Below, piece after piece: positions 1-64,000 of a DNA stretch of 64,000 nt. The stretch is from Candidatus Zixiibacteriota bacterium (GTDB taxonomy: Bacteria; Zixibacteria; MSB-5A5; GN15; FEB-12): contig JBFLZR010000004.1 in the NCBI GenBank assembly GCA_040756055.1, positions 186,001-250,000 on the forward strand. Reading direction: 5' to 3'. The notes beneath the pieces are model-generated. The model was not told the origin of the DNA, searched no databases, and saw only the letters and a program-made list of their open reading frames with translations. The first letter of the stretch is position 1. Each line of letters begins with the position of its first letter. The translations under genes and the position numbers were made by a program.

Positions 1-243
1 AAAACGTTCGTAGTGGCCTAGGTCGAGATCGGTCTCGGAGCCGTCGTCGGTGACGAAAACCTCGCCGTGCTGGAACGGGTTCATGGTGCCGGGATCAACG
101 TTGAGGTAAGGATCGCATTTGATGTTGGCTACCTTGAGACCTCGCTGCTTGAGCAACAGGCCGATAGATGATGCCGCTATTCCCTTTCCCAGGGATGAGA
201 CAACGCCTCCGGTTACGAATATATATTTAGTCTTTTTGGACAT
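1..243 (-). CDS. pyrG: CTP synthase, N-terminal part (cut by window edge)
   Basis: Makes CTP from UTP, ATP and glutamine in pyrimidine nucleotide synthesis (cytoplasm). Only the first 81 residues are inside the window. They begin [20 protein letters not shown] and contain the conserved P-loop-like synthetase segment [10 protein letters not shown]. They also contain the [14 protein letters not shown] segment and [10 protein letters not shown], which are diagnostic of the amidoligase domain. The ATG is at 243 and lies 3 nt after the kdsB stop codon, so the two genes form one minus-strand unit. The glutaminase half is outside the window. Confidence 0.95.
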
Positions 244-246
244 AAG

Positions 247-996
247 CTACCCTACTTTATAAATACGTCTTAATTTACTCAAATCATCCGGGCTGTCAAT
301 GGATACGGTCCTGGCTTTGGTTTTTATGACTCTGATTTTCGCGCCGTTTCCCAGTATTCGCAGTTGTTCGAGCGACTCGGCTTTTTCCAGAACCGTTCTT
401 TTCCATGAAGCGAATGTGCTGAGCGATTGCCGGCGGAACCCGTACACACCGATGTGCAGCAGAAACTTAAATTGTGAGAAGCGGTCTTTCTCGACACTGT
501 TTTGGAGAAAGGGTATGGGGAAACGAGAAAACCAGAGAGCATCGCCGGTCGAGTCGGTGACGACTTTAACTTTATTGGGGTCGAACAATTCGTTGTCATT
601 TTCTATCGGTCTGGCGAGTGTTGCGAACTGAATGCGCCTGTCGGTTCTCATCGCCTGCACGAGTTTTGTCAATGCGGCGGAGGTGAGACCGAAACTGTCG
701 GCCTGAATGTTGAGAATGATATCGCCGCCGAACTTTCGCGCTACCTCGGCCACGCGGTCCGAGCCGGTGCGATGTTTTTTCGAGGTCATGACGACCTCGG
801 CGCCGAAGTTTTCGGAAGCTTTTGCGATTTCTTTGCTGTCGGTGGCTATGACGAGGCGGTCGATAACCGACGCACGGGCTATTTCGCGATGGACGTAAAA
901 GAGCAGCGGTTGATCGTTGAAGGGGTAGATAACTTTGTTGGGAAAGCGCGTTGAGCCCATTCGAGCGGGAATCACGGCAAGCACATTCGTTGCCAT
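247..996 (-). CDS. kdsB: 3-deoxy-manno-octulosonate cytidylyltransferase (CMP-KDO synthetase)
   Basis: Activates KDO (or a related octulosonate) with CTP for the inner core of lipopolysaccharide, in the cytoplasm. About 249 aa, the usual family length. Visible motifs are IPARMGSTRFPNK (nucleotide-binding loop), ATDSKEI, MTSKKHRTGSDRVAEV and the C-terminal SIDSPDDL. The central segment normally written N-V-Q-G-D-E-P reads NIQADSFGL, so the metal-site Asp is kept but the following Glu-Pro are not. The start is ATG 996, with an in-frame GTG at 999. The ATG overlaps the stop of a small upstream ORF (TGATG), suggesting translational coupling. pyrG follows after 3 nt and supplies CTP, so the pairing is functional. 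A different octulosonate substrate cannot be excluded. Confidence 0.88.
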   Translation of the reverse strand: MATNVLAVIPARMGSTRFPNKVIYPFNDQPLLFYVHREIARASVIDRLVIATDSKEIAKASENFGAEVVMTSKKHRTGSDRVAEVARKFGGDIILNIQADSFGLTSAALTKLVQAMRTDRRIQFATLARPIENDNELFDPNKVKVVTDSTGDALWFSRFPIPFLQNSVEKDRFSQFKFLLHIGVYGFRRQSLSTFASWKRTVLEKAESLEQLRILGNGAKIRVIKTKARTVSIDSPDDLSKLRRIYKVG

Positions 997-1232
997 CACC
1001 CAATCACTTTCGGCCGCATAACCGAGTGGCTTCCCCGGTGAAGCACAGAGCTGTCAATCACCTGATCAATTACGGCGGACTCGCTCGTGGAATTGTTGTC
1101 AGATTGCGCCGTTTGCTCAAAATAATCTGTGGAGAATGATTGGTAATCGAAGAGTTCAGGGATTTCAGCCGGTGATAATTTGGGGCAAACAAGCCGTGCG
1201 AAACGCTCAACCTGTATATTTCCTCGTGGCAT
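996..1232 (-). CDS. possible small leaderless protein upstream of kdsB
   Basis: A 78-residue reading frame of no recognised family, rich in Ser and Asp in the middle and without signal peptide or membrane segment. What supports it is position. Its ATG (1232-1230) lies 5 nt after the -10 box of a near-consensus promoter, exactly where transcription should begin. Its stop codon overlaps the kdsB ATG as TGATG. It could be a real leaderless gene coupled to kdsB, a leader peptide, or chance. The protein itself gives no support. Confidence 0.3.
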   Translation of the reverse strand: MPRGNIQVERFARLVCPKLSPAEIPELFDYQSFSTDYFEQTAQSDNNSTSESAVIDQVIDSSVLHRGSHSVMRPKVIG

Positions 1233-1237
1233 AAGCC

Positions 1238-1266
1238 ATGATACGGGTTTCGCGCGAGGCTGTCAA
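1238..1266 (-). promoter_or_regulatory. sigma-70-type promoter for kdsB-pyrG
   Basis: On the minus strand TTGACA (1266-1261), 17 nt, TATCAT (1243-1238). The predicted start of transcription falls on or next to the ATG at 1232, giving either a leaderless small ORF or a leader of about 230 nt before kdsB. The rest of 1000-1438 shows no other convincing feature. Confidence 0.5.
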
Positions 1267-1438
1267 GACATAAACTTTGGATTGTATCTGTATATAAGGC
1301 AATAGAATAGGTACGGAAGTTGATTTTTTCAATCGAAGTCTTTCCATTTACGTAAGAATGTATTATATTAAGTCGCATTCATGAACCTCGAGAATATTTA
1401 ACCGTATAATTCGTAAATTCTTAGGGAAGAGTAAGGTC

Positions 1439-1807
1439 ATGAGTAAAAAAGTAATAATTGCAGCCAACAATATGATCTTTACTTCTAAGATAATGTCCAT
1501 CCTTGACGGAATGGAGGCGGAAGGTATCAAGGCAATCCGCTCCGATGAGATCTTTACGAAGGCCCAGGAACTTGTACCGGATTTGATTATAATTGATTTG
1601 AACCTTAATGGTATTGAAGCTCCCTCACTGATTAACAAACTTCGTTCGTACGGCGCCACCCAAGCAATTCCCATTGTCTGTTATTCTCCGCACGTTTTGA
1701 AGGACCAGATGAAGGCCGCCAAGACCGCCGGGGCGACCGAAGTGTTGCCCAATTCCAGGATGACCTCCAGGATGGGTCAGATTCTCGGGAAGTATATACA
1801 CAATTGA
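1439..1807 (+). CDS. degenerate receiver-domain (response-regulator-like) protein
   Basis: A stand-alone 122-aa protein with the layout of a CheY-like receiver. It has a first beta strand KVIIAAN, a phosphoacceptor-like Asp53 in PDLIIIDLN, IPIVCYSP in place of strand 4, and a final helix. The acidic pair that binds Mg2+ after strand 1 is replaced (A-A-N-N at residues 8-11). The conserved Lys in strand 5 is not in its usual K-P setting (ATEVLPNSRM). Normal phosphorylation is therefore doubtful and it may work as a pseudo-receiver or adaptor. A GGGAAGA ribosome-binding site precedes ATG 1439. It is monocistronic with its own terminator. The partner is unknown. Confidence 0.75.
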   Translation: MSKKVIIAANNMIFTSKIMSILDGMEAEGIKAIRSDEIFTKAQELVPDLIIIDLNLNGIEAPSLINKLRSYGATQAIPIVCYSPHVLKDQMKAAKTAGATEVLPNSRMTSRMGQILGKYIHN

Positions 1808-1830
1808 ACAAGCATAAATGAGCTTTAGAT

Positions 1831-1863
1831 AAAAGCGAACTGCCGGGCGGTTCGCTTTTTTTT
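1831..1863 (+). terminator. rho-independent terminator
   Basis: Stem AAAGCGAAC / GTTCGCTTT around a GC loop, followed by an unbroken run of T. It ends the receiver-like gene and faces the convergent glycosyltransferase gene. Confidence 0.85.
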
Positions 1864-1882
1864 GGTCAGGTTTCGGGCAGCG

Positions 1883-3400
1883 CTATCGTCTGTAAGCAGG
1901 CCGGTAGGCCCAGACTTCATTGGTGCGATTGTGTTTTGGATTCAGCAGGTGAAGGATATAGTCGATTGTCGAGGGACCGACATGGAAGGCCGGCTCTATC
2001 GGTCCCAGGTGCGCCGATAGTGAATCCACGTAACGCGGGAGCGCTTCTTTATCGAGTGGATAAAGCAGCAAGTAATCGTAGCGAATCGTATCTCCCGCCG
2101 GCAATCGTTGTCCAAGCTGATCCCAAGCGTAAACATACTGCCTGTCGATAGTCCGGTATCCGCCGTACAGGAGGGGGAAATTGGTGTATTTGTCGGGCGA
2201 GAAAAAAAGCACCATCGGGACGCCATCGAATCTTCTCTCAATCTCCGCCAGCGGTTCGCACAGCCCCTTGTGGCCATAGTTGAGGGTGAACGGCGTCAGG
2301 AGTGCGAAGTTCACTATAACAGTAAAGCCGGCAAGAACCCGCCAGAGTATTTTTCTGCTGAAGGGGAATCCGTTCACCATTTTTTGTCGCTGCAAGACAA
2401 GGACAAAGATAATCACGACGGCCGGAAGGACAGGGATCATAAATCGTTCCTGCTTGTTGGCAAGCAGGGAGTGGATTAGTATAAACGAAAGGGTACTGAC
2501 AGTCAGCATCAGATGGTCTTGCCAGAATCGTTTCCGGGCCACAAGATAGAGGAGCACCACAGAGATTGGCGGGATAAAATATCCCGCTATGACGGCAAGA
2601 TAGATGAAAAGATGGCCGGTCAGGGGTGGTCGCTCAGTGAGACCCTGGTGGACGTGGTTGATTGTTGTCCCCATGAATTTTCCGACCATAATCCAATCCG
2701 TCAGGCCGGCTATCAGCAGCATGGTCAGAAGTGACAGGGTGAAATACAAGGCCGGCTTCACTTTTCGATACTCATACAGCAGTACAAACGGAACTATCCA
2801 GAAGGCGAAAATCAGTTGAAAGCGAAACATCCAGGCCAGTCCGCAGGTTACGGCTGACCAGATGAGCCATCGCGACCGGCGGTCGGCTCGATAGCGATAA
2901 TAGAAATATATAGCCAGCGCCCAGAGCGAGCCACCGAACATTTCAATCAGATTTCTCACGGCCAGAAAGGGCATGGCGAAATGGACTGCCATAACCAGCC
3001 CTGCCAGCGTCGCCCAATTTCTTGATCGGGTAGCCCCTTCCACCGTCCTGTAAACGGCGACAACGCCAATCAACGAAAAAAGGGCGTGAGTGAACCTGAC
3101 GCCGTACATGATTTTGTCCAGTGACTCAAACCCCATCCAAAACAGGATTTTCATGTTCAGCCAGAGCATCACCGTATATAGTGGGAAGCGCGAGATTTTC
3201 CAGGCCGGGGCGCCTTTCCAGTTCATGTAACCATCGGGCCCCCAGAAGCCATCCTGAAGCCACCGGTAGGCGACAGTTACGGTCTGGAAGTGGTCATCGG
3301 AAGCCATATATCCCTTGGAGAAGATCACCGCCAGTAGCCTGAAAGCGATTGCCGCGGATAATACTGTAGCCAGGGGGTGTTTTCGGATGAACTCTTTCAC
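1883..3400 (-). CDS. integral-membrane glycosyltransferase (Alg9/GPI-mannosyltransferase-like, GT-C)
   Basis: Likely transfers a sugar from a lipid-linked donor at the inner membrane. The protein has about ten hydrophobic segments. Its first extracytoplasmic loop contains GYMASDDHFQTVTVAYRW, which resembles the D-E/D-D...Q motif of GT-C enzymes of the Alg9/PIG-B family, and is followed by the typical RFPLYTVMLWLNMKI. The C-terminal part is a soluble domain. The reading frame is open to 3670, but I prefer GTG 3400, with AAGG five nt upstream, because the longer form would overlap the divergent gene and its N-terminus looks non-coding. The substrate cannot be told from the sequence. Confidence 0.75.
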   Translation of the reverse strand: MKEFIRKHPLATVLSAAIAFRLLAVIFSKGYMASDDHFQTVTVAYRWLQDGFWGPDGYMNWKGAPAWKISRFPLYTVMLWLNMKILFWMGFESLDKIMYGVRFTHALFSLIGVVAVYRTVEGATRSRNWATLAGLVMAVHFAMPFLAVRNLIEMFGGSLWALAIYFYYRYRADRRSRWLIWSAVTCGLAWMFRFQLIFAFWIVPFVLLYEYRKVKPALYFTLSLLTMLLIAGLTDWIMVGKFMGTTINHVHQGLTERPPLTGHLFIYLAVIAGYFIPPISVVLLYLVARKRFWQDHLMLTVSTLSFILIHSLLANKQERFMIPVLPAVVIIFVLVLQRQKMVNGFPFSRKILWRVLAGFTVIVNFALLTPFTLNYGHKGLCEPLAEIERRFDGVPMVLFFSPDKYTNFPLLYGGYRTIDRQYVYAWDQLGQRLPAGDTIRYDYLLLYPLDKEALPRYVDSLSAHLGPIEPAFHVGPSTIDYILHLLNPKHNRTNEVWAYRPAYRR

Positions 3401-3420
3401 CTGAGCCTTAACCTTTATAT

Positions 3421-3449
3421 TGCCAGCGGGATACGGTATCGATAATATC
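3421..3449 (+). promoter_or_regulatory. candidate promoter for the aspartyl protease gene
   Basis: TTGCCA, 17 nt, TAATAT. It would start a transcript near 3456 with a leader of about 84 nt. Confidence 0.4.
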
Positions 3450-3539
3450 CTTTTAGCAAGGCCGGGTATTGGTCGATAATGATAGTGGTGAATTAACAGC
3501 AGTTGGTGTTGAGATGCCACTAAAAAACCGGGAGGCAGA

Positions 3540-5102
3540 ATGAAAAGACTCTCATATACAGTTTCAGCGATTATTGTTATGACAGCATTGACCCCGCTGA
3601 AGGCGGTCGAGCTTAGCGAGTTGTTGATACAGTCGGCAGGAGGTGAGGCGGCGCTCGAGACTCTTCGCAACCTTCAGGCATGGGAGGTTCACGGCCGGGC
3701 GATGCTCAATGGCCAACAGGCCACGTTTGTTCAGTATTTTGTTCGTCCGAACAGGCAATACACGGAGCTTACCTTCCCGGAATTCAGCGTTGTTCAGGCG
3801 TTTGACGGTGAGGTAGCCTGGCAGACCGACCTGAACGGCCGGGTGTCGGAGCTTGAGGGGTACGCCCGCAAAGAAATCGTGGAAAATGTCTATCTCGAGT
3901 CGTTTGAGTATTTGTTCAGCGACAGTCTCGCTCGGATAGCCACTTATATCGGCCTTGAGGAGCAAGGTGGCGAAGTCAGGCATAAAGTCGCTTTTTACCC
4001 TCTTGGCTCGGATACCCTATATGCCTTCTTTGACACTCTCACGGGGCTTAGAGAGGTGGTCATATCCAACGCGGATCAACTGCAATCGTACACGTATCTC
4101 GACGATTACCGTGATGTTTCTGGGTTGATGGTTCCGCATCACACCTGGAACGAGGTTCCCGAGGCTCTGGCGAAGATGGAGTTTTGGGTTGACACTTTTC
4201 TAATCAATTCTCCCGTGGATTCGAGCATATTCTCGAAGCCCGAGCAGACTGTCATTGATTTCAGTTTCCCGGCGGGGGTTGCCGAAGTAACGTTGCCGAT
4301 CAAATATGAGGACGGCCACATTCGGATTCCGGTCACGATAAACGGCAAAAAGAAAGTCTGGATGCTGCTTGACACCGGGTCATCATCGAATGTCTTCAAC
4401 AGCGGCGCGATTGCCGACCTGGGACTGCCCGAGGTGGGTACCATGAGTGCTCTCGGATTGGGCGGCGCCGAGCAGGTCAAGCTGGTGCGGACGGATTCAG
4501 TGCAAATTGGAGAACTGGTGTTGTATAATCAAATAGGCGGAAGCATGGATTTGAGCAAAGCCTTTTCATCGAGCGGCGGTGAGGTTTTCGGCGGTGTACT
4601 CGGCCAGGATTTCTGGTCGCGCTTCACGATACTGGTCGATTACGCTCGATCGAAGATTACGGTTTACAGCCCGGGCTCGGTCAATCCGCCGTCCGGAGGG
4701 ATATCGGTGCCGTTTTACAGGACAATGCTGATACCCACGGTGGGATGTTCTGTCGATGGTGTGGCCGGGGATTTTATCGTGGACATTGGGAATCCTTCCG
4801 GAGTGTTGCTTAACAAGTACTTCGTGGAGCAAAATCAACTTGAAGATAAACTTTCGCTGAGTCTGTACGCTCGCCGGGCCTTTGGCGGGGTTGGCGGGAT
4901 GGTTACTGGGCGCAACGCGTATACGAGTATTTTCAGGATTGGCGATATAGAATTGCGCTCGCTTCTGGTTTTCCTGCCGGATACGGCGGTTGGAATGATG
5001 GCCTCCCGGGAAATCGCGGGAAACATCGGGAATCGGGTTCTTGAAAAATTCCGGGTGTTGTTTGACTACGAGAACAGTCGGCTGGTTTTTTACCGGTACT
5101 GA
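3540..5102 (+). CDS. secreted retropepsin-like aspartyl protease
   Basis: A 520-aa protein with a Sec signal peptide (MKRLSYTVSAIIVMTALTPL). It has an N-terminal beta-rich region of about 230 residues resembling outer-membrane lipoprotein-sensor folds, and a C-terminal aspartyl-protease-like half. The first active-site motif is LLDTGSSSNVF (Asp278). A second, diverged copy is FIVDIGNPSG (Asp415). Each is followed by the hydrophobic-Gly strand expected of the fold, so the two halves could form a single-chain, pepsin-like active site. A GGGAGG ribosome-binding site precedes ATG 3540. It stands alone before the glycolytic operon. Substrate unknown; a non-proteolytic sensor role is possible because the second motif is D-I-G rather than D-T/S-G. 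Confidence 0.75.
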   Translation: MKRLSYTVSAIIVMTALTPLKAVELSELLIQSAGGEAALETLRNLQAWEVHGRAMLNGQQATFVQYFVRPNRQYTELTFPEFSVVQAFDGEVAWQTDLNGRVSELEGYARKEIVENVYLESFEYLFSDSLARIATYIGLEEQGGEVRHKVAFYPLGSDTLYAFFDTLTGLREVVISNADQLQSYTYLDDYRDVSGLMVPHHTWNEVPEALAKMEFWVDTFLINSPVDSSIFSKPEQTVIDFSFPAGVAEVTLPIKYEDGHIRIPVTINGKKKVWMLLDTGSSSNVFNSGAIADLGLPEVGTMSALGLGGAEQVKLVRTDSVQIGELVLYNQIGGSMDLSKAFSSSGGEVFGGVLGQDFWSRFTILVDYARSKITVYSPGSVNPPSGGISVPFYRTMLIPTVGCSVDGVAGDFIVDIGNPSGVLLNKYFVEQNQLEDKLSLSLYARRAFGGVGGMVTGRNAYTSIFRIGDIELRSLLVFLPDTAVGMMASREIAGNIGNRVLEKFRVLFDYENSRLVFYRY

Positions 5103-5175
5103 AAGGTCAAACTCTATTGAACCTAAGAGAGTTAGTCCCTGTTATTACAGATAACATCGGGATAATAGGTTGACT

Positions 5176-5204
5176 TTGACAAATCAGCAATTATATCTTC
5201 TAAT
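5176..5204 (+). promoter_or_regulatory. candidate promoter of the glycolytic operon
   Basis: TTGACA (5176-5181), 17 nt, TCTAAT (5199-5204). An overlapping alternative is TTGACT at 5170 with TATCTT at 5194. Either would begin transcription shortly before the phosphofructokinase gene. Confidence 0.35.
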
Positions 5205-5233
5205 AAGTTATTCAACGGGAGATGATTAAGAAT

Positions 5234-6277
5234 ATGAATGTGGGTGTTTTGACCGGCGGCGGCGACTGCCCCGGATTGAATGCGGTTATCAGGGCTATTG
5301 TCTACAAGGGGATTAAGCAGTACAACTACAATATCACGGGGATTTATGAGGGTTGGCGAGGCCTGCTGGAGGGAGGCCCGATTGCCCCGATCACGCTGGA
5401 GGATGTGCACGGCATTCTCGATGAGGGCGGCACGATTCTCAAGACCTCGCGGACCAACCCCTTCAAGCATCGCAAGGGTATAGAATTAGTCAAGAAGACG
5501 ATCAAGAAATACAAAATCGACGTGGTAATTGCCATTGGCGGCGAAGATACGCTCGGTGTGGCCGCGAAGCTTCACAAAGAAGGCGTCAAAGTCATCGGCG
5601 TGCCGAAGACAATCGACAATGATGTCAGCGGAACCGACCAGACTTTTGGTTTCGACACAGCAGTGAATATTGCCACCGAGGCGATTGATCGTCTTCGTTC
5701 GACCGCCGAGGCGCACAACCGCGTTTTCCTGGTCGAAGTTATGGGTCGTCACGCCGGTTGGATTGCGCTGCACTCCGGAATCGCGGGTGGAGCTCACATG
5801 ATTCTGGTCCCGGAGTATCCGATCGATGTTGATAGTCTGGTGAGCGCCATTGTCAAAAGGCACGCTCGTGGAGAAGAGTCTTCGATGATAGTGGTGGCGG
5901 AGGGCGCGCGGCTGAAGAAGGATTCGGGAGAGTCGGGTTTTATTCTTCAGGAACCGGAAAAGGATGAATTCGGGCACGTGCGTCTTGGGGGTATCGCCTA
6001 TATCCTGGCCAAGATAATTGAGGCCAAGACCGGTTTTGAGTGTCGCAATGCTATCCTGGGACATATCCAGCGTGGCGGTAAACCGACCGCATACGACCGG
6101 GTGCTTTCCACCAGATATGGCATTCACGCCATCGACCTTGTTGCCAAAGGAAAGTTTGGAAACATGGTAGCTTTGCGCGGTACCAAGATTATCGGGACAC
6201 CGTTGGTTGACGCGATGAAAAAGATAAAGACGATTGACAAAGAATATTACGAGATAGCGGAGGTGTTTTTTGGTTAA
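5234..6277 (+). CDS. pfp: phosphofructokinase, predicted pyrophosphate-dependent
   Basis: Phosphorylates fructose 6-phosphate to fructose 1,6-bisphosphate in glycolysis; with PPi as donor the step is reversible. The fold is clear from VGVLTGGGDCPGLNAVIRA, TIDND, EVMGRHAGW and HIQRGGKPTAYDR. Donor choice is read from two places. The GGDG of ATP enzymes is GGEDT here, with Asp where ATP enzymes have Gly. PGTIDND is PKTIDND, with a Lys that is known to mark PPi-dependent members. About 347 aa, as in short group III PPi enzymes. GGGAG at 5217-5221 abuts an ATG at 5222, so I chose ATG 5234, which gives the usual N-terminus. First gene of the glycolytic operon. Confidence 0.88.
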   Translation: MNVGVLTGGGDCPGLNAVIRAIVYKGIKQYNYNITGIYEGWRGLLEGGPIAPITLEDVHGILDEGGTILKTSRTNPFKHRKGIELVKKTIKKYKIDVVIAIGGEDTLGVAAKLHKEGVKVIGVPKTIDNDVSGTDQTFGFDTAVNIATEAIDRLRSTAEAHNRVFLVEVMGRHAGWIALHSGIAGGAHMILVPEYPIDVDSLVSAIVKRHARGEESSMIVVAEGARLKKDSGESGFILQEPEKDEFGHVRLGGIAYILAKIIEAKTGFECRNAILGHIQRGGKPTAYDRVLSTRYGIHAIDLVAKGKFGNMVALRGTKIIGTPLVDAMKKIKTIDKEYYEIAEVFFG

Positions 6278-6959
6278 GCATCTGCTGGTTGTTACCACTT
6301 TGTTGCTGTTAGCGGCGAGTGCGGCCTTCGCTCAGGAGTCTGAAGATGAAGCTGTTCCTTCTCTGGCCGGTAAACATCAGGCCGGAGCGCGCCTGGGGGC
6401 GTGGATCAGTTCCGGTGAGGATATCCCCTCTTATCTCGAGGATACCGTCAACCTGGTCATTTTGGAGACCGACATTAAGAGCGGCGCCTTTTACGCCGAA
6501 CTTTTTTACGCGTACAGTATACTCCCACAAGCGTTGATTGAGCTCTCGCTTGGCATCGTCAACCGCGGGAGTGTCAACATTCAGGTCGGGTCGCAGCAGG
6601 ATTTAGGTAATTTGATAGTCTACCCCATCCTGCTTCAGTTGAAATATTACCCACTGGCTTCGAAGGGCGTCAAATTCCAGCCGTATATCAGTGGTGGCGG
6701 TGGCATTTATCATGGTCGGCAGGACGTACAGTTTACCACCAGCAGTCTTTACTACTATGACCTCTACGAGGACACCGAAACCGATATCAATTACGCGCTG
6801 GGAGGTGGTCTGGACTGGCTGATCAACGACAAACTGGCTTTTGAAATGAACTTCAAGTACATGCCCATAGATTTTTCCAATTCACTTGTCACGGCGCGCG
6901 ACTACAAGGCGACGGTCGTGACGGTGGGTGTAAAATATCTCTACGGCGGTAAAAAATAA
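6270..6959 (+). CDS. outer-membrane beta-barrel protein (OmpA/OmpW-like size)
   Basis: A 229-aa protein with signal peptide (VKHLLVVTTLLLLAASAAFA). Alternating amphipathic strands follow, with aromatic girdle residues (YAELFYAYSI, LQLKYYPL, FQPYISGGGGIYHG) and a last strand VVTVGVKYLYGG, typical of small 8-stranded barrels of Gram-negative outer membranes. It uses a TTG start at 6270 placed 6 nt after GGAGG. It overlaps the end of the phosphofructokinase gene by 8 nt, so it is translated as part of the glycolytic operon. Why an outer-membrane protein sits there is unknown. Confidence 0.75.
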   Translation: MVKHLLVVTTLLLLAASAAFAQESEDEAVPSLAGKHQAGARLGAWISSGEDIPSYLEDTVNLVILETDIKSGAFYAELFYAYSILPQALIELSLGIVNRGSVNIQVGSQQDLGNLIVYPILLQLKYYPLASKGVKFQPYISGGGGIYHGRQDVQFTTSSLYYYDLYEDTETDINYALGGGLDWLINDKLAFEMNFKYMPIDFSNSLVTARDYKATVVTVGVKYLYGGKK

Positions 6960-6983
6960 TCTCAAAACCTATCGGAGGGTTTG

Positions 6984-7967
6984 ATGAAAGTTGGAATCAA
7001 TGGATTTGGTCGCATCGGACGCCTGGTATTCAAGGCTGCCCGCAACACTGACATCGAAGTAGTCGGTATCAACGACATCACCAACGCCAAGACGCTGGCG
7101 CATCTTCTGAAGTACGACTCGATCCACGGACGTTATCCGGGGAAAGTAACATCTACCGACAATTCGATTGTAGTCGACGGCAGGGAAATTCCGATCACCG
7201 CCGAGCGGGATCCTTCCAAGCTTCCGTGGAAATCGCTCGGAGTGGATATAGTGCTGGAGTGCACGGGTATCTTCAAAACCAAGGAAGACGCTATGGCGCA
7301 CATCAAGGCCGGCGCGAAGAAGGTTCTCATTTCGGCTCCCGCCAAAAAGCACGATGGTACTTTCATACCGGGGATCAACTGCAAGCAGTACGATAAGAGT
7401 AAGCATGAGGTTATTTCCATAGGATCTTGCACGACCAACTGCCTGGCGCCGATGGCGAAGGTGCTGAAGGATAACTTCGGTATCGAAAAAGGTTTTATGA
7501 CGACTATCCACTCGTATACGGCCGATCAGAGGCTCATGGATGCTCCGCACTCGGATCTCAGGCGCGCCCGCTGCGCGGCGTTGTCGATGGTTCCCACCAC
7601 GACGGGAGCGGCGAAGGCGATATCGGAGGTCATTCCAGAATTGAAGGGCAAGATGGATGGCATAGCGATACGCGTGCCTACCTCGGATGTCTCCATGGTC
7701 GACCTGGCGGTTATACTGGAGAAGGAAGCCTCGGTGGAAGAAATCAATGCCGCCATGAAGAAGGCCGCCGAGGGCCCGCTGGCGAAGGCGCTGGAGTATT
7801 GCGTGGATCCGATCGTATCGATCGACGTAGTCGGCAACCCGCACGGCTGCGTGTTCGATTCCGCTCTCACGGCGACCCACGGCAACATGATCAAGGTATT
7901 CGGCTGGTATGACAACGAGTGGGGATTCTCCAACCGGATGATCGACATGATCAAGATAATGTTATAA
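6984..7967 (+). CDS. gap: glyceraldehyde-3-phosphate dehydrogenase
   Basis: Oxidises glyceraldehyde 3-phosphate to 1,3-bisphosphoglycerate with NAD+. About 327 aa. It shows the dinucleotide-binding [15 protein letters not shown], the active-site [12 protein letters not shown] with catalytic Cys, the substrate-site [11 protein letters not shown], the RRARCA loop and the C-terminal [15 protein letters not shown] 6984 follows GGAGG by 5 nt; a TTG directly upstream (6981) is less likely. It lies between the outer-membrane protein gene and pgk in the glycolytic operon. Confidence 0.97.
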
Positions 7968-7990
7968 GTGACAGGAGCTCAGCGATCGTA

Positions 7991-9193
7991 ATGAACAAGG
8001 TAACCGTCGATAACATAAATTTTCGCGGACAGAAGGTACTCCTCAGGGTAGACTTCAACGTCCCGCTGGACGCGAAACAGAATATCACCGATGACCGTCG
8101 AATTGAAGCTTCCCTGCCGACCATCAGGAAGATACTGGATGACGGCGGGATGGTGATAGCCTGTTCGCATCTTGGCCGTCCCAAGGGTAAGCCGGTTCCG
8201 GAGATGTCGCTTCGGCCGGTTGCTAAACGTCTCTCGGAACTTCTCGGCAAGAAGGTTTTTTTCGCGGAGGACTGTGTTGGACCGGAAGCGGCCAATGTAG
8301 TTGGCAAGATGAAGGATGGCGACTGCCTGCTTCTGGAGAACCTTCGTTTTCACTCAGCCGAGGAAAAGAACGACCCGGAATTCGCCAAGAAGCTGGCGTC
8401 GCTGGCGGATATTTACGTCAACGATGCTTTCGGCTCGGCTCACCGGGCGCATGCGTCGACTGAAGGCGTGACGAAGTATTTCCCGCAATCGGTCGCCGGA
8501 TATCTTATGGAGAAGGAGCTGCGCTATCTGGGTAAGGCTCTGGCCAATCCGGAACGACCGTTCGCAGCTATACTGGGCGGCGCCAAGATATCGGGCAAGA
8601 TCGATGTTATCACCAACCTGATGAATAAGGTCGATGTGCTGATAATTGGCGGCGGCATGGTGTTCACGTTTTCCAAGGCTATGGGTTACCCTATCGGTAA
8701 CTCGTTGCTCGAAGAAGACAAGGTCCAACTGGCCGGTCAGATTATCGAGAAGGTGAAAACTTCGAAAGCGAAATTGATATTCCCATCTGATGTCGTGATC
8801 GCGTCGGAGATATCCGACACAGCCGAAACGAAGGTCGTGCCTCTCGACAGGATACCTGACGGCATGAAGGGTTTGGACATTGGTCCGGCCTCGATTAAGC
8901 TGTTCAAGGAGTCTCTCACGACCGCGAAGACGGTGATCTGGAACGGTCCGATGGGCGTGTTCGAAAGCAAGCCCTTCGCGGAGGGAACTTTCGCGATGGC
9001 GCGCCTGATGGCGGACTTGACCGGCAGGGGCGCGACTACGGTTGTGGGTGGCGGTGATTCGGCTTCGGCGGTATCGAAAGCGGGGCTGGATGATAAACTT
9101 ACGCACGTATCCACCGGCGGCGGCGCCTCGCTGGAGTTTCTTGAGGGGAAGAAACTTCCCGGAGTTGAGGCTCTGACCGACGCCACAAAATAG
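7991..9193 (+). CDS. pgk: phosphoglycerate kinase
   Basis: Transfers phosphate from 1,3-bisphosphoglycerate to ADP. About 400 aa, the usual size. Motifs are [12 protein letters not shown] at the N-terminus, [56 protein letters not shown] and the nucleotide-binding GGGDSASAV. The frame is open from 7919, but ATG 7991 gives the family N-terminus. AGGAG lies 13 nt upstream, a rather long spacing. It follows gap by 23 nt. Confidence 0.97.
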
Positions 9194-9207
9194 TAAGGAA
9201 GGATCGG

Positions 9208-9957
9208 GTGAGACAGAACATTATCGCCGGCAATTGGAAAATGAACGGCACGATCAGCGAGACCGAAACGCTACTCAAGGAGCTATTGGAGAGCAACTCT
9301 AAGAGCGACCGGGCGACGGTAGTGGTTTGTCCGCCGTTTACATCTTTGTATGCCGCCAATAAGATCTTGTCCGGCAGCCACATAGCTCTTGGGGCTCAGG
9401 ATATGTCGGCCCACGAAAAAGGCGCTTATACCTCCGAGATCTCGGCATCGATGCTATTGACAGTCGGGGTCAGATTTGTTATACTTGGACACTCTGAAAG
9501 GCGGCAGTACCATGCCGAGTCCGATGAGTTGGTGAACGCCAAGGCCAGGCTGGCCATAGACTCGGGTCTGACGCCAATTATTTGTGTCGGTGAAACGCTT
9601 GGGCAACGCGAGAGCGGTCAGACCGAACAGGTGATTGGAGATCAGGTTGATGGTACCCTTTCGGGGTTTTCCGCCGACTTTATTAAGAAGTCGGTGGTTG
9701 CGTATGAACCGGTCTGGGCGATTGGCACCGGCAAGACCGCGACGCCGGAGCAGGCGCAGGAGGTTCATAAGTTCATCCGGGACCGGGTAGCTCTTATTGA
9801 CCGGGAGGCTTCAGAGAGTCTTCCGATTTTATATGGCGGCTCGATGAAACCGGATAACGCCGGGAATTTATTAAAGCAGTCTGACATTGATGGCGGCCTC
9901 ATTGGTGGCGCCTCGCTGAAGGCTGACGATTTTATCGCGATAATCAACGCGGTATAG
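9208..9957 (+). CDS. tpiA: triosephosphate isomerase
   Basis: Interconverts dihydroxyacetone phosphate and glyceraldehyde 3-phosphate. 249 aa. Catalytic residues are visible: Lys in AGNWKMNG, His in ILGHSERR and Glu in VAYEPVWAIGTGK. The phosphate-binding YGGSMKPDNA and GLIGGASL also match. It starts with GTG 9208 after AAGGAAGGA and follows pgk by 14 nt. Confidence 0.97.
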   Translation: MRQNIIAGNWKMNGTISETETLLKELLESNSKSDRATVVVCPPFTSLYAANKILSGSHIALGAQDMSAHEKGAYTSEISASMLLTVGVRFVILGHSERRQYHAESDELVNAKARLAIDSGLTPIICVGETLGQRESGQTEQVIGDQVDGTLSGFSADFIKKSVVAYEPVWAIGTGKTATPEQAQEVHKFIRDRVALIDREASESLPILYGGSMKPDNAGNLLKQSDIDGGLIGGASLKADDFIAIINAV

Positions 9958-9972
9958 ATGGAGGTTTGAATT

Positions 9973-10392
9973 TTGTTGTTTACAGTTTGGGTGGTTTTTC
10001 ATGTGATCACCTGCATCGCGCTGGTTCTGGTTGTTCTTTTGCAATCGAGTAAGGGCGAAGGTTTGGCCGGGTCGGCTTTTGGCGGCGGTGGTGGCGGTAT
10101 GGCCGGAGCCGTTTTCGGCGGACGCGGAGCGGCTACGTTTCTTTCGAAGGCTACCACGGTGCTGGCTATTTTGTTTATGTTCAATTGCGGCGCGCTGGCT
10201 TATATGTCGGCCGGTACGCGCGTGAGTGCGATCAGCCCCGATGGCGCTACCAGTGAATCGGTGGTGACTCGTGAGGCCCAGCGTGAGATGGAGCGTCAGG
10301 CGCAACAGCAGCAAGTGGCTCCGGATTCATCGTTGATTTTTGAGCCACCGGCACAGCCGTCGTCGGATTCCGCTGGCGCGGGCGATCAGTAA
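9973..10392 (+). CDS. secG: preprotein translocase subunit SecG
   Basis: Small inner-membrane subunit of the SecYEG channel. 139 aa with two hydrophobic segments (VWVVFHVITCIALVLVVLLQ and TTVLAILFMFNCGALAY). Between them lies the family hallmark SSKGEGLAGSAFGGGGGGMAGAVFGGRG. The C-terminal Gln/Ala-rich tail is variable in the family. TTG 9973 follows GGAGGT by about 8 nt. Placement right after tpiA is a common bacterial arrangement, and a tRNA-Leu follows, also a classic neighbour. Confidence 0.92.
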   Translation: MLFTVWVVFHVITCIALVLVVLLQSSKGEGLAGSAFGGGGGGMAGAVFGGRGAATFLSKATTVLAILFMFNCGALAYMSAGTRVSAISPDGATSESVVTREAQREMERQAQQQQVAPDSSLIFEPPAQPSSDSAGAGDQ

Positions 10393-10419
10393 CAGATATA
10401 CTTGCTCGGGAGAGTTATT

Positions 10420-10501
10420 GCGGAAGTGGTGAAATTGGTAGACACGCTATCTTGAGGGGGTAGTGGGGCAACTCGTGCGGGTTCAAATCCCGCCTTCCGC
10501 A
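10420..10501 (+). tRNA. tRNA-Leu (anticodon GAG)
   Basis: Full cloverleaf. Acceptor stem GCGGAAG / CTTCCGC with discriminator A. Anticodon stem CTATC / GGTAG with loop TTGAGGG, giving anticodon GAG. Long variable arm as in class II tRNAs, and T-arm GCGGGTTCAAATCCCGC. CCA is not encoded. It lies just downstream of secG and is probably cotranscribed. Confidence 0.95.
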
Positions 10502-10515
10502 TAAAGATAAGAAAG

Positions 10516-10545
10516 CCCTCGGGCTATAAAGCCCGAGGGTTTTTT
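10516..10545 (+). terminator. rho-independent terminator of the glycolysis-secG-tRNA unit
   Basis: Perfect 9-bp stem CCCTCGGGC / GCCCGAGGG with loop TATAAA and six T. Beyond it, up to 10996, I see no gene. The only structure is an imperfect palindrome at 10833-10860 (CGGGAA-CTAA-TTCCCG with outer CCTG/CAGG). Confidence 0.9.
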
Positions 10546-10996
10546 GGTCCCCCTACCAGACTCACCGTAACCGCACCTGAAGCAATCAGTCCTGCCTCTC
10601 CGGCGATGCCCCTCCTGTTTTCGACAACAATCGGTCCCGCCGAGTCCGCTGACTCGTCCCATGATCCTCCGAAAGCGGTCGCTCTCGCCGAATCGGACAA
10701 TAAACTCCCCTGACTCTCCATCTACGGCCGGTATGCCGGGTTTTATGTTCCTCTCCCCCGGCCAGTTTTTTCAGTCGCTCCGGATAACGATGTTGAGCAT
10801 TTAACTGTATCTGAAACCGTCCGCCTCTCTATCCTGGACGGGAACTAATTCCCGGACAGGGCTATCAAAAAAACCGTAGTCTTCGTGTGATGTCTTTCGT
10901 GGTGCTACGGGACAGTGTCTTGTGCTACCGGAGACTACCAACCGTCCCCGAAAAAGCCTTACAATCAAAAACGCAAGGGGCATAAGATGAGAGTGT

Positions 10997-11689
10997 ATGC
11001 CCTCCAATTCCTATAACGGTCCGCCGCGGAATATCTTACAGATTGATTTAACTATTTGTCACGGACATTCAAATCTGCTATATATACCTCAACTGGCGGG
11101 AAGGATGCACCACTTTGACCCGGATTACGCAGCAAACGATATGGCCGATCATGCGATAAAACAGCTCTGGCGGCTGGCCGCGCAGGGTGACAAAGAAGCC
11201 GAAAACCGAATTTTTCGACATCTTGTCGAAAGATTTACGGCCATAGCCAGTTTAAGTATATGTAAGGATGACGCGAAGGATCTGGCTCACGATGCCTGTT
11301 TGTCGGTTCTGAAAAACTACAGGAGTCTTGAAAGTCCTTATGAATATGGCGCATGGGCACAAAAGATTCTGAAAAACAAGATAATCGACCATCTTAAGAA
11401 ACAGTCGGCCGAAAAGCGGCTGTTTTGTGACGATGAGTTTTCCGAAGAGTACGAAAAGCATCCCAACCGAACCGAGCACTTCGAGGCCATGCTGATCTTG
11501 AAGAAATGCCTGAAGAAACTGGCCCAGGCATTTCCGGCGTATTCGCGGGCTCTTCAGATGAAACGATACGGGTATGATACCGAAAGCATATGCGCGAAGA
11601 TGAAGATTTCTCGAAACAATCTTTACGTGCTTCTGAGCCGCGGACGCGGTTTTTTGCGGGACTGTATATTTGATGGGAAAAACGATTAG
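10997..11689 (+). CDS. ECF-type RNA polymerase sigma factor
   Basis: Directs RNA polymerase to a dedicated promoter set. Region 2 is seen in LWRLAAQGDKEAENRIFRHL and DDAKDLAHDACLSVLKNYRS, followed by WAQKILKNKIIDHLKK (region 2.4 type). Region 4 is a diverged helix-turn-helix (AFPAYSRALQMKRYGYDTES, then MKISRNNLYVLLSRGRGFLRD). ATG 11105 or 11141 would give a more usual ECF length near 190 aa; 10997 is the longest form and has no strong ribosome-binding site. Its stop overlaps the GTG of the next gene (TAGTG). With the anti-sigma-like and CHAT genes it forms a three-gene module. Confidence 0.8.
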   Translation: MPSNSYNGPPRNILQIDLTICHGHSNLLYIPQLAGRMHHFDPDYAANDMADHAIKQLWRLAAQGDKEAENRIFRHLVERFTAIASLSICKDDAKDLAHDACLSVLKNYRSLESPYEYGAWAQKILKNKIIDHLKKQSAEKRLFCDDEFSEEYEKHPNRTEHFEAMLILKKCLKKLAQAFPAYSRALQMKRYGYDTESICAKMKISRNNLYVLLSRGRGFLRDCIFDGKND

Positions 11690-12381
11690 TGAAACCGGCC
11701 TGTACAAATACTGATGCCCAGACTTTGCTCCACGCCTACGAGTTTGGGATGCTCCTTGAAAAGGAGAAGGATCTTCTCGAGGTCCATCTTCTGGAGTGTG
11801 ATTACTGTTTCAGACAGTTTGTAGAGTTTGCGCCGCGCCGGGCAATGCTGCTGTGGTCAGAGGAGATACTCCAGTTGCTCGACGAGCTACACCCACAAAC
11901 CGATAGTCCAGGCTCAACTTGGCAGCGCCTTCGCAGGGTCCTGTGGCCGGAAGGTGTTCCGCTGGTGCTCAAGCCGTTGGTGCTGGCAGCCGCTTTAATG
12001 TTGATGATTTATCCGGCCTATCTGGGGCTGCGGAAGGGTCAGGCCGGTGAAGTGGCAACGGTTCAAGAGATCGCTCTCATGCAGACGAGGTCTCCAGAGA
12101 CCTTCTCGGCGGACAAAGGTCAAAGCGCCGTGATATCATTTCTCTGTCCCGATGGAGCTCCGGGGACTGTTTACTCGGTGTCATTAAGGGATAAGGACGG
12201 TACAATCATCTACAAAGACGATCGGTTCTCTTCGACCGACAGCTATGATGTCGGCAGAATTCTGTTACCTTCAAACCTAGCCTCGCCGGGTTCATACACG
12301 TTGACAGTCAGGATCGTTGGCGCGCCAGTCGATGAACGAGTCACGTTCGAATACGTCTTCAGAATTGCTCACTCCGAATAG
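11689..12381 (+). CDS. putative anti-sigma factor, zinc-finger type, one membrane segment
   Basis: A 230-aa protein. The N-terminal half carries H-L-L-E-C-D-Y-C (a HxxxCxxC zinc site, as in ZAS/zf-HC2 anti-sigma domains). One transmembrane helix lies near residues 103-121 (PLVLAAALMLMIYPAYLGL), and the outside domain is a beta-sandwich of about 100 residues. It starts with a GTG overlapping the sigma gene stop, so the two are translationally coupled as expected for a sigma/anti-sigma pair. It probably holds the sigma factor at the membrane. What signal reaches its outer domain is not visible. Confidence 0.7.
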   Translation: MKPACTNTDAQTLLHAYEFGMLLEKEKDLLEVHLLECDYCFRQFVEFAPRRAMLLWSEEILQLLDELHPQTDSPGSTWQRLRRVLWPEGVPLVLKPLVLAAALMLMIYPAYLGLRKGQAGEVATVQEIALMQTRSPETFSADKGQSAVISFLCPDGAPGTVYSVSLRDKDGTIIYKDDRFSSTDSYDVGRILLPSNLASPGSYTLTVRIVGAPVDERVTFEYVFRIAHSE

Positions 12382-12484
12382 CCAAATAACCCTTTGACAG
12401 ATCCCGCCCCATTCACGTAATTGCACAGTAGCGGCTATGACATGCGTCCGCCGTTTTAACGCCGCATATTAATGGGAGGCTCCG

Positions 12485-15400
12485 GTGAATATCAGGTTAT
12501 ACCTGTCAATGTTGTTCGTCTGTATTGTCGCGCCTGGCTCGAACGTTTCGTGCCAGACGTGGCAGCAGACGCTTTCACTCACAGATTCTCTTATTGCACA
12601 GGATGAATGGGATTCGGCAATGACGGTGTTCGAACGCACACTCGAATTTGAGGAAAGGCGGTTTGGACGTTCGGACAGAACGGTTGATGTCAAGTTTTAC
12701 CGCGATGGCGTATCGTATCGTCTTTACTATCGCAGTTTCGCCGGGGCGGATAGCCTGTATTCCCGGTTGGCCGAGATATCGGCGACGCTCTATGGGGAAA
12801 GCAGCGTGCAGTCGGCACTGAATCTGCGTAAACTCGGGGCTGTAAAGGTGACACTGGGTCAGTACCGGGAAGCAGAGTCGGTGTTTCGCCGGGCCTTGTC
12901 CGCGTCTGAGGGAGCATTCGGAGAAGAATCTGGAGAGGTTGCCGAGATTCTTAATGATCTGGGTGACGTTACACTTACATTAGCCCGATACGACGAGGCC
13001 GATTCTATCGCGAGGCGGGCCGAGAGGATTGCCAGTCGGATTCTGGGGGATGAACATCCTGAGGTGGCGCGAAGTCTGCAGATAATGGGGGGTGTGATGC
13101 TCGGGCGCAGTTTGTATTCCCGAGCTGATTCAGTGTTCACAATGGCTCTGGCAATTCTGGAGGGCCGGTTGGGTTTTGAACATGCCGATGTGGCGGCGTG
13201 CCTTTGTCAACTGGGCGCGAGTCACCAACACACGAACGAATTCGTAAAGGCGGAATCCGAACTCAAGCGTTCCCTTGAAATGAGAGAGCGTATTTTCGGC
13301 AAGGAGCATGTCGAGGTAGCTGCGAGTCTAAAGGCATTGGGCATCTACTATCATCAGATATTCTGGCTCTGCTCAGAGTCAGAGAGTCTGTTTGTTCGCG
13401 CAATAGATATTCTGACCCGGACGTATGGATCGAGCCACCCGCTCGTGGCGATGACAGAGTTATCTTTGTCCTCGGCAACTATTGGATTGGGCAGATACGG
13501 TGAAGCCGAGATTATGGTCAGCCGAGCTCTGGGCACGCTTGAGAAGGCTTTCGGTGACATTCATCCAAAGGTGGCAACATCGCTGTCGGTGTTGGCACAG
13601 ATCAAAAGACATGTCAATCAGCCAAGTGAGAGCATTCCTCTTCTCGATCGCGCGGCCGGCATCTTGAGGGCTCGAGACGACTCTACGAGCATGATGTATG
13701 CGGGAGTATTGCTTCTGGCCGGTCCCATGTACGTGGAATCAGGTCAGCGCGACCGAGCGGAATCTTCTATGGCGCAAGGTCTGATGGTAGCGGAACGGCT
13801 TGGTGATTCGACGTTCCTCGCTACGGCAGCCCTTCAAAACGCGAGATTCTTCGGGCGTGAATCCAAACCGCAGGCTAAGGGATTCTACGAGAAAGTATTG
13901 GCCATCCTTGAGAATCTTCATGGCGGAAGGCACGCGATGGCCGCATTCGCCCTCATCGGCCTGGCGCGAAATTTCTTTCTGGAAGGAGATATTGATCGGG
14001 CGAATCTGTATCTTTCGCGGGCGATGGAACTAACCCGCGATATGTTCGACGAAGCGGACATCAGTTACGCCTCAAATATGCTGCTGGCTGCGGAGCTATC
14101 GTTCAAACTTGGGCAACTGGAGCAGGCCGAATCCTTGTACCTGAAGGGCCTTCCTCTTTTGAAGAAGATTGTCGGGCCGTATCATATCAGTTATTCCGGG
14201 GGGGCGACAACACTCGCTCGGGTCTACGCCGCACATGGCAAATATGAAGAGAGTCTCGAGCGCTACAGAGAAGTTCTTGAGTTGGCACACCGCCAGATGA
14301 GGATCATTTTCGACGCAGCTTCGGAGCGTGAGCGGTTGGGGTATCTGTATTTCTACTCTCCTCACTACTACGATCTTCTGTCTCTGACGCTGAAACACCC
14401 GACTCAGGAGTCTCGAGAATTGTCGCTAATGATGATTCTCCGCGGAAAGGCCATTCTGGAAGAAGCCTCCATGGCCACCCAGCGCAGGGCGCTTTGCAGC
14501 GGAGATACATCTGTCGAACACATGCTTGATGAGTTAGTACGACTCCGCGGCAGAACGTCAAACATGGTTCTGTCGGGTCATTCCAACAAGGACACCCTGG
14601 CGTTTCTGTATGCTTCGCTGGATTCAGTCGAGACGGAACTGAGCCGGAGATGCTCGGAATTTCAGGATCAGTTGGCCCTCGAAGACTTTTCTCTGCAAGA
14701 TGTCGCCAGGGCTCTTCCAGAAGGTGCTGTTTTGATTGAGTTTTTCACGCATTTTCTATACGACATCGATTCGGGAACATACCTGAGCAATGATGACGGC
14801 AACGTTGACGCGCATTTTCTCGCTTTCACCCTTGACCGTCAGGGTAACACCTCTGTCACCGATCTCGGGTCAGCATCTGAGATTCTAACACTGATAAAAG
14901 CCGCTCAGGGTATGATTTATGATGCTCAGGGAATGGTGTACTCCGGCAAAGCGGCTGTCGCGGAAACGAAACTCAACGAGATTACACGGCAGTTCAGAGA
15001 GATTGTGTTTGACCCGCTGATTCGCCACTTCGATGGCAAGACGGATTTGCTCGTTTCTATGGATGGGATTTTGAACCAGTTGCCGCTGGAGATATTGCCG
15101 ATGCCGGATAGCTCTTATCTGGTGGAGAATTATCGGATAACTTATCTTTCGACCGGTCGGGATATTCTACGGCATGTGCAACCCAAAGAGACACTGCAGG
15201 ATGTCGTGATCATGGCTGATCCCGATTTCAATCACGGTGGCGATGCCTTTGCCAACGGTTTCTCCCTTCCGGCGTCCGAAGGCGGACTGCCGGCATCGCT
15301 GGCCCAGATACTACGCGGGACTGGCGGATGCCTTGAGGGCCCCATGGGGCGTTTGGGTTACAGTTTGAACGAGGGTAAGAGTGTTGCCGCTTCTTTTCGC

Positions 15401-16000
15401 AAGTTGTCGACAAGGCCGGTAACGGAGTTCTACGGTTCCAGCGCCAGTGAGGGAAATTTGAAACGGATGGGTTTCTCTCCGAGCGTGCTGCACCTTGCCA
15501 CGCACGGGTATTTCTGTCCGAACTCCGGAAGTCTTTCGGAAGAATACGAAAACCCGATGCTTCGTGCCGGGCTGCTTCTGGCCGGCTACAACAGCACCTT
15601 CGAAGAAAACCTTAATGGTGATGAAATGACCGGCGAGGAAGACGGTGTCCTGACGGCCTACGAGGTATCTGCTCTCGATTTGAGCGGTACGGAATTGGTA
15701 ACTCTGTCAGCGTGCGAGAGCGGCCGGTCCGAAGGGCATTCTAACGAAGGGTTCTATGGTCTTCGACGGGCCTTTCAGCATGCCGGAGCGCAAAGTGTGA
15801 TAATGAGTCTCTGGAAAGTGCCGGATCGAGAGACGAAGATTCTAATGGAGGGTTTTTACGAACGCTGGCTCTCCGGAGCAAGCAAGCAAGAGGCGCTTCG
15901 TCAGTCGCAGTTGTCCCTCCTTCGCAAGTGTCGAAAGGAGATAGGCTGTGGTCATCCACTGTTGTGGGGCGGGTTTATTCTGACCGGAAATCCGAACTGA
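12485..16000 (+). CDS. secreted TPR-CHAT protease
   Basis: A 1171-aa protein with a signal peptide (residues 1-23). A long array of about 42-residue kinesin-light-chain-type TPRs follows (repeated GQYREAESVFRRAL-like units) up to about residue 600. The C-terminal CHAT domain is a caspase-like cysteine peptidase. The catalytic pair is present: His1007 in HLATHGYF and Cys1077 in SACESGRS, with the expected GLRRAFQHAGAQSVIMSLW after it. GTG 12485 follows GGGAGG. It sits about 100 nt after the anti-sigma-like gene. By analogy with other TPR-CHAT proteins the repeats probably sense a partner and release the protease. A secreted location is inferred from the signal peptide. Confidence 0.85.
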   Translation: MNIRLYLSMLFVCIVAPGSNVSCQTWQQTLSLTDSLIAQDEWDSAMTVFERTLEFEERRFGRSDRTVDVKFYRDGVSYRLYYRSFAGADSLYSRLAEISATLYGESSVQSALNLRKLGAVKVTLGQYREAESVFRRALSASEGAFGEESGEVAEILNDLGDVTLTLARYDEADSIARRAERIASRILGDEHPEVARSLQIMGGVMLGRSLYSRADSVFTMALAILEGRLGFEHADVAACLCQLGASHQHTNEFVKAESELKRSLEMRERIFGKEHVEVAASLKALGIYYHQIFWLCSESESLFVRAIDILTRTYGSSHPLVAMTELSLSSATIGLGRYGEAEIMVSRALGTLEKAFGDIHPKVATSLSVLAQIKRHVNQPSESIPLLDRAAGILRARDDSTSMMYAGVLLLAGPMYVESGQRDRAESSMAQGLMVAERLGDSTFLATAALQNARFFGRESKPQAKGFYEKVLAILENLHGGRHAMAAFALIGLARNFFLEGDIDRANLYLSRAMELTRDMFDEADISYASNMLLAAELSFKLGQLEQAESLYLKGLPLLKKIVGPYHISYSGGATTLARVYAAHGKYEESLERYREVLELAHRQMRIIFDAASERERLGYLYFYSPHYYDLLSLTLKHPTQESRELSLMMILRGKAILEEASMATQRRALCSGDTSVEHMLDELVRLRGRTSNMVLSGHSNKDTLAFLYASLDSVETELSRRCSEFQDQLALEDFSLQDVARALPEGAVLIEFFTHFLYDIDSGTYLSNDDGNVDAHFLAFTLDRQGNTSVTDLGSASEILTLIKAAQGMIYDAQGMVYSGKAAVAETKLNEITRQFREIVFDPLIRHFDGKTDLLVSMDGILNQLPLEILPMPDSSYLVENYRITYLSTGRDILRHVQPKETLQDVVIMADPDFNHGGDAFANGFSLPASEGGLPASLAQILRGTGGCLEGPMGRLGYSLNEGKSVAASFRKLSTRPVTEFYGSSASEGNLKRMGFSPSVLHLATHGYFCPNSGSLSEEYENPMLRAGLLLAGYNSTFEENLNGDEMTGEEDGVLTAYEVSALDLSGTELVTLSACESGRSEGHSNEGFYGLRRAFQHAGAQSVIMSLWKVPDRETKILMEGFYERWLSGASKQEALRQSQLSLLRKCRKEIGCGHPLLWGGFILTGNPN

Positions 16001-16089
16001 TGTTTGGAATGCTGTGGGGTTTCCCCGGTCAATTTCTCATTCAGGATCAAAAAGTTCCTCAGAGCAAGAATTCCCATGGTAATGAAGAA

Positions 16090-16111
16090 GGCGGGCCCCC
16101 CCAAACCCGCC
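16090..16111 (-). terminator. possible terminator hairpin between convergent genes
   Basis: GGCGGG / CCCGCC around a C/A loop between the CHAT gene and the lipoprotein gene. On the minus strand it is followed by a T-rich stretch (TTCTTCATT). The tail is weak. Confidence 0.3.
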
Positions 16112-16160
16112 CTGAGACGCCCGCTCTCTGTTTTGAGCGGCAGCATCATTCAGTTTTTTC

Positions 16161-17459
16161 TCAGCGCTTGACAGCTTCGGTGACGGATGTCGCGGCATCC
16201 GGATCACCGGTAACATCCTGGAACTCTTCTTCACCCGGACACTTCACCATCACCTGGAAACCCTCGGCCCCGGCCGAACTGACCCGAAGGCGCTTGTAGA
16301 ACGAACCGGCGTTAGGATCCGAAGCAGGCACAATCTTCTGCGACAACAACGCCCATGCGGCCGCGACATCGTCATTCATATTGGCATCGTGGTGTTCCTT
16401 TACGATAGCCGTGAGTGTTTCACCAACAGGCTGACCGGTCGAAATATCGATTGGAGTGATACCCAACTCGCCTTCGGCGCGGAAAGTCATGATGTACTGT
16501 CCGTCCTCACGCAGCTCGGTGGTCTGGGTCAGATTGACCGGACCCTGAACATAGACATAGTCATACGGGCTCGAAGCACAGAACGGCTTGGGTATGTACT
16601 GACCGAATTCGATCACCAGGCTCTGCGTACGAACCTCGGCCACACGTGGGACGCTGCGAGCCAGATTAAATATGGGAATGATGCCGTCGGTAGGCATGGG
16701 AACATCCTCGGTGACATCTTCTATCGGGCCGCCGATATAGTATCTCAAGTCTACCGGGAGTTCATTGTAGAGGATGGCCGGGATTGTTTTGAACGGTTCC
16801 TGGTTGATGTACTGGGAGGTACCCATCGGCACGGATTCATCGAGCAGCCCACTGCGGAGCATGTCGACCGTTACCAGATCTTCAGCTGCGTTCCAGTTCA
16901 AGACCTGATGGTCTGATGTTCCGGGAATCAGCATTTCGAAATGGGCGTTGCCAACGGTCCAGTCGCCGATTTTGAAGAGTCTGAGGTGGAAACGGATTGG
17001 TCCGTATTCGCCGCAGGCCAACTGCACCACACCGGGGGTCCAACCACCCGGTTCGCCATAGCCGGGCTGAACATCGCCGATAGCATCTTCCCACCGAGCA
17101 TTGAACGGTGGAACGTTGCCGTAGCCGAAGGCGGTGCGGTCACCATCGAGTGAAAGCAGAGCGGCCCGGATATCGCGCGGGTCGGCGTTGCCGAAGAAAA
17201 TCAGGTTGACCGGGTCCTGAGGGTTGCCGGAAAAATCCGCACCTGTAAAAGGCCAGAAGGTCAGAGTCTGACCGAGAAACTCGACCGAGACAATCCCGGA
17301 TGGAGCCGGATAGGCCGCGGTCGGCCACAGGCTGGAGCTTACGTCCACGATATCGCTCCCGATATCGGCGGTGTTACCGGGATCGACGAGCTTATCACAG
17401 CTTACCGCGACAATGACAATAAGGGCCGCGAGTATGACCAGTGTTGCTTTCGTTTGCAT
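16161..17459 (-). CDS. predicted lipoprotein of unknown function
   Basis: About 432 aa. The N-terminus MQTKATLVILAALIVIVAVSC ends in a lipobox-like A-V-S-C followed by D-K, so it is likely lipid-anchored. The mature part is beta-rich with many Gly, Pro and aromatic residues and no motif I recognise. ATG 17459 is chosen because AGGAG lies 6 nt upstream; a longer frame to 17558 lacks this. It stands alone, convergent with the CHAT gene. No function is proposed. Confidence 0.7.
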   Translation of the reverse strand: MQTKATLVILAALIVIVAVSCDKLVDPGNTADIGSDIVDVSSSLWPTAAYPAPSGIVSVEFLGQTLTFWPFTGADFSGNPQDPVNLIFFGNADPRDIRAALLSLDGDRTAFGYGNVPPFNARWEDAIGDVQPGYGEPGGWTPGVVQLACGEYGPIRFHLRLFKIGDWTVGNAHFEMLIPGTSDHQVLNWNAAEDLVTVDMLRSGLLDESVPMGTSQYINQEPFKTIPAILYNELPVDLRYYIGGPIEDVTEDVPMPTDGIIPIFNLARSVPRVAEVRTQSLVIEFGQYIPKPFCASSPYDYVYVQGPVNLTQTTELREDGQYIMTFRAEGELGITPIDISTGQPVGETLTAIVKEHHDANMNDDVAAAWALLSQKIVPASDPNAGSFYKRLRVSSAGAEGFQVMVKCPGEEEFQDVTGDPDAATSVTEAVKR

Positions 17460-17690
17460 AACATTCTCCTTTTTACATTTGTGATTTGGTTTGTCATTTG
17501 TGTCCATTTGCTCGGTGGCGCGGAACACATGACTTTTGCCCGGAGTAAGAGCATGCACCTTGCCGGAGCCGATTCCCCTTTTAGTGTTAGGCGTAAGCGA
17601 TGGCCGTTCAATAGCTTATAACTGCGTCCCCGGTTGCGGTCGGAAGCCGGTCATGATTACCGACTAACCATCAGCGCGACTGATTATCCA

Positions 17691-17719
17691 TTGACGCAGC
17701 TTCGAGTCTGAGGTATTTT
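17691..17719 (+). promoter_or_regulatory. sigma-70-type promoter for the NtrC-family activator
   Basis: TTGACG, 17 nt, TATTTT. Transcription would begin near 17726, about 28 nt before ATG 17754. Confidence 0.45.
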
Positions 17720-17753
17720 AGATTGAAAACACCACATTCAACAGGTTCTGGTT

Positions 17754-19334
17754 ATGTCCGACGAAATTGATATCATCAAGATGCGGGCAGCCTTCGACGA
17801 AGTCACAGCCATAAATCGTCTTATCGAACGTCTCAGCCGAATCAACGAGATTAATCACATCATGTCGTTGATTATTGGCGAGTTGATACATCTTACCAGA
17901 GCTGACGAGGGTGTTATCAATCTGGTCTCTCCCCTCGCCGAAACGGATTTGGAGACAGTGGTGAGAAAGCGTCAGGATGATGCCGAGCCGGTTCCTTTCA
18001 AGGTGAGTGGCCAGATTTCCGGATGGGTGCTTAAGGAGGCCCGGACACTCAAGGTGGATGATCTGGATTCGGATCGGAGGTTTTCGGGGCTTTCTTCGGA
18101 CGGTGGCAAATATAAGTCACTGCTTTGTTGTCCGATGATGGCGCGGGGCGAGATAGTCGGTCTCACAACGTTGGTAAGGAGCGCCGACAGTGGAGCCTTT
18201 ACGGATGATCAAGCCCGTGTGGCGGGGATTATAGCCTCTCAGTCCGCACAGGTGTTGAGCAACGCGCTTTTGCTCAGGGAACTGGCGCGCAAAAATGAGC
18301 TTCTGCAATTATCGCAGAAGAAGCTCCAGGAAGAGAACCTGATGTTAAAGCACGAGGTGGGAACGGCTTTTGCGTTTGAGAGCATTATCGGTAAGTCCGA
18401 GCGGATGAAAAAAGCGCTGGCGCTGGCATCGAAAGCAAGCGGCAGCGAGGCTCCGGTGCTGATTCTGGGCGACACCGGAACCGGTAAGGAATTGATCGCC
18501 CGAGCGATACATTATAACAGTATTCGTAAAGACAAGTCGCTCGTAATCAAAAATTGCGGCGTTAAAACCGAATCGCTTTTGGAGTCGGAATTGTTCGGCC
18601 ACACCCGGGGCGCTTTTACCGGCGCGGATCGCAGTAAACCGGGGTTGTTTCGCGAGGCCGACGGCGGGACGATCTTTCTGGATGAGATTGGAGATGCTCC
18701 CCTATCAACGCAGGCGGCTATCCTGAGGGTGCTCGAGAATGGTGAGATCCGACCGGTGGGAGCCTCGAAAACCGAATATGTTGATGTCCGAATTATCTCA
18801 GCCACCAACCAGGATCTGGCCAGTCTCATAAAAGACGGGCGATTCAGGCAGGATTTGTACTACCGGCTGAATACTTTTACTATCGAGGTTCCTCCGCTCT
18901 CGCAACGCCGCGACGATATCCCCCTGCTGATAAATCATTTTCTGAAAAAACTTCGCATCAAACTCGGCTGTGAGAATCTGGGCATAACGCCCGAAGCTCT
19001 CGATTTTCTCAGCGGATGTCCGTGGCCGGGCAATGTAAGGCAGCTTGAAAACGAGATTGAGCGGGCGGCAGTCGTGTGTGACACTGACGGTGTAATCGAT
19101 GTAGCCGACCTCTCCCCCGAGTTGATTCGCAGCAGGGGTGACAATCCCGATGTTAAAGGATACACCGGAAATCTTCGCGACATAACTGAGAAGATCGAGC
19201 GGGATATTATTGAATCGACGTTGACCGAAAACCGAGGGAACATACTGAAAAGTTCACGGCTGCTCGGTCTCACTCGCAAGGGGCTTAAGGATAAGATGGC
19301 GCGCTACGGGATCACCGTCGACAACACCGAGTGA
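17754..19334 (+). CDS. sigma-54-dependent transcriptional activator (GAF-AAA+-Fis)
   Basis: Activates promoters read by sigma-54 RNA polymerase. 526 aa. The N-terminal GAF sensor spans about residues 20-175, and a coiled-coil linker KNELLQLSQKKLQEENLMLK follows. The AAA+ domain has Walker A GDTGTGKE (about 239-246), the sigma-54 contact loop GAFTGA (about 286-291) and Walker B GGTIFLDEIGD. A Fis-type helix-turn-helix closes the protein (GNILKSSRLLGLTRKGLKDK). It has no receiver domain, so it is probably switched by ligand binding to the GAF rather than by phosphorylation. Targets are unknown; I saw no clear sigma-54 promoter in the window. Confidence 0.92.
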   Translation: MSDEIDIIKMRAAFDEVTAINRLIERLSRINEINHIMSLIIGELIHLTRADEGVINLVSPLAETDLETVVRKRQDDAEPVPFKVSGQISGWVLKEARTLKVDDLDSDRRFSGLSSDGGKYKSLLCCPMMARGEIVGLTTLVRSADSGAFTDDQARVAGIIASQSAQVLSNALLLRELARKNELLQLSQKKLQEENLMLKHEVGTAFAFESIIGKSERMKKALALASKASGSEAPVLILGDTGTGKELIARAIHYNSIRKDKSLVIKNCGVKTESLLESELFGHTRGAFTGADRSKPGLFREADGGTIFLDEIGDAPLSTQAAILRVLENGEIRPVGASKTEYVDVRIISATNQDLASLIKDGRFRQDLYYRLNTFTIEVPPLSQRRDDIPLLINHFLKKLRIKLGCENLGITPEALDFLSGCPWPGNVRQLENEIERAAVVCDTDGVIDVADLSPELIRSRGDNPDVKGYTGNLRDITEKIERDIIESTLTENRGNILKSSRLLGLTRKGLKDKMARYGITVDNTE

Positions 19335-19353
19335 CCTATATCAAACCACCCAA

Positions 19354-21957
19354 TCAGGCGGCTTCCGCAAGTAATTTCTGAAAATCAGGACGGTGACGCA
19401 GCGGCTCCCACAGGGGGTCGAGCCGAAGGTATGGCGCTGAGACAAAGCCCGGTATGGAGAGCAGGAAATGCAATTGCTCCACAGCGGCATCAAATTGCTC
19501 AAATATCACCAGGACTTCGGCAAGGTTCAACACCAGGAAGGGAGCATCGAAAGCCTCTTTTGATGTAGGCAACAGTTCGATGGCCTTCTGTGAGTGCCGC
19601 ATGGCGGCATCTTTGTCCCCCAGGTATGCCAAGGCGAGCCCGAGTGAACTTTCAAAACCGGCATCCAGCGGTTGAGTGGTCAGTCTTTGCTCGTAAACCG
19701 CTCGGGCCGAATCGGCATAGATTCGCATGAGGTTTTGTTGGCCGAGCAGGCGATACAGTTGCGCTTGCTGGAGATGGAAAGCGGCTGTGTCTGAGCCGCT
19801 ATGAATTTCGCTCAGGATTTTTCGCGGATCTTTCTCGACAATTCGAGCCAACCACCAGTAGAACTTAGAGCGTGACAGGTCGGCGCGTCCCTCCGACTGC
19901 TGGAGAATCGCCCGTGCCCTGGCAGTGTCGCCGTCTTTGAAAACGTGGAGCCAGGCCCGGTATATGTAAGGCAGGGGCCAATCGGGGGCCAGCGCTACGG
20001 TACGCCGGAGATATTGTTCGGCCTGGTCGTATTGCCTGAGCATACCATAGGTGAGGCCAACATCGAACGCCTTCAGATGCGAACGCGGGTCGAGTTCCAG
20101 CGCCCTGGCGAAATTCTCGACTGATGCGGACATGTTTCCCTGCCTTCGCTGCACGGCGGCTATGGCGTTGAGAAGCTCCGCGTTGTTCGGCTGGCTGGCC
20201 AGAGCCAGATCAAACTCTCTGAGCGCGCTCTGATAATCTCGCCCACAGTGATAGTAGCAATAACCGAGGGCGAGGTGGCCTTCCACAAGATCCGGCTGGA
20301 GCTCAAGAGCTTTGTTCGCCGCCTGGAGCGCCAGCTGTCTGCGAGTGTCATTATGATCGAAATATTCCCAGTACATCGATGCATGCCCGCGCGCAAGCAT
20401 GGCGTAAGCTTCGGCGAAATTGGAGTCCCTTTCGATCGCCTGCTGATACAGGTCGGTAGCTATTTCGATGTCGCGGCGGTCCCAGCTCCGGTTGAAGTAG
20501 TCGTTACCCCGAAGGTACAGGTCGTATGCTTCGAGATCTCGCGTGGGAATCCGGGTGAGTCGCTGCTGCTGAGTAACCGGCACTGCGATTTTAAGAGCGC
20601 GGGTAACATTGTTGGCGATGTCGGACTGAAGGTCGAAAATCTTTTCCAGCACTCGAACGTAAGAATCGGCCCAGACACTCGAGCCATCGGATACTCTGAC
20701 CAGTTCGGCATTGATGCGCACGTGGCTTACGGTGGCGCCTTTTTCCCACAGAATAGTACCGGTGAGAAGGTAGGTGGCTCCGAGTTCAGCCCCGATTGCC
20801 TGCGGATTCTTTTTGCTCTCCCGGTAAAGCATCGAACTGGCGCGGGAGATGACACTCAGATTGCCGGATCTGGCGAGATGGGTGGTGATAGCATCGGTAA
20901 TACCATCGGCGAAATATTCATCTTCAGCCGGACCGAGGTTGATAAACGGCATCACCGCCAGAGTTTCCCTTTCCGGTGTGGTGATTCCAAGCGGGTCAAA
21001 TCGGAGTTGAATGATTGCGGCGACGGCGATTAAAATCAGGATGATAGAGCCATACCACGCCACTGTTGGCCGTCGTCGCGAGACTCCATGAGATGATGAT
21101 GCCTGGTCCCCCTGTACCTCCCTGAGTCTTGCGAGGACTTCTGAAACCTCACGGGGTCGTTTTTTCGGGTCTTTCTCAAGCAGGGCAGCAACGAGCTTCT
21201 CTACCTCGGGTAAAATATCGGGGCATAGATTCCGAACGGGCACAGGATCTTCATTGGCAATTGAATAGATGATGGACGCCTCATAGTCGCCGGTGAAGGG
21301 CAGCTCGCCGGTCAGCATCTGATACCAGGTGACTCCGAGTGAGAACAGGTCGGATGAGACTGATGGCGCTTCGCCGCGCACCTGCTCCGGAGACATGTAA
21401 GCGAGTGTCCCCGAAGTCAATTCCGTGTCGGAGGCACCGGAGAGGTGCGGGGTGTGAGCCAGTCCGAAATCGACAAGTTTGGCGCGACCGTTTTCATCGA
21501 GAAGAATATTTGCCGGTTTGATATCACGGTGCACGATTCCGTGGCGGTGAGCTTCGGATAAGCCATCGCAGATATCGGCAACTATGACTGTTGCCGTTTT
21601 TAGAGGCAAAGCCCCGTCGGCCAGCATCGACCGGAGGCTACCTCCTCCGATATATTCCATTGCGATGAAAGGGCGGCCGTTATACTCGGACACCTCGAAG
21701 ATGGTGACGATATTGAAGTGTTTGAGGGCAGCGGCAGCCCGTGCCTCGCGTACGAATCTGTCGCGCGCCGACTGGTCGGCGGCAAGACTCGTCTTCATGA
21801 ATTTCAGGGCTACCTGACGCTCGAGACCAGCGTCTTGAGCCAGGTAGACCTCACCCATCGCGCCGCTGCCGATTTTGCTGAGAATTTTGTAGTGGTTGAT
21901 CCGTGTACCGGCGGCGATGGTTGATTCCGACTCGAAAGAACTGTCCGGGCTCACCAT
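19354..21957 (-). CDS. membrane Ser/Thr protein kinase with FlgO/TolB-like and TPR domains
   Basis: About 867 aa. The N-terminal Hanks-type kinase is complete: P-loop GSGAMGEVYLA, Lys52 in VALKFMK, catalytic HRDIKPANILL (Asp145), DFGLA (Asp163) and SPEQ. A transmembrane helix follows (YGSIILILIAVAAIIQL). Next is an extracytoplasmic domain beginning ETLAVMPFINLGPAEDEYFA, typical of FlgO/adenylate-cyclase-associated TolB-like modules, and then a string of TPRs to the C-terminus. A GGGAGG lies just upstream of ATGATGGTG (21960-21952), so any of these may be the start. It is convergent with the NtrC-type activator, 19 nt apart. Substrates are unknown. Confidence 0.9.
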   Translation of the reverse strand: MVSPDSSFESESTIAAGTRINHYKILSKIGSGAMGEVYLAQDAGLERQVALKFMKTSLAADQSARDRFVREARAAAALKHFNIVTIFEVSEYNGRPFIAMEYIGGGSLRSMLADGALPLKTATVIVADICDGLSEAHRHGIVHRDIKPANILLDENGRAKLVDFGLAHTPHLSGASDTELTSGTLAYMSPEQVRGEAPSVSSDLFSLGVTWYQMLTGELPFTGDYEASIIYSIANEDPVPVRNLCPDILPEVEKLVAALLEKDPKKRPREVSEVLARLREVQGDQASSSHGVSRRRPTVAWYGSIILILIAVAAIIQLRFDPLGITTPERETLAVMPFINLGPAEDEYFADGITDAITTHLARSGNLSVISRASSMLYRESKKNPQAIGAELGATYLLTGTILWEKGATVSHVRINAELVRVSDGSSVWADSYVRVLEKIFDLQSDIANNVTRALKIAVPVTQQQRLTRIPTRDLEAYDLYLRGNDYFNRSWDRRDIEIATDLYQQAIERDSNFAEAYAMLARGHASMYWEYFDHNDTRRQLALQAANKALELQPDLVEGHLALGYCYYHCGRDYQSALREFDLALASQPNNAELLNAIAAVQRRQGNMSASVENFARALELDPRSHLKAFDVGLTYGMLRQYDQAEQYLRRTVALAPDWPLPYIYRAWLHVFKDGDTARARAILQQSEGRADLSRSKFYWWLARIVEKDPRKILSEIHSGSDTAAFHLQQAQLYRLLGQQNLMRIYADSARAVYEQRLTTQPLDAGFESSLGLALAYLGDKDAAMRHSQKAIELLPTSKEAFDAPFLVLNLAEVLVIFEQFDAAVEQLHFLLSIPGFVSAPYLRLDPLWEPLRHRPDFQKLLAEAA

Positions 21958-21996
21958 CATACCTCCCACTCACGAGAGTTCGGATGTTATACCTGT

Positions 21997-22024
21997 AATG
22001 TATGGTTGTTATGCTTTCTGTCAA
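21997..22024 (-). promoter_or_regulatory. candidate promoter for the Ser/Thr kinase gene
   Basis: On the minus strand TTGACA (22024-22019), 16 nt, TACATT (22002-21997). Confidence 0.4.
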
Positions 22025-22104
22025 GGGGGTTTGTATATCAGTAGTCCAGGCGGTTGTACGCGGAGAAGGGCCAGTAATTCGACGAACCCACCCGGTGATC
22101 CGAC

Positions 22105-22132
22105 TTGACGGTTTGGGCAAAAAGACTATATT
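22105..22132 (+). promoter_or_regulatory. candidate promoter for the papain-like protease gene
   Basis: TTGACG, 16 nt, TATATT, with a leader of about 90 nt to ATG 22229. Confidence 0.45.
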
Positions 22133-22228
22133 AAGATTAATATCATAAACAGCAGCCCATTATCGAGGGTACACGCCGCCGGCCAATTGGACGGCTCGTC
22201 AACTGGCATGAATCAAAAGGATAATCAA

Positions 22229-24061
22229 ATGAACAGAGGAATAATTTCGTTTCTGGCGATGATAATGTTTGGATTACCGTCCTTCTCTTTGTCGCAGACG
22301 ACGACTCAACAAATCGATTCTCTGCGAAAAGTCGGCGAGCGGGAAGGATGGACTTTCACGGTGGGCATGACCGATGCCTCCCGATATTCGCTGGAACAGT
22401 TGTGCGGCATGAAGAAGCCGGATCAGTTGCCGACCGGCACGAGCGTGATGCCAGCTCTGACCTCGAGCGCGATGAATTTCCCTTCTTATTTCGACTGGCG
22501 GGAACTTGGCGGCGTTACTCCTATCAGGAACCAGGGAAGTTGCGGGAGTTGCTGGGCATTCGCTACTGTAGGCGCGCTTGAATGCAATCTGAAAATTCGT
22601 GATGGTATCACGGTTGATCTTTCCGAGCAATGGCTGGTGAGCTGCAACAATTCGGGCTTCGGTTGTGATGGCGGCTGGTGGGCGCACGACTATCATCTGC
22701 CGCTATCTCACCCCGAGGTAAGATTTGATGACTGTGGCGACAACGCTCCGGTTTTTGAAGCGGATTTCCCGTACACCGCATCCGATGATCCGTGCGACTG
22801 CCCTTATCCCCACCAGTACGATCTATGTATCAACGACTGGGGCTATATCTCAGAAGAGTTGATAGTCGCGCCGGTCGATGATATAAAGCGCGCCATAATG
22901 ATGTACGGGCCGGTCAGTGTGAGTGTGTATGTGAACGCGGCGTTTCAAAACTACACCGGGGGAGTCTTTAACGCCTGCTCCGACGAAGAAATCAATCACG
23001 CCATCGTGCTGGTTGGCTGGGATGACACTCTGGGGGCAAACGGTTGCTGGATTCTTCGAAACTCATGGGGGACCAACTGGGGTGAGAACGGTTACATGTA
23101 TATTGAATACGGCTGTTCCCGTGTCGGTTACGGCGCTTGTTATGTCGACTGTGGTCTGCCAAGCTCGATGGATTTCTGGGGCGACAGTCTCTATGGCTAC
23201 GTACCACACACTGTCAATTTCGAAGCTTATTATCCCGACCCGGTGGATACGTGGTCATGGAGTTTCGGCGACGGCGGAACCGACAACGTTGAGTCGCCCG
23301 GACACACTTACAACGAGAGAGGCTCTTTTGATGTAACCCTGGAAGTTGTCTCCGGAGGAGAATTACATTCCGTGACAAAAGAGATGTATATCGTAGCCAT
23401 AGCCGATACGCTGAAAACCACAAGTGAAGCGGGCCTACCCGGCGAGCAGGTGGTGCTCACGCTTTCCACGTTCAATTCAGCGCCGACCGAGTACTTCAAA
23501 ATACCGGTCGAGTTTGCCAATGATTTCAATTTGAGATATGATTCATTTTCGACTGTCGGATGCCGGACAGATTATTTCGAAAGACAGGATTATCTTCACT
23601 ACGATATTTGGTTTGGAAGGCGGTTCACGCTCAGGCTGATTTCCTCTCAAACAGAGACATCACCTGACTTACCCGTCGGCGAGGGTCCCATCGTGAAGCT
23701 GTTTTTCACCATTCCGGTCACGGCTATTGAGGGCAACACGGCGGCGATCCTCATTGACGGTTATGACGCTTATCTGCCTCAGTATTCAGGCGATTGGGCT
23801 ACTTACACCGTCCCTGCCATCTCCGGGAGCATAATAGTTAGCGACTACTGTTGTTCTCTGAGAGGCGATATCGATCACAGCGGCAGCCTTGACGGTCTTG
23901 ACATAACGTACTTTGTCAATTGGATGTGGAAGTCCAGTCCGGAGCTTCCATGCGAGGATGAAGCCGAAGTCAATGGCGACGGCGCGGTTGATCCATTGGA
24001 TCTGACATACCTCGTGGACTACTTCTGGAAGAGCGGACCCGCGCCTGTTTCTTGTGAGTAA
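22229..24061 (+). CDS. secreted papain-like (C1A) cysteine protease with PKD, cohesin-like and dockerin-like modules
   Basis: About 610 aa. A signal peptide (MNRGIISFLAMIMFGLPSFS) and a short propeptide are followed by a C1A peptidase. The oxyanion Gln and Cys108 are in NQGSCGSCWAFA, His257 in INHAIVLVGWDD and Asn278 in LRNSWGTNWGENGY, so the active site is complete. Next come a PKD domain (WSWSFGDGGT...GHTY), a region resembling a type I cohesin (GLPGEQVVLTL...LRYDSF...GPIVKLFFTIPV), and a C-terminal dockerin-like pair of EF-hand repeats (GDIDHSGSLDGLDITYFVNW and VNGDGAVDPLDLTYLVDY) ending WKSGPAPVSCE. ATG 22229 follows AAGG. It is probably an extracellular degradative enzyme. Confidence 0.88.
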   Translation: MNRGIISFLAMIMFGLPSFSLSQTTTQQIDSLRKVGEREGWTFTVGMTDASRYSLEQLCGMKKPDQLPTGTSVMPALTSSAMNFPSYFDWRELGGVTPIRNQGSCGSCWAFATVGALECNLKIRDGITVDLSEQWLVSCNNSGFGCDGGWWAHDYHLPLSHPEVRFDDCGDNAPVFEADFPYTASDDPCDCPYPHQYDLCINDWGYISEELIVAPVDDIKRAIMMYGPVSVSVYVNAAFQNYTGGVFNACSDEEINHAIVLVGWDDTLGANGCWILRNSWGTNWGENGYMYIEYGCSRVGYGACYVDCGLPSSMDFWGDSLYGYVPHTVNFEAYYPDPVDTWSWSFGDGGTDNVESPGHTYNERGSFDVTLEVVSGGELHSVTKEMYIVAIADTLKTTSEAGLPGEQVVLTLSTFNSAPTEYFKIPVEFANDFNLRYDSFSTVGCRTDYFERQDYLHYDIWFGRRFTLRLISSQTETSPDLPVGEGPIVKLFFTIPVTAIEGNTAAILIDGYDAYLPQYSGDWATYTVPAISGSIIVSDYCCSLRGDIDHSGSLDGLDITYFVNWMWKSSPELPCEDEAEVNGDGAVDPLDLTYLVDYFWKSGPAPVSCE

Positions 24062-24070
24062 GTGATGAAT

Positions 24071-24102
24071 GCGGGTGGCTGACAAGGACACCTGCCACCC
24101 GC
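24071..24102. other. hairpin between convergent genes
   Basis: Perfect 9-bp arms GCGGGTGGC / GCCACCCGC with a 14-nt loop, between the protease and the DUF4328 gene. No T-run on either side, so at most a weak or factor-dependent terminator. Confidence 0.4.
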
Positions 24103-24129
24103 AAATCCCACGCATCCCAAAAGCTACTT

Positions 24130-24834
24130 TCAGGGGCTCAGTGTTACCGGCCTTACTTTCGACATTTGCATTTCGCAAATCTTCGTTATCAAGAGCAGGG
24201 CGACAATATAGGCAGGGATTTCAATGATGTCTCCGGCAAAAATCCACGCGGAGGACTCATACAGGTCTTCAAGGGCCTCGGCTCGCATCGACTTTCGGAA
24301 CGCCAGTTGCCCAACAAAACCGGAGATAAGCCACAATGCCCACCAGAGCTGCACGAAACGAACAGATTTCTTCTCGCTGATATTGACCGATGGGTTTTCG
24401 CTGACGCGATAGATTTCCTCCATGACATACATCGGCTTGATAATGTTGGCTATGGGTACGAAATACCAGCCCACCGCCCATCCCGGCGTGTATTTCATAC
24501 CTCTCCCCCCAAGCGCGTGGGCGTTATAGTTGGCCCGGTAGGTCCAGATCGAAAATACGACGGCCGTTGCGATAAAGAGAACAATCTGGAGAAGCCCGAT
24601 AAGCCCTTGCCTGAGGTCATTGATCTCTGCCGCTTCATCAGATATCTCGTATCCGTTTATTGCGTCGTCCAGAAGCTGTAGTTCCAGCCATCCGGACCAA
24701 ATACCGATTACGAGCAACAGGATGCCTGCGTAGAGCATAGCCTTAAGTGTCCATGTCAGGCTGGTCGGGTCTTTGAAGGCGGCAGTCGGCCCCGCCGGTT
24801 GGTTTATTGAGGCGCTGTTGGCTATCTCGGGCAT
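24130..24834 (-). CDS. DUF4328 membrane protein
   Basis: A 234-aa protein with four hydrophobic segments. The first is LKAMLYAGILLLVIGIWSGW, followed by LIGLLQIVLFIATAVVFSIW. The family signature is visible after the second segment: TYRANYNAHALGGRG, then YTPGWAVGWYFVPIANIIKP. This matches DUF4328 proteins, whose function is unknown. It lies between the papain-like protease and the VWA protein and is convergent with the former. No partner is suggested by context. Confidence 0.8.
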   Translation of the reverse strand: MPEIANSASINQPAGPTAAFKDPTSLTWTLKAMLYAGILLLVIGIWSGWLELQLLDDAINGYEISDEAAEINDLRQGLIGLLQIVLFIATAVVFSIWTYRANYNAHALGGRGMKYTPGWAVGWYFVPIANIIKPMYVMEEIYRVSENPSVNISEKKSVRFVQLWWALWLISGFVGQLAFRKSMRAEALEDLYESSAWIFAGDIIEIPAYIVALLLITKICEMQMSKVRPVTLSP

Positions 24835-24965
24835 AATTCCCTCCGCGTGTTTAAATGGATGCTAGCCAAATAGAATAGCCCGTTGCAGGGGCCGTCAACA
24901 ATAATAGTCTGTCGGCAGATGAAGACATCTATCGCCCACTGATAATGACAGAGGACAAGGTAGAA

Positions 24966-24992
24966 ACGGCGGGATTGTGTAAATCCCGCCGT
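24966..24992 (-). terminator. terminator of the VWA-protein gene
   Basis: Perfect 11-bp arms ACGGCGGGATT / AATCCCGCCGT with a 5-nt loop. On the minus strand it is followed by TTCTA. It lies just after the stop of the VWA gene. Confidence 0.7.
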
Positions 24993-25017
24993 GTGGTTCA
25001 GGGCACATATTACGTGG

Positions 25018-26574
25018 TTAATAGATGCCCAATTCTTTCAGGGTAGCCGGGCCGGCGATACCATCGGCTTTGAGCTTCGACGCCGACTGGAATTTCTTGA
25101 CGGCATCGGAAACATCGCTCGTGAAGTTGCCGTCAACCGGGCCACTGTAGAAGCCGCGATCGGCCAGCGCCTGCTGAAGCTGTTTGACTTCAAAGCCGCT
25201 ATCGCCCATCTGCTGGACATACTGGGTACGTCCGCCCTGCTGCGATTCGGCCAGACGCGATTTCTGCTTCTTGAGGTAGCCGGACTTGAATTCGTTGTCG
25301 ACTTCCGCCATCGCCATCTGGTCAGCCTCCATCTCCAGCGCCTCGAGCTTCTTGTCGATCATGGGGGCGGCAAGGACGGTGTTTTTCTGGACCAACTCGT
25401 CTTTGAGGACAGCAATATTCTTTTTGGCTTCCTCCACCTTGCCAGCCTCGTACAGACGGATCTGCTTTTCGTGGAAGTTGTCAGCCTCGACCAGGGTAGC
25501 CTCGACCGTGATATCGCTCTTCTGCGAGTTACGGACCTTGTCGATATCGGGCGTAACCTCGACATCAATCACTTTCGAGAATGTGCGGGGAGCTTTCTCG
25601 GCAACATCGGTGTACTCCAGCTCCAGCGTGCCGATGTTAGCTCTTCCCCTGTCGTGCGGGTCGAGATCGATGCGCAACACGAGCGACATTTTCTCGCCAC
25701 CATAGACACTGCCGAGGTCAACGACAACATCGGAATCTCGGCGATCGTTGAGATAGCCGAACACCTCGACATTGCGCACACCGCGGGAAGGCCTGAAAAT
25801 AGCGCGGACATCGGAGGCCACCGTGGCGAAAATGGTACCCATCTCCTGCGCGAAGATATCGCGCATCTGGTTGGGATGTTCGACGAAGTAGTAGTTGCCG
25901 CCGCCGTGCTGGGCGATCATCTGCATGAGGTCTTCGTTGTAATCCAGGCCGAGTCCAATTGTAGAGATGGTGATGCCTTTGCGCCGGGCATCGCGAACCA
26001 TGCGCATAATCCGGTTGTGGTCAGTCACGCCTCTGTTGGCGAGACCATCGGACAGAAGCAGCACGCGGTCGATGCCGCCATCGGACATGCTGTAGAAGAC
26101 CTCGTTCACACCCTCCATCATGCCGCCGGTGAGATTGGTCGCCCCCCGCGGATACAGATCGGCGATCCGTTGTTTAATCTGGCGGGTAGAGCGGACCGGC
26201 TGGGACGGCCAGAGGACATTGATGCGGTCATCATATTCGACTACGGCGAGTTTGTCGGCCGGGTTGAGCTGGTCGACAACGAACATGGCGGATTTCTTGG
26301 CGTAATCCATCTTGCCGTGATCAGCCATAGAGCCGGAACGGTCGATCACCATCGCCAGGCTCAGGTCGGGGCGATCATCGCGGCGGATTATTTCAATAGT
26401 CGGGACATCGAACTGAACCACAACATAGACCGTCCCGGTGTGGTCGGCGAGGATTGCCGGGCAGTCGATTTCTACCGACGGTTTGAGCGTCACAGCCTTG
26501 GCCGAGATGGCCCCGGTGGCGAGCAGCAGGCTGGCCGCCAACGCTAACAGTTTGATGTTCTGGAGCTTACGCAT
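25018..26574 (-). CDS. secreted VWA-domain protein with C-terminal peptidoglycan-binding domain
   Basis: 518 aa with signal peptide (MRKLQNIKLLALAASLLLATG). After a beta domain comes a von Willebrand factor A domain with the metal-ion-dependent adhesion site D-R-S-G-S in LAMVIDRSGSMAD, followed by GATNLTGGM and LLLSDGLANRG. A beta-rich linker and a charged helical stretch follow. The C-terminus is a PG_binding_1 repeat (GDSGFEVKQLQQALADRGFY...VDGNFTSDVSDAVKKFQ...ADGIAGPATLKELG), which normally binds peptidoglycan. An AGAGG site precedes the ATG by 8 nt. It is likely periplasmic, anchored to the cell wall, and involved in binding or envelope assembly. Confidence 0.88.
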   Translation of the reverse strand: MRKLQNIKLLALAASLLLATGAISAKAVTLKPSVEIDCPAILADHTGTVYVVVQFDVPTIEIIRRDDRPDLSLAMVIDRSGSMADHGKMDYAKKSAMFVVDQLNPADKLAVVEYDDRINVLWPSQPVRSTRQIKQRIADLYPRGATNLTGGMMEGVNEVFYSMSDGGIDRVLLLSDGLANRGVTDHNRIMRMVRDARRKGITISTIGLGLDYNEDLMQMIAQHGGGNYYFVEHPNQMRDIFAQEMGTIFATVASDVRAIFRPSRGVRNVEVFGYLNDRRDSDVVVDLGSVYGGEKMSLVLRIDLDPHDRGRANIGTLELEYTDVAEKAPRTFSKVIDVEVTPDIDKVRNSQKSDITVEATLVEADNFHEKQIRLYEAGKVEEAKKNIAVLKDELVQKNTVLAAPMIDKKLEALEMEADQMAMAEVDNEFKSGYLKKQKSRLAESQQGGRTQYVQQMGDSGFEVKQLQQALADRGFYSGPVDGNFTSDVSDAVKKFQSASKLKADGIAGPATLKELGIY

Positions 26575-26667
26575 TCTGGATACCTCTTTCTTTCCGGCGT
26601 TAATTCATGTGTTCTATGAGAGTTACAGACGGTCCGGAGAAATCTTCCCGGAAAAATCAATCCCGGA

Positions 26668-26689
26668 GGGGTTCAAAATTTTGAACCCC
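26668..26689. repeat. 22-bp perfect palindrome
   Basis: GGGGTTCAAAA followed by its exact reverse complement, in the 745-nt gap between the VWA gene and the gene at 27320. It could be an operator or a transcript hairpin. Confidence 0.5.
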
Positions 26690-26767
26690 TACAAAGTGAG
26701 TGTCAGGCCCAACCGACTTTGAGTCTGCCACCCGGACGCGGTCAGGTTAACAGCAGAGTCGCGAGGT

Positions 26768-26799
26768 GGCAGGAGTCTAAGAAGGCTCCTGCCCTACGC
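26768..26799. repeat. intergenic inverted repeat ending GCCCTACGC, copy 1
   Basis: GGCAGGAG / CTCCTGCC arms with a loop containing AAGAA, followed by CTACGC. It has the same architecture as 26973-27002. Confidence 0.5.
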
Positions 26800-26972
26800 T
26801 TACTTTGTCCCCGGGTAATCCGGAATTGGGTTTGTTTCGTTATTTTTAAGTGGGACCCGAAACGCGTTTTTTCCTCCTAACCTGTTTTCCGGGATGTGAT
26901 TATCCCCTCTAAGTAAAGCCATTTGGATGCACAAATTATCAGCTCCTCCGGCGCAAGGCACGGTGGTGCGAT

Positions 26973-27002
26973 GGCGGGGTCGAAGACGGACCCGCCCTAC
27001 GC
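26973..27002. repeat. intergenic inverted repeat ending GCCCTACGC, copy 2
   Basis: GGCGGG / CCCGCC arms with loop GTCGAAGACGGA, followed by CTACGC. No gene is seen in the rest of 26575-27319. Confidence 0.5.
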
Positions 27003-27319
27003 TGGTAACATTTTGGTTCATACTTTCGGTGTGGCAGATGTATTTACCGTCAAGGTTGTAGTGAAATTGTGGAAAGTTGCTATTCGACCGCACGGACATC
27101 TTGGTGTTGACAATCAGCTTTCTATCTTCGTCATTTAATTGAAGATGCCAGCGCGGAGGGATTGCCTTGGACAGTTACCAATCATGACGAGAGGATCCCA
27201 ACGCAAGCATTGGGTTACCGGATTCAACTATGTGGAGCGCGTCTGTGAATTATATCCGTAAAGACGCTCCTTGTGAGCGTTCCGGTAAAAACATATAAAT
27301 TAGAGGCGTTGAATTTGCT

Positions 27320-28477
27320 ATGGGAATCGCAAAGTCTTTCAAAGGTTTTCCAACGTTCAAATTTGAGTTCGCTGCTTGCTTTACCATCCTTGTATTTCTG
27401 GCTTCGGCCAACGTCACAGGACAGTCGATTTACTTCATTCAAGGGCAGCCGGGCTGGGACCAGCCGAACCTGAGACCGTACCCAACTAGTATTCTGGAGC
27501 TCGACGAACCTTCGCGTCAGCTAACGGAAGTCTGGGGGCTTGGCGAGAATGTTAAGGCGTGGGATATCGATGTATATTCAAGTGCGGGACTAGCTGTAAT
27601 CTCTGAGGGTGACTGGTCTCCTATCAGCTTGCACGTGATTCCAGTGGACAGTATCGATAAGACAATTCAATATGATCTGAGCGGCTACGGCAAAGTAAGT
27701 AGGTATCGATATTTGGAGGGTGGCAACGGACATGGTTGGTTCGACCTACAATGCAAGAAAGGGGATGGAGGGTTCCCACCACAATACGAGCACCAACAAA
27801 TACAGGTTGGTGACGAAACATTGCGAAACGAAATCGAGCTAAGGTTGGCAGGTCCCAGGGGGCCATATGGCGGTGGCACCAGAAGCGATGTCATTAGTGT
27901 TAGAATGAAGCAGGATGGAGCTCTGGAGGCAGTTGGAATCGGTTTCGATTTTGACGGTTCTTCTGTGCCACATGATCTAGTGCGGATGAAAGACTCTTTC
28001 GGGTGGAGCCTTGTAGCAAATGAACCATATTACAGAGCACTGATGTCTGTTCCAGAACGACATGGACTGACCGAGCGGGAAGTCCTCATTTTCAATAGGA
28101 ACGCCGACTCCTGGAGTTCAGTGATGATACCGGGCTCCGAGACAACTCTGAGGCCCGTAAACGACTGGCTGATAGGCGTAGTAGCCAACACTGATCCCGA
28201 AACCGACTATGAAATACGCAAAGGTTTTCCCTCAATTCTGGGAGAGGATGTTGTGATGGTGCACCCAACGTCGTTACAACAGTTGACGGTTCACCTCGGG
28301 CCCAAAAGTGAGGTTTTGTGGGTGCAGGAGGACAGCGTTTGGTACCGAGTGGGTAGCGATCTGTACACAGCGCGCGTCACTAACAATGACTTTGTTGATC
28401 GCACTTTGCTGATCAACGACCCCAGGGTACAGTACATCCACTGGGCCTTTCGGGGCAGAATGTCGTACGAAGATTGA
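27320..28477 (+). CDS. secreted protein of unknown function
   Basis: 385 aa. The N-terminus is basic, followed by a hydrophobic stretch (FAACFTILVFLASANVTGQ) that looks like a signal peptide with cleavage after V-T-G. The mature part is beta-rich (many short strands with W-D/E and turn residues), which could be a propeller or sandwich, but no family motif is recognised. The ribosome-binding site is weak (GAGG 12 nt upstream of ATG 27320). Base composition is somewhat more AT-rich than the neighbouring protease genes. It is flanked by repeat-bearing intergenic DNA. No function is proposed. Confidence 0.6.
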   Translation: MGIAKSFKGFPTFKFEFAACFTILVFLASANVTGQSIYFIQGQPGWDQPNLRPYPTSILELDEPSRQLTEVWGLGENVKAWDIDVYSSAGLAVISEGDWSPISLHVIPVDSIDKTIQYDLSGYGKVSRYRYLEGGNGHGWFDLQCKKGDGGFPPQYEHQQIQVGDETLRNEIELRLAGPRGPYGGGTRSDVISVRMKQDGALEAVGIGFDFDGSSVPHDLVRMKDSFGWSLVANEPYYRALMSVPERHGLTEREVLIFNRNADSWSSVMIPGSETTLRPVNDWLIGVVANTDPETDYEIRKGFPSILGEDVVMVHPTSLQQLTVHLGPKSEVLWVQEDSVWYRVGSDLYTARVTNNDFVDRTLLINDPRVQYIHWAFRGRMSYED

Positions 28478-28620
28478 GGGACTCTGATTGTGGCATGAAT
28501 ACGTCGCCACTGGTACTGCGTAGTCTACAGTGAAACAGGATGGAGCGGACACACACATGTTAGGTGAACGCGCCGGGGTCGGTATTTGCGGCAGAGGATT
28601 TACCCCAAAATCTGTCGGGA

Positions 28621-28648
28621 TTGACTTCGGGGGCGGGCAGACTATATT
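28621..28648 (+). promoter_or_regulatory. promoter giving a probably leaderless transcript
   Basis: TTGACT, 16 nt, TATATT, with the ATG of the next gene only 8 nt beyond the -10 box. Confidence 0.5.
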
Positions 28649-28656
28649 GTATTCAT

Positions 28657-29094
28657 ATGGTCAACCTCAGCAAGCCCCTCATTGTGTGCCTGCTGGCGGC
28701 ACTTTGCGTGGGCATGACTCACGCTGCCGAAATAGACTGGCAGGTGGTTTCATCGGGAGCAATATCTTCGCAATCAGCCAGCTATAGTATCAATGCCACT
28801 ATCGGGCAGCCATTTATAGGAAGGGTTGAATCATCGGGCTTTGATATCACAGCCGGGTTCTGGCAGATTCTTCCGACCACCTGTTGCCTCATGCGCGGGG
28901 ATATCGATGACAACGGTTGGGTCGATATTGCCGATATAGTCTATATGGTGGACTATTTTTGGAACGGAGCAATCGAGCCGGGCTGTAGTTTCGAGGTCGA
29001 TGTTGACGGCAGCGGGATCGTTGATCCTCTGGATTTGACCTATCTGGTTAATGCTTACTGGAAAGATGGGCCATCGCCGGCGGCTTGTCCTTAG
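28657..29094 (+). CDS. small secreted dockerin-like protein
   Basis: About 145 aa. Signal peptide MVNLSKPLIVCLLAALCVGM ending T-H-A. A short beta domain follows (WQVVSSGAISSQSASYSIN...IGQPFIG...ITAGFWQI), a type often seen in secreted proteins of this lineage. The C-terminus is a dockerin-like pair (GDIDDNGWVDIADIVYMVDY and VDVDGSGIVDPLDLTYLVNA) ending WKDGPSPAACP. The frame runs open from 28564, but ATG 28657 gives the signal peptide at the N-terminus and sits just past a good promoter. It may be a structural or docking partner of the secreted proteases nearby. Confidence 0.75.
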   Translation: MVNLSKPLIVCLLAALCVGMTHAAEIDWQVVSSGAISSQSASYSINATIGQPFIGRVESSGFDITAGFWQILPTTCCLMRGDIDDNGWVDIADIVYMVDYFWNGAIEPGCSFEVDVDGSGIVDPLDLTYLVNAYWKDGPSPAACP

Positions 29095-29106
29095 GCCTTG
29101 GATTAT

Positions 29107-29150
29107 GTGTCAGGTCACAATTTCCGCAAGCGGAAATCAAGACCTGACAC
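29107..29150. repeat. GTGTCAGGTC inverted repeat, copy 1
   Basis: Perfect 10-bp arms GTGTCAGGTC / GACCTGACAC enclosing a second inverted repeat ATTTCCGC-AA-GCGGAAAT, followed by AACGG. The same arms and flank occur at 38608-38652. Confidence 0.8.
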
Positions 29151-29162
29151 AACGGTGAGATT

Positions 29163-29205
29163 CTGTCAGGTGGGGACGCTCCATCGGCGGGCAGGCACCT
29201 GACAG
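29163..29205. repeat. CTGTCAGGTG inverted repeat
   Basis: Perfect 10-bp arms CTGTCAGGTG / CACCTGACAG. Sequence GTCAGGTGGGGAC is shared with 29302-29339. Confidence 0.75.
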
Positions 29206-29228
29206 CGCGGAAGTCTCCCCTTTACGTT

Positions 29229-29276
29229 GTCGAAACCTCCGCCTGACGACGGAATCTGACGATCAGGGGTTTCGAC
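29229..29276. repeat. GTCGAAACC inverted repeat
   Basis: Perfect 9-bp arms GTCGAAACC / GGTTTCGAC with an inner CCTGA / TCAGG pair. Confidence 0.65.
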
Positions 29277-29301
29277 CTACTTTTGCTTCCCTACTCTTGC
29301 C

Positions 29302-29339
29302 GTCAGGTGGGGACACCCGACAGCACGGCCCAACCTGAC
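29302..29339. repeat. GTCAGGT inverted repeat
   Basis: Arms GTCAGGT / ACCTGAC, fourth consecutive inverted repeat in the gap 29095-29548, which holds no gene. Confidence 0.6.
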
Positions 29340-29386
29340 AGGACAGGAAGCACGGGAAACAAGGGGCAAACCACCTGCAAGAGAGA

Positions 29387-29414
29387 TTGACAAAGAGGAT
29401 TTATTTACTATATT
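29387..29414 (+). promoter_or_regulatory. promoter for the first M6 protease gene
   Basis: TTGACA, 16 nt, TATATT. Leader of about 128 nt to ATG 29549. Confidence 0.5.
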
Positions 29415-29548
29415 TATAGCTGTCTACAAGTTACGACAGTAAGCATTTATCTGGGGCTATTTGTTCGACTATTATTCGTAACCACCTCACTTGTTACGAC
29501 ATACGACGGTATGAGAAGAAACTTTACTCACAATACATCGGAGACAGT

Positions 29549-31282
29549 ATGAGATTTTCCGCGCTTGTAATCGGGGCCATGTGCCTTCTGTTCACGGCTA
29601 ACCTGTTTGCGGCCGAGGTCAATATTGACCGGGTCATTATCCGCGACATGCCACAGGAGAAGATTTTAGAGAGGTTCGGTAAGCTCCCCGGCGAACTGTT
29701 AACCACTGAAGAACTAGTGGCGCTGGCGCCGGAGTCTTTCGACGGGGACACCCTGAAAATGCTGGCGATTCTGATTGAGTGGACAGATCGACTGCACACC
29801 TACAGCCGCGAGACTATGGACAGCCTGCTGTTCTCGCACGACTGCTGGTCGACCGGTTCGGTGGCTGATTATGTCGATGAGGTATCGTATGGTCAGGTGG
29901 CTCTGACCGGTTATGTGACGGACTGGTATAATGCCGGCAAGTATAAACCGACCTGGGGGTCAGATGACTTCATCAACATCCTCACCGTACTCGACCCGGT
30001 GATTGATTTCACGCAGTTCGACGGGAATAACGACGGCGAGGTTGACGCGATCTGTTTTGTCCGTTCGGGTAATGGACAGGAGGATTCGGGCGACCCGGAT
30101 GATATCTGGTCGTATGCCGTGTCGTGGGTCACCGGATGGGGACCATATGACGGGATGCTGGTTACCCACTGGAATACATCGCCGGAAACCAGGCCTTTGC
30201 GGGACCCTGACTTCCCGCTTGAGTTTTCAGGCGTGGACACTCTCAACCGGATCAAGGTCTTTGCCCACGAGCTTTCGCACAATATGGGCATGCCGGATTT
30301 GTATGATTACGATGATAAGCTGGACACCTCGACCTACTCCACCCCCAACGACTACAACGACCACCCCCTCGTGGATTGGTGTCTGATGGGATATGGCGGT
30401 TACGGGCTACTTTCGATGGGTCTGGAAATTCCGACTCATCAGTGCGGCTGGAACAAGATGCAGGCGGGATGGATCGAACCGGTGGTGCTCGATGGTGAGT
30501 ACGAAGACTTGGTGATTTACAATATAGAAACGACCAATTACAACTCGCTTTACAAGATTCCGATTGACGACGCCGAGGGTGAGTATTTCCTCCTGGAGTA
30601 CCGCAATCCGCAATCGACGGCCAAGTTTGACAAGTTTGATTCCGACTTCAGCGCCTATCTGTGGCCGGATTTGACATATGGCTGTGATTCGATTGACCGG
30701 GGGCTTCTGATCACGCACTGCCATGATTCGCTGGTGCCGTTATCGGAGTGGTATCGCTGGAACAACGGTACGCCGGCTTATCCGCACTATTCGGTGGCTG
30801 TCGAGGATGCAGGGTATGATCCGGCTCGCGATTACACCTACAACCCCGAGGGACACACGACTGACAGCGCCCAGTGGTGGTATCCATTCGAGACCCGTCG
30901 CGGAGCCTTGTTCTCCGATGATGTTGCGGGTCAGTCCGAGTTCGGGCCGAACACGGTGCCGAGCAGTGACGGTTATGGCGGACCGAGTAACATATATGTT
31001 CGGGTTGACTCCATTGTCGCCGATCGTATGTATCTGTATGTGAACACCGACTACAGCGGCAGCGGCGGATGTTGTGTACTTCGCGGCGACTTCAACAACG
31101 ATGGTTTTGTTGATCCGCTCGATCTCACCGGCTTCGTGGAATATATGTGGAAGTTGGGTCCGGCGCCATCGTGCCTTGACCAGATTGATATCAACAATGA
31201 CGGTTTTGAAGATCCGCTCGATCTGACTTATCTGGTCAACTACATCTGGAAGGGTGGTCCGGCGCCTGTTGCCTGCCCCTGA
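29549..31282 (+). CDS. secreted M6-family metalloprotease with dockerin-like C-terminus
   Basis: 577 aa with signal peptide (MRFSALVIGAMCLLFTANLFA). The zinc site of M6 (immune-inhibitor-A-like) peptidases is HELSHNMGMPDLYDYDD (His240, Glu241, His244), preceded by the family region VDAICFVRSGNGQED. The C-terminus is a dockerin-like pair (GDFNNDGFVDPLDLTGFVEY and IDINNDGFEDPLDLTYLVNY) ending WKGGPAPVACP. GGAG lies 5 nt before ATG 29549. A close paralogue follows (31561-33285), so the two arose by tandem duplication. Likely an extracellular degradative protease. Confidence 0.9.
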   Translation: MRFSALVIGAMCLLFTANLFAAEVNIDRVIIRDMPQEKILERFGKLPGELLTTEELVALAPESFDGDTLKMLAILIEWTDRLHTYSRETMDSLLFSHDCWSTGSVADYVDEVSYGQVALTGYVTDWYNAGKYKPTWGSDDFINILTVLDPVIDFTQFDGNNDGEVDAICFVRSGNGQEDSGDPDDIWSYAVSWVTGWGPYDGMLVTHWNTSPETRPLRDPDFPLEFSGVDTLNRIKVFAHELSHNMGMPDLYDYDDKLDTSTYSTPNDYNDHPLVDWCLMGYGGYGLLSMGLEIPTHQCGWNKMQAGWIEPVVLDGEYEDLVIYNIETTNYNSLYKIPIDDAEGEYFLLEYRNPQSTAKFDKFDSDFSAYLWPDLTYGCDSIDRGLLITHCHDSLVPLSEWYRWNNGTPAYPHYSVAVEDAGYDPARDYTYNPEGHTTDSAQWWYPFETRRGALFSDDVAGQSEFGPNTVPSSDGYGGPSNIYVRVDSIVADRMYLYVNTDYSGSGGCCVLRGDFNNDGFVDPLDLTGFVEYMWKLGPAPSCLDQIDINNDGFEDPLDLTYLVNYIWKGGPAPVACP

Positions 31283-31308
31283 GCCGGGCTAAATATAAAA
31301 TGATAGAG

Positions 31309-31339
31309 GCCGTCTTCGGTTAAAGACGGCTTCTTCTTT
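31309..31339 (+). terminator. terminator of the first M6 protease gene
   Basis: Perfect 8-bp stem GCCGTCTT / AAGACGGC and a TTCTTCTTT tail. Confidence 0.8.
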
Positions 31340-31396
31340 GTTGCGGGGTAATCTCATTGTAATTGAGTCGGTTGCCGATAATGGACTAAAAAGGCG

Positions 31397-31425
31397 TTGA
31401 CAGAAAGGGCGCGGCAGGGTATCTT
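31397..31425 (+). promoter_or_regulatory. promoter for the second M6 protease gene
   Basis: TTGACA, 17 nt, TATCTT, with TATAAT overlapping further on. The gene therefore has its own promoter behind the upstream terminator. Confidence 0.5.
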
Positions 31426-31560
31426 TATAATAACTTCGAATCAGTACAAGCAGAATGTTCATCCACCCGGCTCCAAGTGAGGGTACCGGTGTATCAACAC
31501 GTACATCGGGGGGCTTGATTTCGAGTTAGATATCGCCGCCTTTGGTCAAACGAGGATTTA

Positions 31561-33285
31561 ATGAGATTGCCGCAGTACATTCTCCTGATCATTTTGCTCG
31601 GTTCTATGGTGGTTTTGGCCCAACCGAATAACCCGGAGCCGGACTACGCGCTTTATTTCGATATGCCCGAGGAGAAGATGATGGCGAGATGGGGCCGGCT
31701 CGCGGGCACGAAGCTGACGGCGGAAGATCTCGAATTGATGGCCGAGTATCAGTTTTTGGGTGACACGTTGAAGCTGTTGGTTATTCCGGTGGAATGGATC
31801 GACCGTCTTTCGACCTGGCCGAGAGAGACGCTCGACAGCATGATATTTTCGCGCGATGTTTACCCGAATGGGTCGCTGGCTGACTATATCTATGAAGTAT
31901 CTTACGGGAAAGTTGTGCTGGACGGGGACGTGATAGACTGGTACAACGCCGGGTATTATGACGTCAAATTTGCCTTTGCGGAGCTGCTCGAAGAGGTGGA
32001 CCCGTTTGTTGATTTCTCCCAGTACGATGGTGACGGCAACCGGAAGGTTGACGCGATTTGTTTCCTTCGCTCGGGCAATGGCGAGGAAGATTCCCAGGAC
32101 CCAAACGACATCTGGTCATATGCCACGGTCAGCGAATGGGGGTTCGGAAGCTTCGATAACGTAAAGGTAGACCATTTTCATACTTGTCCCGAAACGAGAC
32201 CGCTGCGTGACCCACTCGACCCGAGGCAGTTTTCGGGAGAGGATACCTTGAACGGGATTCGAGTTTTTGCCCATGAGTTGGCCCACAACCTGGGCCTGCC
32301 GGATCTTTATGATTATGATGACAAGTTGAAGGAATGGACCTACTATACGCCGAATGACTACAACGACCACCCATTGGTGGACTGGTGTCTTATGGGTTAT
32401 TACGGCTATGGATATCTCTCGCTCGGGTCACGGATTCCATCGCACCCGTGCGGCTGGTCGAAGATGCAGCTCGGCTATATCGAGCCGATAAGCATCGAAG
32501 GTGAAATAAGCGATCTGGTCATATACGATATCGAGACGCATGACGACAGTTCTCTGTACAAGCTGACCATTGATGATTTCGCGCGAGAGTATTTCTTGCT
32601 TGAGTATCGCAATCCTCAATCAACGGGAAGATTCGACAAATTCGACTCCGATTTCAGTGTCTATTTCTGGCCTGACCTGGCGTACGGGGCGGATTCTCTC
32701 GACCGGGGTTTGTTGATAACTCATATTTTCGACTCGTTGACATCGTCGTCGAACTGGTACACCCTCAACAGCTGTACCCCGCGTTACGAGCATTACACGG
32801 TGATGGTTGAGGACGCCGGATACAATCCTGGCTGCAACGTATATTGTAATCCCGAAGGACATGAAACCGACAGCGCCCAGTGGTGGTTTCCTTTCGAGAC
32901 GCGGAAGGGGGCGTTGTTTTCCGATGATGTCGATGGGCAGAGCGAGTTCGGTCCGCAGACTTACCCCAGCAGTGATGGGTACAACGGTTATTCCGGTATT
33001 TATGTCCGGGTGGATTCGATTGTCGGTGATCGCATGTATTTGTACGTGAATACACTGATACCGCTTGTTCATTGCTGCGAAGTTCGCGGCGATATAAATC
33101 ATGACGGTTTGATGGATCCATTGGACGTGACCTTCTTCGTCAACTTCCTGTGGAAATACGGGGAGGCGCCGCCATGCGAAGAGGAGGCCGACGCCAATGG
33201 TGATACGGCGATGGATCCTCTGGATTTGATTTACCTCGTTGACTTTTTCTGGAAAGGCGGCCCGGCGCCTGTTGTCTGCCCGTAA
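31561..33285 (+). CDS. secreted M6-family metalloprotease with dockerin-like C-terminus (paralogue)
   Basis: 574 aa, similar over its length to the protein at 29549. Signal peptide MRLPQYILLIILLGSMVVLA. Zinc motif HELAHNLGLPDLYDYDD (His238, Glu239, His242). Shared landmarks with the paralogue include WSTLxxYTPNDYNDHPLVDWCLMGY-type text and a common GALFSDDV...GQSEFGP segment. The dockerin-like end (GDINHDGLMDPLDVTFFVNF and ADANGDTAMDPLDLIYLVDF) closes with WKGGPAPVVCP. GAGG precedes ATG 31561. It converges on the pilin-like operon 23 nt downstream. Confidence 0.9.
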   Translation: MRLPQYILLIILLGSMVVLAQPNNPEPDYALYFDMPEEKMMARWGRLAGTKLTAEDLELMAEYQFLGDTLKLLVIPVEWIDRLSTWPRETLDSMIFSRDVYPNGSLADYIYEVSYGKVVLDGDVIDWYNAGYYDVKFAFAELLEEVDPFVDFSQYDGDGNRKVDAICFLRSGNGEEDSQDPNDIWSYATVSEWGFGSFDNVKVDHFHTCPETRPLRDPLDPRQFSGEDTLNGIRVFAHELAHNLGLPDLYDYDDKLKEWTYYTPNDYNDHPLVDWCLMGYYGYGYLSLGSRIPSHPCGWSKMQLGYIEPISIEGEISDLVIYDIETHDDSSLYKLTIDDFAREYFLLEYRNPQSTGRFDKFDSDFSVYFWPDLAYGADSLDRGLLITHIFDSLTSSSNWYTLNSCTPRYEHYTVMVEDAGYNPGCNVYCNPEGHETDSAQWWFPFETRKGALFSDDVDGQSEFGPQTYPSSDGYNGYSGIYVRVDSIVGDRMYLYVNTLIPLVHCCEVRGDINHDGLMDPLDVTFFVNFLWKYGEAPPCEEEADANGDTAMDPLDLIYLVDFFWKGGPAPVVCP

Positions 33286-33308
33286 ACTCTACGCCATAGC
33301 GGTCCTTC

Positions 33309-34478
33309 CTACAATTCTTTCCACGCAACCATCAACATCCGTCCCGTAGTGCCGTATGCTTTTTTCGCCAGGGCGCGGTCATAGTGAAAACACGAATGGT
33401 TTCGCATGTTGACACTTCCGGCGACGACCGAGCCATAGATATCAGTATTGTTGTCGATGACTACCTCGGTGCTCGGGCCATAAAACGCGGCCCGCAGTTC
33501 CGTGGATTGTCCGAGTATCAGCGAATTCCCCTGCGAGAAGATGGTCAGATTGGCCGGAGACCCGGAGGCGTTCACGGTGCTACTCTGGCCGACCTCGAGG
33601 TTGCCTGTCAGGAAAATGGTAACATCTTCGCCTGGGGCGATTTCTATTTGGGAGGAGTTGCCCATTCTTATATCGGAAAAGAGATAGACACCGCCGGACA
33701 GTTCCAGGGTAGCGTTTTGAGAGAGTTCCAGTTCGCCGGTCCCGTTGCGGTATGTGTACCCGTTACCGCGAAAGCCGTACGGGGCGGAGTTGTTGGCTTC
33801 GGCCCACTGGTAGTCGGAGGTTGAGACAATATCGAGTTCGTTGCGGGGGACGCCGGTGGCGGTGTCTCCGGTGACCTCGGCAATATTCTCCATCGTTATG
33901 CCGTCATCAACAGCGGATGAGGCTCCCCCGTTTACGAGAGCGGTGTTGGTCAGGCTGAGTGGTCCGTTTGATCCGATATCGGCATCGGCGTTGCGCAGAG
34001 TGCCGGCGTAGGAGCCGGAGTCCGAGCGGTAGGAATCGGTGCAGGTATTATTATCCATAGTCAGGCTGTCCTCAGCGAACATGGCGTACCTGAAGGGATA
34101 GCGGTATTCAGGGACCACGGTTGCTTCGAGATTGGCCGAAGCCTGCTGAATTGCTCCGGTGGCTCTGAGCATAACCGTATCGGCCAAGTCGGGCGAGACG
34201 GTGCTATCCACGACCGCCACGGAATAGACTCCCTGTTCGAAAGTCACGTTAACGAACCCGGTATTCCAGCCGGGGTTATTGTTCAGTTCGACAAAAGCTC
34301 TCTGCAGGCCGGCTTCGGCTGTGTAGAACGCCTGGTCGTGGTGCAGAGCGTTAAACGACAGTTCAATGTCGGTTTGGGCGGTATCGACTGCCATTATTGC
34401 CGCCAGGGTGAGCATGAGCATCACCGCCATGGCAATGAGCAGGGCGCTACCGCGCTCGTCGGCGTCTTTTTCTTTCAA
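33309..34478 (-). CDS. PilX-like pilus assembly protein, copy 3 in operon order
   Basis: About 389 aa. An N-terminal hydrophobic helix RGSALLIAMAVMLMLTLAAI follows a short charged leader, as in PilX-type minor pilins. Then come DIELSFNALHHDQAFYTAEA and AGLQRAFVEL (PilX_N). The rest is a beta-helix-like adhesin part with NNTCTDSYRSDSGSY and a C-terminal AAFYGP...YGSVVAG...HYDRAL block shared with the two paralogues upstream. The frame is open to 34562, but TTG 34478, with AGGAG 7 nt before it, gives the same length as the paralogues (388 and 389 aa). Probably a surface-exposed minor pilin or adhesin. Confidence 0.78.
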   Translation of the reverse strand: MKEKDADERGSALLIAMAVMLMLTLAAIMAVDTAQTDIELSFNALHHDQAFYTAEAGLQRAFVELNNNPGWNTGFVNVTFEQGVYSVAVVDSTVSPDLADTVMLRATGAIQQASANLEATVVPEYRYPFRYAMFAEDSLTMDNNTCTDSYRSDSGSYAGTLRNADADIGSNGPLSLTNTALVNGGASSAVDDGITMENIAEVTGDTATGVPRNELDIVSTSDYQWAEANNSAPYGFRGNGYTYRNGTGELELSQNATLELSGGVYLFSDIRMGNSSQIEIAPGEDVTIFLTGNLEVGQSSTVNASGSPANLTIFSQGNSLILGQSTELRAAFYGPSTEVVIDNNTDIYGSVVAGSVNMRNHSCFHYDRALAKKAYGTTGRMLMVAWKEL

Positions 34479-34563
34479 GATAGAACTCCTTGAACAACAA
34501 TTATCGTTGACACATGCCTGGTGTTGATAAATGTTGTCAAAACCCCCTTTGACAAATAGCATC

Positions 34564-34577
34564 TCAGCGCATGTTAC
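34564..34577 (-). promoter_or_regulatory. conserved 14-bp element upstream of a pilX-like gene
   Basis: GTAACATGCGCTGA on the minus strand, 86 nt upstream of the start at 34478. The identical sequence lies 86 nt upstream of the next paralogue (35945-35958). Both are followed by a diverged AAGGGGGTT tract. Confidence 0.45.
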
Positions 34578-34692
34578 CTTCCTGGCCGTCCGTCAGGCTC
34601 CCGGCTGTTTCCGGCGGCCATATATAACTACCCTGACACCCCCTTGCGCCTCAATAAGAAATATATCGACAGACCCGGAGGACTGCTTAACG

Positions 34693-35859
34693 TTAGAATT
34701 CTCTCCAGGCCACCATTTTCATTTCGCCTGTTTTCTTCCCCCTGACTTCAGAGAGGGCCTTATCATAGTGCACACAGGCGATATTGGTCATATCTACGGT
34801 ATTGGCTACAATCGATCCAAAGACCTCGCAGCTGTTTTCCAGGACCAGTTCGGCATCGGGGCCATAGAACGCCGCGCTTATCTCGGTGTCCTGACCCTGA
34901 GTGTAAATTCCACCGGTGGAGAAGATCAGCAAGCTCGGGGGCGGCTGAGTCGGGTTGACCTGTGCCGCCTCCTCGAGAGTGAGGCTTCCCGTCATATAGA
35001 TGATAACATCGGCTCCGGGGGCGATTTCCAGAACCGCGCTGTTTTCAAGCGTGATGTCTGTAAAATAGTACACACCGCTTTGCAGCGTGACAACTTCGGT
35101 CGCGCCGACGGTCAGAGATGTATCCGCCATATTATAGGTATAATCGCCGGACATACCTGTTGAAGCAGCGCTGACACTGGCGGCCCAGTCCATATCTTCC
35201 TGGGTGATTGGATCGAGATGAAATTCGGGAACATCGTCAGTTGTTGTTCCCCAGACATCGGCGTTAATTCCGACAAAGATGCCACTATCTACCGAAGTGG
35301 AAACATCTCCGCCGACACTGGCGATTTCGTCAAGGGTGATGGTGCCATTGGAGGCGATGTCGCCATCGGTTGAGTCAACGGTGGCGTCGTAGTCGCCCAG
35401 TTCCGAGTCCCATGAGTCGGTGCAGGTGTTGTTTCCGAGATTGATGTTCTGTTCGCTGTAGACGGCCCACTGGAACGGATATTCATAGGTAGGAACGACA
35501 ACTGCCTCAAGGTTGGCGAAGCCTTCATCCTTTTTCGCGGTCGCTCTGATCTTGACTGTGTCCACCAGATCGACATCGGTGAAACTATCGACAATAGCCA
35601 CCCAGTACAGGCCGTTTTCGAAGGAGACGTTGGCGTAGCCGGTGTTCCAGTCGTTGTCATCGTTTAACTGCACGAAAGCCCTTCGGAGCCCGGCTTCAGC
35701 CACATAGAAAGCCTGGTCCGACTGGAGCTGGTTAAAGGACAATTCAATATCTGTTTGAGCGGTATTCACCGCCATAATGGCTGCCATTGTCAGCATGACG
35801 AGCAAACAAAGGGTGATTAACAGCGCGCCGCCTTGTTCGTTTAATCTGAGGTTCCCCAA
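34693..35859 (-). CDS. PilX-like pilus assembly protein, copy 2
   Basis: 388 aa. N-terminus GGALLITLCLLVMLTMAAIM is the prepilin-like hydrophobic helix, followed by DIELSFNQLQSDQAFYVAEA and GLRRAFVQLNDDNDWN. The C-terminal signature AAFYGPDAELVL...FGSIVANTVD...HYDKALSEV is shared with the other copies, as is NNTCTDSWDSELGDY near residue 140. It lies 214 nt downstream of the third-copy start region and 230 nt from the first, with repeated sequence in the gaps. A tandem triplication is the simplest explanation. The function is inferred only from the PilX-like N-terminus and operon context. Confidence 0.78.
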   Translation of the reverse strand: MGNLRLNEQGGALLITLCLLVMLTMAAIMAVNTAQTDIELSFNQLQSDQAFYVAEAGLRRAFVQLNDDNDWNTGYANVSFENGLYWVAIVDSFTDVDLVDTVKIRATAKKDEGFANLEAVVVPTYEYPFQWAVYSEQNINLGNNTCTDSWDSELGDYDATVDSTDGDIASNGTITLDEIASVGGDVSTSVDSGIFVGINADVWGTTTDDVPEFHLDPITQEDMDWAASVSAASTGMSGDYTYNMADTSLTVGATEVVTLQSGVYYFTDITLENSAVLEIAPGADVIIYMTGSLTLEEAAQVNPTQPPPSLLIFSTGGIYTQGQDTEISAAFYGPDAELVLENSCEVFGSIVANTVDMTNIACVHYDKALSEVRGKKTGEMKMVAWREF

Positions 35860-35944
35860 AGTACTTCACTCCACTAAATACAACGTTTACCGCTGTAACA
35901 CGCATGATGCTGTTGGACCAGCCAACCCCCTTGATGCTCAGGAT

Positions 35945-35958
35945 TCAGCGCATGTTAC
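35945..35958 (-). promoter_or_regulatory. conserved 14-bp element upstream of a pilX-like gene
   Basis: Second copy of GTAACATGCGCTGA, 86 nt upstream of the start at 35859, the same distance as in the paralogue. Confidence 0.45.
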
Positions 35959-36089
35959 TGTCTTTGTTATCCTGCCGGTCTTCTTTCGAAGGTTTCGGCG
36001 TGGTGACTCCAAGCGACAACCCCGTCACCACCAGCGTTCTTGTCAAAAATATCCCTCATTATCTATCAAAGCCGCTCAGGGCGATTTAT

Positions 36090-37259
36090 CTAATTCTCCT
36101 GCCAGGCGATCATCAACATCTTGCCGGTTGTGCCATAGGGCACTTCCGCCAATGCCATGTCGTAGTGAATACTGCCGGTGTTGAGCGCGTCTATCGATTC
36201 CGCGATTATCGAGCCGTACCAATCGCAACTCTGTCCCAGGTCGACATCGGCATCGGGGCCGTAGAACGCAACGTACAGTTCCGTATCGTTACCTACCGAC
36301 ACGATTTGTCCGTCGGAGAATATCATACAGTCGGCCGGATCTTCGGTCGGATTCACGGAGGTGTTATTCTCCAGAGTGAGAGTCCCATCGAGATAAATCA
36401 CGGCAGATTCGCCCGGCGCCACCATCAGACACGAGTTCGCGGTGAGCGTTATATCTTTAAGATAGTATACACCGGTGTGGAGGTAGGCCGTGTCAGATGT
36501 CCCGAGTATAAGAGACGGCATGGGCGCGGTCCAGGCAAAGTCACCGGTGATACCGGTCATATTATCGTTGTCGGCCGCGGCATCATCGAAATCGGATTGC
36601 GGGATGCTGTCGAGTACATACGGGTCAATGCTATCATCGGTAACGCCGATGACTGTGCATGTGGCACAGACGGTAATCCCGCCGGCATCGGAGGTGGTAG
36701 CATCGCCGGCGACATAGGCCGACTGATCAAGAAAGATTGTGCCGTTGGAGGCAATATCGCCGCCCGTGAGCGTATCAACGGTTGTAGCATAGGTACCGGA
36801 GTCAGAATTGTAGGAGTCAGTGCACGTGTTGTTGACCATATTGATACCATCTTCGCCGAACATGGCAAACTGGAACGGGTAAATCAGTTCAGGTACAACG
36901 AGGGCGGTGATATTCGCGTTGGCATCTTCGACTGAACCCGCCGACCTGATGGTGACGGTATCATACATCGGCTGAGCCGTATCGCCGTGGATAATGATGG
37001 TGGAGTAAAACCCCCGCTCGAAACTCACCTGTGAGTAGGCCGTATCGAGATCATTGTCCGCGTTGAGGTCCACAAAGGCTCTTTTGAGTCCCGCTTCGGC
37101 GACATAGAATGCCAGGTCGCCGTTCAGCTGGTTGAACGACAGGTCTATATCTGTCTGTGCCGTATTTACCGCCATAATTGCCGCAATCGTCAAAATTAAC
37201 ATAAGCCCCAATGTTATAAGTAGCGCCCCACCGTTGCTGCTCTGAAGCTGCTTCATCAA
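36090..37259 (-). CDS. PilX-like pilus assembly protein, copy 1
   Basis: 389 aa. The N-terminal helix GGALLITLGLMLILTIAAIM and DIDLSFNQLNGDLAFYVAEA define the PilX-like part. NNTCTDSYNSDSGTY and the C-terminal VAFYGPDADVDL...YGSIIAESID...HYDMALAEV match the two downstream copies. It begins 13 nt after the pilW-like stop codon, so it is cotranscribed with pilV and pilW. Expected location is the pilus tip or cell surface after inner-membrane assembly. Confidence 0.8.
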   Translation of the reverse strand: MMKQLQSSNGGALLITLGLMLILTIAAIMAVNTAQTDIDLSFNQLNGDLAFYVAEAGLKRAFVDLNADNDLDTAYSQVSFERGFYSTIIIHGDTAQPMYDTVTIRSAGSVEDANANITALVVPELIYPFQFAMFGEDGINMVNNTCTDSYNSDSGTYATTVDTLTGGDIASNGTIFLDQSAYVAGDATTSDAGGITVCATCTVIGVTDDSIDPYVLDSIPQSDFDDAAADNDNMTGITGDFAWTAPMPSLILGTSDTAYLHTGVYYLKDITLTANSCLMVAPGESAVIYLDGTLTLENNTSVNPTEDPADCMIFSDGQIVSVGNDTELYVAFYGPDADVDLGQSCDWYGSIIAESIDALNTGSIHYDMALAEVPYGTTGKMLMIAWQEN

Positions 37260-37271
37260 GTTGTCTCCTCC

Positions 37272-37868
37272 TCACATCGAGACATTTCGCATGTTTACGC
37301 GCTCCGTATTGGAAAAAATTCTAAAGCCGTTATTGGAATCCCACGACTCATCCCATTTGGTTGTCTGCACCTGAATTGTGACCGCCATCTCGCTGGTGCC
37401 GATCGGTACGAAATTGATAGAAGTAATGAAGTCGGAGAACACCTGCGGTGAGCCGCTGTTTTCCTGTTTCATCAGTTTATAGAGCTTGGTTCCCACGGGC
37501 AGGTGCGGGATGGCGACATACTCGGTGTCCGAATACTCCTGAAGGAAGTAAAGCACCGTGTCGGCGTCATCGATAGTATCGGTGGCACTGAAATAGACCG
37601 AAAGGCTGCAGCCGTTGGTCTCCCAGTCCGGGTGAGTGTCAAGCAGGTATCCCGCCATGCGCAAGGTCTTTCCGATTTCCTGAAGGCTTGAGCGGCAGAC
37701 CTGCTGCATGTCGGATATTTCCTGCTGGGTTATGACCTGCTGATGCATGGTAACATAGAACTGGAAAGCGGCCGCCGCCAGTATGCCGGTAATCAGCACC
37801 GCGATTAGCAGTTCGATCAGGGTGAAACCGGATTCTTTACGAGAGTAATTGATTCTATCCGTAAGCAT
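37272..37868 (-). CDS. pilW: PilW-like minor prepilin
   Basis: About 198 aa. Type IV prepilin N-terminus: ESGFTLIELLIAVLITGILA, with the Gly-Phe cleavage site and Glu at +5. The mature part is the usual alpha/beta fold with few landmarks (ISDMQQVCRSSLQEIGKTLRMAGY is typical of PilW). ATG 37868 is chosen because GAGGAG lies 6 nt upstream; a longer start at 37889 would overlap the pilV stop. Second gene of the pilin-like operon. It would be cleaved by a prepilin peptidase not encoded in the window. Confidence 0.82.
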   Translation of the reverse strand: MLTDRINYSRKESGFTLIELLIAVLITGILAAAAFQFYVTMHQQVITQQEISDMQQVCRSSLQEIGKTLRMAGYLLDTHPDWETNGCSLSVYFSATDTIDDADTVLYFLQEYSDTEYVAIPHLPVGTKLYKLMKQENSGSPQVFSDFITSINFVPIGTSEMAVTIQVQTTKWDESWDSNNGFRIFSNTERVNMRNVSM

Positions 37869-37885
37869 CGGTGGCTCCTCTTTCA

Positions 37886-38320
37886 TCAATCGTTGGTCAT
37901 GTACGTGGAATGTTTGGTGGATCGCGGAGTACCCATTTTATCGGTCCATTGGATGATTACATCGACCTTACACAGTGACGGAGGATTGCTCGCGACAGCA
38001 TCGGCCGGCGTCAGGATAATTCTTCGCTGGTATCCCAACGTATCGGTGAGGGATACAGTCTCCATCGGCAGTTCAAAAGTCTCGGGTTGTGAGACATCCG
38101 CCGGCATCAGGACACCCATAGCTTCGTAGCGTTCGAGTTGCTGTTTGGCAAGCTCGGTGGCGATGGAGAAATCGCGGGAGATGCTGTTTCCTTCGATCGA
38201 GAGGACAACCATAGGTGCTAGTCCCAGAATTCCCACTGCAAGCACGACCATACTGATGAGCACTTCCAGAAGGCTCAGGCCATGGTCTTCCGAGATTCGG
38301 TTTCTTTGTTTATTAAACAT
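37886..38320 (-). CDS. pilV: PilV-like minor prepilin
   Basis: 144 aa. N-terminal GLSLLEVLISMVVLAVGILG is the PilV form of the type IV prepilin signature (cleavage after the Gly, Glu at +5). It continues LAPMVVLSIEGNSISRDFSIATELAKQQLE. AAGGA lies about 10 nt before the ATG at 38320. First gene of the operon pilV-pilW-pilX1-3, and about 60 nt downstream of a consensus sigma-28 promoter, so expression is expected to follow flagellar sigma factor activity. Confidence 0.82.
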   Translation of the reverse strand: MFNKQRNRISEDHGLSLLEVLISMVVLAVGILGLAPMVVLSIEGNSISRDFSIATELAKQQLERYEAMGVLMPADVSQPETFELPMETVSLTDTLGYQRRIILTPADAVASNPPSLCKVDVIIQWTDKMGTPRSTKHSTYMTND

Positions 38321-38385
38321 ATGCTCGATTATCCTTTCGGTTGCACGGTAATATGTGGTCCGGACGAACCGTCCCTTTTCTGAAG

Positions 38386-38412
38386 TTATCGGCTTTGCGG
38401 AGGAAATCTTTA
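38386..38412 (-). promoter_or_regulatory. sigma-28 (FliA) promoter of the pilin-like operon
   Basis: On the minus strand TAAAGATT, 11 nt, GCCGATAA, i.e. TAAA-N15-GCCGATAA. All twelve positions of the known FliA core consensus match, with correct spacing. The predicted start is near 38380, about 60 nt before the pilV ATG. FliA itself is encoded at 52725-53597. Confidence 0.8.
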
Positions 38413-38607
38413 GCGGGGCCGCGACAGGTTGCGCGGGCGTAACAAATTGTCTTTATTAGAGTTAGTTGATGGCGGGGGTGGATTGATAGTAAATTCAACC
38501 GGCAATTCATTACGTACGGGGCGAAGCAGGGAAATACCGAAAGTTCTTTCTGACGACGGGCCCCAACGGGCAAGGGATTCCGGTCTGCATCGGACTGGGA
38601 GGCGGAT

Positions 38608-38652
38608 GTGTCAGGTCAGAATTCCGGCTTCGTCAAAATCAAGACCTGACAC
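38608..38652. repeat. GTGTCAGGTC inverted repeat, copy 2
   Basis: Perfect 10-bp arms GTGTCAGGTC / GACCTGACAC followed by AACGG, as at 29107-29150; the inner loop has diverged. Confidence 0.8.
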
Positions 38653-38660
38653 AACGGCTA

Positions 38661-38749
38661 ACGCTGGTCTCCTTGCATAGCATACAATATTTCTTTCAAG
38701 GTGAATATATGCCAATGTGTAAACCATCTGCCCGGAATGAACTGTAAAG
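38661..38749. repeat. 89-bp direct repeat, left copy
   Basis: Begins ACGCTGGTCT and contains GCCAATGTGTAAACCATCTG. It matches 42005-42093 at most positions and in the same orientation. Together they bound the islet with the RHS/M15-like gene. Otherwise 38321-39091 holds only the sigma-28 promoter and the inverted repeat at 38608. Confidence 0.85.
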
Positions 38750-39091
38750 TTTGAACTTCCGGCCTTCGAGTTATGAGCCGATTAAGTTGTCCAAGCAATA
38801 GAAAATACCAGATACTAACCTGTAGTAATAGCAATTACCTACGGGAAACCAAGTGTCTGGTGTTTTTCCTTATTTTCTGCTGTTTTGGCTAATTCTTCTA
38901 GAAAACTGTTAGAAAGAGGTATGGGTCAGACTGGTGTCAGCTGCCCGCCGAAGTCGATGTCTTTCCCCTATTACTTCGGGCTACGAATCCGATTGCTCCT
39001 CATCAGGCTTTTAACAGATATTTCGCATTTGCCTTTCAAGCCAGCCATCAGTATATTCAACTCAAGCAGATATTAAGTGCGGAGGAAATCA

Positions 39092-40114
39092 TTGCGGCGG
39101 ACACTCACATACCTGTTTATCACAGCCCTTATCATCGGATGCGTTTCTACGCAAAGCTTTACTGCAGACTATGCCGAGAGCAGCCGGTCTGATTACAGCC
39201 TTTGCGATTTGCCATCGATACCTGAACAAGATGTTGATATCGGCCTGTGGGCTCTTGTAATTGCCAAAGAATGCGACAGCAGTGTCCAGATAAACAAATA
39301 TCTTCACACCCTCGACACGATGGCATTGCGAATTCAGTATATGGTCGGACCCCGTGAAGGTGACATGGTTCGACTGCTGATGACGAAAATGTACCAATTC
39401 GAACCGGGCGAATGGAATAGCGGCAATATTTTTTCGTATGATCTGAATGACCCCTTTGGTGAACAGCCCGGAGCCAGGCTTCTTACGACCTATTTGGATA
39501 CCCGCAAGGGCAATTGCGTTAGTATGCCTACGCTCTTTCTGGCCCTTATGGAGAGAGTAGCTCCCGACGTGCCTTTCAACGGTGTCTCAGCACCCCTTCA
39601 TCTGTTTTGCCGATTGCATGATCGCCAGGATGGCAATATTTGGAATGTTGAATCGACTAATGGCGGTGAACCCGCCAGAGAGCAGTGGTATATTAAAACC
39701 CTTGGAATCAGCAGGTTGGCCATTGACAGTGGATCATATATGCGTGACCTTACCAAGAAGGACTTTATCGCTGAGCTACTGGGTATCTTAGTCTCGAAGT
39801 ATCGAAATGCCCGTGAATACGAAAAAGCGCTGGATTTTGCGGAACTTATGCTGAAACTGAACCCCAGATCATTGAATGGTTTGGTACAAAAAGGAGCACT
39901 GTTGGCTTGGGTGGGCCTCACGTTACAGGAACAATTGATGGTACAGCAGCGTCATCCATCAGCGGAAGAGGCCGACAAGTTAGGGCTTTACAAGGTGGAG
40001 TCAGACAAATATATTGAAAGAGCACGAACTCTCGGATGGGAGCCCGAGACACCGGGGTCGCGGGAGGATTACCTGAGAACCATAAGAGCGGCACAATCTA
40101 TAGGATCGAAATGA
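39092..40114 (+). CDS. lipoprotein with SirB1/transglutaminase-like domain and TPR-like tail
   Basis: About 341 aa. The N-terminus MRRTLTYLFITALIIGC ends in a lipobox (I-I-G-C), so the protein is probably lipid-anchored. The core resembles the SirB1/Transglut_core2 fold: KGNCVSMPTLFLALMERV carries the candidate catalytic Cys and VSAPLHLFCRL the His. The C-terminal helices (REYEKALDFAELMLKLNPRS) look like a TPR. The frame is open from GTG 39077, but GGAGG lies 6 nt before TTG 39092. A 47-bp part of its 3' end recurs in the broken gene at 41471-41931. The substrate is unknown. Confidence 0.7.
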   Translation: MRRTLTYLFITALIIGCVSTQSFTADYAESSRSDYSLCDLPSIPEQDVDIGLWALVIAKECDSSVQINKYLHTLDTMALRIQYMVGPREGDMVRLLMTKMYQFEPGEWNSGNIFSYDLNDPFGEQPGARLLTTYLDTRKGNCVSMPTLFLALMERVAPDVPFNGVSAPLHLFCRLHDRQDGNIWNVESTNGGEPAREQWYIKTLGISRLAIDSGSYMRDLTKKDFIAELLGILVSKYRNAREYEKALDFAELMLKLNPRSLNGLVQKGALLAWVGLTLQEQLMVQQRHPSAEEADKLGLYKVESDKYIERARTLGWEPETPGSREDYLRTIRAAQSIGSK

Positions 40115-40129
40115 GAGGGAGACAATTGG

Positions 40130-40861
40130 ATGAAGAATTCTGACCTTTTGATTGGCGTAGTGGCAGCGCTGGCGGCAATGCTCTTGCCGATGCAGGCGAC
40201 GGGGAGGTTTGTTGCCACCGATCCGCACGCTTTCAAATATCCGTCGATTTCTCCTTACGTCTATGTGGCGAATAATCCGCTGATCTATCTCGATCCAGAT
40301 GGAAAAGACATTCTGAATGACCAAAGGAATGTTATTAGCAATAGTCAGGTGTTCTGGAGTTTAGTAATATTTAACGCCACCCTTGGTGGTATTACAGGGA
40401 AAGATCCGAGTGATATTTCTATTACGGTAACTGGAGGGGATCGGCATATAGAAGGGGACGGTGCCTACTCTTGTACTGACGGGAAATTCGTAACCAGAAA
40501 TAAGAAGACACTTCACGCTGTGGAGAATGGTGCCAGAGCAGTTGATGTACGACCGGTCCCGGAGATTTCGTGGAATGATATATATAAGGCAGCACGATTG
40601 ACCGGTTATACCCAAATTCTAAATGAACACAATCACTATCACTTTGGATTGCCGCCAGAAAGTGCCTCGCCGAGCTGTGAGGAATGTCAGAAACCCTATG
40701 TGGATTTCGAAGCGATTGAGTTTGGACACAACAAAAACACCAGGGGAAAAGGTTTTAAGGTAATTCATGGCTGGGTGTGGCGTAAAGCTGTCTACAAAGA
40801 CGGTAGCGAAGAAATCGTTGAGCGATACCCCGTGACTGTTGTTGTGTCTGACGATGAATGA
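40130..40861 (+). CDS. RHS-core remnant fused to a predicted M15-like peptidase domain (secreted effector candidate)
   Basis: 243 aa. A hydrophobic N-terminus (LLIGVVAALAAMLLPMQATG) is likely a signal peptide. Directly after it comes the end of an RHS core, GRFVATDPHAFKYPSIS followed by YVYVANNPLIYLDPDGKD, without any YD repeats before it. The tail carries a possible M15 zinc site: His129 in LHAVENGARAVDV, Asp139, and the pair His169/His171 in EHNHYHFGLP. The His-to-Asp spacing is wider than usual. M15 enzymes cut peptidoglycan peptides. GGGAG lies 7 nt before ATG 40130. A small secreted protein gene follows after 4 nt, as with immunity genes. Confidence 0.62.
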   Translation: MKNSDLLIGVVAALAAMLLPMQATGRFVATDPHAFKYPSISPYVYVANNPLIYLDPDGKDILNDQRNVISNSQVFWSLVIFNATLGGITGKDPSDISITVTGGDRHIEGDGAYSCTDGKFVTRNKKTLHAVENGARAVDVRPVPEISWNDIYKAARLTGYTQILNEHNHYHFGLPPESASPSCEECQKPYVDFEAIEFGHNKNTRGKGFKVIHGWVWRKAVYKDGSEEIVERYPVTVVVSDDE

Positions 40862-40865
40862 GTCT

Positions 40866-41387
40866 ATGATGAAGGCTAATTTAGTGAGAGTAAACACCGT
40901 GTCCCTGCCGACTTGTATTACCGTTGTGGTGGTGTTTACATTGCTATTGGCGGGAGGTCACTCCGCTGGAAGGCAAAAAGACTGCCAAGACTTCTGGGAA
41001 TACACCTACCCATACATTGAGGAAATTCATACTGGGCCACTAATTGAATTGAAGGACAGCACGCGCTTGGAGTTCTCGGGGAGTTATGATACAAGCAAGT
41101 ATGTCGGTTACTACTACCGAGTGCTTATTTCGAATGCTAAAGAATGGGGCTCTATTATTGTAGACAAAATTAGCGTGATAAGAACTCATGATGAATACGA
41201 CGAGCGTGTGATAGACACTTCGTATTTTATCGACTACCCTTCACTTCTTAAGTCGGAAGGCACTGAAATCAGGTTCATTGAATGGTCCTCATCGACGAAA
41301 ATTAAGGTTGAATTGTTTCGCCACGATTGTTACGAGTTTTCACTAAGTCCGGATCCCGACAGCGTAACTGCCAATATCTGCAAGTAA
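40866..41387 (+). CDS. small secreted protein, immunity-protein candidate
   Basis: About 174 aa. The N-terminus has a basic start and a hydrophobic segment (CITVVVVFTLLLAGGHSA), so it is exported or membrane-anchored. The mature part is beta-rich and acidic with two or three Cys, and matches no family I know. It starts 4 nt after the stop codon of the RHS/M15-like gene (in-frame starts also exist at 40854 and 40839 inside that gene). This tight linkage, its small size and predicted export to the same compartment fit an immunity protein, but that is inference from context only. Confidence 0.5.
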   Translation: MMKANLVRVNTVSLPTCITVVVVFTLLLAGGHSAGRQKDCQDFWEYTYPYIEEIHTGPLIELKDSTRLEFSGSYDTSKYVGYYYRVLISNAKEWGSIIVDKISVIRTHDEYDERVIDTSYFIDYPSLLKSEGTEIRFIEWSSSTKIKVELFRHDCYEFSLSPDPDSVTANICK

Positions 41388-41470
41388 GATGGCAGGACAA
41401 CCTTGGAAAGACAACAAGGTGAACAGGACCCTCCAAGAGAGGAAGAAAGTAAAAAGGGGGGTGACGCAAA

Positions 41471-41931
41471 ATGATGTCCAGGCATTCGTTGATACTTTTT
41501 AAGACAGTACGCTGGGCGGTTGCGATATCTTCTCTGCTACTGATGACAGCAAACTGTCAGGACTCGAGAGATGACTCTGGACGGCCTATGCCGGTGTATG
41601 AGGAGGGCTGCAGGCCTCTGATGAAAGCATGCATCAGGAGTGGTTGCAAACCGATGGTGAACTAACGATTGTATTTGGGAAGAAACTGGTTTTACTGCTA
41701 AATCCGAATGCTTTTTATGAGGAGTTTTCTGTTGATACAATTGATTATGAAAGATTCATAGAGGGTCTGGATAATATGGCAGAGCAACGTCATCCATCAG
41801 CGGAAGAAGCGGGCAAGTTAGGGCTTTACAAGGTTGATCCAAGGGCAGAACCCTCTTCCACAATAGAATACAATCGTGAGCGGTTCTGCCAATCTTCGAT
41901 ATTAACACTTACAACACTTCGATTCGATTGA
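41471..41931 (+). pseudogene. frameshifted lipoprotein-like gene
   Basis: The first part (41471-41665) encodes a signal peptide-like start (AVAISSLLLMTANCQ) and then stops. The second part continues in another frame (from about 41602 to 41931). A one-base shift in the GAGGAGGG run near 41602-41608 would join them into one protein of about 150 aa. The end of the second part, MAEQRHPSAEEAGKLGLYKV, repeats a stretch of the lipoprotein at 39092, nearly identical in DNA (41788-41834 against 39950-39996). A strong AAAGGGGGG site precedes the start. It looks like a decayed member or a rearrangement product. Confidence 0.55.
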
Positions 41932-42004
41932 AAAATCTTTTCACGGCAAAACCACTGCCGGGTTTTTCCCTACGAAGACTACGAATTTCATCCGTTCGTC
42001 CATC

Positions 42005-42093
42005 ACGCTGGTCTTCTTCTATGGCATACAATACCTCTTTCAAAGTGAATAGATGCCAATGTGTAAACCATCTGCCCGGAAAGAACTGTTAAG
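42005..42093. repeat. 89-bp direct repeat, right copy
   Basis: Same orientation as 38661-38749, with scattered substitutions and no indels. It ends 26 nt from the 3' end of the tRNA-Ser gene. Confidence 0.85.
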
Positions 42094-42116
42094 GATGTGC
42101 TCGGAATATACCTAAT

Positions 42117-42210
<94 letters not shown>

Positions 42211-42290
42211 GTTCATTTTGTCAGGACGTCAAAAAATATAGGAATTTGGGCAGCAATATCAAGAGATTTAATGCTCGATAGAGCGGATAT

Positions 42291-43703
42291 TTATTCATAA
42301 GGGGCCACGAGGATCCTCTTGCCTTCGAGTTTCAGGCGGCATTTTTTGGCGTCTTTGAGGATTTCCTTGTAGACAATCCCGAAGGCCGCCCTGACCCCGG
42401 GATAGAGGGTATCTTCGGCGATTATGGCCGCACCCTCGAGTTGGGCCAGGGTATCTTCGATTTGAGTCATTTCTTCGGCCAGTTTGTCCAGGGTGGCCGG
42501 GATATCCTCTTTTAGTTTTTCGAGTTGCCCCAGGGCTTCCTGTTGCTGCGGGCTGAGTTTGCCGTCGATTTGCTGCCGGTAAAGGGTGTAGAGAGCCTCT
42601 TTTACTTTAGCCATATCCTCTTGCAGCCGTTTTGTCTCGGCGACGTTTTCCTCGTACTTCTGCATAAGAGCGGCATCGTAGGCTACGGCCAGGCGGGTGA
42701 CGGTCCCAACATTCGAGCCAAGGAAACTGGCTTTGATTTCCTTGTAGGCTTTAACATCTCCCCCGACAATCTTTCCTTTTTTACCTTTCACCCAGACATT
42801 TCCACCGGCTATAATCCGGCAGTTAATTACCTCACCTCCCACGTAGATATCGCCGCCAGCCTCGATACGCTGCCCTTCGGCATATTTCAGGAAGATGTCG
42901 CCGTCGGCGCGCATTTTCCCTTCGCCTTTTCCGAAGAAGCCGCCTTTGATCATGATATTTCCTTTGACATCGATATCGCAGTCTTCGACATTGCCGTTGA
43001 CTTCGAGATCGCCGTCGATCTTCAACTCGAACCCGGTTTTAATGCCTCCCTGAACCCGAACCGAGCCGCGGCAATCGATATTTCCGACATTGAAATCCAC
43101 GTCGCCTTTTACAGTCATAACGTCATTGACGGCCACTTTGCCATAGAGATAGATGATGGCGCCGCTGGCGGCGGCCAGAAGTTTCATGCCGTCCTCTGAG
43201 ACAACCGTGTTGATGCCGTGTTTGAAGGGGATATCCCTGCCATCGACACCCTTGATAGGCTTGCCGTAGACATTGTATCCGGGGATGCAGGGTGTTGGCG
43301 GTGTTTTGCTCACCAGCAGACCGCCTTTTTCGATGTTCTGGACGAAGTGAATGTTTTTGTAGTCGATGCGGCCGTCACGATCGACATCGGGGCGATGGTC
43401 GTGGCTGGTATCGAAGTGATAGGCAAATTGGGAGTTTTCGCCCCGTTTCGGGGGAATTCCCTTTGCCACCGTTATGGGCTCGTTGAAGGCGGATTCTTCG
43501 ACAGCTTTTTCGATGGCTGACCTGTCCAGGCCATAGGTGATTTCCGCCTTTTCGATTTCTTCGAGGATTTCCTCGACGGTAATCGGCGGGTCTTCAACGG
43601 GCGGTTCGCGCAGAATAATAGAGGCGGTCATTGAGTCTTTAGTAACCGTCACAGCGACCCTGCGCCGCGGTGTGGTGGCAAGTTGGCCGGCGTCACTGAC
43701 CAT
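42291..43703 (-). CDS. fapA: FapA (DUF342) polymer-forming/flagellar assembly-type protein
   Basis: 470 aa. The centre is a long right-handed beta-helix with regular G-D-I/V steps (GDVDFNVGNIDCRGSVRVQG, GDLEVNGNVEDCDIDVKGNI, GDIYVGGEVINCRIIAGGNV), typical of the FapA/DUF342 family. A long coiled coil follows (about residues 360-430). N-terminal helices and VEEILEEIEKAEITYGLD match the FapA N-domain. FapA-like proteins are often encoded with flagellar or chemotaxis genes. Here it is the last gene of the minus-strand flagellar/signalling block, 12 nt after the first receiver gene. The molecular role is not established. Confidence 0.85.
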   Translation of the reverse strand: MVSDAGQLATTPRRRVAVTVTKDSMTASIILREPPVEDPPITVEEILEEIEKAEITYGLDRSAIEKAVEESAFNEPITVAKGIPPKRGENSQFAYHFDTSHDHRPDVDRDGRIDYKNIHFVQNIEKGGLLVSKTPPTPCIPGYNVYGKPIKGVDGRDIPFKHGINTVVSEDGMKLLAAASGAIIYLYGKVAVNDVMTVKGDVDFNVGNIDCRGSVRVQGGIKTGFELKIDGDLEVNGNVEDCDIDVKGNIMIKGGFFGKGEGKMRADGDIFLKYAEGQRIEAGGDIYVGGEVINCRIIAGGNVWVKGKKGKIVGGDVKAYKEIKASFLGSNVGTVTRLAVAYDAALMQKYEENVAETKRLQEDMAKVKEALYTLYRQQIDGKLSPQQQEALGQLEKLKEDIPATLDKLAEEMTQIEDTLAQLEGAAIIAEDTLYPGVRAAFGIVYKEILKDAKKCRLKLEGKRILVAPYE

Positions 43704-43715
43704 CAGTAATTCCTA

Positions 43716-44120
43716 TCAGGTTGCCTGGGACACTCTCCCTTTTGAGGATAAGAGTCGCCAGTAGGCTCGTTCAACGACGAGCGAGATCTCATAGCTTTTG
43801 AACGGTTTGGTGATATATTCGTCGGCTCCAAGCAGCAGAGCGTCCTTGACAGTATAGGTATCACCGTATGCCGTCATGATAATCACCCCGGTTTGCGGGT
43901 GTTCCTGCTTAACGTGCTTCAGAAGCTCGAATCCGTTCATACGCGGCATTTTCATATCGGAGATGACGAGATCGATCTGGTTGGAGTTGAGGATTTCCAG
44001 GGCCGCGACGCCGTCTTCAGCGGTAAGGATATTATACCCTTCGCGCGCCAGGATTTTCTCAAGCAGATTACGCATCATCTCTTCGTCATCGACAATCAAC
44101 ACGGACACGGAGCTTTTCAT
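43716..44120 (-). CDS. response regulator, single receiver domain
   Basis: 134 aa. A complete CheY-like receiver: acidic pair in VLIVDDEEMM, phosphoacceptor Asp in LVISDMKMPRMNG, Thr in IIMTAYGD and Lys in YITKPFK. No output domain, so it acts through protein contact. It lies next to fapA and two other receivers downstream of the kinase genes, and probably receives phosphate from a kinase in this block or from the chemotaxis system. Confidence 0.9.
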   Translation of the reverse strand: MKSSVSVLIVDDEEMMRNLLEKILAREGYNILTAEDGVAALEILNSNQIDLVISDMKMPRMNGFELLKHVKQEHPQTGVIIMTAYGDTYTVKDALLLGADEYITKPFKSYEISLVVERAYWRLLSSKGRVSQAT

Positions 44121-44190
44121 CTGCTCATTCCCCCTTTATGTAGTTGGGACTCACACATACTCACTAATTCAAAAATTCATGTTCGGCCGC

Positions 44191-44607
44191 TCATTTGTTG
44201 AGAGTGGCCATCACCTCAGCGATGAAGTTTTCGAGCATGATGGGTTTGTACATAACGCGGCAGGCGCCCATTACGCCGGCCTCGTTGACTATTTTCTCCG
44301 TGGCGTTTCCCGTGATAATCATGACGGGAACGTGCGGAGAGACCTGCTTGATGGCAGCCAGGACCTCGAGTCCCGACATTTCGGGCATTATGAGGTCGAG
44401 GGTGATCAGGTCATAGTTGTTGCTTCGCGCTTTCTCGATAGCATCGGCGCCGTTATCGGCCATTTCTACCGTGAAGGCGCTGGTCAGTTCGCAGAAATCG
44501 CGAAAGACCTCCTGAATCCATTTCTCGTCGTCGACAATCAAGACCCTGAACGGGTCGCCCCGCTGCTCGGCCATCTCGTTGAGTTTTTTAATGTACTCTT
44601 GCGCCAT
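44191..44607 (-). CDS. response regulator, single receiver domain
   Basis: 138 aa with a short N-terminal helix before the receiver. Acidic pair in VLIVDDEKWI, Asp in LITLDLIMPEMSG, Thr in MIITGNATE and Lys in VMYKPIM are all present. No output domain. One of three receivers downstream of the kinase gene. The gaps on both sides (71 and 121 nt) show no terminator. Confidence 0.9.
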   Translation of the reverse strand: MAQEYIKKLNEMAEQRGDPFRVLIVDDEKWIQEVFRDFCELTSAFTVEMADNGADAIEKARSNNYDLITLDLIMPEMSGLEVLAAIKQVSPHVPVMIITGNATEKIVNEAGVMGACRVMYKPIMLENFIAEVMATLNK

Positions 44608-44728
44608 GGTTTGAATTCCTTATTTCCGCTTGTGATGACATCGATCACCCGGCTCACTTCCCTGTTTCGGGTATTGCTTGACCGGCCGCGCAGCGACTTT
44701 CGTACGATGAATCGAGTGTCATCTTTGT

Positions 44729-45085
44729 TTATATTTTTATATCCGTTTCTTTCGCCAGGGTCGACATGATTTCATGACATTGCCGCAGGATAGACTCGAG
44801 TTTACGTTCGATGTGATCGACTCCCGAAACGGAGGGGACATCGAACGCCATCGTGACTTTATTGCGAGCCGCCGCGATGACCGTAGCCAGTTCCTGCACG
44901 ACTTTTACCGAGCCGTTTATTAGTCTGATGAACTCGGGTTCCATGCGGTTGAGATCGTCGGAATGCGCCTTGGCTTTGGCCAGATATATGGCCAGATTCA
45001 AGGCGAGCGTTTTAACGGTCTCGTTGAGTTCATCGACCTGCGCGAGCAGTTCCAATTCGGTGTTTCTATCTTGTTCCTTGTTCAC
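44729..45085 (-). CDS. small helical protein of unknown function
   Basis: 118 aa, almost entirely helical with heptad-like spacing (ELLAQVDELNETVKTLALNL and ERKLESILRQCHEIMSTLAK), no Cys pair and no signal peptide. Its start overlaps the end of the upstream receiver gene (45066-45440) by 20 nt, so the two are translated together. It could be a partner of that receiver or a phosphotransfer-like protein, but I see no conserved His in the helices in a typical HPt setting. Confidence 0.6.
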   Translation of the reverse strand: MNKEQDRNTELELLAQVDELNETVKTLALNLAIYLAKAKAHSDDLNRMEPEFIRLINGSVKVVQELATVIAAARNKVTMAFDVPSVSGVDHIERKLESILRQCHEIMSTLAKETDIKI

Positions 45086-45440
45086 CTGTCACCATCAATT
45101 CTCGAATATTCTGTTTCAGCGGCTCAAGATCCGACGATTTGACGACATACCGGTCGGCCAGCCAGGAGTTGAAGTCGGCCTTGTAGGTGCTGTAGGCCGA
45201 ATTGACGACCAGGCAGGTGTCGGGCGCTGCTTGACGCAGTTTCCCCAACAGTTCCAACCCGGACATACCCGGCATTTCGATATCGACAATTGCCAGGGCG
45301 TAATTTTGTCGCGAGACCTGCTGTAAAGCCTCCTCGGCGTTGCTCGCAGTCTCTACAGTATAGCCATCCCTTGTCAATTCGGCCTTGTAGAGCAGTCTCA
45401 GGCTGTCATCGTCATCCACTATGAGAATATTGCCTGGCAT
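45066..45440 (-). CDS. response regulator, single receiver domain (atypical)
   Basis: 124 aa. The first strand NILIVDDDDSL and Asp in LAIVDIEMPGMSG are conserved, and strand 5 ends YVVKSSD with the Lys kept but without Pro. The Thr/Ser position reads VVNSAY. The C-terminal helix 4-5 region is shifted (YSTYKADFNSWLADRYVVK), so output contacts may differ from CheY. It begins 1 nt after the kinase gene ends and is the natural partner of that kinase. Confidence 0.82.
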   Translation of the reverse strand: MPGNILIVDDDDSLRLLYKAELTRDGYTVETASNAEEALQQVSRQNYALAIVDIEMPGMSGLELLGKLRQAAPDTCLVVNSAYSTYKADFNSWLADRYVVKSSDLEPLKQNIRELMVTGEQGTR

Positions 45441-45441
45441 A

Positions 45442-47208
45442 CTATTTCTCCTGTGCTAGGGGGAGTTCAACGAATACGGTCGGGGCGCTGCTTCCCTCGC
45501 AATTGATTCCAAACGAGCCGCCGTGGTACCTTATGGTTTCGCCGGCCACCAGAATCATAAGGCGCAGCGACGCCTTGTTTTCGCTGAATACTTGTTTGAG
45601 GGCTTTGACCGTCTTTTCGCGGTCACGTCCCTCGACATTTAACTTTATCAACATCAGTGCCGTATTATTCTTGCGTTCGGTTCTGACCTCGGCGCTGCCG
45701 GGTGGGATGAGATCTTCGGCCACGAGCCTGAAGAACTGGTAGAACGCATGCGAAAGCTGGTCATAGTTGCCGAAAATTTTCATCGGCTGGGGAGCTAGCG
45801 AAAGAGTAATATTCACGTCGAGTTTGCGCAGCCGGCCTTTGAGCAATTTGAGGTTTTTATCGACCAGTTCGGAGAAGCTGAATTCGCTCTGGTCGCACAT
45901 GCTGGCCTTGTGAAAATCCAGAACCTGGTTGAGGATAGCCTCGCTGCGGGCTGTCTCGCTGGCGATAATCTGCAGATACTGTTTCTGCTCTTCGCTGGTG
46001 TCGGACTTGAGCATAAGATTGGCAAAACCGCCGACGACAGCCAGAGGGTTGCGAAGTTCGTGGGCGATGGCAGCCGTCAGTTCTCCGATGATCGACAGCT
46101 TCTCCATCTTGATAATGTGGTCCTGGGATTCACCCAGAAGGATATTCAGTTGTTCGAGCTGGGAGGCGCGGGCGATCTGTTCTTCATACAGTCGGGAACG
46201 CTCCATGGCGACGGCAGCCTGGTTTGCCAGGATTTGAAGTAGCTGGACCGCTCCATCGGATATGGGTTTTCCGGTAATGGCGCAGTCGGCGGCCAGCAAG
46301 CCGGTCAGATGTCCTTTGCTGACCATGGGGACGAGAGCCATGTTGCGACTTCCGAGTCGATCCAGAAACGATGCCGTGAGAGGGTCGATCTCGTCGCCGG
46401 CCGCGAGATTAATCCAGGCTCCCTGCCGGCAGGCGGTGGCGATCATCGATTCCTTTGTCAGGTCAAAGGTCATATTTTCGATGAGCTTGTTGGTCGAATC
46501 CACTTTGCGCAGCGAGTCTCTCGTTTCCGGCTGGAGGAGTTGGTCCAGCGAGAGTCCCCGCGATTCGAGATCGCGCCAGATATTACCAGCCTCCTCGGCC
46601 GAGGTGGGTCCCACAGCGAGATGACCCTTAAGGCAGAGCGACTCTGAATCGTACAGAAAAAGAAAAGCACGATTGAACCCGAGTCCCTGCGACGCGGTGG
46701 CTCCCGTGAGGATAACCTCGAGTATTTGTTCGAGTTCACACGATGACGACAGTGACGACGCCACGGTGGAGAGAATATTGAGATCTTCGAAATCGTCAAC
46801 GGAATCAGGACCAAGCGTCTGGCTCGAGTCGGATTCTCTTACGACGCCGAGGATCATTTCCGGCTCTCCGGACTGCGGCGGAACCGCCTTGCAGCATATG
46901 TCGAGCACCAGATAAAGACCGTTGGGATTGGTGCATGCGATATTTTTCTGACAGAATGACCGCGAGTTATCGAGAATACCGGGGACCATGCCGGCCAGGC
47001 CGGTTGCCAGGATAGTATCGATAGCCGATATGTGTTGTTGCCCCCAGTTGTCGGCGCTGAGCGCGAAGATTCTCGCGGCCGCCCTGTTGTAGCGTATCAG
47101 GAACCCGTCGCGGTTCAAAAGAAACAGGCCGACATCGACGCAATCCAACGCCTGCCAGAGGGAGGCATTGGCGGCGGCCGGTCCGGTCTGTGCTACGGCA
47201 TCATACAT
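45442..47208 (-). CDS. PAS-GAF histidine kinase with degenerate ATP-binding domain
   Basis: 588 aa, soluble. PAS domain at about residues 14-125, GAF at about 145-340, and a coiled coil leading to the H-box AAIAHELRNPLAVVGGF with phosphoacceptor His383. The catalytic domain is unusual. The N-box Asn residues are missing (NYDQLSHAFYQFF), no D-x-G-x-G is seen, and the G2-like segment reads SLRLMILVAGETIRYHGGSF. ATP binding is therefore doubtful and it may need another kinase or act as a phosphatase or scaffold. It overlaps the upstream GAF gene by 8 nt and is followed by a receiver gene. Confidence 0.82.
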   Translation of the reverse strand: MYDAVAQTGPAAANASLWQALDCVDVGLFLLNRDGFLIRYNRAAARIFALSADNWGQQHISAIDTILATGLAGMVPGILDNSRSFCQKNIACTNPNGLYLVLDICCKAVPPQSGEPEMILGVVRESDSSQTLGPDSVDDFEDLNILSTVASSLSSSCELEQILEVILTGATASQGLGFNRAFLFLYDSESLCLKGHLAVGPTSAEEAGNIWRDLESRGLSLDQLLQPETRDSLRKVDSTNKLIENMTFDLTKESMIATACRQGAWINLAAGDEIDPLTASFLDRLGSRNMALVPMVSKGHLTGLLAADCAITGKPISDGAVQLLQILANQAAVAMERSRLYEEQIARASQLEQLNILLGESQDHIIKMEKLSIIGELTAAIAHELRNPLAVVGGFANLMLKSDTSEEQKQYLQIIASETARSEAILNQVLDFHKASMCDQSEFSFSELVDKNLKLLKGRLRKLDVNITLSLAPQPMKIFGNYDQLSHAFYQFFRLVAEDLIPPGSAEVRTERKNNTALMLIKLNVEGRDREKTVKALKQVFSENKASLRLMILVAGETIRYHGGSFGINCEGSSAPTVFVELPLAQEK

Positions 47209-48070
47209 TTCTTACCGCCATCTCTTTGTCACGGGGCTCGTCCTGCCCGGCATCCTCGGCCGTAGAGCGAATGTCATTATAAAGCTCAAGGATTTTCTCG
47301 TTGATCGCTCTGAGTTTGTTGGTGGCGTTTTCCATGCGTTTGATCCTGGAAAGAGTCTTCTGTTCGAAGGTGGTTGCTTCCATCAACATGCACTGGAGAT
47401 TGCCGAGCAATACGGAGAGTGAATTGTTTATGTCGTGGTTGATAACCGCGATGGTTTTGGAGAGGTCCAGAATTTGTTGTCTGGGCAAAGTGATGGTCTC
47501 CGCGCCATCGGGGCACACTATAATTTTCGCTGTTCGCCTGGTCAGATCCTCGAATTTTTTCTGGTAGGCGAGTTTTTCGAGTGAGAGTCCGATATGATTG
47601 GCCACCGTCATCATAACGTCAGCCTGCTCGGCGCCGAAAGCCCCGGGGGTGTTGCTTCCCAGGTTTATGACGCCGATGACTTCATCGGAAACCGTCAGCG
47701 GCACCGAAAGAAACGAGGCGAGATCGGTATCGGGGTTGAAATCTCTTCGTCCGGTCCGGTCGGAAAGCACGGTGGGTTTCCCGCTGTGCGCAGTCCAGCC
47801 GGTCAGTCCCTGTCCGCCGTCAATATTGAAAAAGTCCAGGGCGACGACTCGATGGCCCAGGCTGGCCGTTTCCTTGAGCTGCTTTGAGTCGCGATCGAAC
47901 AGGAAGACGGTCGCGGCGTCGAAAGCCACAAGTTTTTTCAGTCTGCCCAGGATGAAGCTGAAAGTTTCGGCATCCGGCGCAGCCTTGCGGCATGCGGACG
48001 CGATTTCGGCCACCAGCGCGAGTTCGCTTGTCGTGGTGCGTGCTGCTTTTGACGAACGTTTTGGCTTCAT
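47201..48070 (-). CDS. GAF-domain protein with H-box dimerisation helices but no ATPase domain
   Basis: 289 aa. A GAF domain spans about residues 15-165 (DAATVFLFDRDSKQLKETAS, GQGLTGWTAHSGKP, FLSVPLTVSDEVIGVINLGS). It is followed by a helical hairpin with AVINHDINNSLSVLLGN, an H-box-like motif with His212 followed by Asp and Asn. The protein then ends in a charged tail with no catalytic domain. It is translationally coupled to the kinase downstream (8-nt overlap). It may form mixed dimers with it or accept phosphate in trans. Confidence 0.75.
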   Translation of the reverse strand: MKPKRSSKAARTTTSELALVAEIASACRKAAPDAETFSFILGRLKKLVAFDAATVFLFDRDSKQLKETASLGHRVVALDFFNIDGGQGLTGWTAHSGKPTVLSDRTGRRDFNPDTDLASFLSVPLTVSDEVIGVINLGSNTPGAFGAEQADVMMTVANHIGLSLEKLAYQKKFEDLTRRTAKIIVCPDGAETITLPRQQILDLSKTIAVINHDINNSLSVLLGNLQCMLMEATTFEQKTLSRIKRMENATNKLRAINEKILELYNDIRSTAEDAGQDEPRDKEMAVRNV

Positions 48071-48081
48071 ATCGTTGCCGC

Positions 48082-48687
48082 TTATCGACCTCCGGCCACA
48101 GCCAGCACCCGGTCGCTCAGGAGTTCACACAGGTTGTCTTCAAGTTCCGCAAAGAAGCGTACTTTGTCAGGCGCTGTCAGATGAAGGTCAGGGTCGTTTT
48201 TGTCATCATCCATGGTTGCCTGGAAAATCCGCGGACCTTTTCGCTCGATTCTGAAAGGTTCCGCCATCACCAGTTTGCCTCGCGTGAGGTCAATCAGGCG
48301 AATCTCCCCCTCGATGATGCCGACACTTTCATACTTGTGGACCACCAGCGGGATGTGGAAGCCTTTGCGCGTTTCGAGTCGTTCGCTGATAATTTCCACG
48401 GTTACCAGGTATCGGCCGCCTGTTTCTCGTCCCCACTCGACGAGGCTGTCGACATTCAGATAATCGTGGGGGAAAGCCGGTTCAATATCACTGTCGCCGT
48501 CAACAAGGCAGACGCGTACATCGGCCTTGCGCGAGAGGTGGCGCTTAAGGACCTGGCCAACCTGCGAGTCGCTGTAGGCGAACCGTGGCGCGATGACATT
48601 GACGAGAATGTCACGATCGGTCGGGGCTGATAGCAGCCCGCCGGCCAGCAGGATCACCATCAACGATATCCCATATCGTTTTCTCAA
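48082..48687 (-). CDS. secreted protein of unknown function
   Basis: 201 aa with a signal peptide (MRKRYGISLMVILLAGGLLS). The mature part alternates strands and helices: DILVNVIAPRFAYSDSQVGQ, then GRYLVTVEIISERLETRKGF and GIIEGEIRLIDLTRGKLV. This layout resembles small periplasmic alpha/beta proteins of the CsgG/FlgO type, but the match is only by pattern. It sits between a PilZ gene and the GAF gene in the flagellar/signalling block. Confidence 0.6.
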   Translation of the reverse strand: MRKRYGISLMVILLAGGLLSAPTDRDILVNVIAPRFAYSDSQVGQVLKRHLSRKADVRVCLVDGDSDIEPAFPHDYLNVDSLVEWGRETGGRYLVTVEIISERLETRKGFHIPLVVHKYESVGIIEGEIRLIDLTRGKLVMAEPFRIERKGPRIFQATMDDDKNDPDLHLTAPDKVRFFAELEDNLCELLSDRVLAVAGGR

Positions 48688-48698
48688 AACTATGCTCC

Positions 48699-49211
48699 TT
48701 ATTGGGCAGCCGAATCGGTGTACAGATAACGGCTGAGAACCTCGTGTACCCTGTCTTCGAAACCGCTGATATTCTCGCTGAGGAGGTCAAGCTCGGCCTG
48801 GGAGAGCAGGTCTTTGAGATTTTCCCTGGCGATGAATTCGATACCGGCCAGGTATCCTTCATCATCCTTTTCGATCCGCTTGACGACGCCGAGGATGTTA
48901 TCAAGCTTCAGGCTTCCCTGAAGGGTGAGTCGCATCAGTACGATATCGGCGTTGTTGAGAGGCTGGTCCAGATCGACCAAAACGCCCCCGGCGGAGATAT
49001 TGAGGATATTGCCCTGGAGGTGGTATTCATCTTCCGGGGTGAAATTCGACAGACAGTCTTTGACGGACTTCATGTCAACAGGACCGGTAATTTCCAGGCG
49101 GATAAACCGGCGCTTGTTTTCGTATTCCATCTTGAAGGGTTTTCTGACTTCAACTTTTTGGTCCCCGATGTCGATCTCGGAGACGAACTTGACTCTGTCA
49201 TCGCTCTTCAT
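48699..49211 (-). CDS. PilZ domain protein (c-di-GMP receptor type)
   Basis: 170 aa. PilZ signature: ENKRRFIRLEITGP (R-x-x-x-R type, residues about 32-45) and LNISAGGVLVDLDQPL (the D/N-x-S-x-x-G motif), followed by strands ending GYLAGIEFIA. These residues bind cyclic di-GMP in the family. A helical tail of about 45 residues follows. The gene is the third of three consecutive PilZ-type genes and probably adjusts motility to c-di-GMP. Confidence 0.85.
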   Translation of the reverse strand: MKSDDRVKFVSEIDIGDQKVEVRKPFKMEYENKRRFIRLEITGPVDMKSVKDCLSNFTPEDEYHLQGNILNISAGGVLVDLDQPLNNADIVLMRLTLQGSLKLDNILGVVKRIEKDDEGYLAGIEFIARENLKDLLSQAELDLLSENISGFEDRVHEVLSRYLYTDSAAQ

Positions 49212-49228
49212 ATAATTGCTCCTGTTTA

Positions 49229-49987
49229 TTACTGTTGCAGTCGAACTGCCAATTCTTTGTTCAATTCTTTTCTCCGGGCGTCGCTGTACTCGAACACGAC
49301 CGGAGGAAATTTCTTTATAGCTGCCATATCGAAGTGTCTTTCTTTTGCTTCGCTGACAATAAACTCTATGCCGACGCGGTAGCGGAACCGGTCGATGGCG
49401 TGTGCGTAGCGGACCTGTCCAATGATAAGAGCCGGAAATCCGACATCACGCAGATCGATACTCAGCAGCAGGTAGGTGGTTTCGTTCAATTGCTTCGGCA
49501 GGCACAGCTGAATGCCGCCGCTGGAGAAGTTGATGGAATCGGTTTCTATCCATCTGAGTTTGCCGATGCGCTGGGGGTCGAAATCGCGCGACGGGAGTAC
49601 GGCGCACTTTACCGCGCGGTTCATGTCATAGCGGGTGTACCGGCGTCGCGACAGCGGCACCAGTTTCTCTCCCAGATGCAGAGTGCACTTTCCGCCGCCG
49701 GTTCTTTTGAGTCTGGCATCGACCGAAATTCGTTGACCGCGGTAGACAAACTGTACAATCGTTTTCTGGTTATTTATCAGGCTGTCGATCATACCGTTGG
49801 CGCCGCTTCGATCGACCGTAATGGCTCCGTTGGAAACGAGTATAACCTTGGCCGCGAGCGCTTTGCCTTCATACTGTTCGGTATAAAGAACGACCTCATG
49901 TCCGACCAGCGAGGACAGATCCACATCGTTGATGTCGATGGAGGTGCTTTCCATTGGCAGACCATGATCGCTATCGGACATACTCAT
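49229..49987 (-). CDS. YcgR-like flagellar brake protein (PilZ)
   Basis: 252 aa. The N-terminal YcgR-type domain (VDLSSLVGHEVVLYTEQYEG...IVQFVYRGQRISVDARLKRT) is followed by a PilZ domain with LSRRRYTRYDMNRAV (R-x-x-x-R) and SINFSSGGIQLCLP. The end strand YRVGIEFIV is typical. YcgR proteins bind c-di-GMP and slow the flagellar motor. The start overlaps the stop of the gene before it by 4 nt. Second of three PilZ-type genes in the flagellar operon. Confidence 0.87.
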   Translation of the reverse strand: MSMSDSDHGLPMESTSIDINDVDLSSLVGHEVVLYTEQYEGKALAAKVILVSNGAITVDRSGANGMIDSLINNQKTIVQFVYRGQRISVDARLKRTGGGKCTLHLGEKLVPLSRRRYTRYDMNRAVKCAVLPSRDFDPQRIGKLRWIETDSINFSSGGIQLCLPKQLNETTYLLLSIDLRDVGFPALIIGQVRYAHAIDRFRYRVGIEFIVSEAKERHFDMAAIKKFPPVVFEYSDARRKELNKELAVRLQQ

Positions 49988-50730
49988 ATCAGCCCCTTTT
50001 TTCTTAGTTCTATCTGCTGCTGAAAAACGAATGTTACCAGCCGGTTCTGAGCGGCGTGGTCGAATTCGACGACGCTTGACGGGAGATTGGCCAGTTCGCT
50101 GCCGTAAAGATAATGGGTCAGACTGTCGGCCCGAATAAATTCGATTCCGGCATACAGGCGATTGTCCTTTCGCAGGCTGCGGCGACAGATGGCGGCAATC
50201 GGCTGCGGCAGATGCAGTTTGGAAAACACGTCGGCTTTGACAAGGAGAATATCGGGCGGCTCGAGATTGTCGTCACAACATACCAGCATACCGCCGCCGC
50301 TGATATTTTCACAGGCCGACTGGCGCCAGACCAGCTTGCGGTTGAAGTCGCGCGAACCGAGATTGGCATAACGAATATTGCCGAACATTTCGATGCGTAC
50401 GAACTGACGCCTCTGGATTCTCCGTATTTCGCCGGGCAGACTGAGAGCGTGCGCCTGCTGACCTTCCCTTTCAATCTTGTTTATCTGGGAGTAGAACTGA
50501 TACACGGCATCTTCCTTGATGACCAGTACCACCACTTCGCAGTTGTTTCGCAGCAGGGTACGTCCCTGCTGGAATTCCGGATTGCAGACGATTATGGCAT
50601 CATCGGTGAAGTCTTCGATTCTGGTCAGGTAGACGCCTTTGCTGTCGCCCTCGCCGACTACAATCTCGATTTTCTCCCAGAGTCGCAGCGGTTCCGGTAT
50701 TTGAGGCAGTGTTAGTTGCATATACTCCAT
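49984..50730 (-). CDS. YcgR-like flagellar brake protein (PilZ)
   Basis: 248 aa, a paralogue in layout of the next gene. N-terminal domain with LWEKIEIVVGEGDSKGVYLT and EVVVLVIKEDAVYQFYSQI, then the PilZ signature IRRIQRRQFVRIEMFG and CENISGGGMLVCCDDN, and the closing LYAGIEFIRADS. It likely binds c-di-GMP and controls motor function. It begins 6 nt after the DUF2225 gene. Confidence 0.87.
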   Translation of the reverse strand: MEYMQLTLPQIPEPLRLWEKIEIVVGEGDSKGVYLTRIEDFTDDAIIVCNPEFQQGRTLLRNNCEVVVLVIKEDAVYQFYSQINKIEREGQQAHALSLPGEIRRIQRRQFVRIEMFGNIRYANLGSRDFNRKLVWRQSACENISGGGMLVCCDDNLEPPDILLVKADVFSKLHLPQPIAAICRRSLRKDNRLYAGIEFIRADSLTHYLYGSELANLPSSVVEFDHAAQNRLVTFVFQQQIELRKKGLI

Positions 50731-50736
50731 TCTCCC

Positions 50737-51921
50737 CTAGGCTGACTTGAGGGCCTCCATGTTTGCTTTTCCCTGCTCGATGGCGAGCTCGAGTATTTTG
50801 CGTGCGAGGGCCGTTCGTGACGGATCCTTGCGGTTCTGGTAGATGAATTCCTGCCCGTGCTTGATAGTGCTGTTGAAATACTGACGGGCCTGGTCATAAT
50901 CGCCGATTCGACGGGAGAGCTCCGCAATCAGGTAAGAGGCCTGGATCTGCTGGTTGCCCGGGGAGATATCCCGGCCGCCGGCGAAAGCCTCGACGTAGTA
51001 ATGAATGGCTTTCTCCATGGCTTCCTTTTCGTTGGTGACAATGCCACCCCACCGGCTTTTCAGGGTGAGAAGGAATTCGGTGAAAGAGTGATACCGGCCG
51101 AAAGCCACGCCGGCGTCGCCGCCGGCGTCGCCGAGGGCAGCCGCCTTGTACTCGTTAAGAAGGGTGGAGTATTCCTCGATCTTCTTTTCCGAGTCGACGA
51201 TGAGATTTTCGAGATCGTTTATTCCCGGCTGGAATTTTTCACGGTAGGGAAACATCCGCGACTTAACGTCGGCCGTTAGTTCGCCGCTCTCGAAGTGTGA
51301 CAGCAGATGACGGGAGAATGATTCAAGTCGCGCGCGACTATTGCTGATGGCCTCTTTCATCTGGTGGAACTGGGTGTCGATTTCAAGCATCAATCCCTTG
51401 AGAAACTGCACACCGGGGTTTTCGCCTCTCTCGAGATCGCGGTAAACCCAGGCAATTCTCAGGTAGAATCGACCGAGATCGAGGTTGCTCGAACGTTCGG
51501 CCAGCTCTTCATCGAAGATAGCCAGGTGCAGCTTGAGAATCGCCGTCTCGTTGGGGTGCCCGGTGACATTGAGCGCCTCACCCATGGTGCGAATGATTGA
51601 GTCGGCCGTGGCCAGTTGGTCAAGATGTTTTTCCTTGACGGTTTTCAGACGGTAGGCTCTGAAGTTGTTATCGTTTTTCCAGTCTTTAAAGCTGTTGGAA
51701 AATTCTCTCGTATAAAAGCAATTACTACAGGTAGCGGTGAAGAATACCAGCGGGTTGTACGCCTGATACCGCGGGTATCGCCACTGGATTTCCTTGGGGC
51801 AGAAATCCGTGTCACGCCCGTTTTCGTAGAATGCGCCCACCTTGACCGTTTCGTATTCGTTGATCGTTTTGCAGATAGGGCATTCTACCTTTGACAAAAA
51901 GAATGGGCTTTCGTTTGACAT
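50737..51921 (-). CDS. DUF2225 zinc-ribbon protein with TPR-like helices
   Basis: 394 aa. The N-terminus has two Cys pairs, VECPICKTINEYETV and TATCSNCFYTREF, plus DTDFCPKEIQWRYPRYQAYN between them, which is the DUF2225 layout. The remainder is helical with TPR-like stretches (AILKLHLAIFDEELAERSSN, KEAMEKAIHYYVEAFAGG, DYDQARQYFNSTIKHGQ). The function is unknown. Several members are encoded with motility or signalling genes, as here between the PilZ genes and the fliA region. Confidence 0.8.
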   Translation of the reverse strand: MSNESPFFLSKVECPICKTINEYETVKVGAFYENGRDTDFCPKEIQWRYPRYQAYNPLVFFTATCSNCFYTREFSNSFKDWKNDNNFRAYRLKTVKEKHLDQLATADSIIRTMGEALNVTGHPNETAILKLHLAIFDEELAERSSNLDLGRFYLRIAWVYRDLERGENPGVQFLKGLMLEIDTQFHQMKEAISNSRARLESFSRHLLSHFESGELTADVKSRMFPYREKFQPGINDLENLIVDSEKKIEEYSTLLNEYKAAALGDAGGDAGVAFGRYHSFTEFLLTLKSRWGGIVTNEKEAMEKAIHYYVEAFAGGRDISPGNQQIQASYLIAELSRRIGDYDQARQYFNSTIKHGQEFIYQNRKDPSRTALARKILELAIEQGKANMEALKSA

Positions 51922-51939
51922 GTTTATCTCCGTTATCAG

Positions 51940-52365
51940 TTACCTTCCGCTCATGCTCAGCAGGGAAAGCTCCGCTTCTGAGATGGGAAGTACCCGTTTT
52001 ATTCTTTCGCTGGTGGCTCCGGCTTTCAGCATGCTTCGCGCGATCCTTATGATTTCAGCCCTGTCGCGCCTGTCGCCGCCGTGGGGTTGTTCGGCCCTGA
52101 CAGCCCTGGTCTCGATATCAGCGGCTGTAGCATTTTCATGAGCGAGCCTGATAAACTCCACGCGGCGTTTTTCGGTCGGAGTCGATATGACTTCATCGGC
52201 CGGCGGGGTTACCTCGGCTGTCTGCACAGGCTCGGCAACGGGAGCGCTTTTCTTGCGTCCCGCGAAGAGTGAGTAAATGAGTACCGAAACAGCTCCGGCC
52301 AGCAGGTAGCCTCCTATGTTCAAGGCCATATCAATCATGAATTCCTGTGAAATTTCCATTTTCAC
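51940..52365 (-). CDS. single-pass membrane protein of unknown function
   Basis: 141 aa. One transmembrane helix near the N-terminus (ALNIGGYLLAGAVSVLIYSLF), then a Pro/Glu-rich linker and a charged helical C-terminus with RIARSMLKAGATSERIKRVLPISEAELSLL, which looks like a small helix-turn-helix-like fold. It lies in the flagellar operon between the fliA and DUF2225 genes. No family is recognised. Confidence 0.6.
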   Translation of the reverse strand: MKMEISQEFMIDMALNIGGYLLAGAVSVLIYSLFAGRKKSAPVAEPVQTAEVTPPADEVISTPTEKRRVEFIRLAHENATAADIETRAVRAEQPHGGDRRDRAEIIRIARSMLKAGATSERIKRVLPISEAELSLLSMSGR

Positions 52366-52376
52366 AAACCCCTTGT

Positions 52377-52691
52377 TTATGCAGTTAAATCTATATGTTC
52401 AGTTTCTGTTTTTTCCTGGACCGGTTCGGATTGAGTTTCGGGCTTGCTTTCGCCCTGAGCGTGCTGATCCGGTTCGGCAGGTGTTTGCTCGTTGGCATTC
52501 GTTTCGCTTTTGAGAATCACTTCGTCTCGTTTAGCGCGTTTTTTCCTTTTGAGCTTTTCCTTCATTTTTTCTTTCAGAGCGTTGGAGAAGCCATTGTCCT
52601 TCTTTTCCGGGTTGGACGGATCGGCCGGGTTAACCCGGTCTGAGGGCTGATGCTCCGGACCGATATCGATACGTTCGAGTGATTCCGTCAT
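52377..52691 (-). CDS. small charged, probably disordered protein
   Basis: 104 aa, rich in Glu, Lys, Gln and Pro, with one basic amphipathic stretch (LKEKMKEKLKRKKRAKRDEV) and no domain. It lies 33 nt after the fliA stop in the flagellar operon. It may be a linker or accessory protein; nothing more can be said. Confidence 0.55.
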   Translation of the reverse strand: MTESLERIDIGPEHQPSDRVNPADPSNPEKKDNGFSNALKEKMKEKLKRKKRAKRDEVILKSETNANEQTPAEPDQHAQGESKPETQSEPVQEKTETEHIDLTA

Positions 52692-52724
52692 CGCTTTGGC
52701 TCCTCAAGGTCGCGCCGGTCCGGC

Positions 52725-53597
52725 TCAAGCGGTCAGCGCGAATTTCTCCCTGACCATCGTTCGGAGTTTGACGACCGCGCGGGTATGAATCTGCGAAACG
52801 CGCGATTCCGAGATTGACATTACCTCGCCAATCTCCTTCAACGTCAGTTCCTCGTAGTAATAAAGGGCTATGACCAGTTTCTCCTGCCTGGAGAGCCGGT
52901 CGATGGCCACGCCGAGAAACGACTTCAATTCTTTCTTTTCTATTTCACCGAGGACACTGAGTGTCTCCCGGTCTATAACTGTCTCAATACGCGGCACTTG
53001 CCGGTTGTCGTCTTCGCGATATATCACCTCATCGAGCGACAGGATACCGGTGCCGGAAACGTCCTCAAGGGTGTTGTGCAGCTCTTCGAGCGAGATATTC
53101 ATTTGTTTGGCCAGTTCCGTTTTTTCCGGCGGCCGTCCCAAATCGTTTTCGAGCACGCAGTAGGCTCTTTCGATCTCGCGCGATTTGGCGCGGGTCGAGC
53201 GCGGTACCCAGTCGAGAGCCCTGAGCTCGTCGAGGATAGCGCCCCTTATGCGCGGGACGGCATATGTTTCGAACTTGACGCCACGATTCGGATCGAAATT
53301 CGAAAAAGCTTCAATCAAACCAATCACGCCGGTGGAGATCAGGTCGGACAATTCGACCGATCTCGGAAAACCCATAGCCATACGCGTTGCCACGTTTCGG
53401 ACGAGCGGGATATACTTAGCGAGCAGGTCCTTGCGAATTTCGTCCGTGCCAAGTCGATGGTATCGGGACCAATCCCGATCGCTGACGTCCCATTGTTTAA
53501 TTCTTCTTTTCCTGGTTTGGGAAAAGGTGTTTTCTAAAATCTCGGGCTTTGCGTTTTCGTCAGCTCTCTTCGTTTGGTTTTTAATTACGGTAACCAT
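52725..53597 (-). CDS. fliA: flagellar sigma factor sigma-28 (FliA/WhiG family)
   Basis: 290 aa. Region 2 (KYIPLVRNVATRMAMGFPRSVE, DLISTGVIGLIEAFSNFDPN), region 3 (SREIERAYCVLENDLGRPPEK) and region 4 (ALYYYEELTLKEIGEVMSISESRVSQIHTR) match FliA/WhiG. It would direct RNA polymerase to TAAA-N15-GCCGATAA promoters such as the one at 38386-38412. It has a short N-terminal extension of about 35 residues. It follows flhG by 7 nt. No FlgM anti-sigma factor is seen in the window. Confidence 0.93.
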   Translation of the reverse strand: MVTVIKNQTKRADENAKPEILENTFSQTRKRRIKQWDVSDRDWSRYHRLGTDEIRKDLLAKYIPLVRNVATRMAMGFPRSVELSDLISTGVIGLIEAFSNFDPNRGVKFETYAVPRIRGAILDELRALDWVPRSTRAKSREIERAYCVLENDLGRPPEKTELAKQMNISLEELHNTLEDVSGTGILSLDEVIYREDDNRQVPRIETVIDRETLSVLGEIEKKELKSFLGVAIDRLSRQEKLVIALYYYEELTLKEIGEVMSISESRVSQIHTRAVVKLRTMVREKFALTA

Positions 53598-53604
53598 TTG
53601 ACAG

Positions 53605-54483
53605 CTATTCCCTTATATCGGCCGGAGCCGTGGTTTCATTTATCGTCTTTTCAGTGGATAATGTTCTGGCGACAGCCGCTGAAATCGGCCAGCCAAAACC
53701 GCGAAAAATATTAACGGCGATCAGCGTAAGTTCTTGGATGGCAGCGGACTGCTGATTAAGACCGCTGAGCGTGGTTTGAGTGGCAATGCTTTCACGGAAG
53801 AGCCTGCTTTCGCTTATATAGCCGATGAACTCGGGGGCCTGCCCCACAAAACGTTCACTTATCGCGCAGAGCTTACCGTAAACGAAGTGCGCTTCCTGCT
53901 CGGAAGTAACCCGATTGGCCATGAGGCGCACCTCGATGGCACTGTCGGTGCGATGAAGATGTTTATACAGCCCGTAGCAATCCGAGATGGATGTCAGCTC
54001 GGGCACGAAGGTGACGATGTTAATATCGCTGCCGTGGGCCATGACGGTATCCGCTTTCGAGATTCCTGAGCCATGGTCCATTATGATTATGTCGTATTCG
54101 GTGGCGTTGCGACGCAGGTTGAGTATCGTGGTCGCGATAGCCTTGATATCGCCATCGACGAACACCGGCTCGCCGGCGCCGGCAGCCATCAGGTCAAAGC
54201 CATATTTGGTGGTTACGACGGCCTCGCGAATGGAAAGGTCGCCGCGGATAAACTCTTTGAAGCCGTAGTCGCAGCCGGTATTGGCGATGATATGGGTGTT
54301 GCCGCAGTTGATATCGGCATCAACGACGAGCACTCTGGCGCCAAGGGCGGCCATGCGTTCAGCCAGGTTAACCACCAGTACCGTTTTCCCCACTCCGCCC
54401 TTGCCGGACAGGAGGGAAACGATTTTGGCCGGACCGCTGCTGATGCGTCGCGGAATCGTTTTACGGTTTTCGAATCTATTCAC
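53605..54483 (-). CDS. flhG: flagellar number regulator FlhG (MinD-type ATPase)
   Basis: 292 aa. A ParA/MinD-type ATPase: deviant Walker A LLSGKGGVGKTVLVVNLAER, switch I-like VLVVDADINCGNTH and DIIIMDHGSGIS, with FVPELTSISDCYGLYK. FlhG controls the number and placement of flagella together with FlhF. The start overlaps the end of flhF by 8 nt. It is encoded directly before fliA, as in many bacteria. Confidence 0.93.
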   Translation of the reverse strand: MNRFENRKTIPRRISSGPAKIVSLLSGKGGVGKTVLVVNLAERMAALGARVLVVDADINCGNTHIIANTGCDYGFKEFIRGDLSIREAVVTTKYGFDLMAAGAGEPVFVDGDIKAIATTILNLRRNATEYDIIIMDHGSGISKADTVMAHGSDINIVTFVPELTSISDCYGLYKHLHRTDSAIEVRLMANRVTSEQEAHFVYGKLCAISERFVGQAPEFIGYISESRLFRESIATQTTLSGLNQQSAAIQELTLIAVNIFRGFGWPISAAVARTLSTEKTINETTAPADIRE

Positions 54484-55612
54484 AGTTCACCTCGGAGCCT
54501 AAAAGCATCCCGGCGAGATAATCCGGGTCGGGTGATTTGAGGTCATCCATGCCGCCGGGGGCATCGGAGATGAAAGCCATCTTCAGACCGGTTGATTTGA
54601 CGGCGGTTATCGCGGTTCCGTAGCAACTGGCCAGATCCTGCATTGTCACAACCAGGTGGGTGGGACGCAGTTCTTTAAGGCGCTTGCTTATCTCGAACAC
54701 GTCGCGTGAACGCGTCAAAAATGAGAACACGGCAAAGGTGTGGGTGGGGTTGATCTGTTCGATCCGGGAACGCAGCGCTTTGAGTTTTTCAGCGTTGAAC
54801 GGCATAGCCGGAGCATCGATGAGCGTCACGGCATCTTTGTCCGACGCTTTTTCCGTATCGAGTTTAAGGGGGTCAATGACTTCGATACCGAGAATCTCAG
54901 CGTAGCTGCAGATTTCATCGAAGGCGCCCATCTTGAAATTGTCGAGTGTCAGCAGCCTTACGCTACGGCGCTGTTTGGCCACCAGCGAGGCAGCCAGCTT
55001 GCCCATGACCGACGACTTGCCGCTCCCGGCGGGACCGATGAAGACGGCGGTGTCGCCGTGATCGAGCGTCACATCGCGGGCAATCATGCCTTCGAGTTCA
55101 CCGGCCAGTTTCTGGCGGGTCACCGCGGTTATGTCGGAGATACCATCGTAATTCTCCGTAACCGACGAGATGAATGCTTCGAGGTAGTCGTCGGGAAGAT
55201 CCGCTTCCTTGAGGCAACGGTGAATTTTCTGGAACATTTCCAGCCGGCTGATGCCATCGGGTTGAATTCCCAGGCTGAGCAGCTGGTTAAGCTTACGGTC
55301 GATGGCAACAATCTTCTCTCTCAGGTAGTCCGTATCGGTCCGGGTCGAGGGTTCGATTTCCCTGACCGGCTGTGGTTTCGGCTCGGGCTGCGAGACCGGA
55401 GAATTACCTGCCGCGGTATCAGTATCGGTCAGAATTTCCGAGGTGCGTGCGACCGAGGCTTTTTCCAAGCAGGCGGTGACTTCGAACATCGTTTTCTTGT
55501 CCCGGCCCGCTACCTGTCGGGTTTTGAGCACGACGGCGTCGCCGCCCATTTCCTTACGGATGCGCTTGAGGGCGGCCGCCGACGATTCATCTGTGAAGGT
55601 TTTAATGATCAT
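54476..55612 (-). CDS. flhF: flagellar SRP-type GTPase FlhF
   Basis: 378 aa. The N-terminal basic domain IIKTFTDESSAAALKRIRKE is followed by a Pro/Thr-rich linker and the NG GTPase domain: P-loop GPAGSGKSSVMGKLAASL, TLDNFKMGAFDEI and LIDAPAM (G3-like). FlhF recruits early flagellar components to the pole or chosen site. The last G motif is diverged (HLVVTMQD in place of TKLD), a point worth noting. It is coupled to flhA (overlap 11 nt) and flhG. Confidence 0.9.
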   Translation of the reverse strand: MIIKTFTDESSAAALKRIRKEMGGDAVVLKTRQVAGRDKKTMFEVTACLEKASVARTSEILTDTDTAAGNSPVSQPEPKPQPVREIEPSTRTDTDYLREKIVAIDRKLNQLLSLGIQPDGISRLEMFQKIHRCLKEADLPDDYLEAFISSVTENYDGISDITAVTRQKLAGELEGMIARDVTLDHGDTAVFIGPAGSGKSSVMGKLAASLVAKQRRSVRLLTLDNFKMGAFDEICSYAEILGIEVIDPLKLDTEKASDKDAVTLIDAPAMPFNAEKLKALRSRIEQINPTHTFAVFSFLTRSRDVFEISKRLKELRPTHLVVTMQDLASCYGTAITAVKSTGLKMAFISDAPGGMDDLKSPDPDYLAGMLLGSEVNCE

Positions 55613-57689
55613 TTTCTATCCTCACCATGCCTGTTGAGACCAGCTCAACGTCGGGTAATATTTCGTTGTATGAGACCACTGCCAGATGCGGGAAGACCGC
55701 TTCAACGAGTCGCCGCAGGGCGAGTCTGATGTTCGGTGAACAGATACACAGCGGCACATAGCCGCCGGCCTGCATCAGGTCAGTCTGTTTTCCGATTAGT
55801 TTGAGAAGCTTGTCGGTCAAAGCCGGGTCGAGCACGAGCATCAGTCCCTGTTTGGTGTTTTGCACCGCGTCGGACAGTCTCTGCTCGATAGCCGGGTCGA
55901 TGGTGAACACGTTTATCTTGCCGGTCTTGTCGCGATAAATCTCGGTGATCTGCCGCTTGAGCGACATGCGCACGTACTCCGCGAGAACATCCGTGTCCTT
56001 CGTGGCGTGGACGTAATCCGAGAGGGTTTCGAGAATCGTGGCCAGGTCGCGAATCGGTACTTTCTCCCGAAGCAGCGACACGAGTACTTTCTGCAGGGTT
56101 CCAAGCGAAACCGTTTCCGGGATGACGGAATCGACCAGCGCCGGGAAGTCTTCCTTGAGAGTGTCAACCAGATGCTGAACATCCTGACGCGTCACAATCT
56201 CATAGGCGGAATTGCGGACAAGTTCAGTCAGATGCGTGGCCAGAACGGCGGCTGGTTCGACGACGGTATATCCCTTGGCCTGGGCAACCTCTTTGAGGTT
56301 TGGAATGATCCAGGTGGCCTGAAGGCCGAAGGCGGGGTCTTTGGTTTCGAAGCCATCGACTCTGTCCTCAACGAAACCCGGATTGATGGCCAGCAAGTGG
56401 TCAACCATCAACTCGAAGCCGGCAATCCGAATTCCTTTGAGCTTTACCTGATACTCGTTCGGCTTAAGCTGGACGTTGTCGCGTATTCTTACCGGCGGCA
56501 CCACGATACCGAGTTCTCCGGCGAGTTGTTTGCGGATAGAGGCCACCCGGCCGAGCAGGTCGCCGCCCTGACGGGCGTCAACCATTGGAATCAAACCGTA
56601 ACCGATTTCCAGTCCGAGGGTGTCGACTTTCAGCAGGTCTTCGGTCCGTTCTTTCGGTTTCTGTGTCTGGGCCGTCGCCTTCTTCGACTGCTCATCGTCG
56701 GCCACCTGTTTGCGGCGTGCCGCCTCACGGGTAGCGTATCCCAGGCCACCCACGACCAGGCCGAGAGTGAGGAAAGTGAGAGTGGGCATGCCGGGAAGCA
56801 AACCGAACAGAATGAGCACACTCGATGTCACCAAAATGGCGCGCGGTTTGTTGGTAAGCTGCCTGGTGAGGTCGGTGCCCATGTCGGACGAGGCCGCGGA
56901 GCGAGTTACGATGATACCCGACGCGGTTGAAACCAGAAGGGCGGGAATCTGCGTGACCAGACCGTCACCGATTGACAACAGACTGTATGTCTTGAGAGCA
57001 TCGGTGAGGCTCATTCCGTTAAGGGCGATACCGATAACGAAGCCGCCGATGATATTAATCAGGGTAATGAGAATGCCGGCGATAGCGTCGCCGCGCACGA
57101 ATTTGGAAGCGCCGTCCATAGCGCCATAGAAATCGGCCTCACGGGCGATATCGGAGCGACGCTCTTTGGCCTGCTGTTCGCTGATGATACCGGCATTCAG
57201 GTCGGCATCGATAGCCATCTGTTTGCCGGGCATGGCGTCGAGGGTGAATCGAGCGGCTACTTCGGAGATACGGCCCGCGCCCTTGGTGATGACCACGAAC
57301 TGGATGATGACAAGGATCACGAAGACGATAAATCCGACGACGTAGTTGCCCTGGACGACGAAATTACCGAACGAATTGATGACCTCACCGGCATAGGCCT
57401 GTCCGAGAATCAGACGGGTCGATGCCACGTTGAGAGCCAGGCGCATGAGGGTGACGATCAGCAGCATCCCGGGGAATACCGAAAGATCGAGCGGACGTGT
57501 CACGTACAGCGTGGTGAGCAGTACCACCAGCGAGAAGGTGATATTGAAAGCCAGCGCGAAATCGAGCAGGGCGGTCGGAATCGGGATTACGAGAATACCG
57601 ATAATACCTATCACGCCGAGCGCGAGAACAATGTCGGCGCGCGATACGATGCGTTCCATGAGGGTTGATTGTAGCGGGTTCTGCGCCAT
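55602..57689 (-). CDS. flhA: flagellar export gate protein FlhA
   Basis: 695 aa, standard length. Eight hydrophobic segments in the N-terminal half, with the FHIPEP-type signature FTLDAMPGKQMAIDADLNAG and READFYGAMDGASKFVRGDA in the cytoplasmic loop. The C-terminal domain (LEIGYGLIPMVDARQGGDLL, PPVRIRDNVQLKPNEY, QDVQHLVDTL) is the docking site for export substrates and chaperones. It begins 1 nt after flhB. Confidence 0.96.
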   Translation of the reverse strand: MAQNPLQSTLMERIVSRADIVLALGVIGIIGILVIPIPTALLDFALAFNITFSLVVLLTTLYVTRPLDLSVFPGMLLIVTLMRLALNVASTRLILGQAYAGEVINSFGNFVVQGNYVVGFIVFVILVIIQFVVITKGAGRISEVAARFTLDAMPGKQMAIDADLNAGIISEQQAKERRSDIAREADFYGAMDGASKFVRGDAIAGILITLINIIGGFVIGIALNGMSLTDALKTYSLLSIGDGLVTQIPALLVSTASGIIVTRSAASSDMGTDLTRQLTNKPRAILVTSSVLILFGLLPGMPTLTFLTLGLVVGGLGYATREAARRKQVADDEQSKKATAQTQKPKERTEDLLKVDTLGLEIGYGLIPMVDARQGGDLLGRVASIRKQLAGELGIVVPPVRIRDNVQLKPNEYQVKLKGIRIAGFELMVDHLLAINPGFVEDRVDGFETKDPAFGLQATWIIPNLKEVAQAKGYTVVEPAAVLATHLTELVRNSAYEIVTRQDVQHLVDTLKEDFPALVDSVIPETVSLGTLQKVLVSLLREKVPIRDLATILETLSDYVHATKDTDVLAEYVRMSLKRQITEIYRDKTGKINVFTIDPAIEQRLSDAVQNTKQGLMLVLDPALTDKLLKLIGKQTDLMQAGGYVPLCICSPNIRLALRRLVEAVFPHLAVVSYNEILPDVELVSTGMVRIENDH

Positions 57690-57690
57690 C

Positions 57691-58761
57691 TTACTTTATC
57701 ACCTTTTCCTTCATGCGGTAGACATAAGCGAGCAGTTCAGCCACGGCCTTGTAGAGGTTGGCCGGAATCAGCTGACCGACATCGCACATCTTGAACAGGG
57801 CTCTGGCGAGCGGTTTGTCTTCGACCACCGGGATGCCGTGCTCGATCGCGATTTCCTTGATGCGCTGGGCAATGAGGCGTTCGCCTTTGGCGATCACCTG
57901 CGGAGCGTTCATTTCGGACGGATCGTACTTCAGGGCGACGGCGATGTGGGTCGGGTTGGTAACAACCACGCTGGCGGTCGGGACGGCGGCCATCATGCGG
58001 CTACGCGCCATCTGACGCTGCAGCTGCCGCACCCTGGATTTAATTTGCGGGGAACCTTCGGTGTCCTTGTATTCATCGCGAAGGTCCTGTTTGGACATTC
58101 TGATTGATTTTTCAAATTCATAGCGCTGGTACAAGTAGTCCAGCACGGCGATAGCCAGTATGACGCCGCCAATCTTGATGACCATGCTCAGGGCCAGTTT
58201 ACCCATCATGGTCGCCAGTTGCACCACCGACATATCCGGCAGCAGAAAGAACGAATCGAATTCACTCTGAATGACTTTGTACGCGACGAATCCGATGATG
58301 AACAGCTTGATGGAGTCGCGCACGAGCTGGACGAGCGAGCGCAACGAGAACAGGCGTTTGAGGCCGTTGACGAGGTTGAGTTTGTCGAACTTGAGTTCCA
58401 TTGCCTTGGGTGTGATCTTAAAACCCACCTGCGCCACGTTGACACCAAAAGCCACCATCACCACCAGGGCGAATACGGGGCCGAGGATCACGAAGAACTT
58501 GAGCAGGTTGTCGCCGAATATCTTTACGAAGGTGGGATCGGCCACGGCGATCTGCGGAGCGTTGGCCATGGTGTATCTCATGAGCTGCATCGTCTGCTCG
58601 GCGAGATACGGACCCATCATCCACAGCGACAGAAAGCCAAGCACGAGAATTGCGGCGGAGTTGAGTTCCATCGACTTGGCAACTTTACCTTCCTCGCGTG
58701 CCTTGGTTCGCCGCCTGCCGGTCGGCTTTTCGGTTCTTTCTTGAAAACCCTGTTCAGCCAT
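57691..58761 (-). CDS. flhB: flagellar export switch protein FlhB
   Basis: 356 aa. N-terminal leader ERTEKPTGRRRTKAREEGKVAKS, four transmembrane segments, and a cytoplasmic domain with the self-cleaving motif NPTH (about residues 269-272) in VVVTNPTHIAVALKY. Cleavage at this site switches export from rod/hook to filament proteins. It follows fliR by 6 nt. Confidence 0.96.
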   Translation of the reverse strand: MAEQGFQERTEKPTGRRRTKAREEGKVAKSMELNSAAILVLGFLSLWMMGPYLAEQTMQLMRYTMANAPQIAVADPTFVKIFGDNLLKFFVILGPVFALVVMVAFGVNVAQVGFKITPKAMELKFDKLNLVNGLKRLFSLRSLVQLVRDSIKLFIIGFVAYKVIQSEFDSFFLLPDMSVVQLATMMGKLALSMVIKIGGVILAIAVLDYLYQRYEFEKSIRMSKQDLRDEYKDTEGSPQIKSRVRQLQRQMARSRMMAAVPTASVVVTNPTHIAVALKYDPSEMNAPQVIAKGERLIAQRIKEIAIEHGIPVVEDKPLARALFKMCDVGQLIPANLYKAVAELLAYVYRMKEKVIK

Positions 58762-58767
58762 TTGCGC

Positions 58768-59559
58768 TTATGCTCCTCCCAGAGAGTAGAGCAACATCCT
58801 CAATTCGTTATCGAAGTAGCCGACCGCCTTCTCGATTACATAGGCAAACAACGGCAGCGACATCGCCATGACCGTAAGTCCGACCCCGATTTTGATGGGG
58901 AAACCGACGAAGAAGACGTTCATCGTCGGCATGGTCTTGGCGATAGTGCCCAGCGCCACGTCGGTGAGAAAGAGCGTGATCATAACCGGGGAGGCTACTT
59001 TGAGGGCTATCACGAAGATGTAGGCCGAGTACCTGATGATCAGTTCGCCGGTAGAGCCGTAGTCGCTCACGCCGCCGGGCGGGATCACCTGGTAGCTGTC
59101 TACAAACGCATTTATGATTACGTGATGTCCGTTAATGCTCAGGAAAAACAGAATGGCCAGCACATACAGAAACCGGCCGATAATCGAAACCTGGTTCGAC
59201 ATGTTGTTGTCGAAAACGGTGGCGAACATGAAACCGATCTGGTAGCCAATTATCGAACCGGCCGTGAGAACGCCGATGAAGATCAGGCGATAAAACAGGC
59301 CGATAACGAATCCGATCAGAAGTTCGTTGAAGGCCAGGCCGGCCAGTTGCCACAGTGAAGTAACCTGTTCGAAGGAATCGATGTTCGGCAGGGTCGGCAA
59401 CAGCACCATCGACAAAAGCAAAACCAATCCCACGCGGATAAGCATGGGGATGCCTTTGTCACCCAATACCGGCGCCATGATGAGCAGACCCGATGTTCTG
59501 AGAATGATGAGAAGCAGGACGATTAGCTTATCAGCACCGAAATTTATGAAGTCGAACAA
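58768..59559 (-). CDS. fliR: flagellar export apparatus protein FliR
   Basis: 263 aa with six hydrophobic segments (for example LIVLLLIILRTSGLLIMAPV and ELLIGFVIGLFYRLIFIGVL) and the FliR landmark GSIIGYQIGFMFATVFDN. With FliP and FliQ it forms the export gate in the inner membrane. A 212-nt gap with no gene separates it from fliQ; no terminator is seen there. Confidence 0.95.
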   Translation of the reverse strand: MFDFINFGADKLIVLLLIILRTSGLLIMAPVLGDKGIPMLIRVGLVLLLSMVLLPTLPNIDSFEQVTSLWQLAGLAFNELLIGFVIGLFYRLIFIGVLTAGSIIGYQIGFMFATVFDNNMSNQVSIIGRFLYVLAILFFLSINGHHVIINAFVDSYQVIPPGGVSDYGSTGELIIRYSAYIFVIALKVASPVMITLFLTDVALGTIAKTMPTMNVFFVGFPIKIGVGLTVMAMSLPLFAYVIEKAVGYFDNELRMLLYSLGGA

Positions 59560-59771
59560 GGCTAAAATCCTTACAATACGGGTTAATCGCTTATTGCTAT
59601 CACAAAACCTGTGCCAGACTGAAACAGTTTAATGCGGCGCTTTAAGCTGTTGAATTGTAGGGGGTTAGCTTTTGCTATTATTATGTGTCGTTATTGCCGG
59701 GAGATTATTGCGGAAAATATTACCAGCGATGTTGGAAAAAAGTTCAAGCGGTCTATTTTGGGCGAATTTTG

Positions 59772-60041
59772 TCATCCGGCCAGCGTTGGAATAAGCTCGA
59801 ACATATGACGGGTGAAATCGGTAGCCATATTGATCATCCATGGCAGAAAAATCAGCAGAGCCAGAGCGACCGCGAGGATCTTGGGTACGAAAGTGAGTGT
59901 CATTTCCTGGATCTGGGTGATGGCCTGAAAGATGGAAATGGCCAGACCTACGATCAGCGCGAACAACAGAAGTGGTCCGGAGATCATAACTGTCAGTGTC
60001 AGCGCTTCGCGTCCTATCGCAACAACCATTTGGGGTGTCAT
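59772..60041 (-). CDS. fliQ: flagellar export apparatus protein FliQ
   Basis: 90 aa with two transmembrane helices. Family text: MTPQMVVAIGREALTLTVMI and GLAISIFQAITQIQEMTLTF, then FVPKILAVALALLIF. The frame is open to 60101, but ATG 60041 gives the standard 89-90 aa length and AGAGG lies about 10 nt upstream. It follows fliP by 14 nt. Confidence 0.95.
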   Translation of the reverse strand: MTPQMVVAIGREALTLTVMISGPLLLFALIVGLAISIFQAITQIQEMTLTFVPKILAVALALLIFLPWMINMATDFTRHMFELIPTLAG

Positions 60042-60055
60042 TTTATCATACCTCT

Positions 60056-60808
60056 TTACATGTGAAACGACTCGACCAGCGATTTCGTCAGCAGGTACCA
60101 TCCATCGACAAGCACGAACAATAGAATCTTGAATGGCAGCGAGACGATAATCGGCGGAAGCATCATCATACCCATAGACATCAGAACCGATGCCACGACC
60201 ATGTCAATTACCAAAAACGGGACAAACAGCACGAAGGCTATTTGAAATGCCGTACGGAGTTCGGAGATCACAAATCCGGGCACGAGCACGTGGATGGGCA
60301 GGTCTTCCGGTTTTTCCGGGGTTTCGATTTTAGCTATATCGACGAAGAGGGCGAGGTCTTTCTCACGCGTCTGTGACAGCATGAACGTTTTGAATGGTGC
60401 CACCGCTTTATCCCACGCCTCTTCCTTGGTTATCTGTTGATCCAGGTAAGGCTTGATGCCTTCGTTATAGGCCTGGTTGACCACCGGCGACATCACAAAG
60501 AAAGTCAGGATCAGCGCCAGCGCGACCAGAAGCTGGTTGGGCGGCATTTGTTGAATACCCATAGCCTGACGCAGAAATGACAATACCACGGTGAAGCGGA
60601 TGAATGATGTCACCATGATGAGAATCGACGGCGCCAGCGCGAGTACCGTCATGAGGATAACGATCTGGAGCGTAGTGCTGAGTTCGCCGGAGTCGGCGGC
60701 CTCGCCAACTTCGACCGAGATCTTGGGGATCGTTTGAGAATACGCTTCTGCCGAGAGCAGAAGGAGCATTCCCGCCGCGAGCGTGACTTTCTTAACGATG
60801 TTTTTCAT
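60056..60808 (-). CDS. fliP: flagellar export apparatus protein FliP
   Basis: 250 aa. A cleavable-type signal peptide (MKNIVKKVTLAAGMLLLLSAEA) is followed by LAPSILIMVTSFIRFTVVLSFLR, GIQQMPPNQLLVALALILTF and VPGFVISELRTAFQIAFVLF, all FliP signatures. The end of the protein is FKILLFVLVDGWYLLTKSLV. It is part of the export gate with FliQ and FliR. An 87-nt gap separates it from fliO. Confidence 0.96.
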   Translation of the reverse strand: MKNIVKKVTLAAGMLLLLSAEAYSQTIPKISVEVGEAADSGELSTTLQIVILMTVLALAPSILIMVTSFIRFTVVLSFLRQAMGIQQMPPNQLLVALALILTFFVMSPVVNQAYNEGIKPYLDQQITKEEAWDKAVAPFKTFMLSQTREKDLALFVDIAKIETPEKPEDLPIHVLVPGFVISELRTAFQIAFVLFVPFLVIDMVVASVLMSMGMMMLPPIIVSLPFKILLFVLVDGWYLLTKSLVESFHM

Positions 60809-60895
60809 GTCCTATATCTCTGGTTACCCCGCAACTTCCAATGTCACTGGGGGGATATACATCCGGTTGATTCCGCCTGAGGGCGGAACCGTTTT

Positions 60896-61480
60896 TTAAA
60901 CGGTTGTTTCCTGAGTTTCCAGGGCGGTCTTCCCCGCTCTTCTGAAACCGAATTCCCTTATTTTGCTGGTGGCGTGTTTGAGCAAATGGCCGAAGTTTTC
61001 GCTCTCGACTTCGGTAGCCGCCGCGGCGAGGACCCTCCTGGTCTCTTCGCTATCCAGTTCGGTAAGCACCGTTATCTGGTTTTCGGAGGTACCGATCAGA
61101 ACCGATTTGTCGGCGACTCGCAACAGCGAGACGCTTTTCTTCGGCGCTATATATGTTGTTTCGATAACCTCCAGCAGGTTGGACTGTCGGTTACCGGAGT
61201 ATTTCTTGCCCATCAGGCGCTTCAGCAGGAAGATGCCGACATAGATGGCCGCGACAACGACTACGAGGGCGCTGAACAGTTTCAACAGCGAAGGCATGGC
61301 TGATGAATAGAAGGAGGTTTCCCCGGCGCCATTGCCGGTGACCTGCGCTTCGTCTGTCGTCTGCGGGGCGCTGGATTTTACCGCCCTGGCCGGGTCGGTG
61401 TTGATGGCCAGCACGCCAATCAGCGCGATGATGACGATCACAAGCACGGCCAGACGTGAACGTCTGTTGACCTTATGCAT
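60896..61480 (-). CDS. fliO: flagellar biosynthesis protein FliO
   Basis: About 194 aa. An N-terminal hydrophobic segment RLAVLVIVIIALIGVLAI and a second one SLLKLFSALVVVVAAIYVGIF precede the FliO cytoplasmic part (NLLEVIETTYIAPKKSVSLLRVADKSVLIGTS). FliO aids assembly of the FliP ring. A TTG at 61489 is possible, but ATG 61480 is preferred. The gene overlaps the end of fliN. Confidence 0.82.
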   Translation of the reverse strand: MHKVNRRSRLAVLVIVIIALIGVLAINTDPARAVKSSAPQTTDEAQVTGNGAGETSFYSSAMPSLLKLFSALVVVVAAIYVGIFLLKRLMGKKYSGNRQSNLLEVIETTYIAPKKSVSLLRVADKSVLIGTSENQITVLTELDSEETRRVLAAAATEVESENFGHLLKHATSKIREFGFRRAGKTALETQETTV

Positions 61481-62024
61481 CTTCTCCAAGTGATTTCAAC
61501 CTTTCTTCCGGCGTCATGAGCTGGGTGATTCTGACGCCAAAGTTTTCGTCGATAACAACGACTTCTCCCCTTGCCACTACTTTCTGGTTGACCAGAAGGT
61601 CGACCGGTTCACCGGCCAGCTTGTTAAGTTCGACGACCGAACCGGGACCGAGCGCCAGTATATCGGCGATAGACATCCGGGTTCGACCGAGTTCGATGGC
61701 GATGGGGAGATTGACGTCCATCAACAAATCGATATTGCGTCCTTCCGTTCTCCCGGCCGGTTCCGACAATTGCTGGAACTCGGCTCTTGAGACGGAAGTT
61801 GAGCCGAAATCGATATCGTCGACATTCGCCTTCTGCTCGTCTTCGGGAAGATCCTCGAGCATGGCCATCATTTCCGCTTCGGCATCGGCTTCGGCGGGAC
61901 TCTTATCGGCCCCGACGCCCGGCGCCTCAGCGGCCGCGGCCGCCGCTTCATCGACAGGCACGCGCTGCTCGTTCTCTACCGCTTCCGGCTCCGACGGAGT
62001 CCGCAAATCTTTTTCATCAGCCAT
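61473..62024 (-). CDS. fliN: flagellar motor switch protein FliN
   Basis: 183 aa. The C-terminal SPOA domain is clear: IDLLMDVNLPIAIELGRTRM, LALGPGSVVELNKLAGEPVD, LVNQKVVARGEVVVIDENFGVRIT. The N-terminal half (about 90 residues) is an acidic, Ala-rich extension (AAAAAEAPGVGADKSPAEAD), longer than in E. coli FliN. It forms the C-ring with FliM and FliG. It begins 3 nt after fliM. Confidence 0.94.
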   Translation of the reverse strand: MADEKDLRTPSEPEAVENEQRVPVDEAAAAAAEAPGVGADKSPAEADAEAEMMAMLEDLPEDEQKANVDDIDFGSTSVSRAEFQQLSEPAGRTEGRNIDLLMDVNLPIAIELGRTRMSIADILALGPGSVVELNKLAGEPVDLLVNQKVVARGEVVVIDENFGVRITQLMTPEERLKSLGEDA

Positions 62025-62027
62025 AAT

Positions 62028-63026
62028 TTATCCTACCTCCAGTTTTTCTTCTTCGGTATAGTCCACTATTTGCACCGCGCGTTTTTTCCCCGAAAGGCCG
62101 GGCCGTCCGAGGTATTTCCTGCGGCGGTTAACATAAACCGATATGTCTTCAGATATTTTTGTTTCCGACGGTATGACGTCGTTAACTTTCAGTTCGAGGA
62201 ATTCGCGCATCCTGATATTGGTCGTCAGAAGTTGGGCGGTCAGTTCGGCATCGACGCGCTTGATATTGTACAGGTTAACGTGGCGGTCGCTTTCGAGATT
62301 CTTCTTCTTGGTAGCGTCAATCCAGTTCTGGGCCGACAGCTTGGTGATAATCGGTTCCAGCGACATGAACGGATAGCAGACCGTGAGAAGTCCCGTGGAC
62401 TGAAAAAGTTTAACCTGGAACGAAACGACCACCACCGTTTCACCGGGAGCCACGATCTGGATGAATTGCGGGTTGGTTTCGAAGCTTTTATTTTCCGCGT
62501 GGATTTTGACAATGTTTTCCCAGGCGCGCTCCAGGTCGCGATACAGTTTGTGGGCCAGGCGGGTCATGACCGAGCGCTCGATACCGGTGAGCTCTCTTTC
62601 GGTCTCCAGAATCTTTCCGTTGCCACCGAACATGCGGTCGATAAACGAAAATGTCAGGGTCGGGTTGAAATCGACCAGACAGACGGCATCGAGCGGTTCG
62701 GCCGAGAAAGTGTAGGTGCACGACGGCGTCACCAGGGACATAATGAACTCGGAATAGGTAATCTGGTCCACCGAAACGAGGTCAACATCGACGATCGTTC
62801 GCATGATCGTAGATAGGGTTGAGCCGTAGTGACCGGCGAAGTTGTCGTGCATGTTTTCGAGCGTACGGATCTGGTCTTTGGACACCCGGTTGGGGTGTTT
62901 GAAGTCGTACGCTATAATCGACTTCGCCTTGTCATCATCGAAACTGTCTTCTTCCGGAGCGGAGTCTCCGGAGGATACAGTCGTTAATAGGGCGTCTATC
63001 TCATCCTGAGAAAGTATCTTTGCCAC
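62028..63026 (-). CDS. fliM: flagellar motor switch protein FliM
   Basis: 332 aa. N-terminal CheY-binding motif region AKILSQDEIDALL, then the middle domain (NRVSKDQIRTLENMHDNFAG, FNPTLTFSFIDRMFGGNGK) and a C-terminal SPOA domain (AELTAQLLTTNIRMREFLEL). It starts with GTG 63026, preceded by GAGGA. It couples the motor to chemotaxis signals. It follows fliL by 13 nt. Confidence 0.96.
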   Translation of the reverse strand: MAKILSQDEIDALLTTVSSGDSAPEEDSFDDDKAKSIIAYDFKHPNRVSKDQIRTLENMHDNFAGHYGSTLSTIMRTIVDVDLVSVDQITYSEFIMSLVTPSCTYTFSAEPLDAVCLVDFNPTLTFSFIDRMFGGNGKILETERELTGIERSVMTRLAHKLYRDLERAWENIVKIHAENKSFETNPQFIQIVAPGETVVVVSFQVKLFQSTGLLTVCYPFMSLEPIITKLSAQNWIDATKKKNLESDRHVNLYNIKRVDAELTAQLLTTNIRMREFLELKVNDVIPSETKISEDISVYVNRRRKYLGRPGLSGKKRAVQIVDYTEEEKLEVG

Positions 63027-63039
63027 GCTTGGGTATCCT

Positions 63040-63600
63040 CTATTGCATCACGAAATCGGTATAGTACACACCGGTTATGCCGTCGCTTTCCATCAACTGG
63101 CACAGCCGTTTTTTAATCTGGTAGCGGACGATTTCTTTTTCTTTCGGGTCGGTCAGCTGCTGGACGGTTTTGGACGAGAGAATCGTGATCAGAGCATCGC
63201 GAATAATCGGTTCCCGACGTTCGAACTGGGCCGCCAGCGCGGGTGAAGCGAGATCGAAACCGAACGAAACCGACAAAAATCTCGATCCTCCGGTACCGGC
63301 CGGATTGATCACGATATTGTTGATCTCGTGTATGAGCGCCTCGCCGGCTTCGCCGCTTTTCTTGTGTGGCTTTTTGGCATCTTTCTCGTGGCTGCTTTCG
63401 CTCTGTTCCACAGCAGCGCTGTCGCCGCCCGAGTCAGACATCATCGGTTTGACCACGAACAGGGCGAGGGCCACACCGACTATGACAGCTCCCAGGCCAA
63501 TACCGCCAAAGAGCATCAAGCCGCCTTTTTTCTTTGCGGGGGGCGGCGCTTCCGCCTGTCCTTTTCCGCCTTCAACTATGGTCTTATCATTATCTGGCAT
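63040..63600 (-). CDS. fliL: flagellar basal body-associated protein FliL
   Basis: 186 aa. A short cytoplasmic part is followed by a transmembrane helix (GGLMLFGGIGLGAVIVGVAL), a charged linker and the FliL periplasmic domain (LIHEINNIVINPAGTGGSRF, FLSVSFGFDLASPALA, KEIVRYQIKKRLCQLMESDG). It supports the stator around the motor. It begins 2 nt after flbD. Confidence 0.93.
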   Translation of the reverse strand: MPDNDKTIVEGGKGQAEAPPPAKKKGGLMLFGGIGLGAVIVGVALALFVVKPMMSDSGGDSAAVEQSESSHEKDAKKPHKKSGEAGEALIHEINNIVINPAGTGGSRFLSVSFGFDLASPALAAQFERREPIIRDALITILSSKTVQQLTDPKEKEIVRYQIKKRLCQLMESDGITGVYYTDFVMQ

Positions 63601-63602
63601 TT

Positions 63603-63827
63603 TTAACTCCCTTCCGGGGCGGAGGCGGTATCCGGGGTTTTAACCCGGATACCTGATTTCCGCTTGAACTCAGCTACCCGTTCTATGATCTCCTCGATAG
63701 ATTCCTTGACCATTATCTTCTTACCGGTCGTTAGAGAAATAATGGTATCCGGAATCGCCTCGACGAACTCTATCAGGTCCGCGTTTATTACGAGGTCGGT
63801 ATCGTTTAGTCGGGTAACCTTAATCAC
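63603..63827 (-). CDS. flbD: flagellar protein FlbD
   Basis: 74 aa. Typical small FlbD: IKVTRLNDTDLVINADLIEF, then DTIISLTTGKKIMVKESIEE. GTG 63827 is the start; it lies 7 nt after the flgE stop. FlbD-like proteins are found next to flgE and fliL in many flagellar operons. The molecular role is unclear. Confidence 0.9.
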   Translation of the reverse strand: MIKVTRLNDTDLVINADLIEFVEAIPDTIISLTTGKKIMVKESIEEIIERVAEFKRKSGIRVKTPDTASAPEGS

Positions 63828-63834
63828 TTACTTA

Positions 63835-64000
63835 TTACCTCTTTATGTTGACCAGGTCATCGAGCATGTTATCGGAGGTGGTGATAATCCGGGCGTTGGC
63901 CTGGAAACCACGCTGGGCGGTAATCATGCTGGTGAATTCCTGGGCGATATCAACGGAAGAAGCTTCCAGCGCTCCCGAGGAGAGAGTCGCGGCGACAGTT
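63835..64000 (-). CDS. flgE: flagellar hook protein FlgE, C-terminal part (cut by window edge)
   Basis: The last 55 residues are visible. They read LSSGALEASSVDIAQEFTSM, then ITAQRGFQANARIITTSDNM and LDDLVNIKR, the standard C-terminal flagellar rod/hook motif, and fit FlgE by the adjacent flbD. The rest lies outside the window. Confidence 0.85.
   Translation of the reverse strand, partial: TVAATLSSGALEASSVDIAQEFTSMITAQRGFQANARIITTSDNMLDDLVNIKR

What the first reader, a model, noticed from the sequence alone, without database searches (positions are those of the whole stretch)
40130..41387. Orphan RHS tip fused to an M15-like peptidase domain, with a tightly linked exported partner
A signal-peptide-bearing remnant of the RHS core (YVYVANNPLIYLDPDGKD) without YD repeats carries a C-terminal domain with a possible H...D...HxH zinc site. 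A small exported protein starts 4 nt downstream. This looks like an effector-immunity cassette acting on peptidoglycan, in an unusually compact, stand-alone form.
Basis: partly seen in the sequence, partly recalled or inferred. Interest (0 to 1): 0.75.

Follow-up and report, generated by a model that had tools for sequence, protein, structure and literature searches.

The report
Mini-RHS toxin operon with transglutaminase gene
This bacterium carries a three-gene unit that looks like a very small exported antibacterial weapon (a cell-wall-cutting-type enzyme on a 35-residue remnant of a normally giant toxin carrier, its probable antidote, and a helper enzyme gene), and the same unit recurs in related bacteria with a different warhead each time.

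Summary
Residues 1-58 of the 243-aa ORF (40130-40861) are a signal peptide plus the last ~35 residues of the RHS core. The rest is a Hedgehog/M15 metallopeptidase-fold domain (AlphaFold pLDDT 82; nearest solved folds Hedgehog-N, Zn DD-peptidase 1lbu, Ply500, VanX, VanY), with TGGDR...H...GA..xD...HxH invariant in seven aligned sequences. In relatives the domain sits on RHS proteins or tips followed by a small exported protein, mostly of one homologous family, so an effector-immunity role is likely.

The main new point: the same signal peptide plus truncated core recurs in three other Zixibacteria, each directly downstream of a homologous transglutaminase-like gene (61-64% identical; window 39077-40114) and each with an unrelated C-terminal domain (TseH-like; M91-like; unassigned). 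N-termini align strongly (z 25-28), C-termini do not (z -0.5 to 2).

This is a polymorphic-toxin format reduced to signal peptide, RHS cleavage motif and toxin, with a fixed transglutaminase-like gene and an exported downstream gene: a new variant of a known kind. Toxicity, substrate and delivery are untested.

The parts
39077..40114 (+). Upstream transglutaminase-like (Transglut_core2) + TPR-like exported protein, 345 aa; candidate catalytic residues Cys147, His175 and Glu192 (in place of the usual Asp), kept in all four homologous loci
   Evidence: PF13369 E 2.8e-6 over cut-off; homologs 61-64% identical 13-20 nt upstream of the mini-RHS gene in G080, G087, G089
40130..40201 (+). Signal-peptide-like N-terminus of the tip protein (residues 1-24)
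   Evidence: Hydrophobic stretch score 2.75, above all controls; hydrophobic N-terminus at the same place in three homologs
40202..40303 (+). Remnant of the RHS-associated core (residues 25-58), with both DP motifs of the autoproteolysis signature, 19 residues apart
   Evidence: TIGR03696 positions 41-75; same truncation in G080, G087, G089
40310..40663 (+). M15/Hedgehog-fold domain; candidate zinc site His129, Asp139, His171 (with His169), Arg105 of TGGDR
   Evidence: Alignment A6, AlphaFold pLDDT 82.3, VIA-align neighbours all Hedgehog/M15 at the top
40664..40861 (+). C-terminal extension of the tip (about 65 residues), no relative found
   Evidence: Outside the aligned domain
40854..41387 (+). 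Exported downstream partner, putative immunity protein (alternative ATGs at 40854, 40866, 40869)
   Evidence: Sequence; hydrophobic N-terminus; relative in G046 at 25% identity; weak similarity to partners of compact M15-like tips in Bacteroidales
41471..41931 (+). Decayed stretch: a lipoprotein-like start (41471) whose continuation is in another frame (41629), ending in a 62-nt copy of the transglutaminase gene's 3' part (41776-41837)
   Evidence: Repeat D2, 89%; tblastn 81% over 21 aa
42119..42210 (-). tRNA-Ser(GCT), right border of the accessory stretch
   Evidence: ARAGORN

Best explanation
39077-41387 is a compact, Sec-exported polymorphic toxin operon. The tip protein is exported by its own signal peptide (inferred). 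It carries only the double-DP cleavage segment of the RHS core as a hinge, followed by a metallopeptidase-type toxin domain of the M15/Hedgehog fold that most likely cuts peptide stems of peptidoglycan in competing cells (inferred). The exported downstream protein most likely binds and blocks the toxin in the producer's own periplasm, as an immunity protein (inferred from recurrent pairing). The upstream transglutaminase-like exported protein is a fixed part of the locus and may mature, anchor or cross-link the toxin, perhaps at the DPDG segment (speculative). Shown: gene order, conservation, polymorphism of the C-termini, fold. Not shown: toxicity, substrate, immunity, delivery beyond the producer's envelope.
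For: Conserved N-terminus with unrelated C-termini in four genomes; C-termini are enzyme domains known from effectors (TseH E 6e-25, M91 E 8e-5 slightly under its cut-off) or of M15/Hedgehog fold; transglutaminase-like gene 13-20 nt upstream in 4 of 4 and absent around other fetched RHS loci; exported gene immediately downstream in three, a lipoprotein-like frame in the fourth; the M15-like domain is followed by exported partners, mostly homologous to each other, in own genome, Zixibacteria, Comamonadaceae, Deltaproteobacteria and Bacteroidales; the retained core is the stretch with the known cleavage signature (PMC8636562).
Against: No experiment. The window tip gets no Pfam hit and the core match is below the curated cut-off. 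His-Asp spacing is 10, not 7 as in typical M15 enzymes (from general knowledge), and metal geometry could not be measured. The window partner's relation to other partners is weak, and one relative lies at a contig end with no RHS tip visible. A signal peptide puts the toxin in the producer's own periplasm and no route out is known. Only four loci are known.
Confidence: 0.68

Rival explanations
1. Silent displaced tip: a dissociated RHS C-terminus left by C-terminal displacement (Jackson et al. 2009, PMC2935791), joined by accident to a hydrophobic start.
For: Other RHS fragments in the genome look like dissociated tips; a decayed stretch lies just downstream.
Against: Same truncation point, signal peptide and upstream gene in four genomes; TIGR03696 finds no other core within the window's contig nearer than about 72 kb; dissociated tips lie downstream of intact rhs genes and mostly lack starts.
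Confidence: 0.06
2. Domesticated envelope enzyme: the operon does peptidoglycan or protein processing in the producer's own envelope, and the small exported protein regulates it.
For: Sec signal, no known route out; transglutaminase-like and peptidase-type domains are common in envelope maintenance (general knowledge).
Against: C-terminal domains are unrelated between loci, which a housekeeping function does not predict; same-genus genomes held lack RHS cores; the same domain ends full RHS proteins elsewhere.
Confidence: 0.14
3. The downstream protein is a secretion chaperone or adaptor rather than an immunity protein.
For: Some RHS effectors need accessory proteins (PMC4524185, title); binding is untested; its model matched only generic beta-sheet folds.
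Against: Partners vary with the toxin domain and not with the conserved N-terminus; genes in this position behind related RHS-shell toxins were shown to be immunity genes (PMC13018210).
Confidence: 0.1

Closest known systems
RHS polymorphic toxins (e.g. Photorhabdus Rhs1, PMC8636562)
   Same: Core segment with two DP motifs, followed by a variable toxin domain and a downstream partner gene
   Different: No YD repeats, no shell, no PAAR or other T6SS part; own signal peptide; 234-254 aa instead of well over 1000; transglutaminase-like gene upstream
Dissociated ('orphan') rhs tips (Jackson et al. 2009, PMC2935791)
   Same: Core fragment plus tip without repeats
   Different: Not downstream of an rhs gene; conserved signal peptide, start, truncation point and upstream gene
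Sec-dependent polymorphic toxins with an inactive transglutaminase domain (Zhang et al. 2012, PMC3482391)
   Same: Signal peptide, transglutaminase-fold protein and RHS-derived sequence linked to variable toxins
   Different: There the transglutaminase domain is fused in front of RHS repeats and has lost its triad; here it is a separate upstream gene that keeps Cys and His (Glu for Asp), and there are no repeats
Bacterial teneurin-like proteins (PMC13018210)
   Same: Signal-peptide-bearing, polymorphic C-terminal toxin, immunity gene immediately downstream
   Different: They have a full YD shell; this protein has none
M15 peptidases (Streptomyces Zn DD-peptidase 1lbu, Ply500, ChiX, VanX/VanY) and Hedgehog N-domain
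   Same: Predicted fold; order of Arg, His, Asp and HxH motif residues
   Different: Three extra residues between His and Asp; below Pfam M15 thresholds; attached to an RHS remnant

Membership tests
Polymorphic toxin system | Conserved N-terminal trafficking part with non-homologous C-terminal toxin domains | tested here: met
   N-terminal z 25-28, C-terminal z -0.5 to 2 among four loci
Polymorphic toxin system | Immunity gene immediately downstream | tested here: inconclusive
   Exported gene present at 0-10 nt in three of four, lipoprotein-like frame without a clean start in the fourth; immunity itself not tested
Polymorphic toxin system | Toxic activity of the C-terminal domain | not testable with these tools
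   Only domain similarity is available
RHS/YD-repeat protein | YD/RHS repeats forming a shell | tested here: not met
   No repeat match in the ORF
RHS/YD-repeat protein | Rhs_assc_core TIGR03696 over the curated cut-off | tested here: not met
   29.3 bits against 32.5, positions 41-75 only
M15 peptidase | M15/Hedgehog fold | tested here: met
   Top VIA-align rows Hedgehog-N and M15 enzymes, Z 6-8.3, 94-103 residues aligned; Z values of this size need caution, but the family is coherent
M15 peptidase | Zinc ligands His, Asp, His with catalytic acid nearby | tested here: inconclusive
   Residues invariant in seven sequences; spacing 10 instead of 7; geometry not measured
M15 peptidase | Pfam M15 model over its gathering score | tested here: not met
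   No hit for the window; three relatives have sub-threshold PF08291 hits of 13.5-17 bits against 23.2
Dissociated rhs tip | Lies downstream of an intact rhs gene with matching core | tested here: not met
   Nearest other core is about 72 kb away on the contig
T6SS cargo or specialised effector | PAAR/VgrG/Hcp or similar T6SS module in the protein | tested here: not met
   No such match in Pfam or NCBIfam. Whether the genome has a T6SS was not tested

The most novel reading that the evidence does not exclude
A distinct class of Sec-dependent polymorphic toxins in which the giant RHS shell is replaced by a minimal 35-residue RHS cleavage segment plus a trans-acting transglutaminase-like exported enzyme that matures, anchors or delivers the toxin, with toxin-immunity cassettes swapped in behind that enzyme's gene.
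Probability: 0.35. Interest if true: 0.8.

Novelty: new variant of a known kind. Interest (0 to 1): 0.63.

Why it matters
RHS toxins are understood as cargo locked inside a large shell that must be opened. A natural format that keeps only the cleavage segment, with its own signal peptide and a dedicated transglutaminase-like gene, would show that the segment works without the shell, and it offers small, tractable proteins on which to test what the core and the upstream enzyme do. It also points to an M15/Hedgehog-fold toxin family, with a recognisable exported partner family, that current Pfam and NCBIfam models do not capture.

Tried and rejected
Single-sequence searches for the tip against PDB chains, plasmids and genome contigs found nothing useful; the paralog at contig 4:1140 was needed as a bridge. 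Viral contigs gave no relatives. A profile search of PDB sequences gave only chance hits. I suspected by eye that the C-terminus of the G087 protein is shared with the 2206-aa RHS protein of the own genome; shuffling rejected it (z 0.7). The partner's model (pLDDT 68) matched only generic beta-propeller blades, so no fold is claimed. PADLOC gave no hit. A full-text search for Zixibacteria together with RHS found no paper. The 89-nt repeat at 38661/42005 was examined as an integration boundary, but a third copy at contig 7:48727 lies among unrelated genes, so it is only a dispersed repeat. An empty-site comparison in the genus failed because the neighbouring FapA gene has no close ortholog there. 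The G033 hit (L017) was a chance match in a repeat protein.

Full report
Where it is. The window lies in contig 4 of a 3.3-Mb assembly, G000. Its class-mate G115 corresponds to record CP070742.1, 'Candidatus Zixiibacteriota bacterium' (same coordinates of the match), so the host is taken to be a member of the Zixibacteria.

The observation. ORF 40130-40861 encodes 243 aa. Residues 1-24 are a hydrophobic, signal-peptide-like stretch. Residues 23-58 match TIGR03696 positions 41-75 at 29.3 bits, under the 32.5 cut-off. Of ten RHS cores in the genome, this is the only one reduced to the last ~35 positions. There is no YD repeat and no Pfam hit. The partner ORF can start at 40854, 40866 (4 nt after the tip's stop) or 40869.

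The C-terminal domain. A paralog at contig 4:918-1694 shares VTGGDR...GARAVD; with it, two more were found in G115. An alignment of four then found MAGs labelled Bacteroidales, Comamonadaceae and Deltaproteobacteria, and two more genomes of the order of the first followed. In seven aligned sequences TGGDR, H, GA, D and HxH are invariant. AlphaFold gives pLDDT 82.3. The structural neighbours are Hedgehog-N (Z 8.3), the zinc DD-peptidase 1lbu (Z 8.0), Ply500 and LysB4 (7.0), ChiX (6.7), VanX (6.6) and VanY (6.1), that is, the M15/Hedgehog superfamily; Foldseek alone is weaker (best E 9e-3, also Hedgehog). Three relatives have Peptidase_M15_3 as best, sub-threshold Pfam hit. The fold is therefore well supported. 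The metal site is plausible but has three extra residues between His and Asp compared with typical M15 enzymes (general knowledge), and its geometry was not measured.

Toxin and partner. In relatives the domain ends an RHS protein or tip and is followed closely (from overlapping to about 50 nt) by a small exported protein. The partners in the own genome, G115, the Comamonadaceae and Deltaproteobacteria MAGs and L062 form one homologous family; in L047 that partner is split in two frames. The compact tips of L052 and L061 have another exported partner family. The window partner and its relative in G046 resemble that second family weakly: hhalign probability 35, E 4e-4; shuffle z 3.6-5.3, but one presumably unrelated pair also reached 5.0. 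So the pairing is well supported for the domain family and only suggestive for this particular pair. The G046 relative lies at a contig end behind the end of an alpha/beta-hydrolase gene, with no RHS tip visible, which decides nothing.

The locus. The decisive finding came from searching 127 relatives with TIGR03696. Seven ORFs keep only the end of the core. Four of them, the window protein and those of G080, G087 and G089, have a signal-peptide-like stretch directly before RW(I)SVDP...KYPS.SPYVY..NNPL.YIDPDG. Each of the four starts 13-20 nt after a Transglut_core2/TPR gene; the three others are 61-64% identical to window 39077-40114. The other three truncated ORFs (G035, G063, G131) show neither a signal peptide nor that gene in the fetched sequence; one is at a contig end. 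The N-termini of the four align with z 25-28; the C-termini do not align. The C-terminal domains are M15/Hedgehog-type (window), TseH-like (G080, PF25218 E 6e-25), M91-like with HEGAH (G089, E 8e-5, slightly under cut-off) and unassigned with HEVAE (G087). TseH belongs to a clade of permuted NlpC/P60 enzymes found in conflict contexts, with phospholipase activity reported (PMC12994826), so the warheads need not share one target. An exported gene follows within 0-10 nt in three; in G089 a lipoprotein-like frame follows without a clean start. Variable domains on a fixed N-terminus with exported neighbours are what polymorphic toxin systems look like (PMC3482391).

What the retained core may do. 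Full RHS toxins cut themselves after two DPLGL motifs about 17 residues apart, with the catalytic Asp in the second motif (PMC8636562). The mini proteins keep exactly this stretch: two DP motifs with 19 residues between them, the same in all four and in the 2206-aa RHS protein of the own genome. The simplest reading is that the stretch serves as a cleavable hinge. Whether it can cleave itself without the shell, or is a site for the transglutaminase-like protein, is unknown. That protein keeps Cys147 and His175, with Glu192 where Asp is usual (triad assigned by motif); unlike the fused, inactive transglutaminase domains of Zhang et al., it may be active.

Accessory nature. The three same-genus genomes held have no RHS core match. 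The region has lower G+C (0.43-0.49) than its flanks (mostly 0.50-0.54), borders a tRNA-Ser gene, and a 62-nt copy of the transglutaminase gene's 3' part lies in a decayed stretch downstream. This fits cassette exchange of the kind described as C-terminal displacement (PMC2935791) but does not prove it.

Limits. Only four loci of the mini format are known; searches of further genomes were exhausted. Whether the genome has a T6SS was not tested. Signal peptides were judged by hydrophobicity and homology, not by a trained predictor. No toxicity, binding or enzymatic data exist.

Verdict. 'Orphan remnant' should be replaced by 'one allele of a recurrent, signal-peptide-bearing mini-RHS locus with a conserved upstream gene'. 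I file it as a new variant of polymorphic toxin system, not as an RHS protein (repeats and core cut-off not met) and not formally as an M15 family member (curated cut-off not met), although it very probably works like an M15-fold enzyme.

Noticed in passing
L038 (G000 contig 4:1-6000), L039, L040, L041, L042, L044: The genome has a large RHS arsenal (ten cores, two very long genes), much of it at contig ends, with different tips followed by small, often exported genes; one tip (L040:2026-2958) has an HExxH-type motif (HEIWHAYW).
   Followed up: partly
L011:1705-2415 and L028:2000-2227: Alpha/beta-hydrolase-like genes lie next to a tip in the own genome's RHS array and next to the G046 relative of the window partner; possible coincidence.
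   Followed up: no
38661-38749, 42005-42093; G000 contig 7:48727-48815: 89-nt dispersed repeat (89-93% identical) on both sides of the locus and once elsewhere.
   Followed up: partly
38602-38658: About 50-nt element with an inverted repeat (GTCAGGTC.../...GACCTGAC), with about 18 partial copies across the genome.
   Followed up: no
33309-37259 (-): Three tandem paralogous pilus-assembly-like proteins (ALLIT...AIMAVNTAQTDI) with strongly diverged C-terminal parts, next to pseudopilin-like genes.
   Followed up: no
29549-33285 (+): Two tandem paralogous exported metallopeptidase-like proteins (HELSHNMG / HELAHNLG) with dockerin-like C-terminal repeats.
   Followed up: no
L047:1997-2526: The partner gene of one G115 M15-like tip appears split in two frames while the tip ORF is intact: sequencing error or lost immunity.
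   Followed up: no
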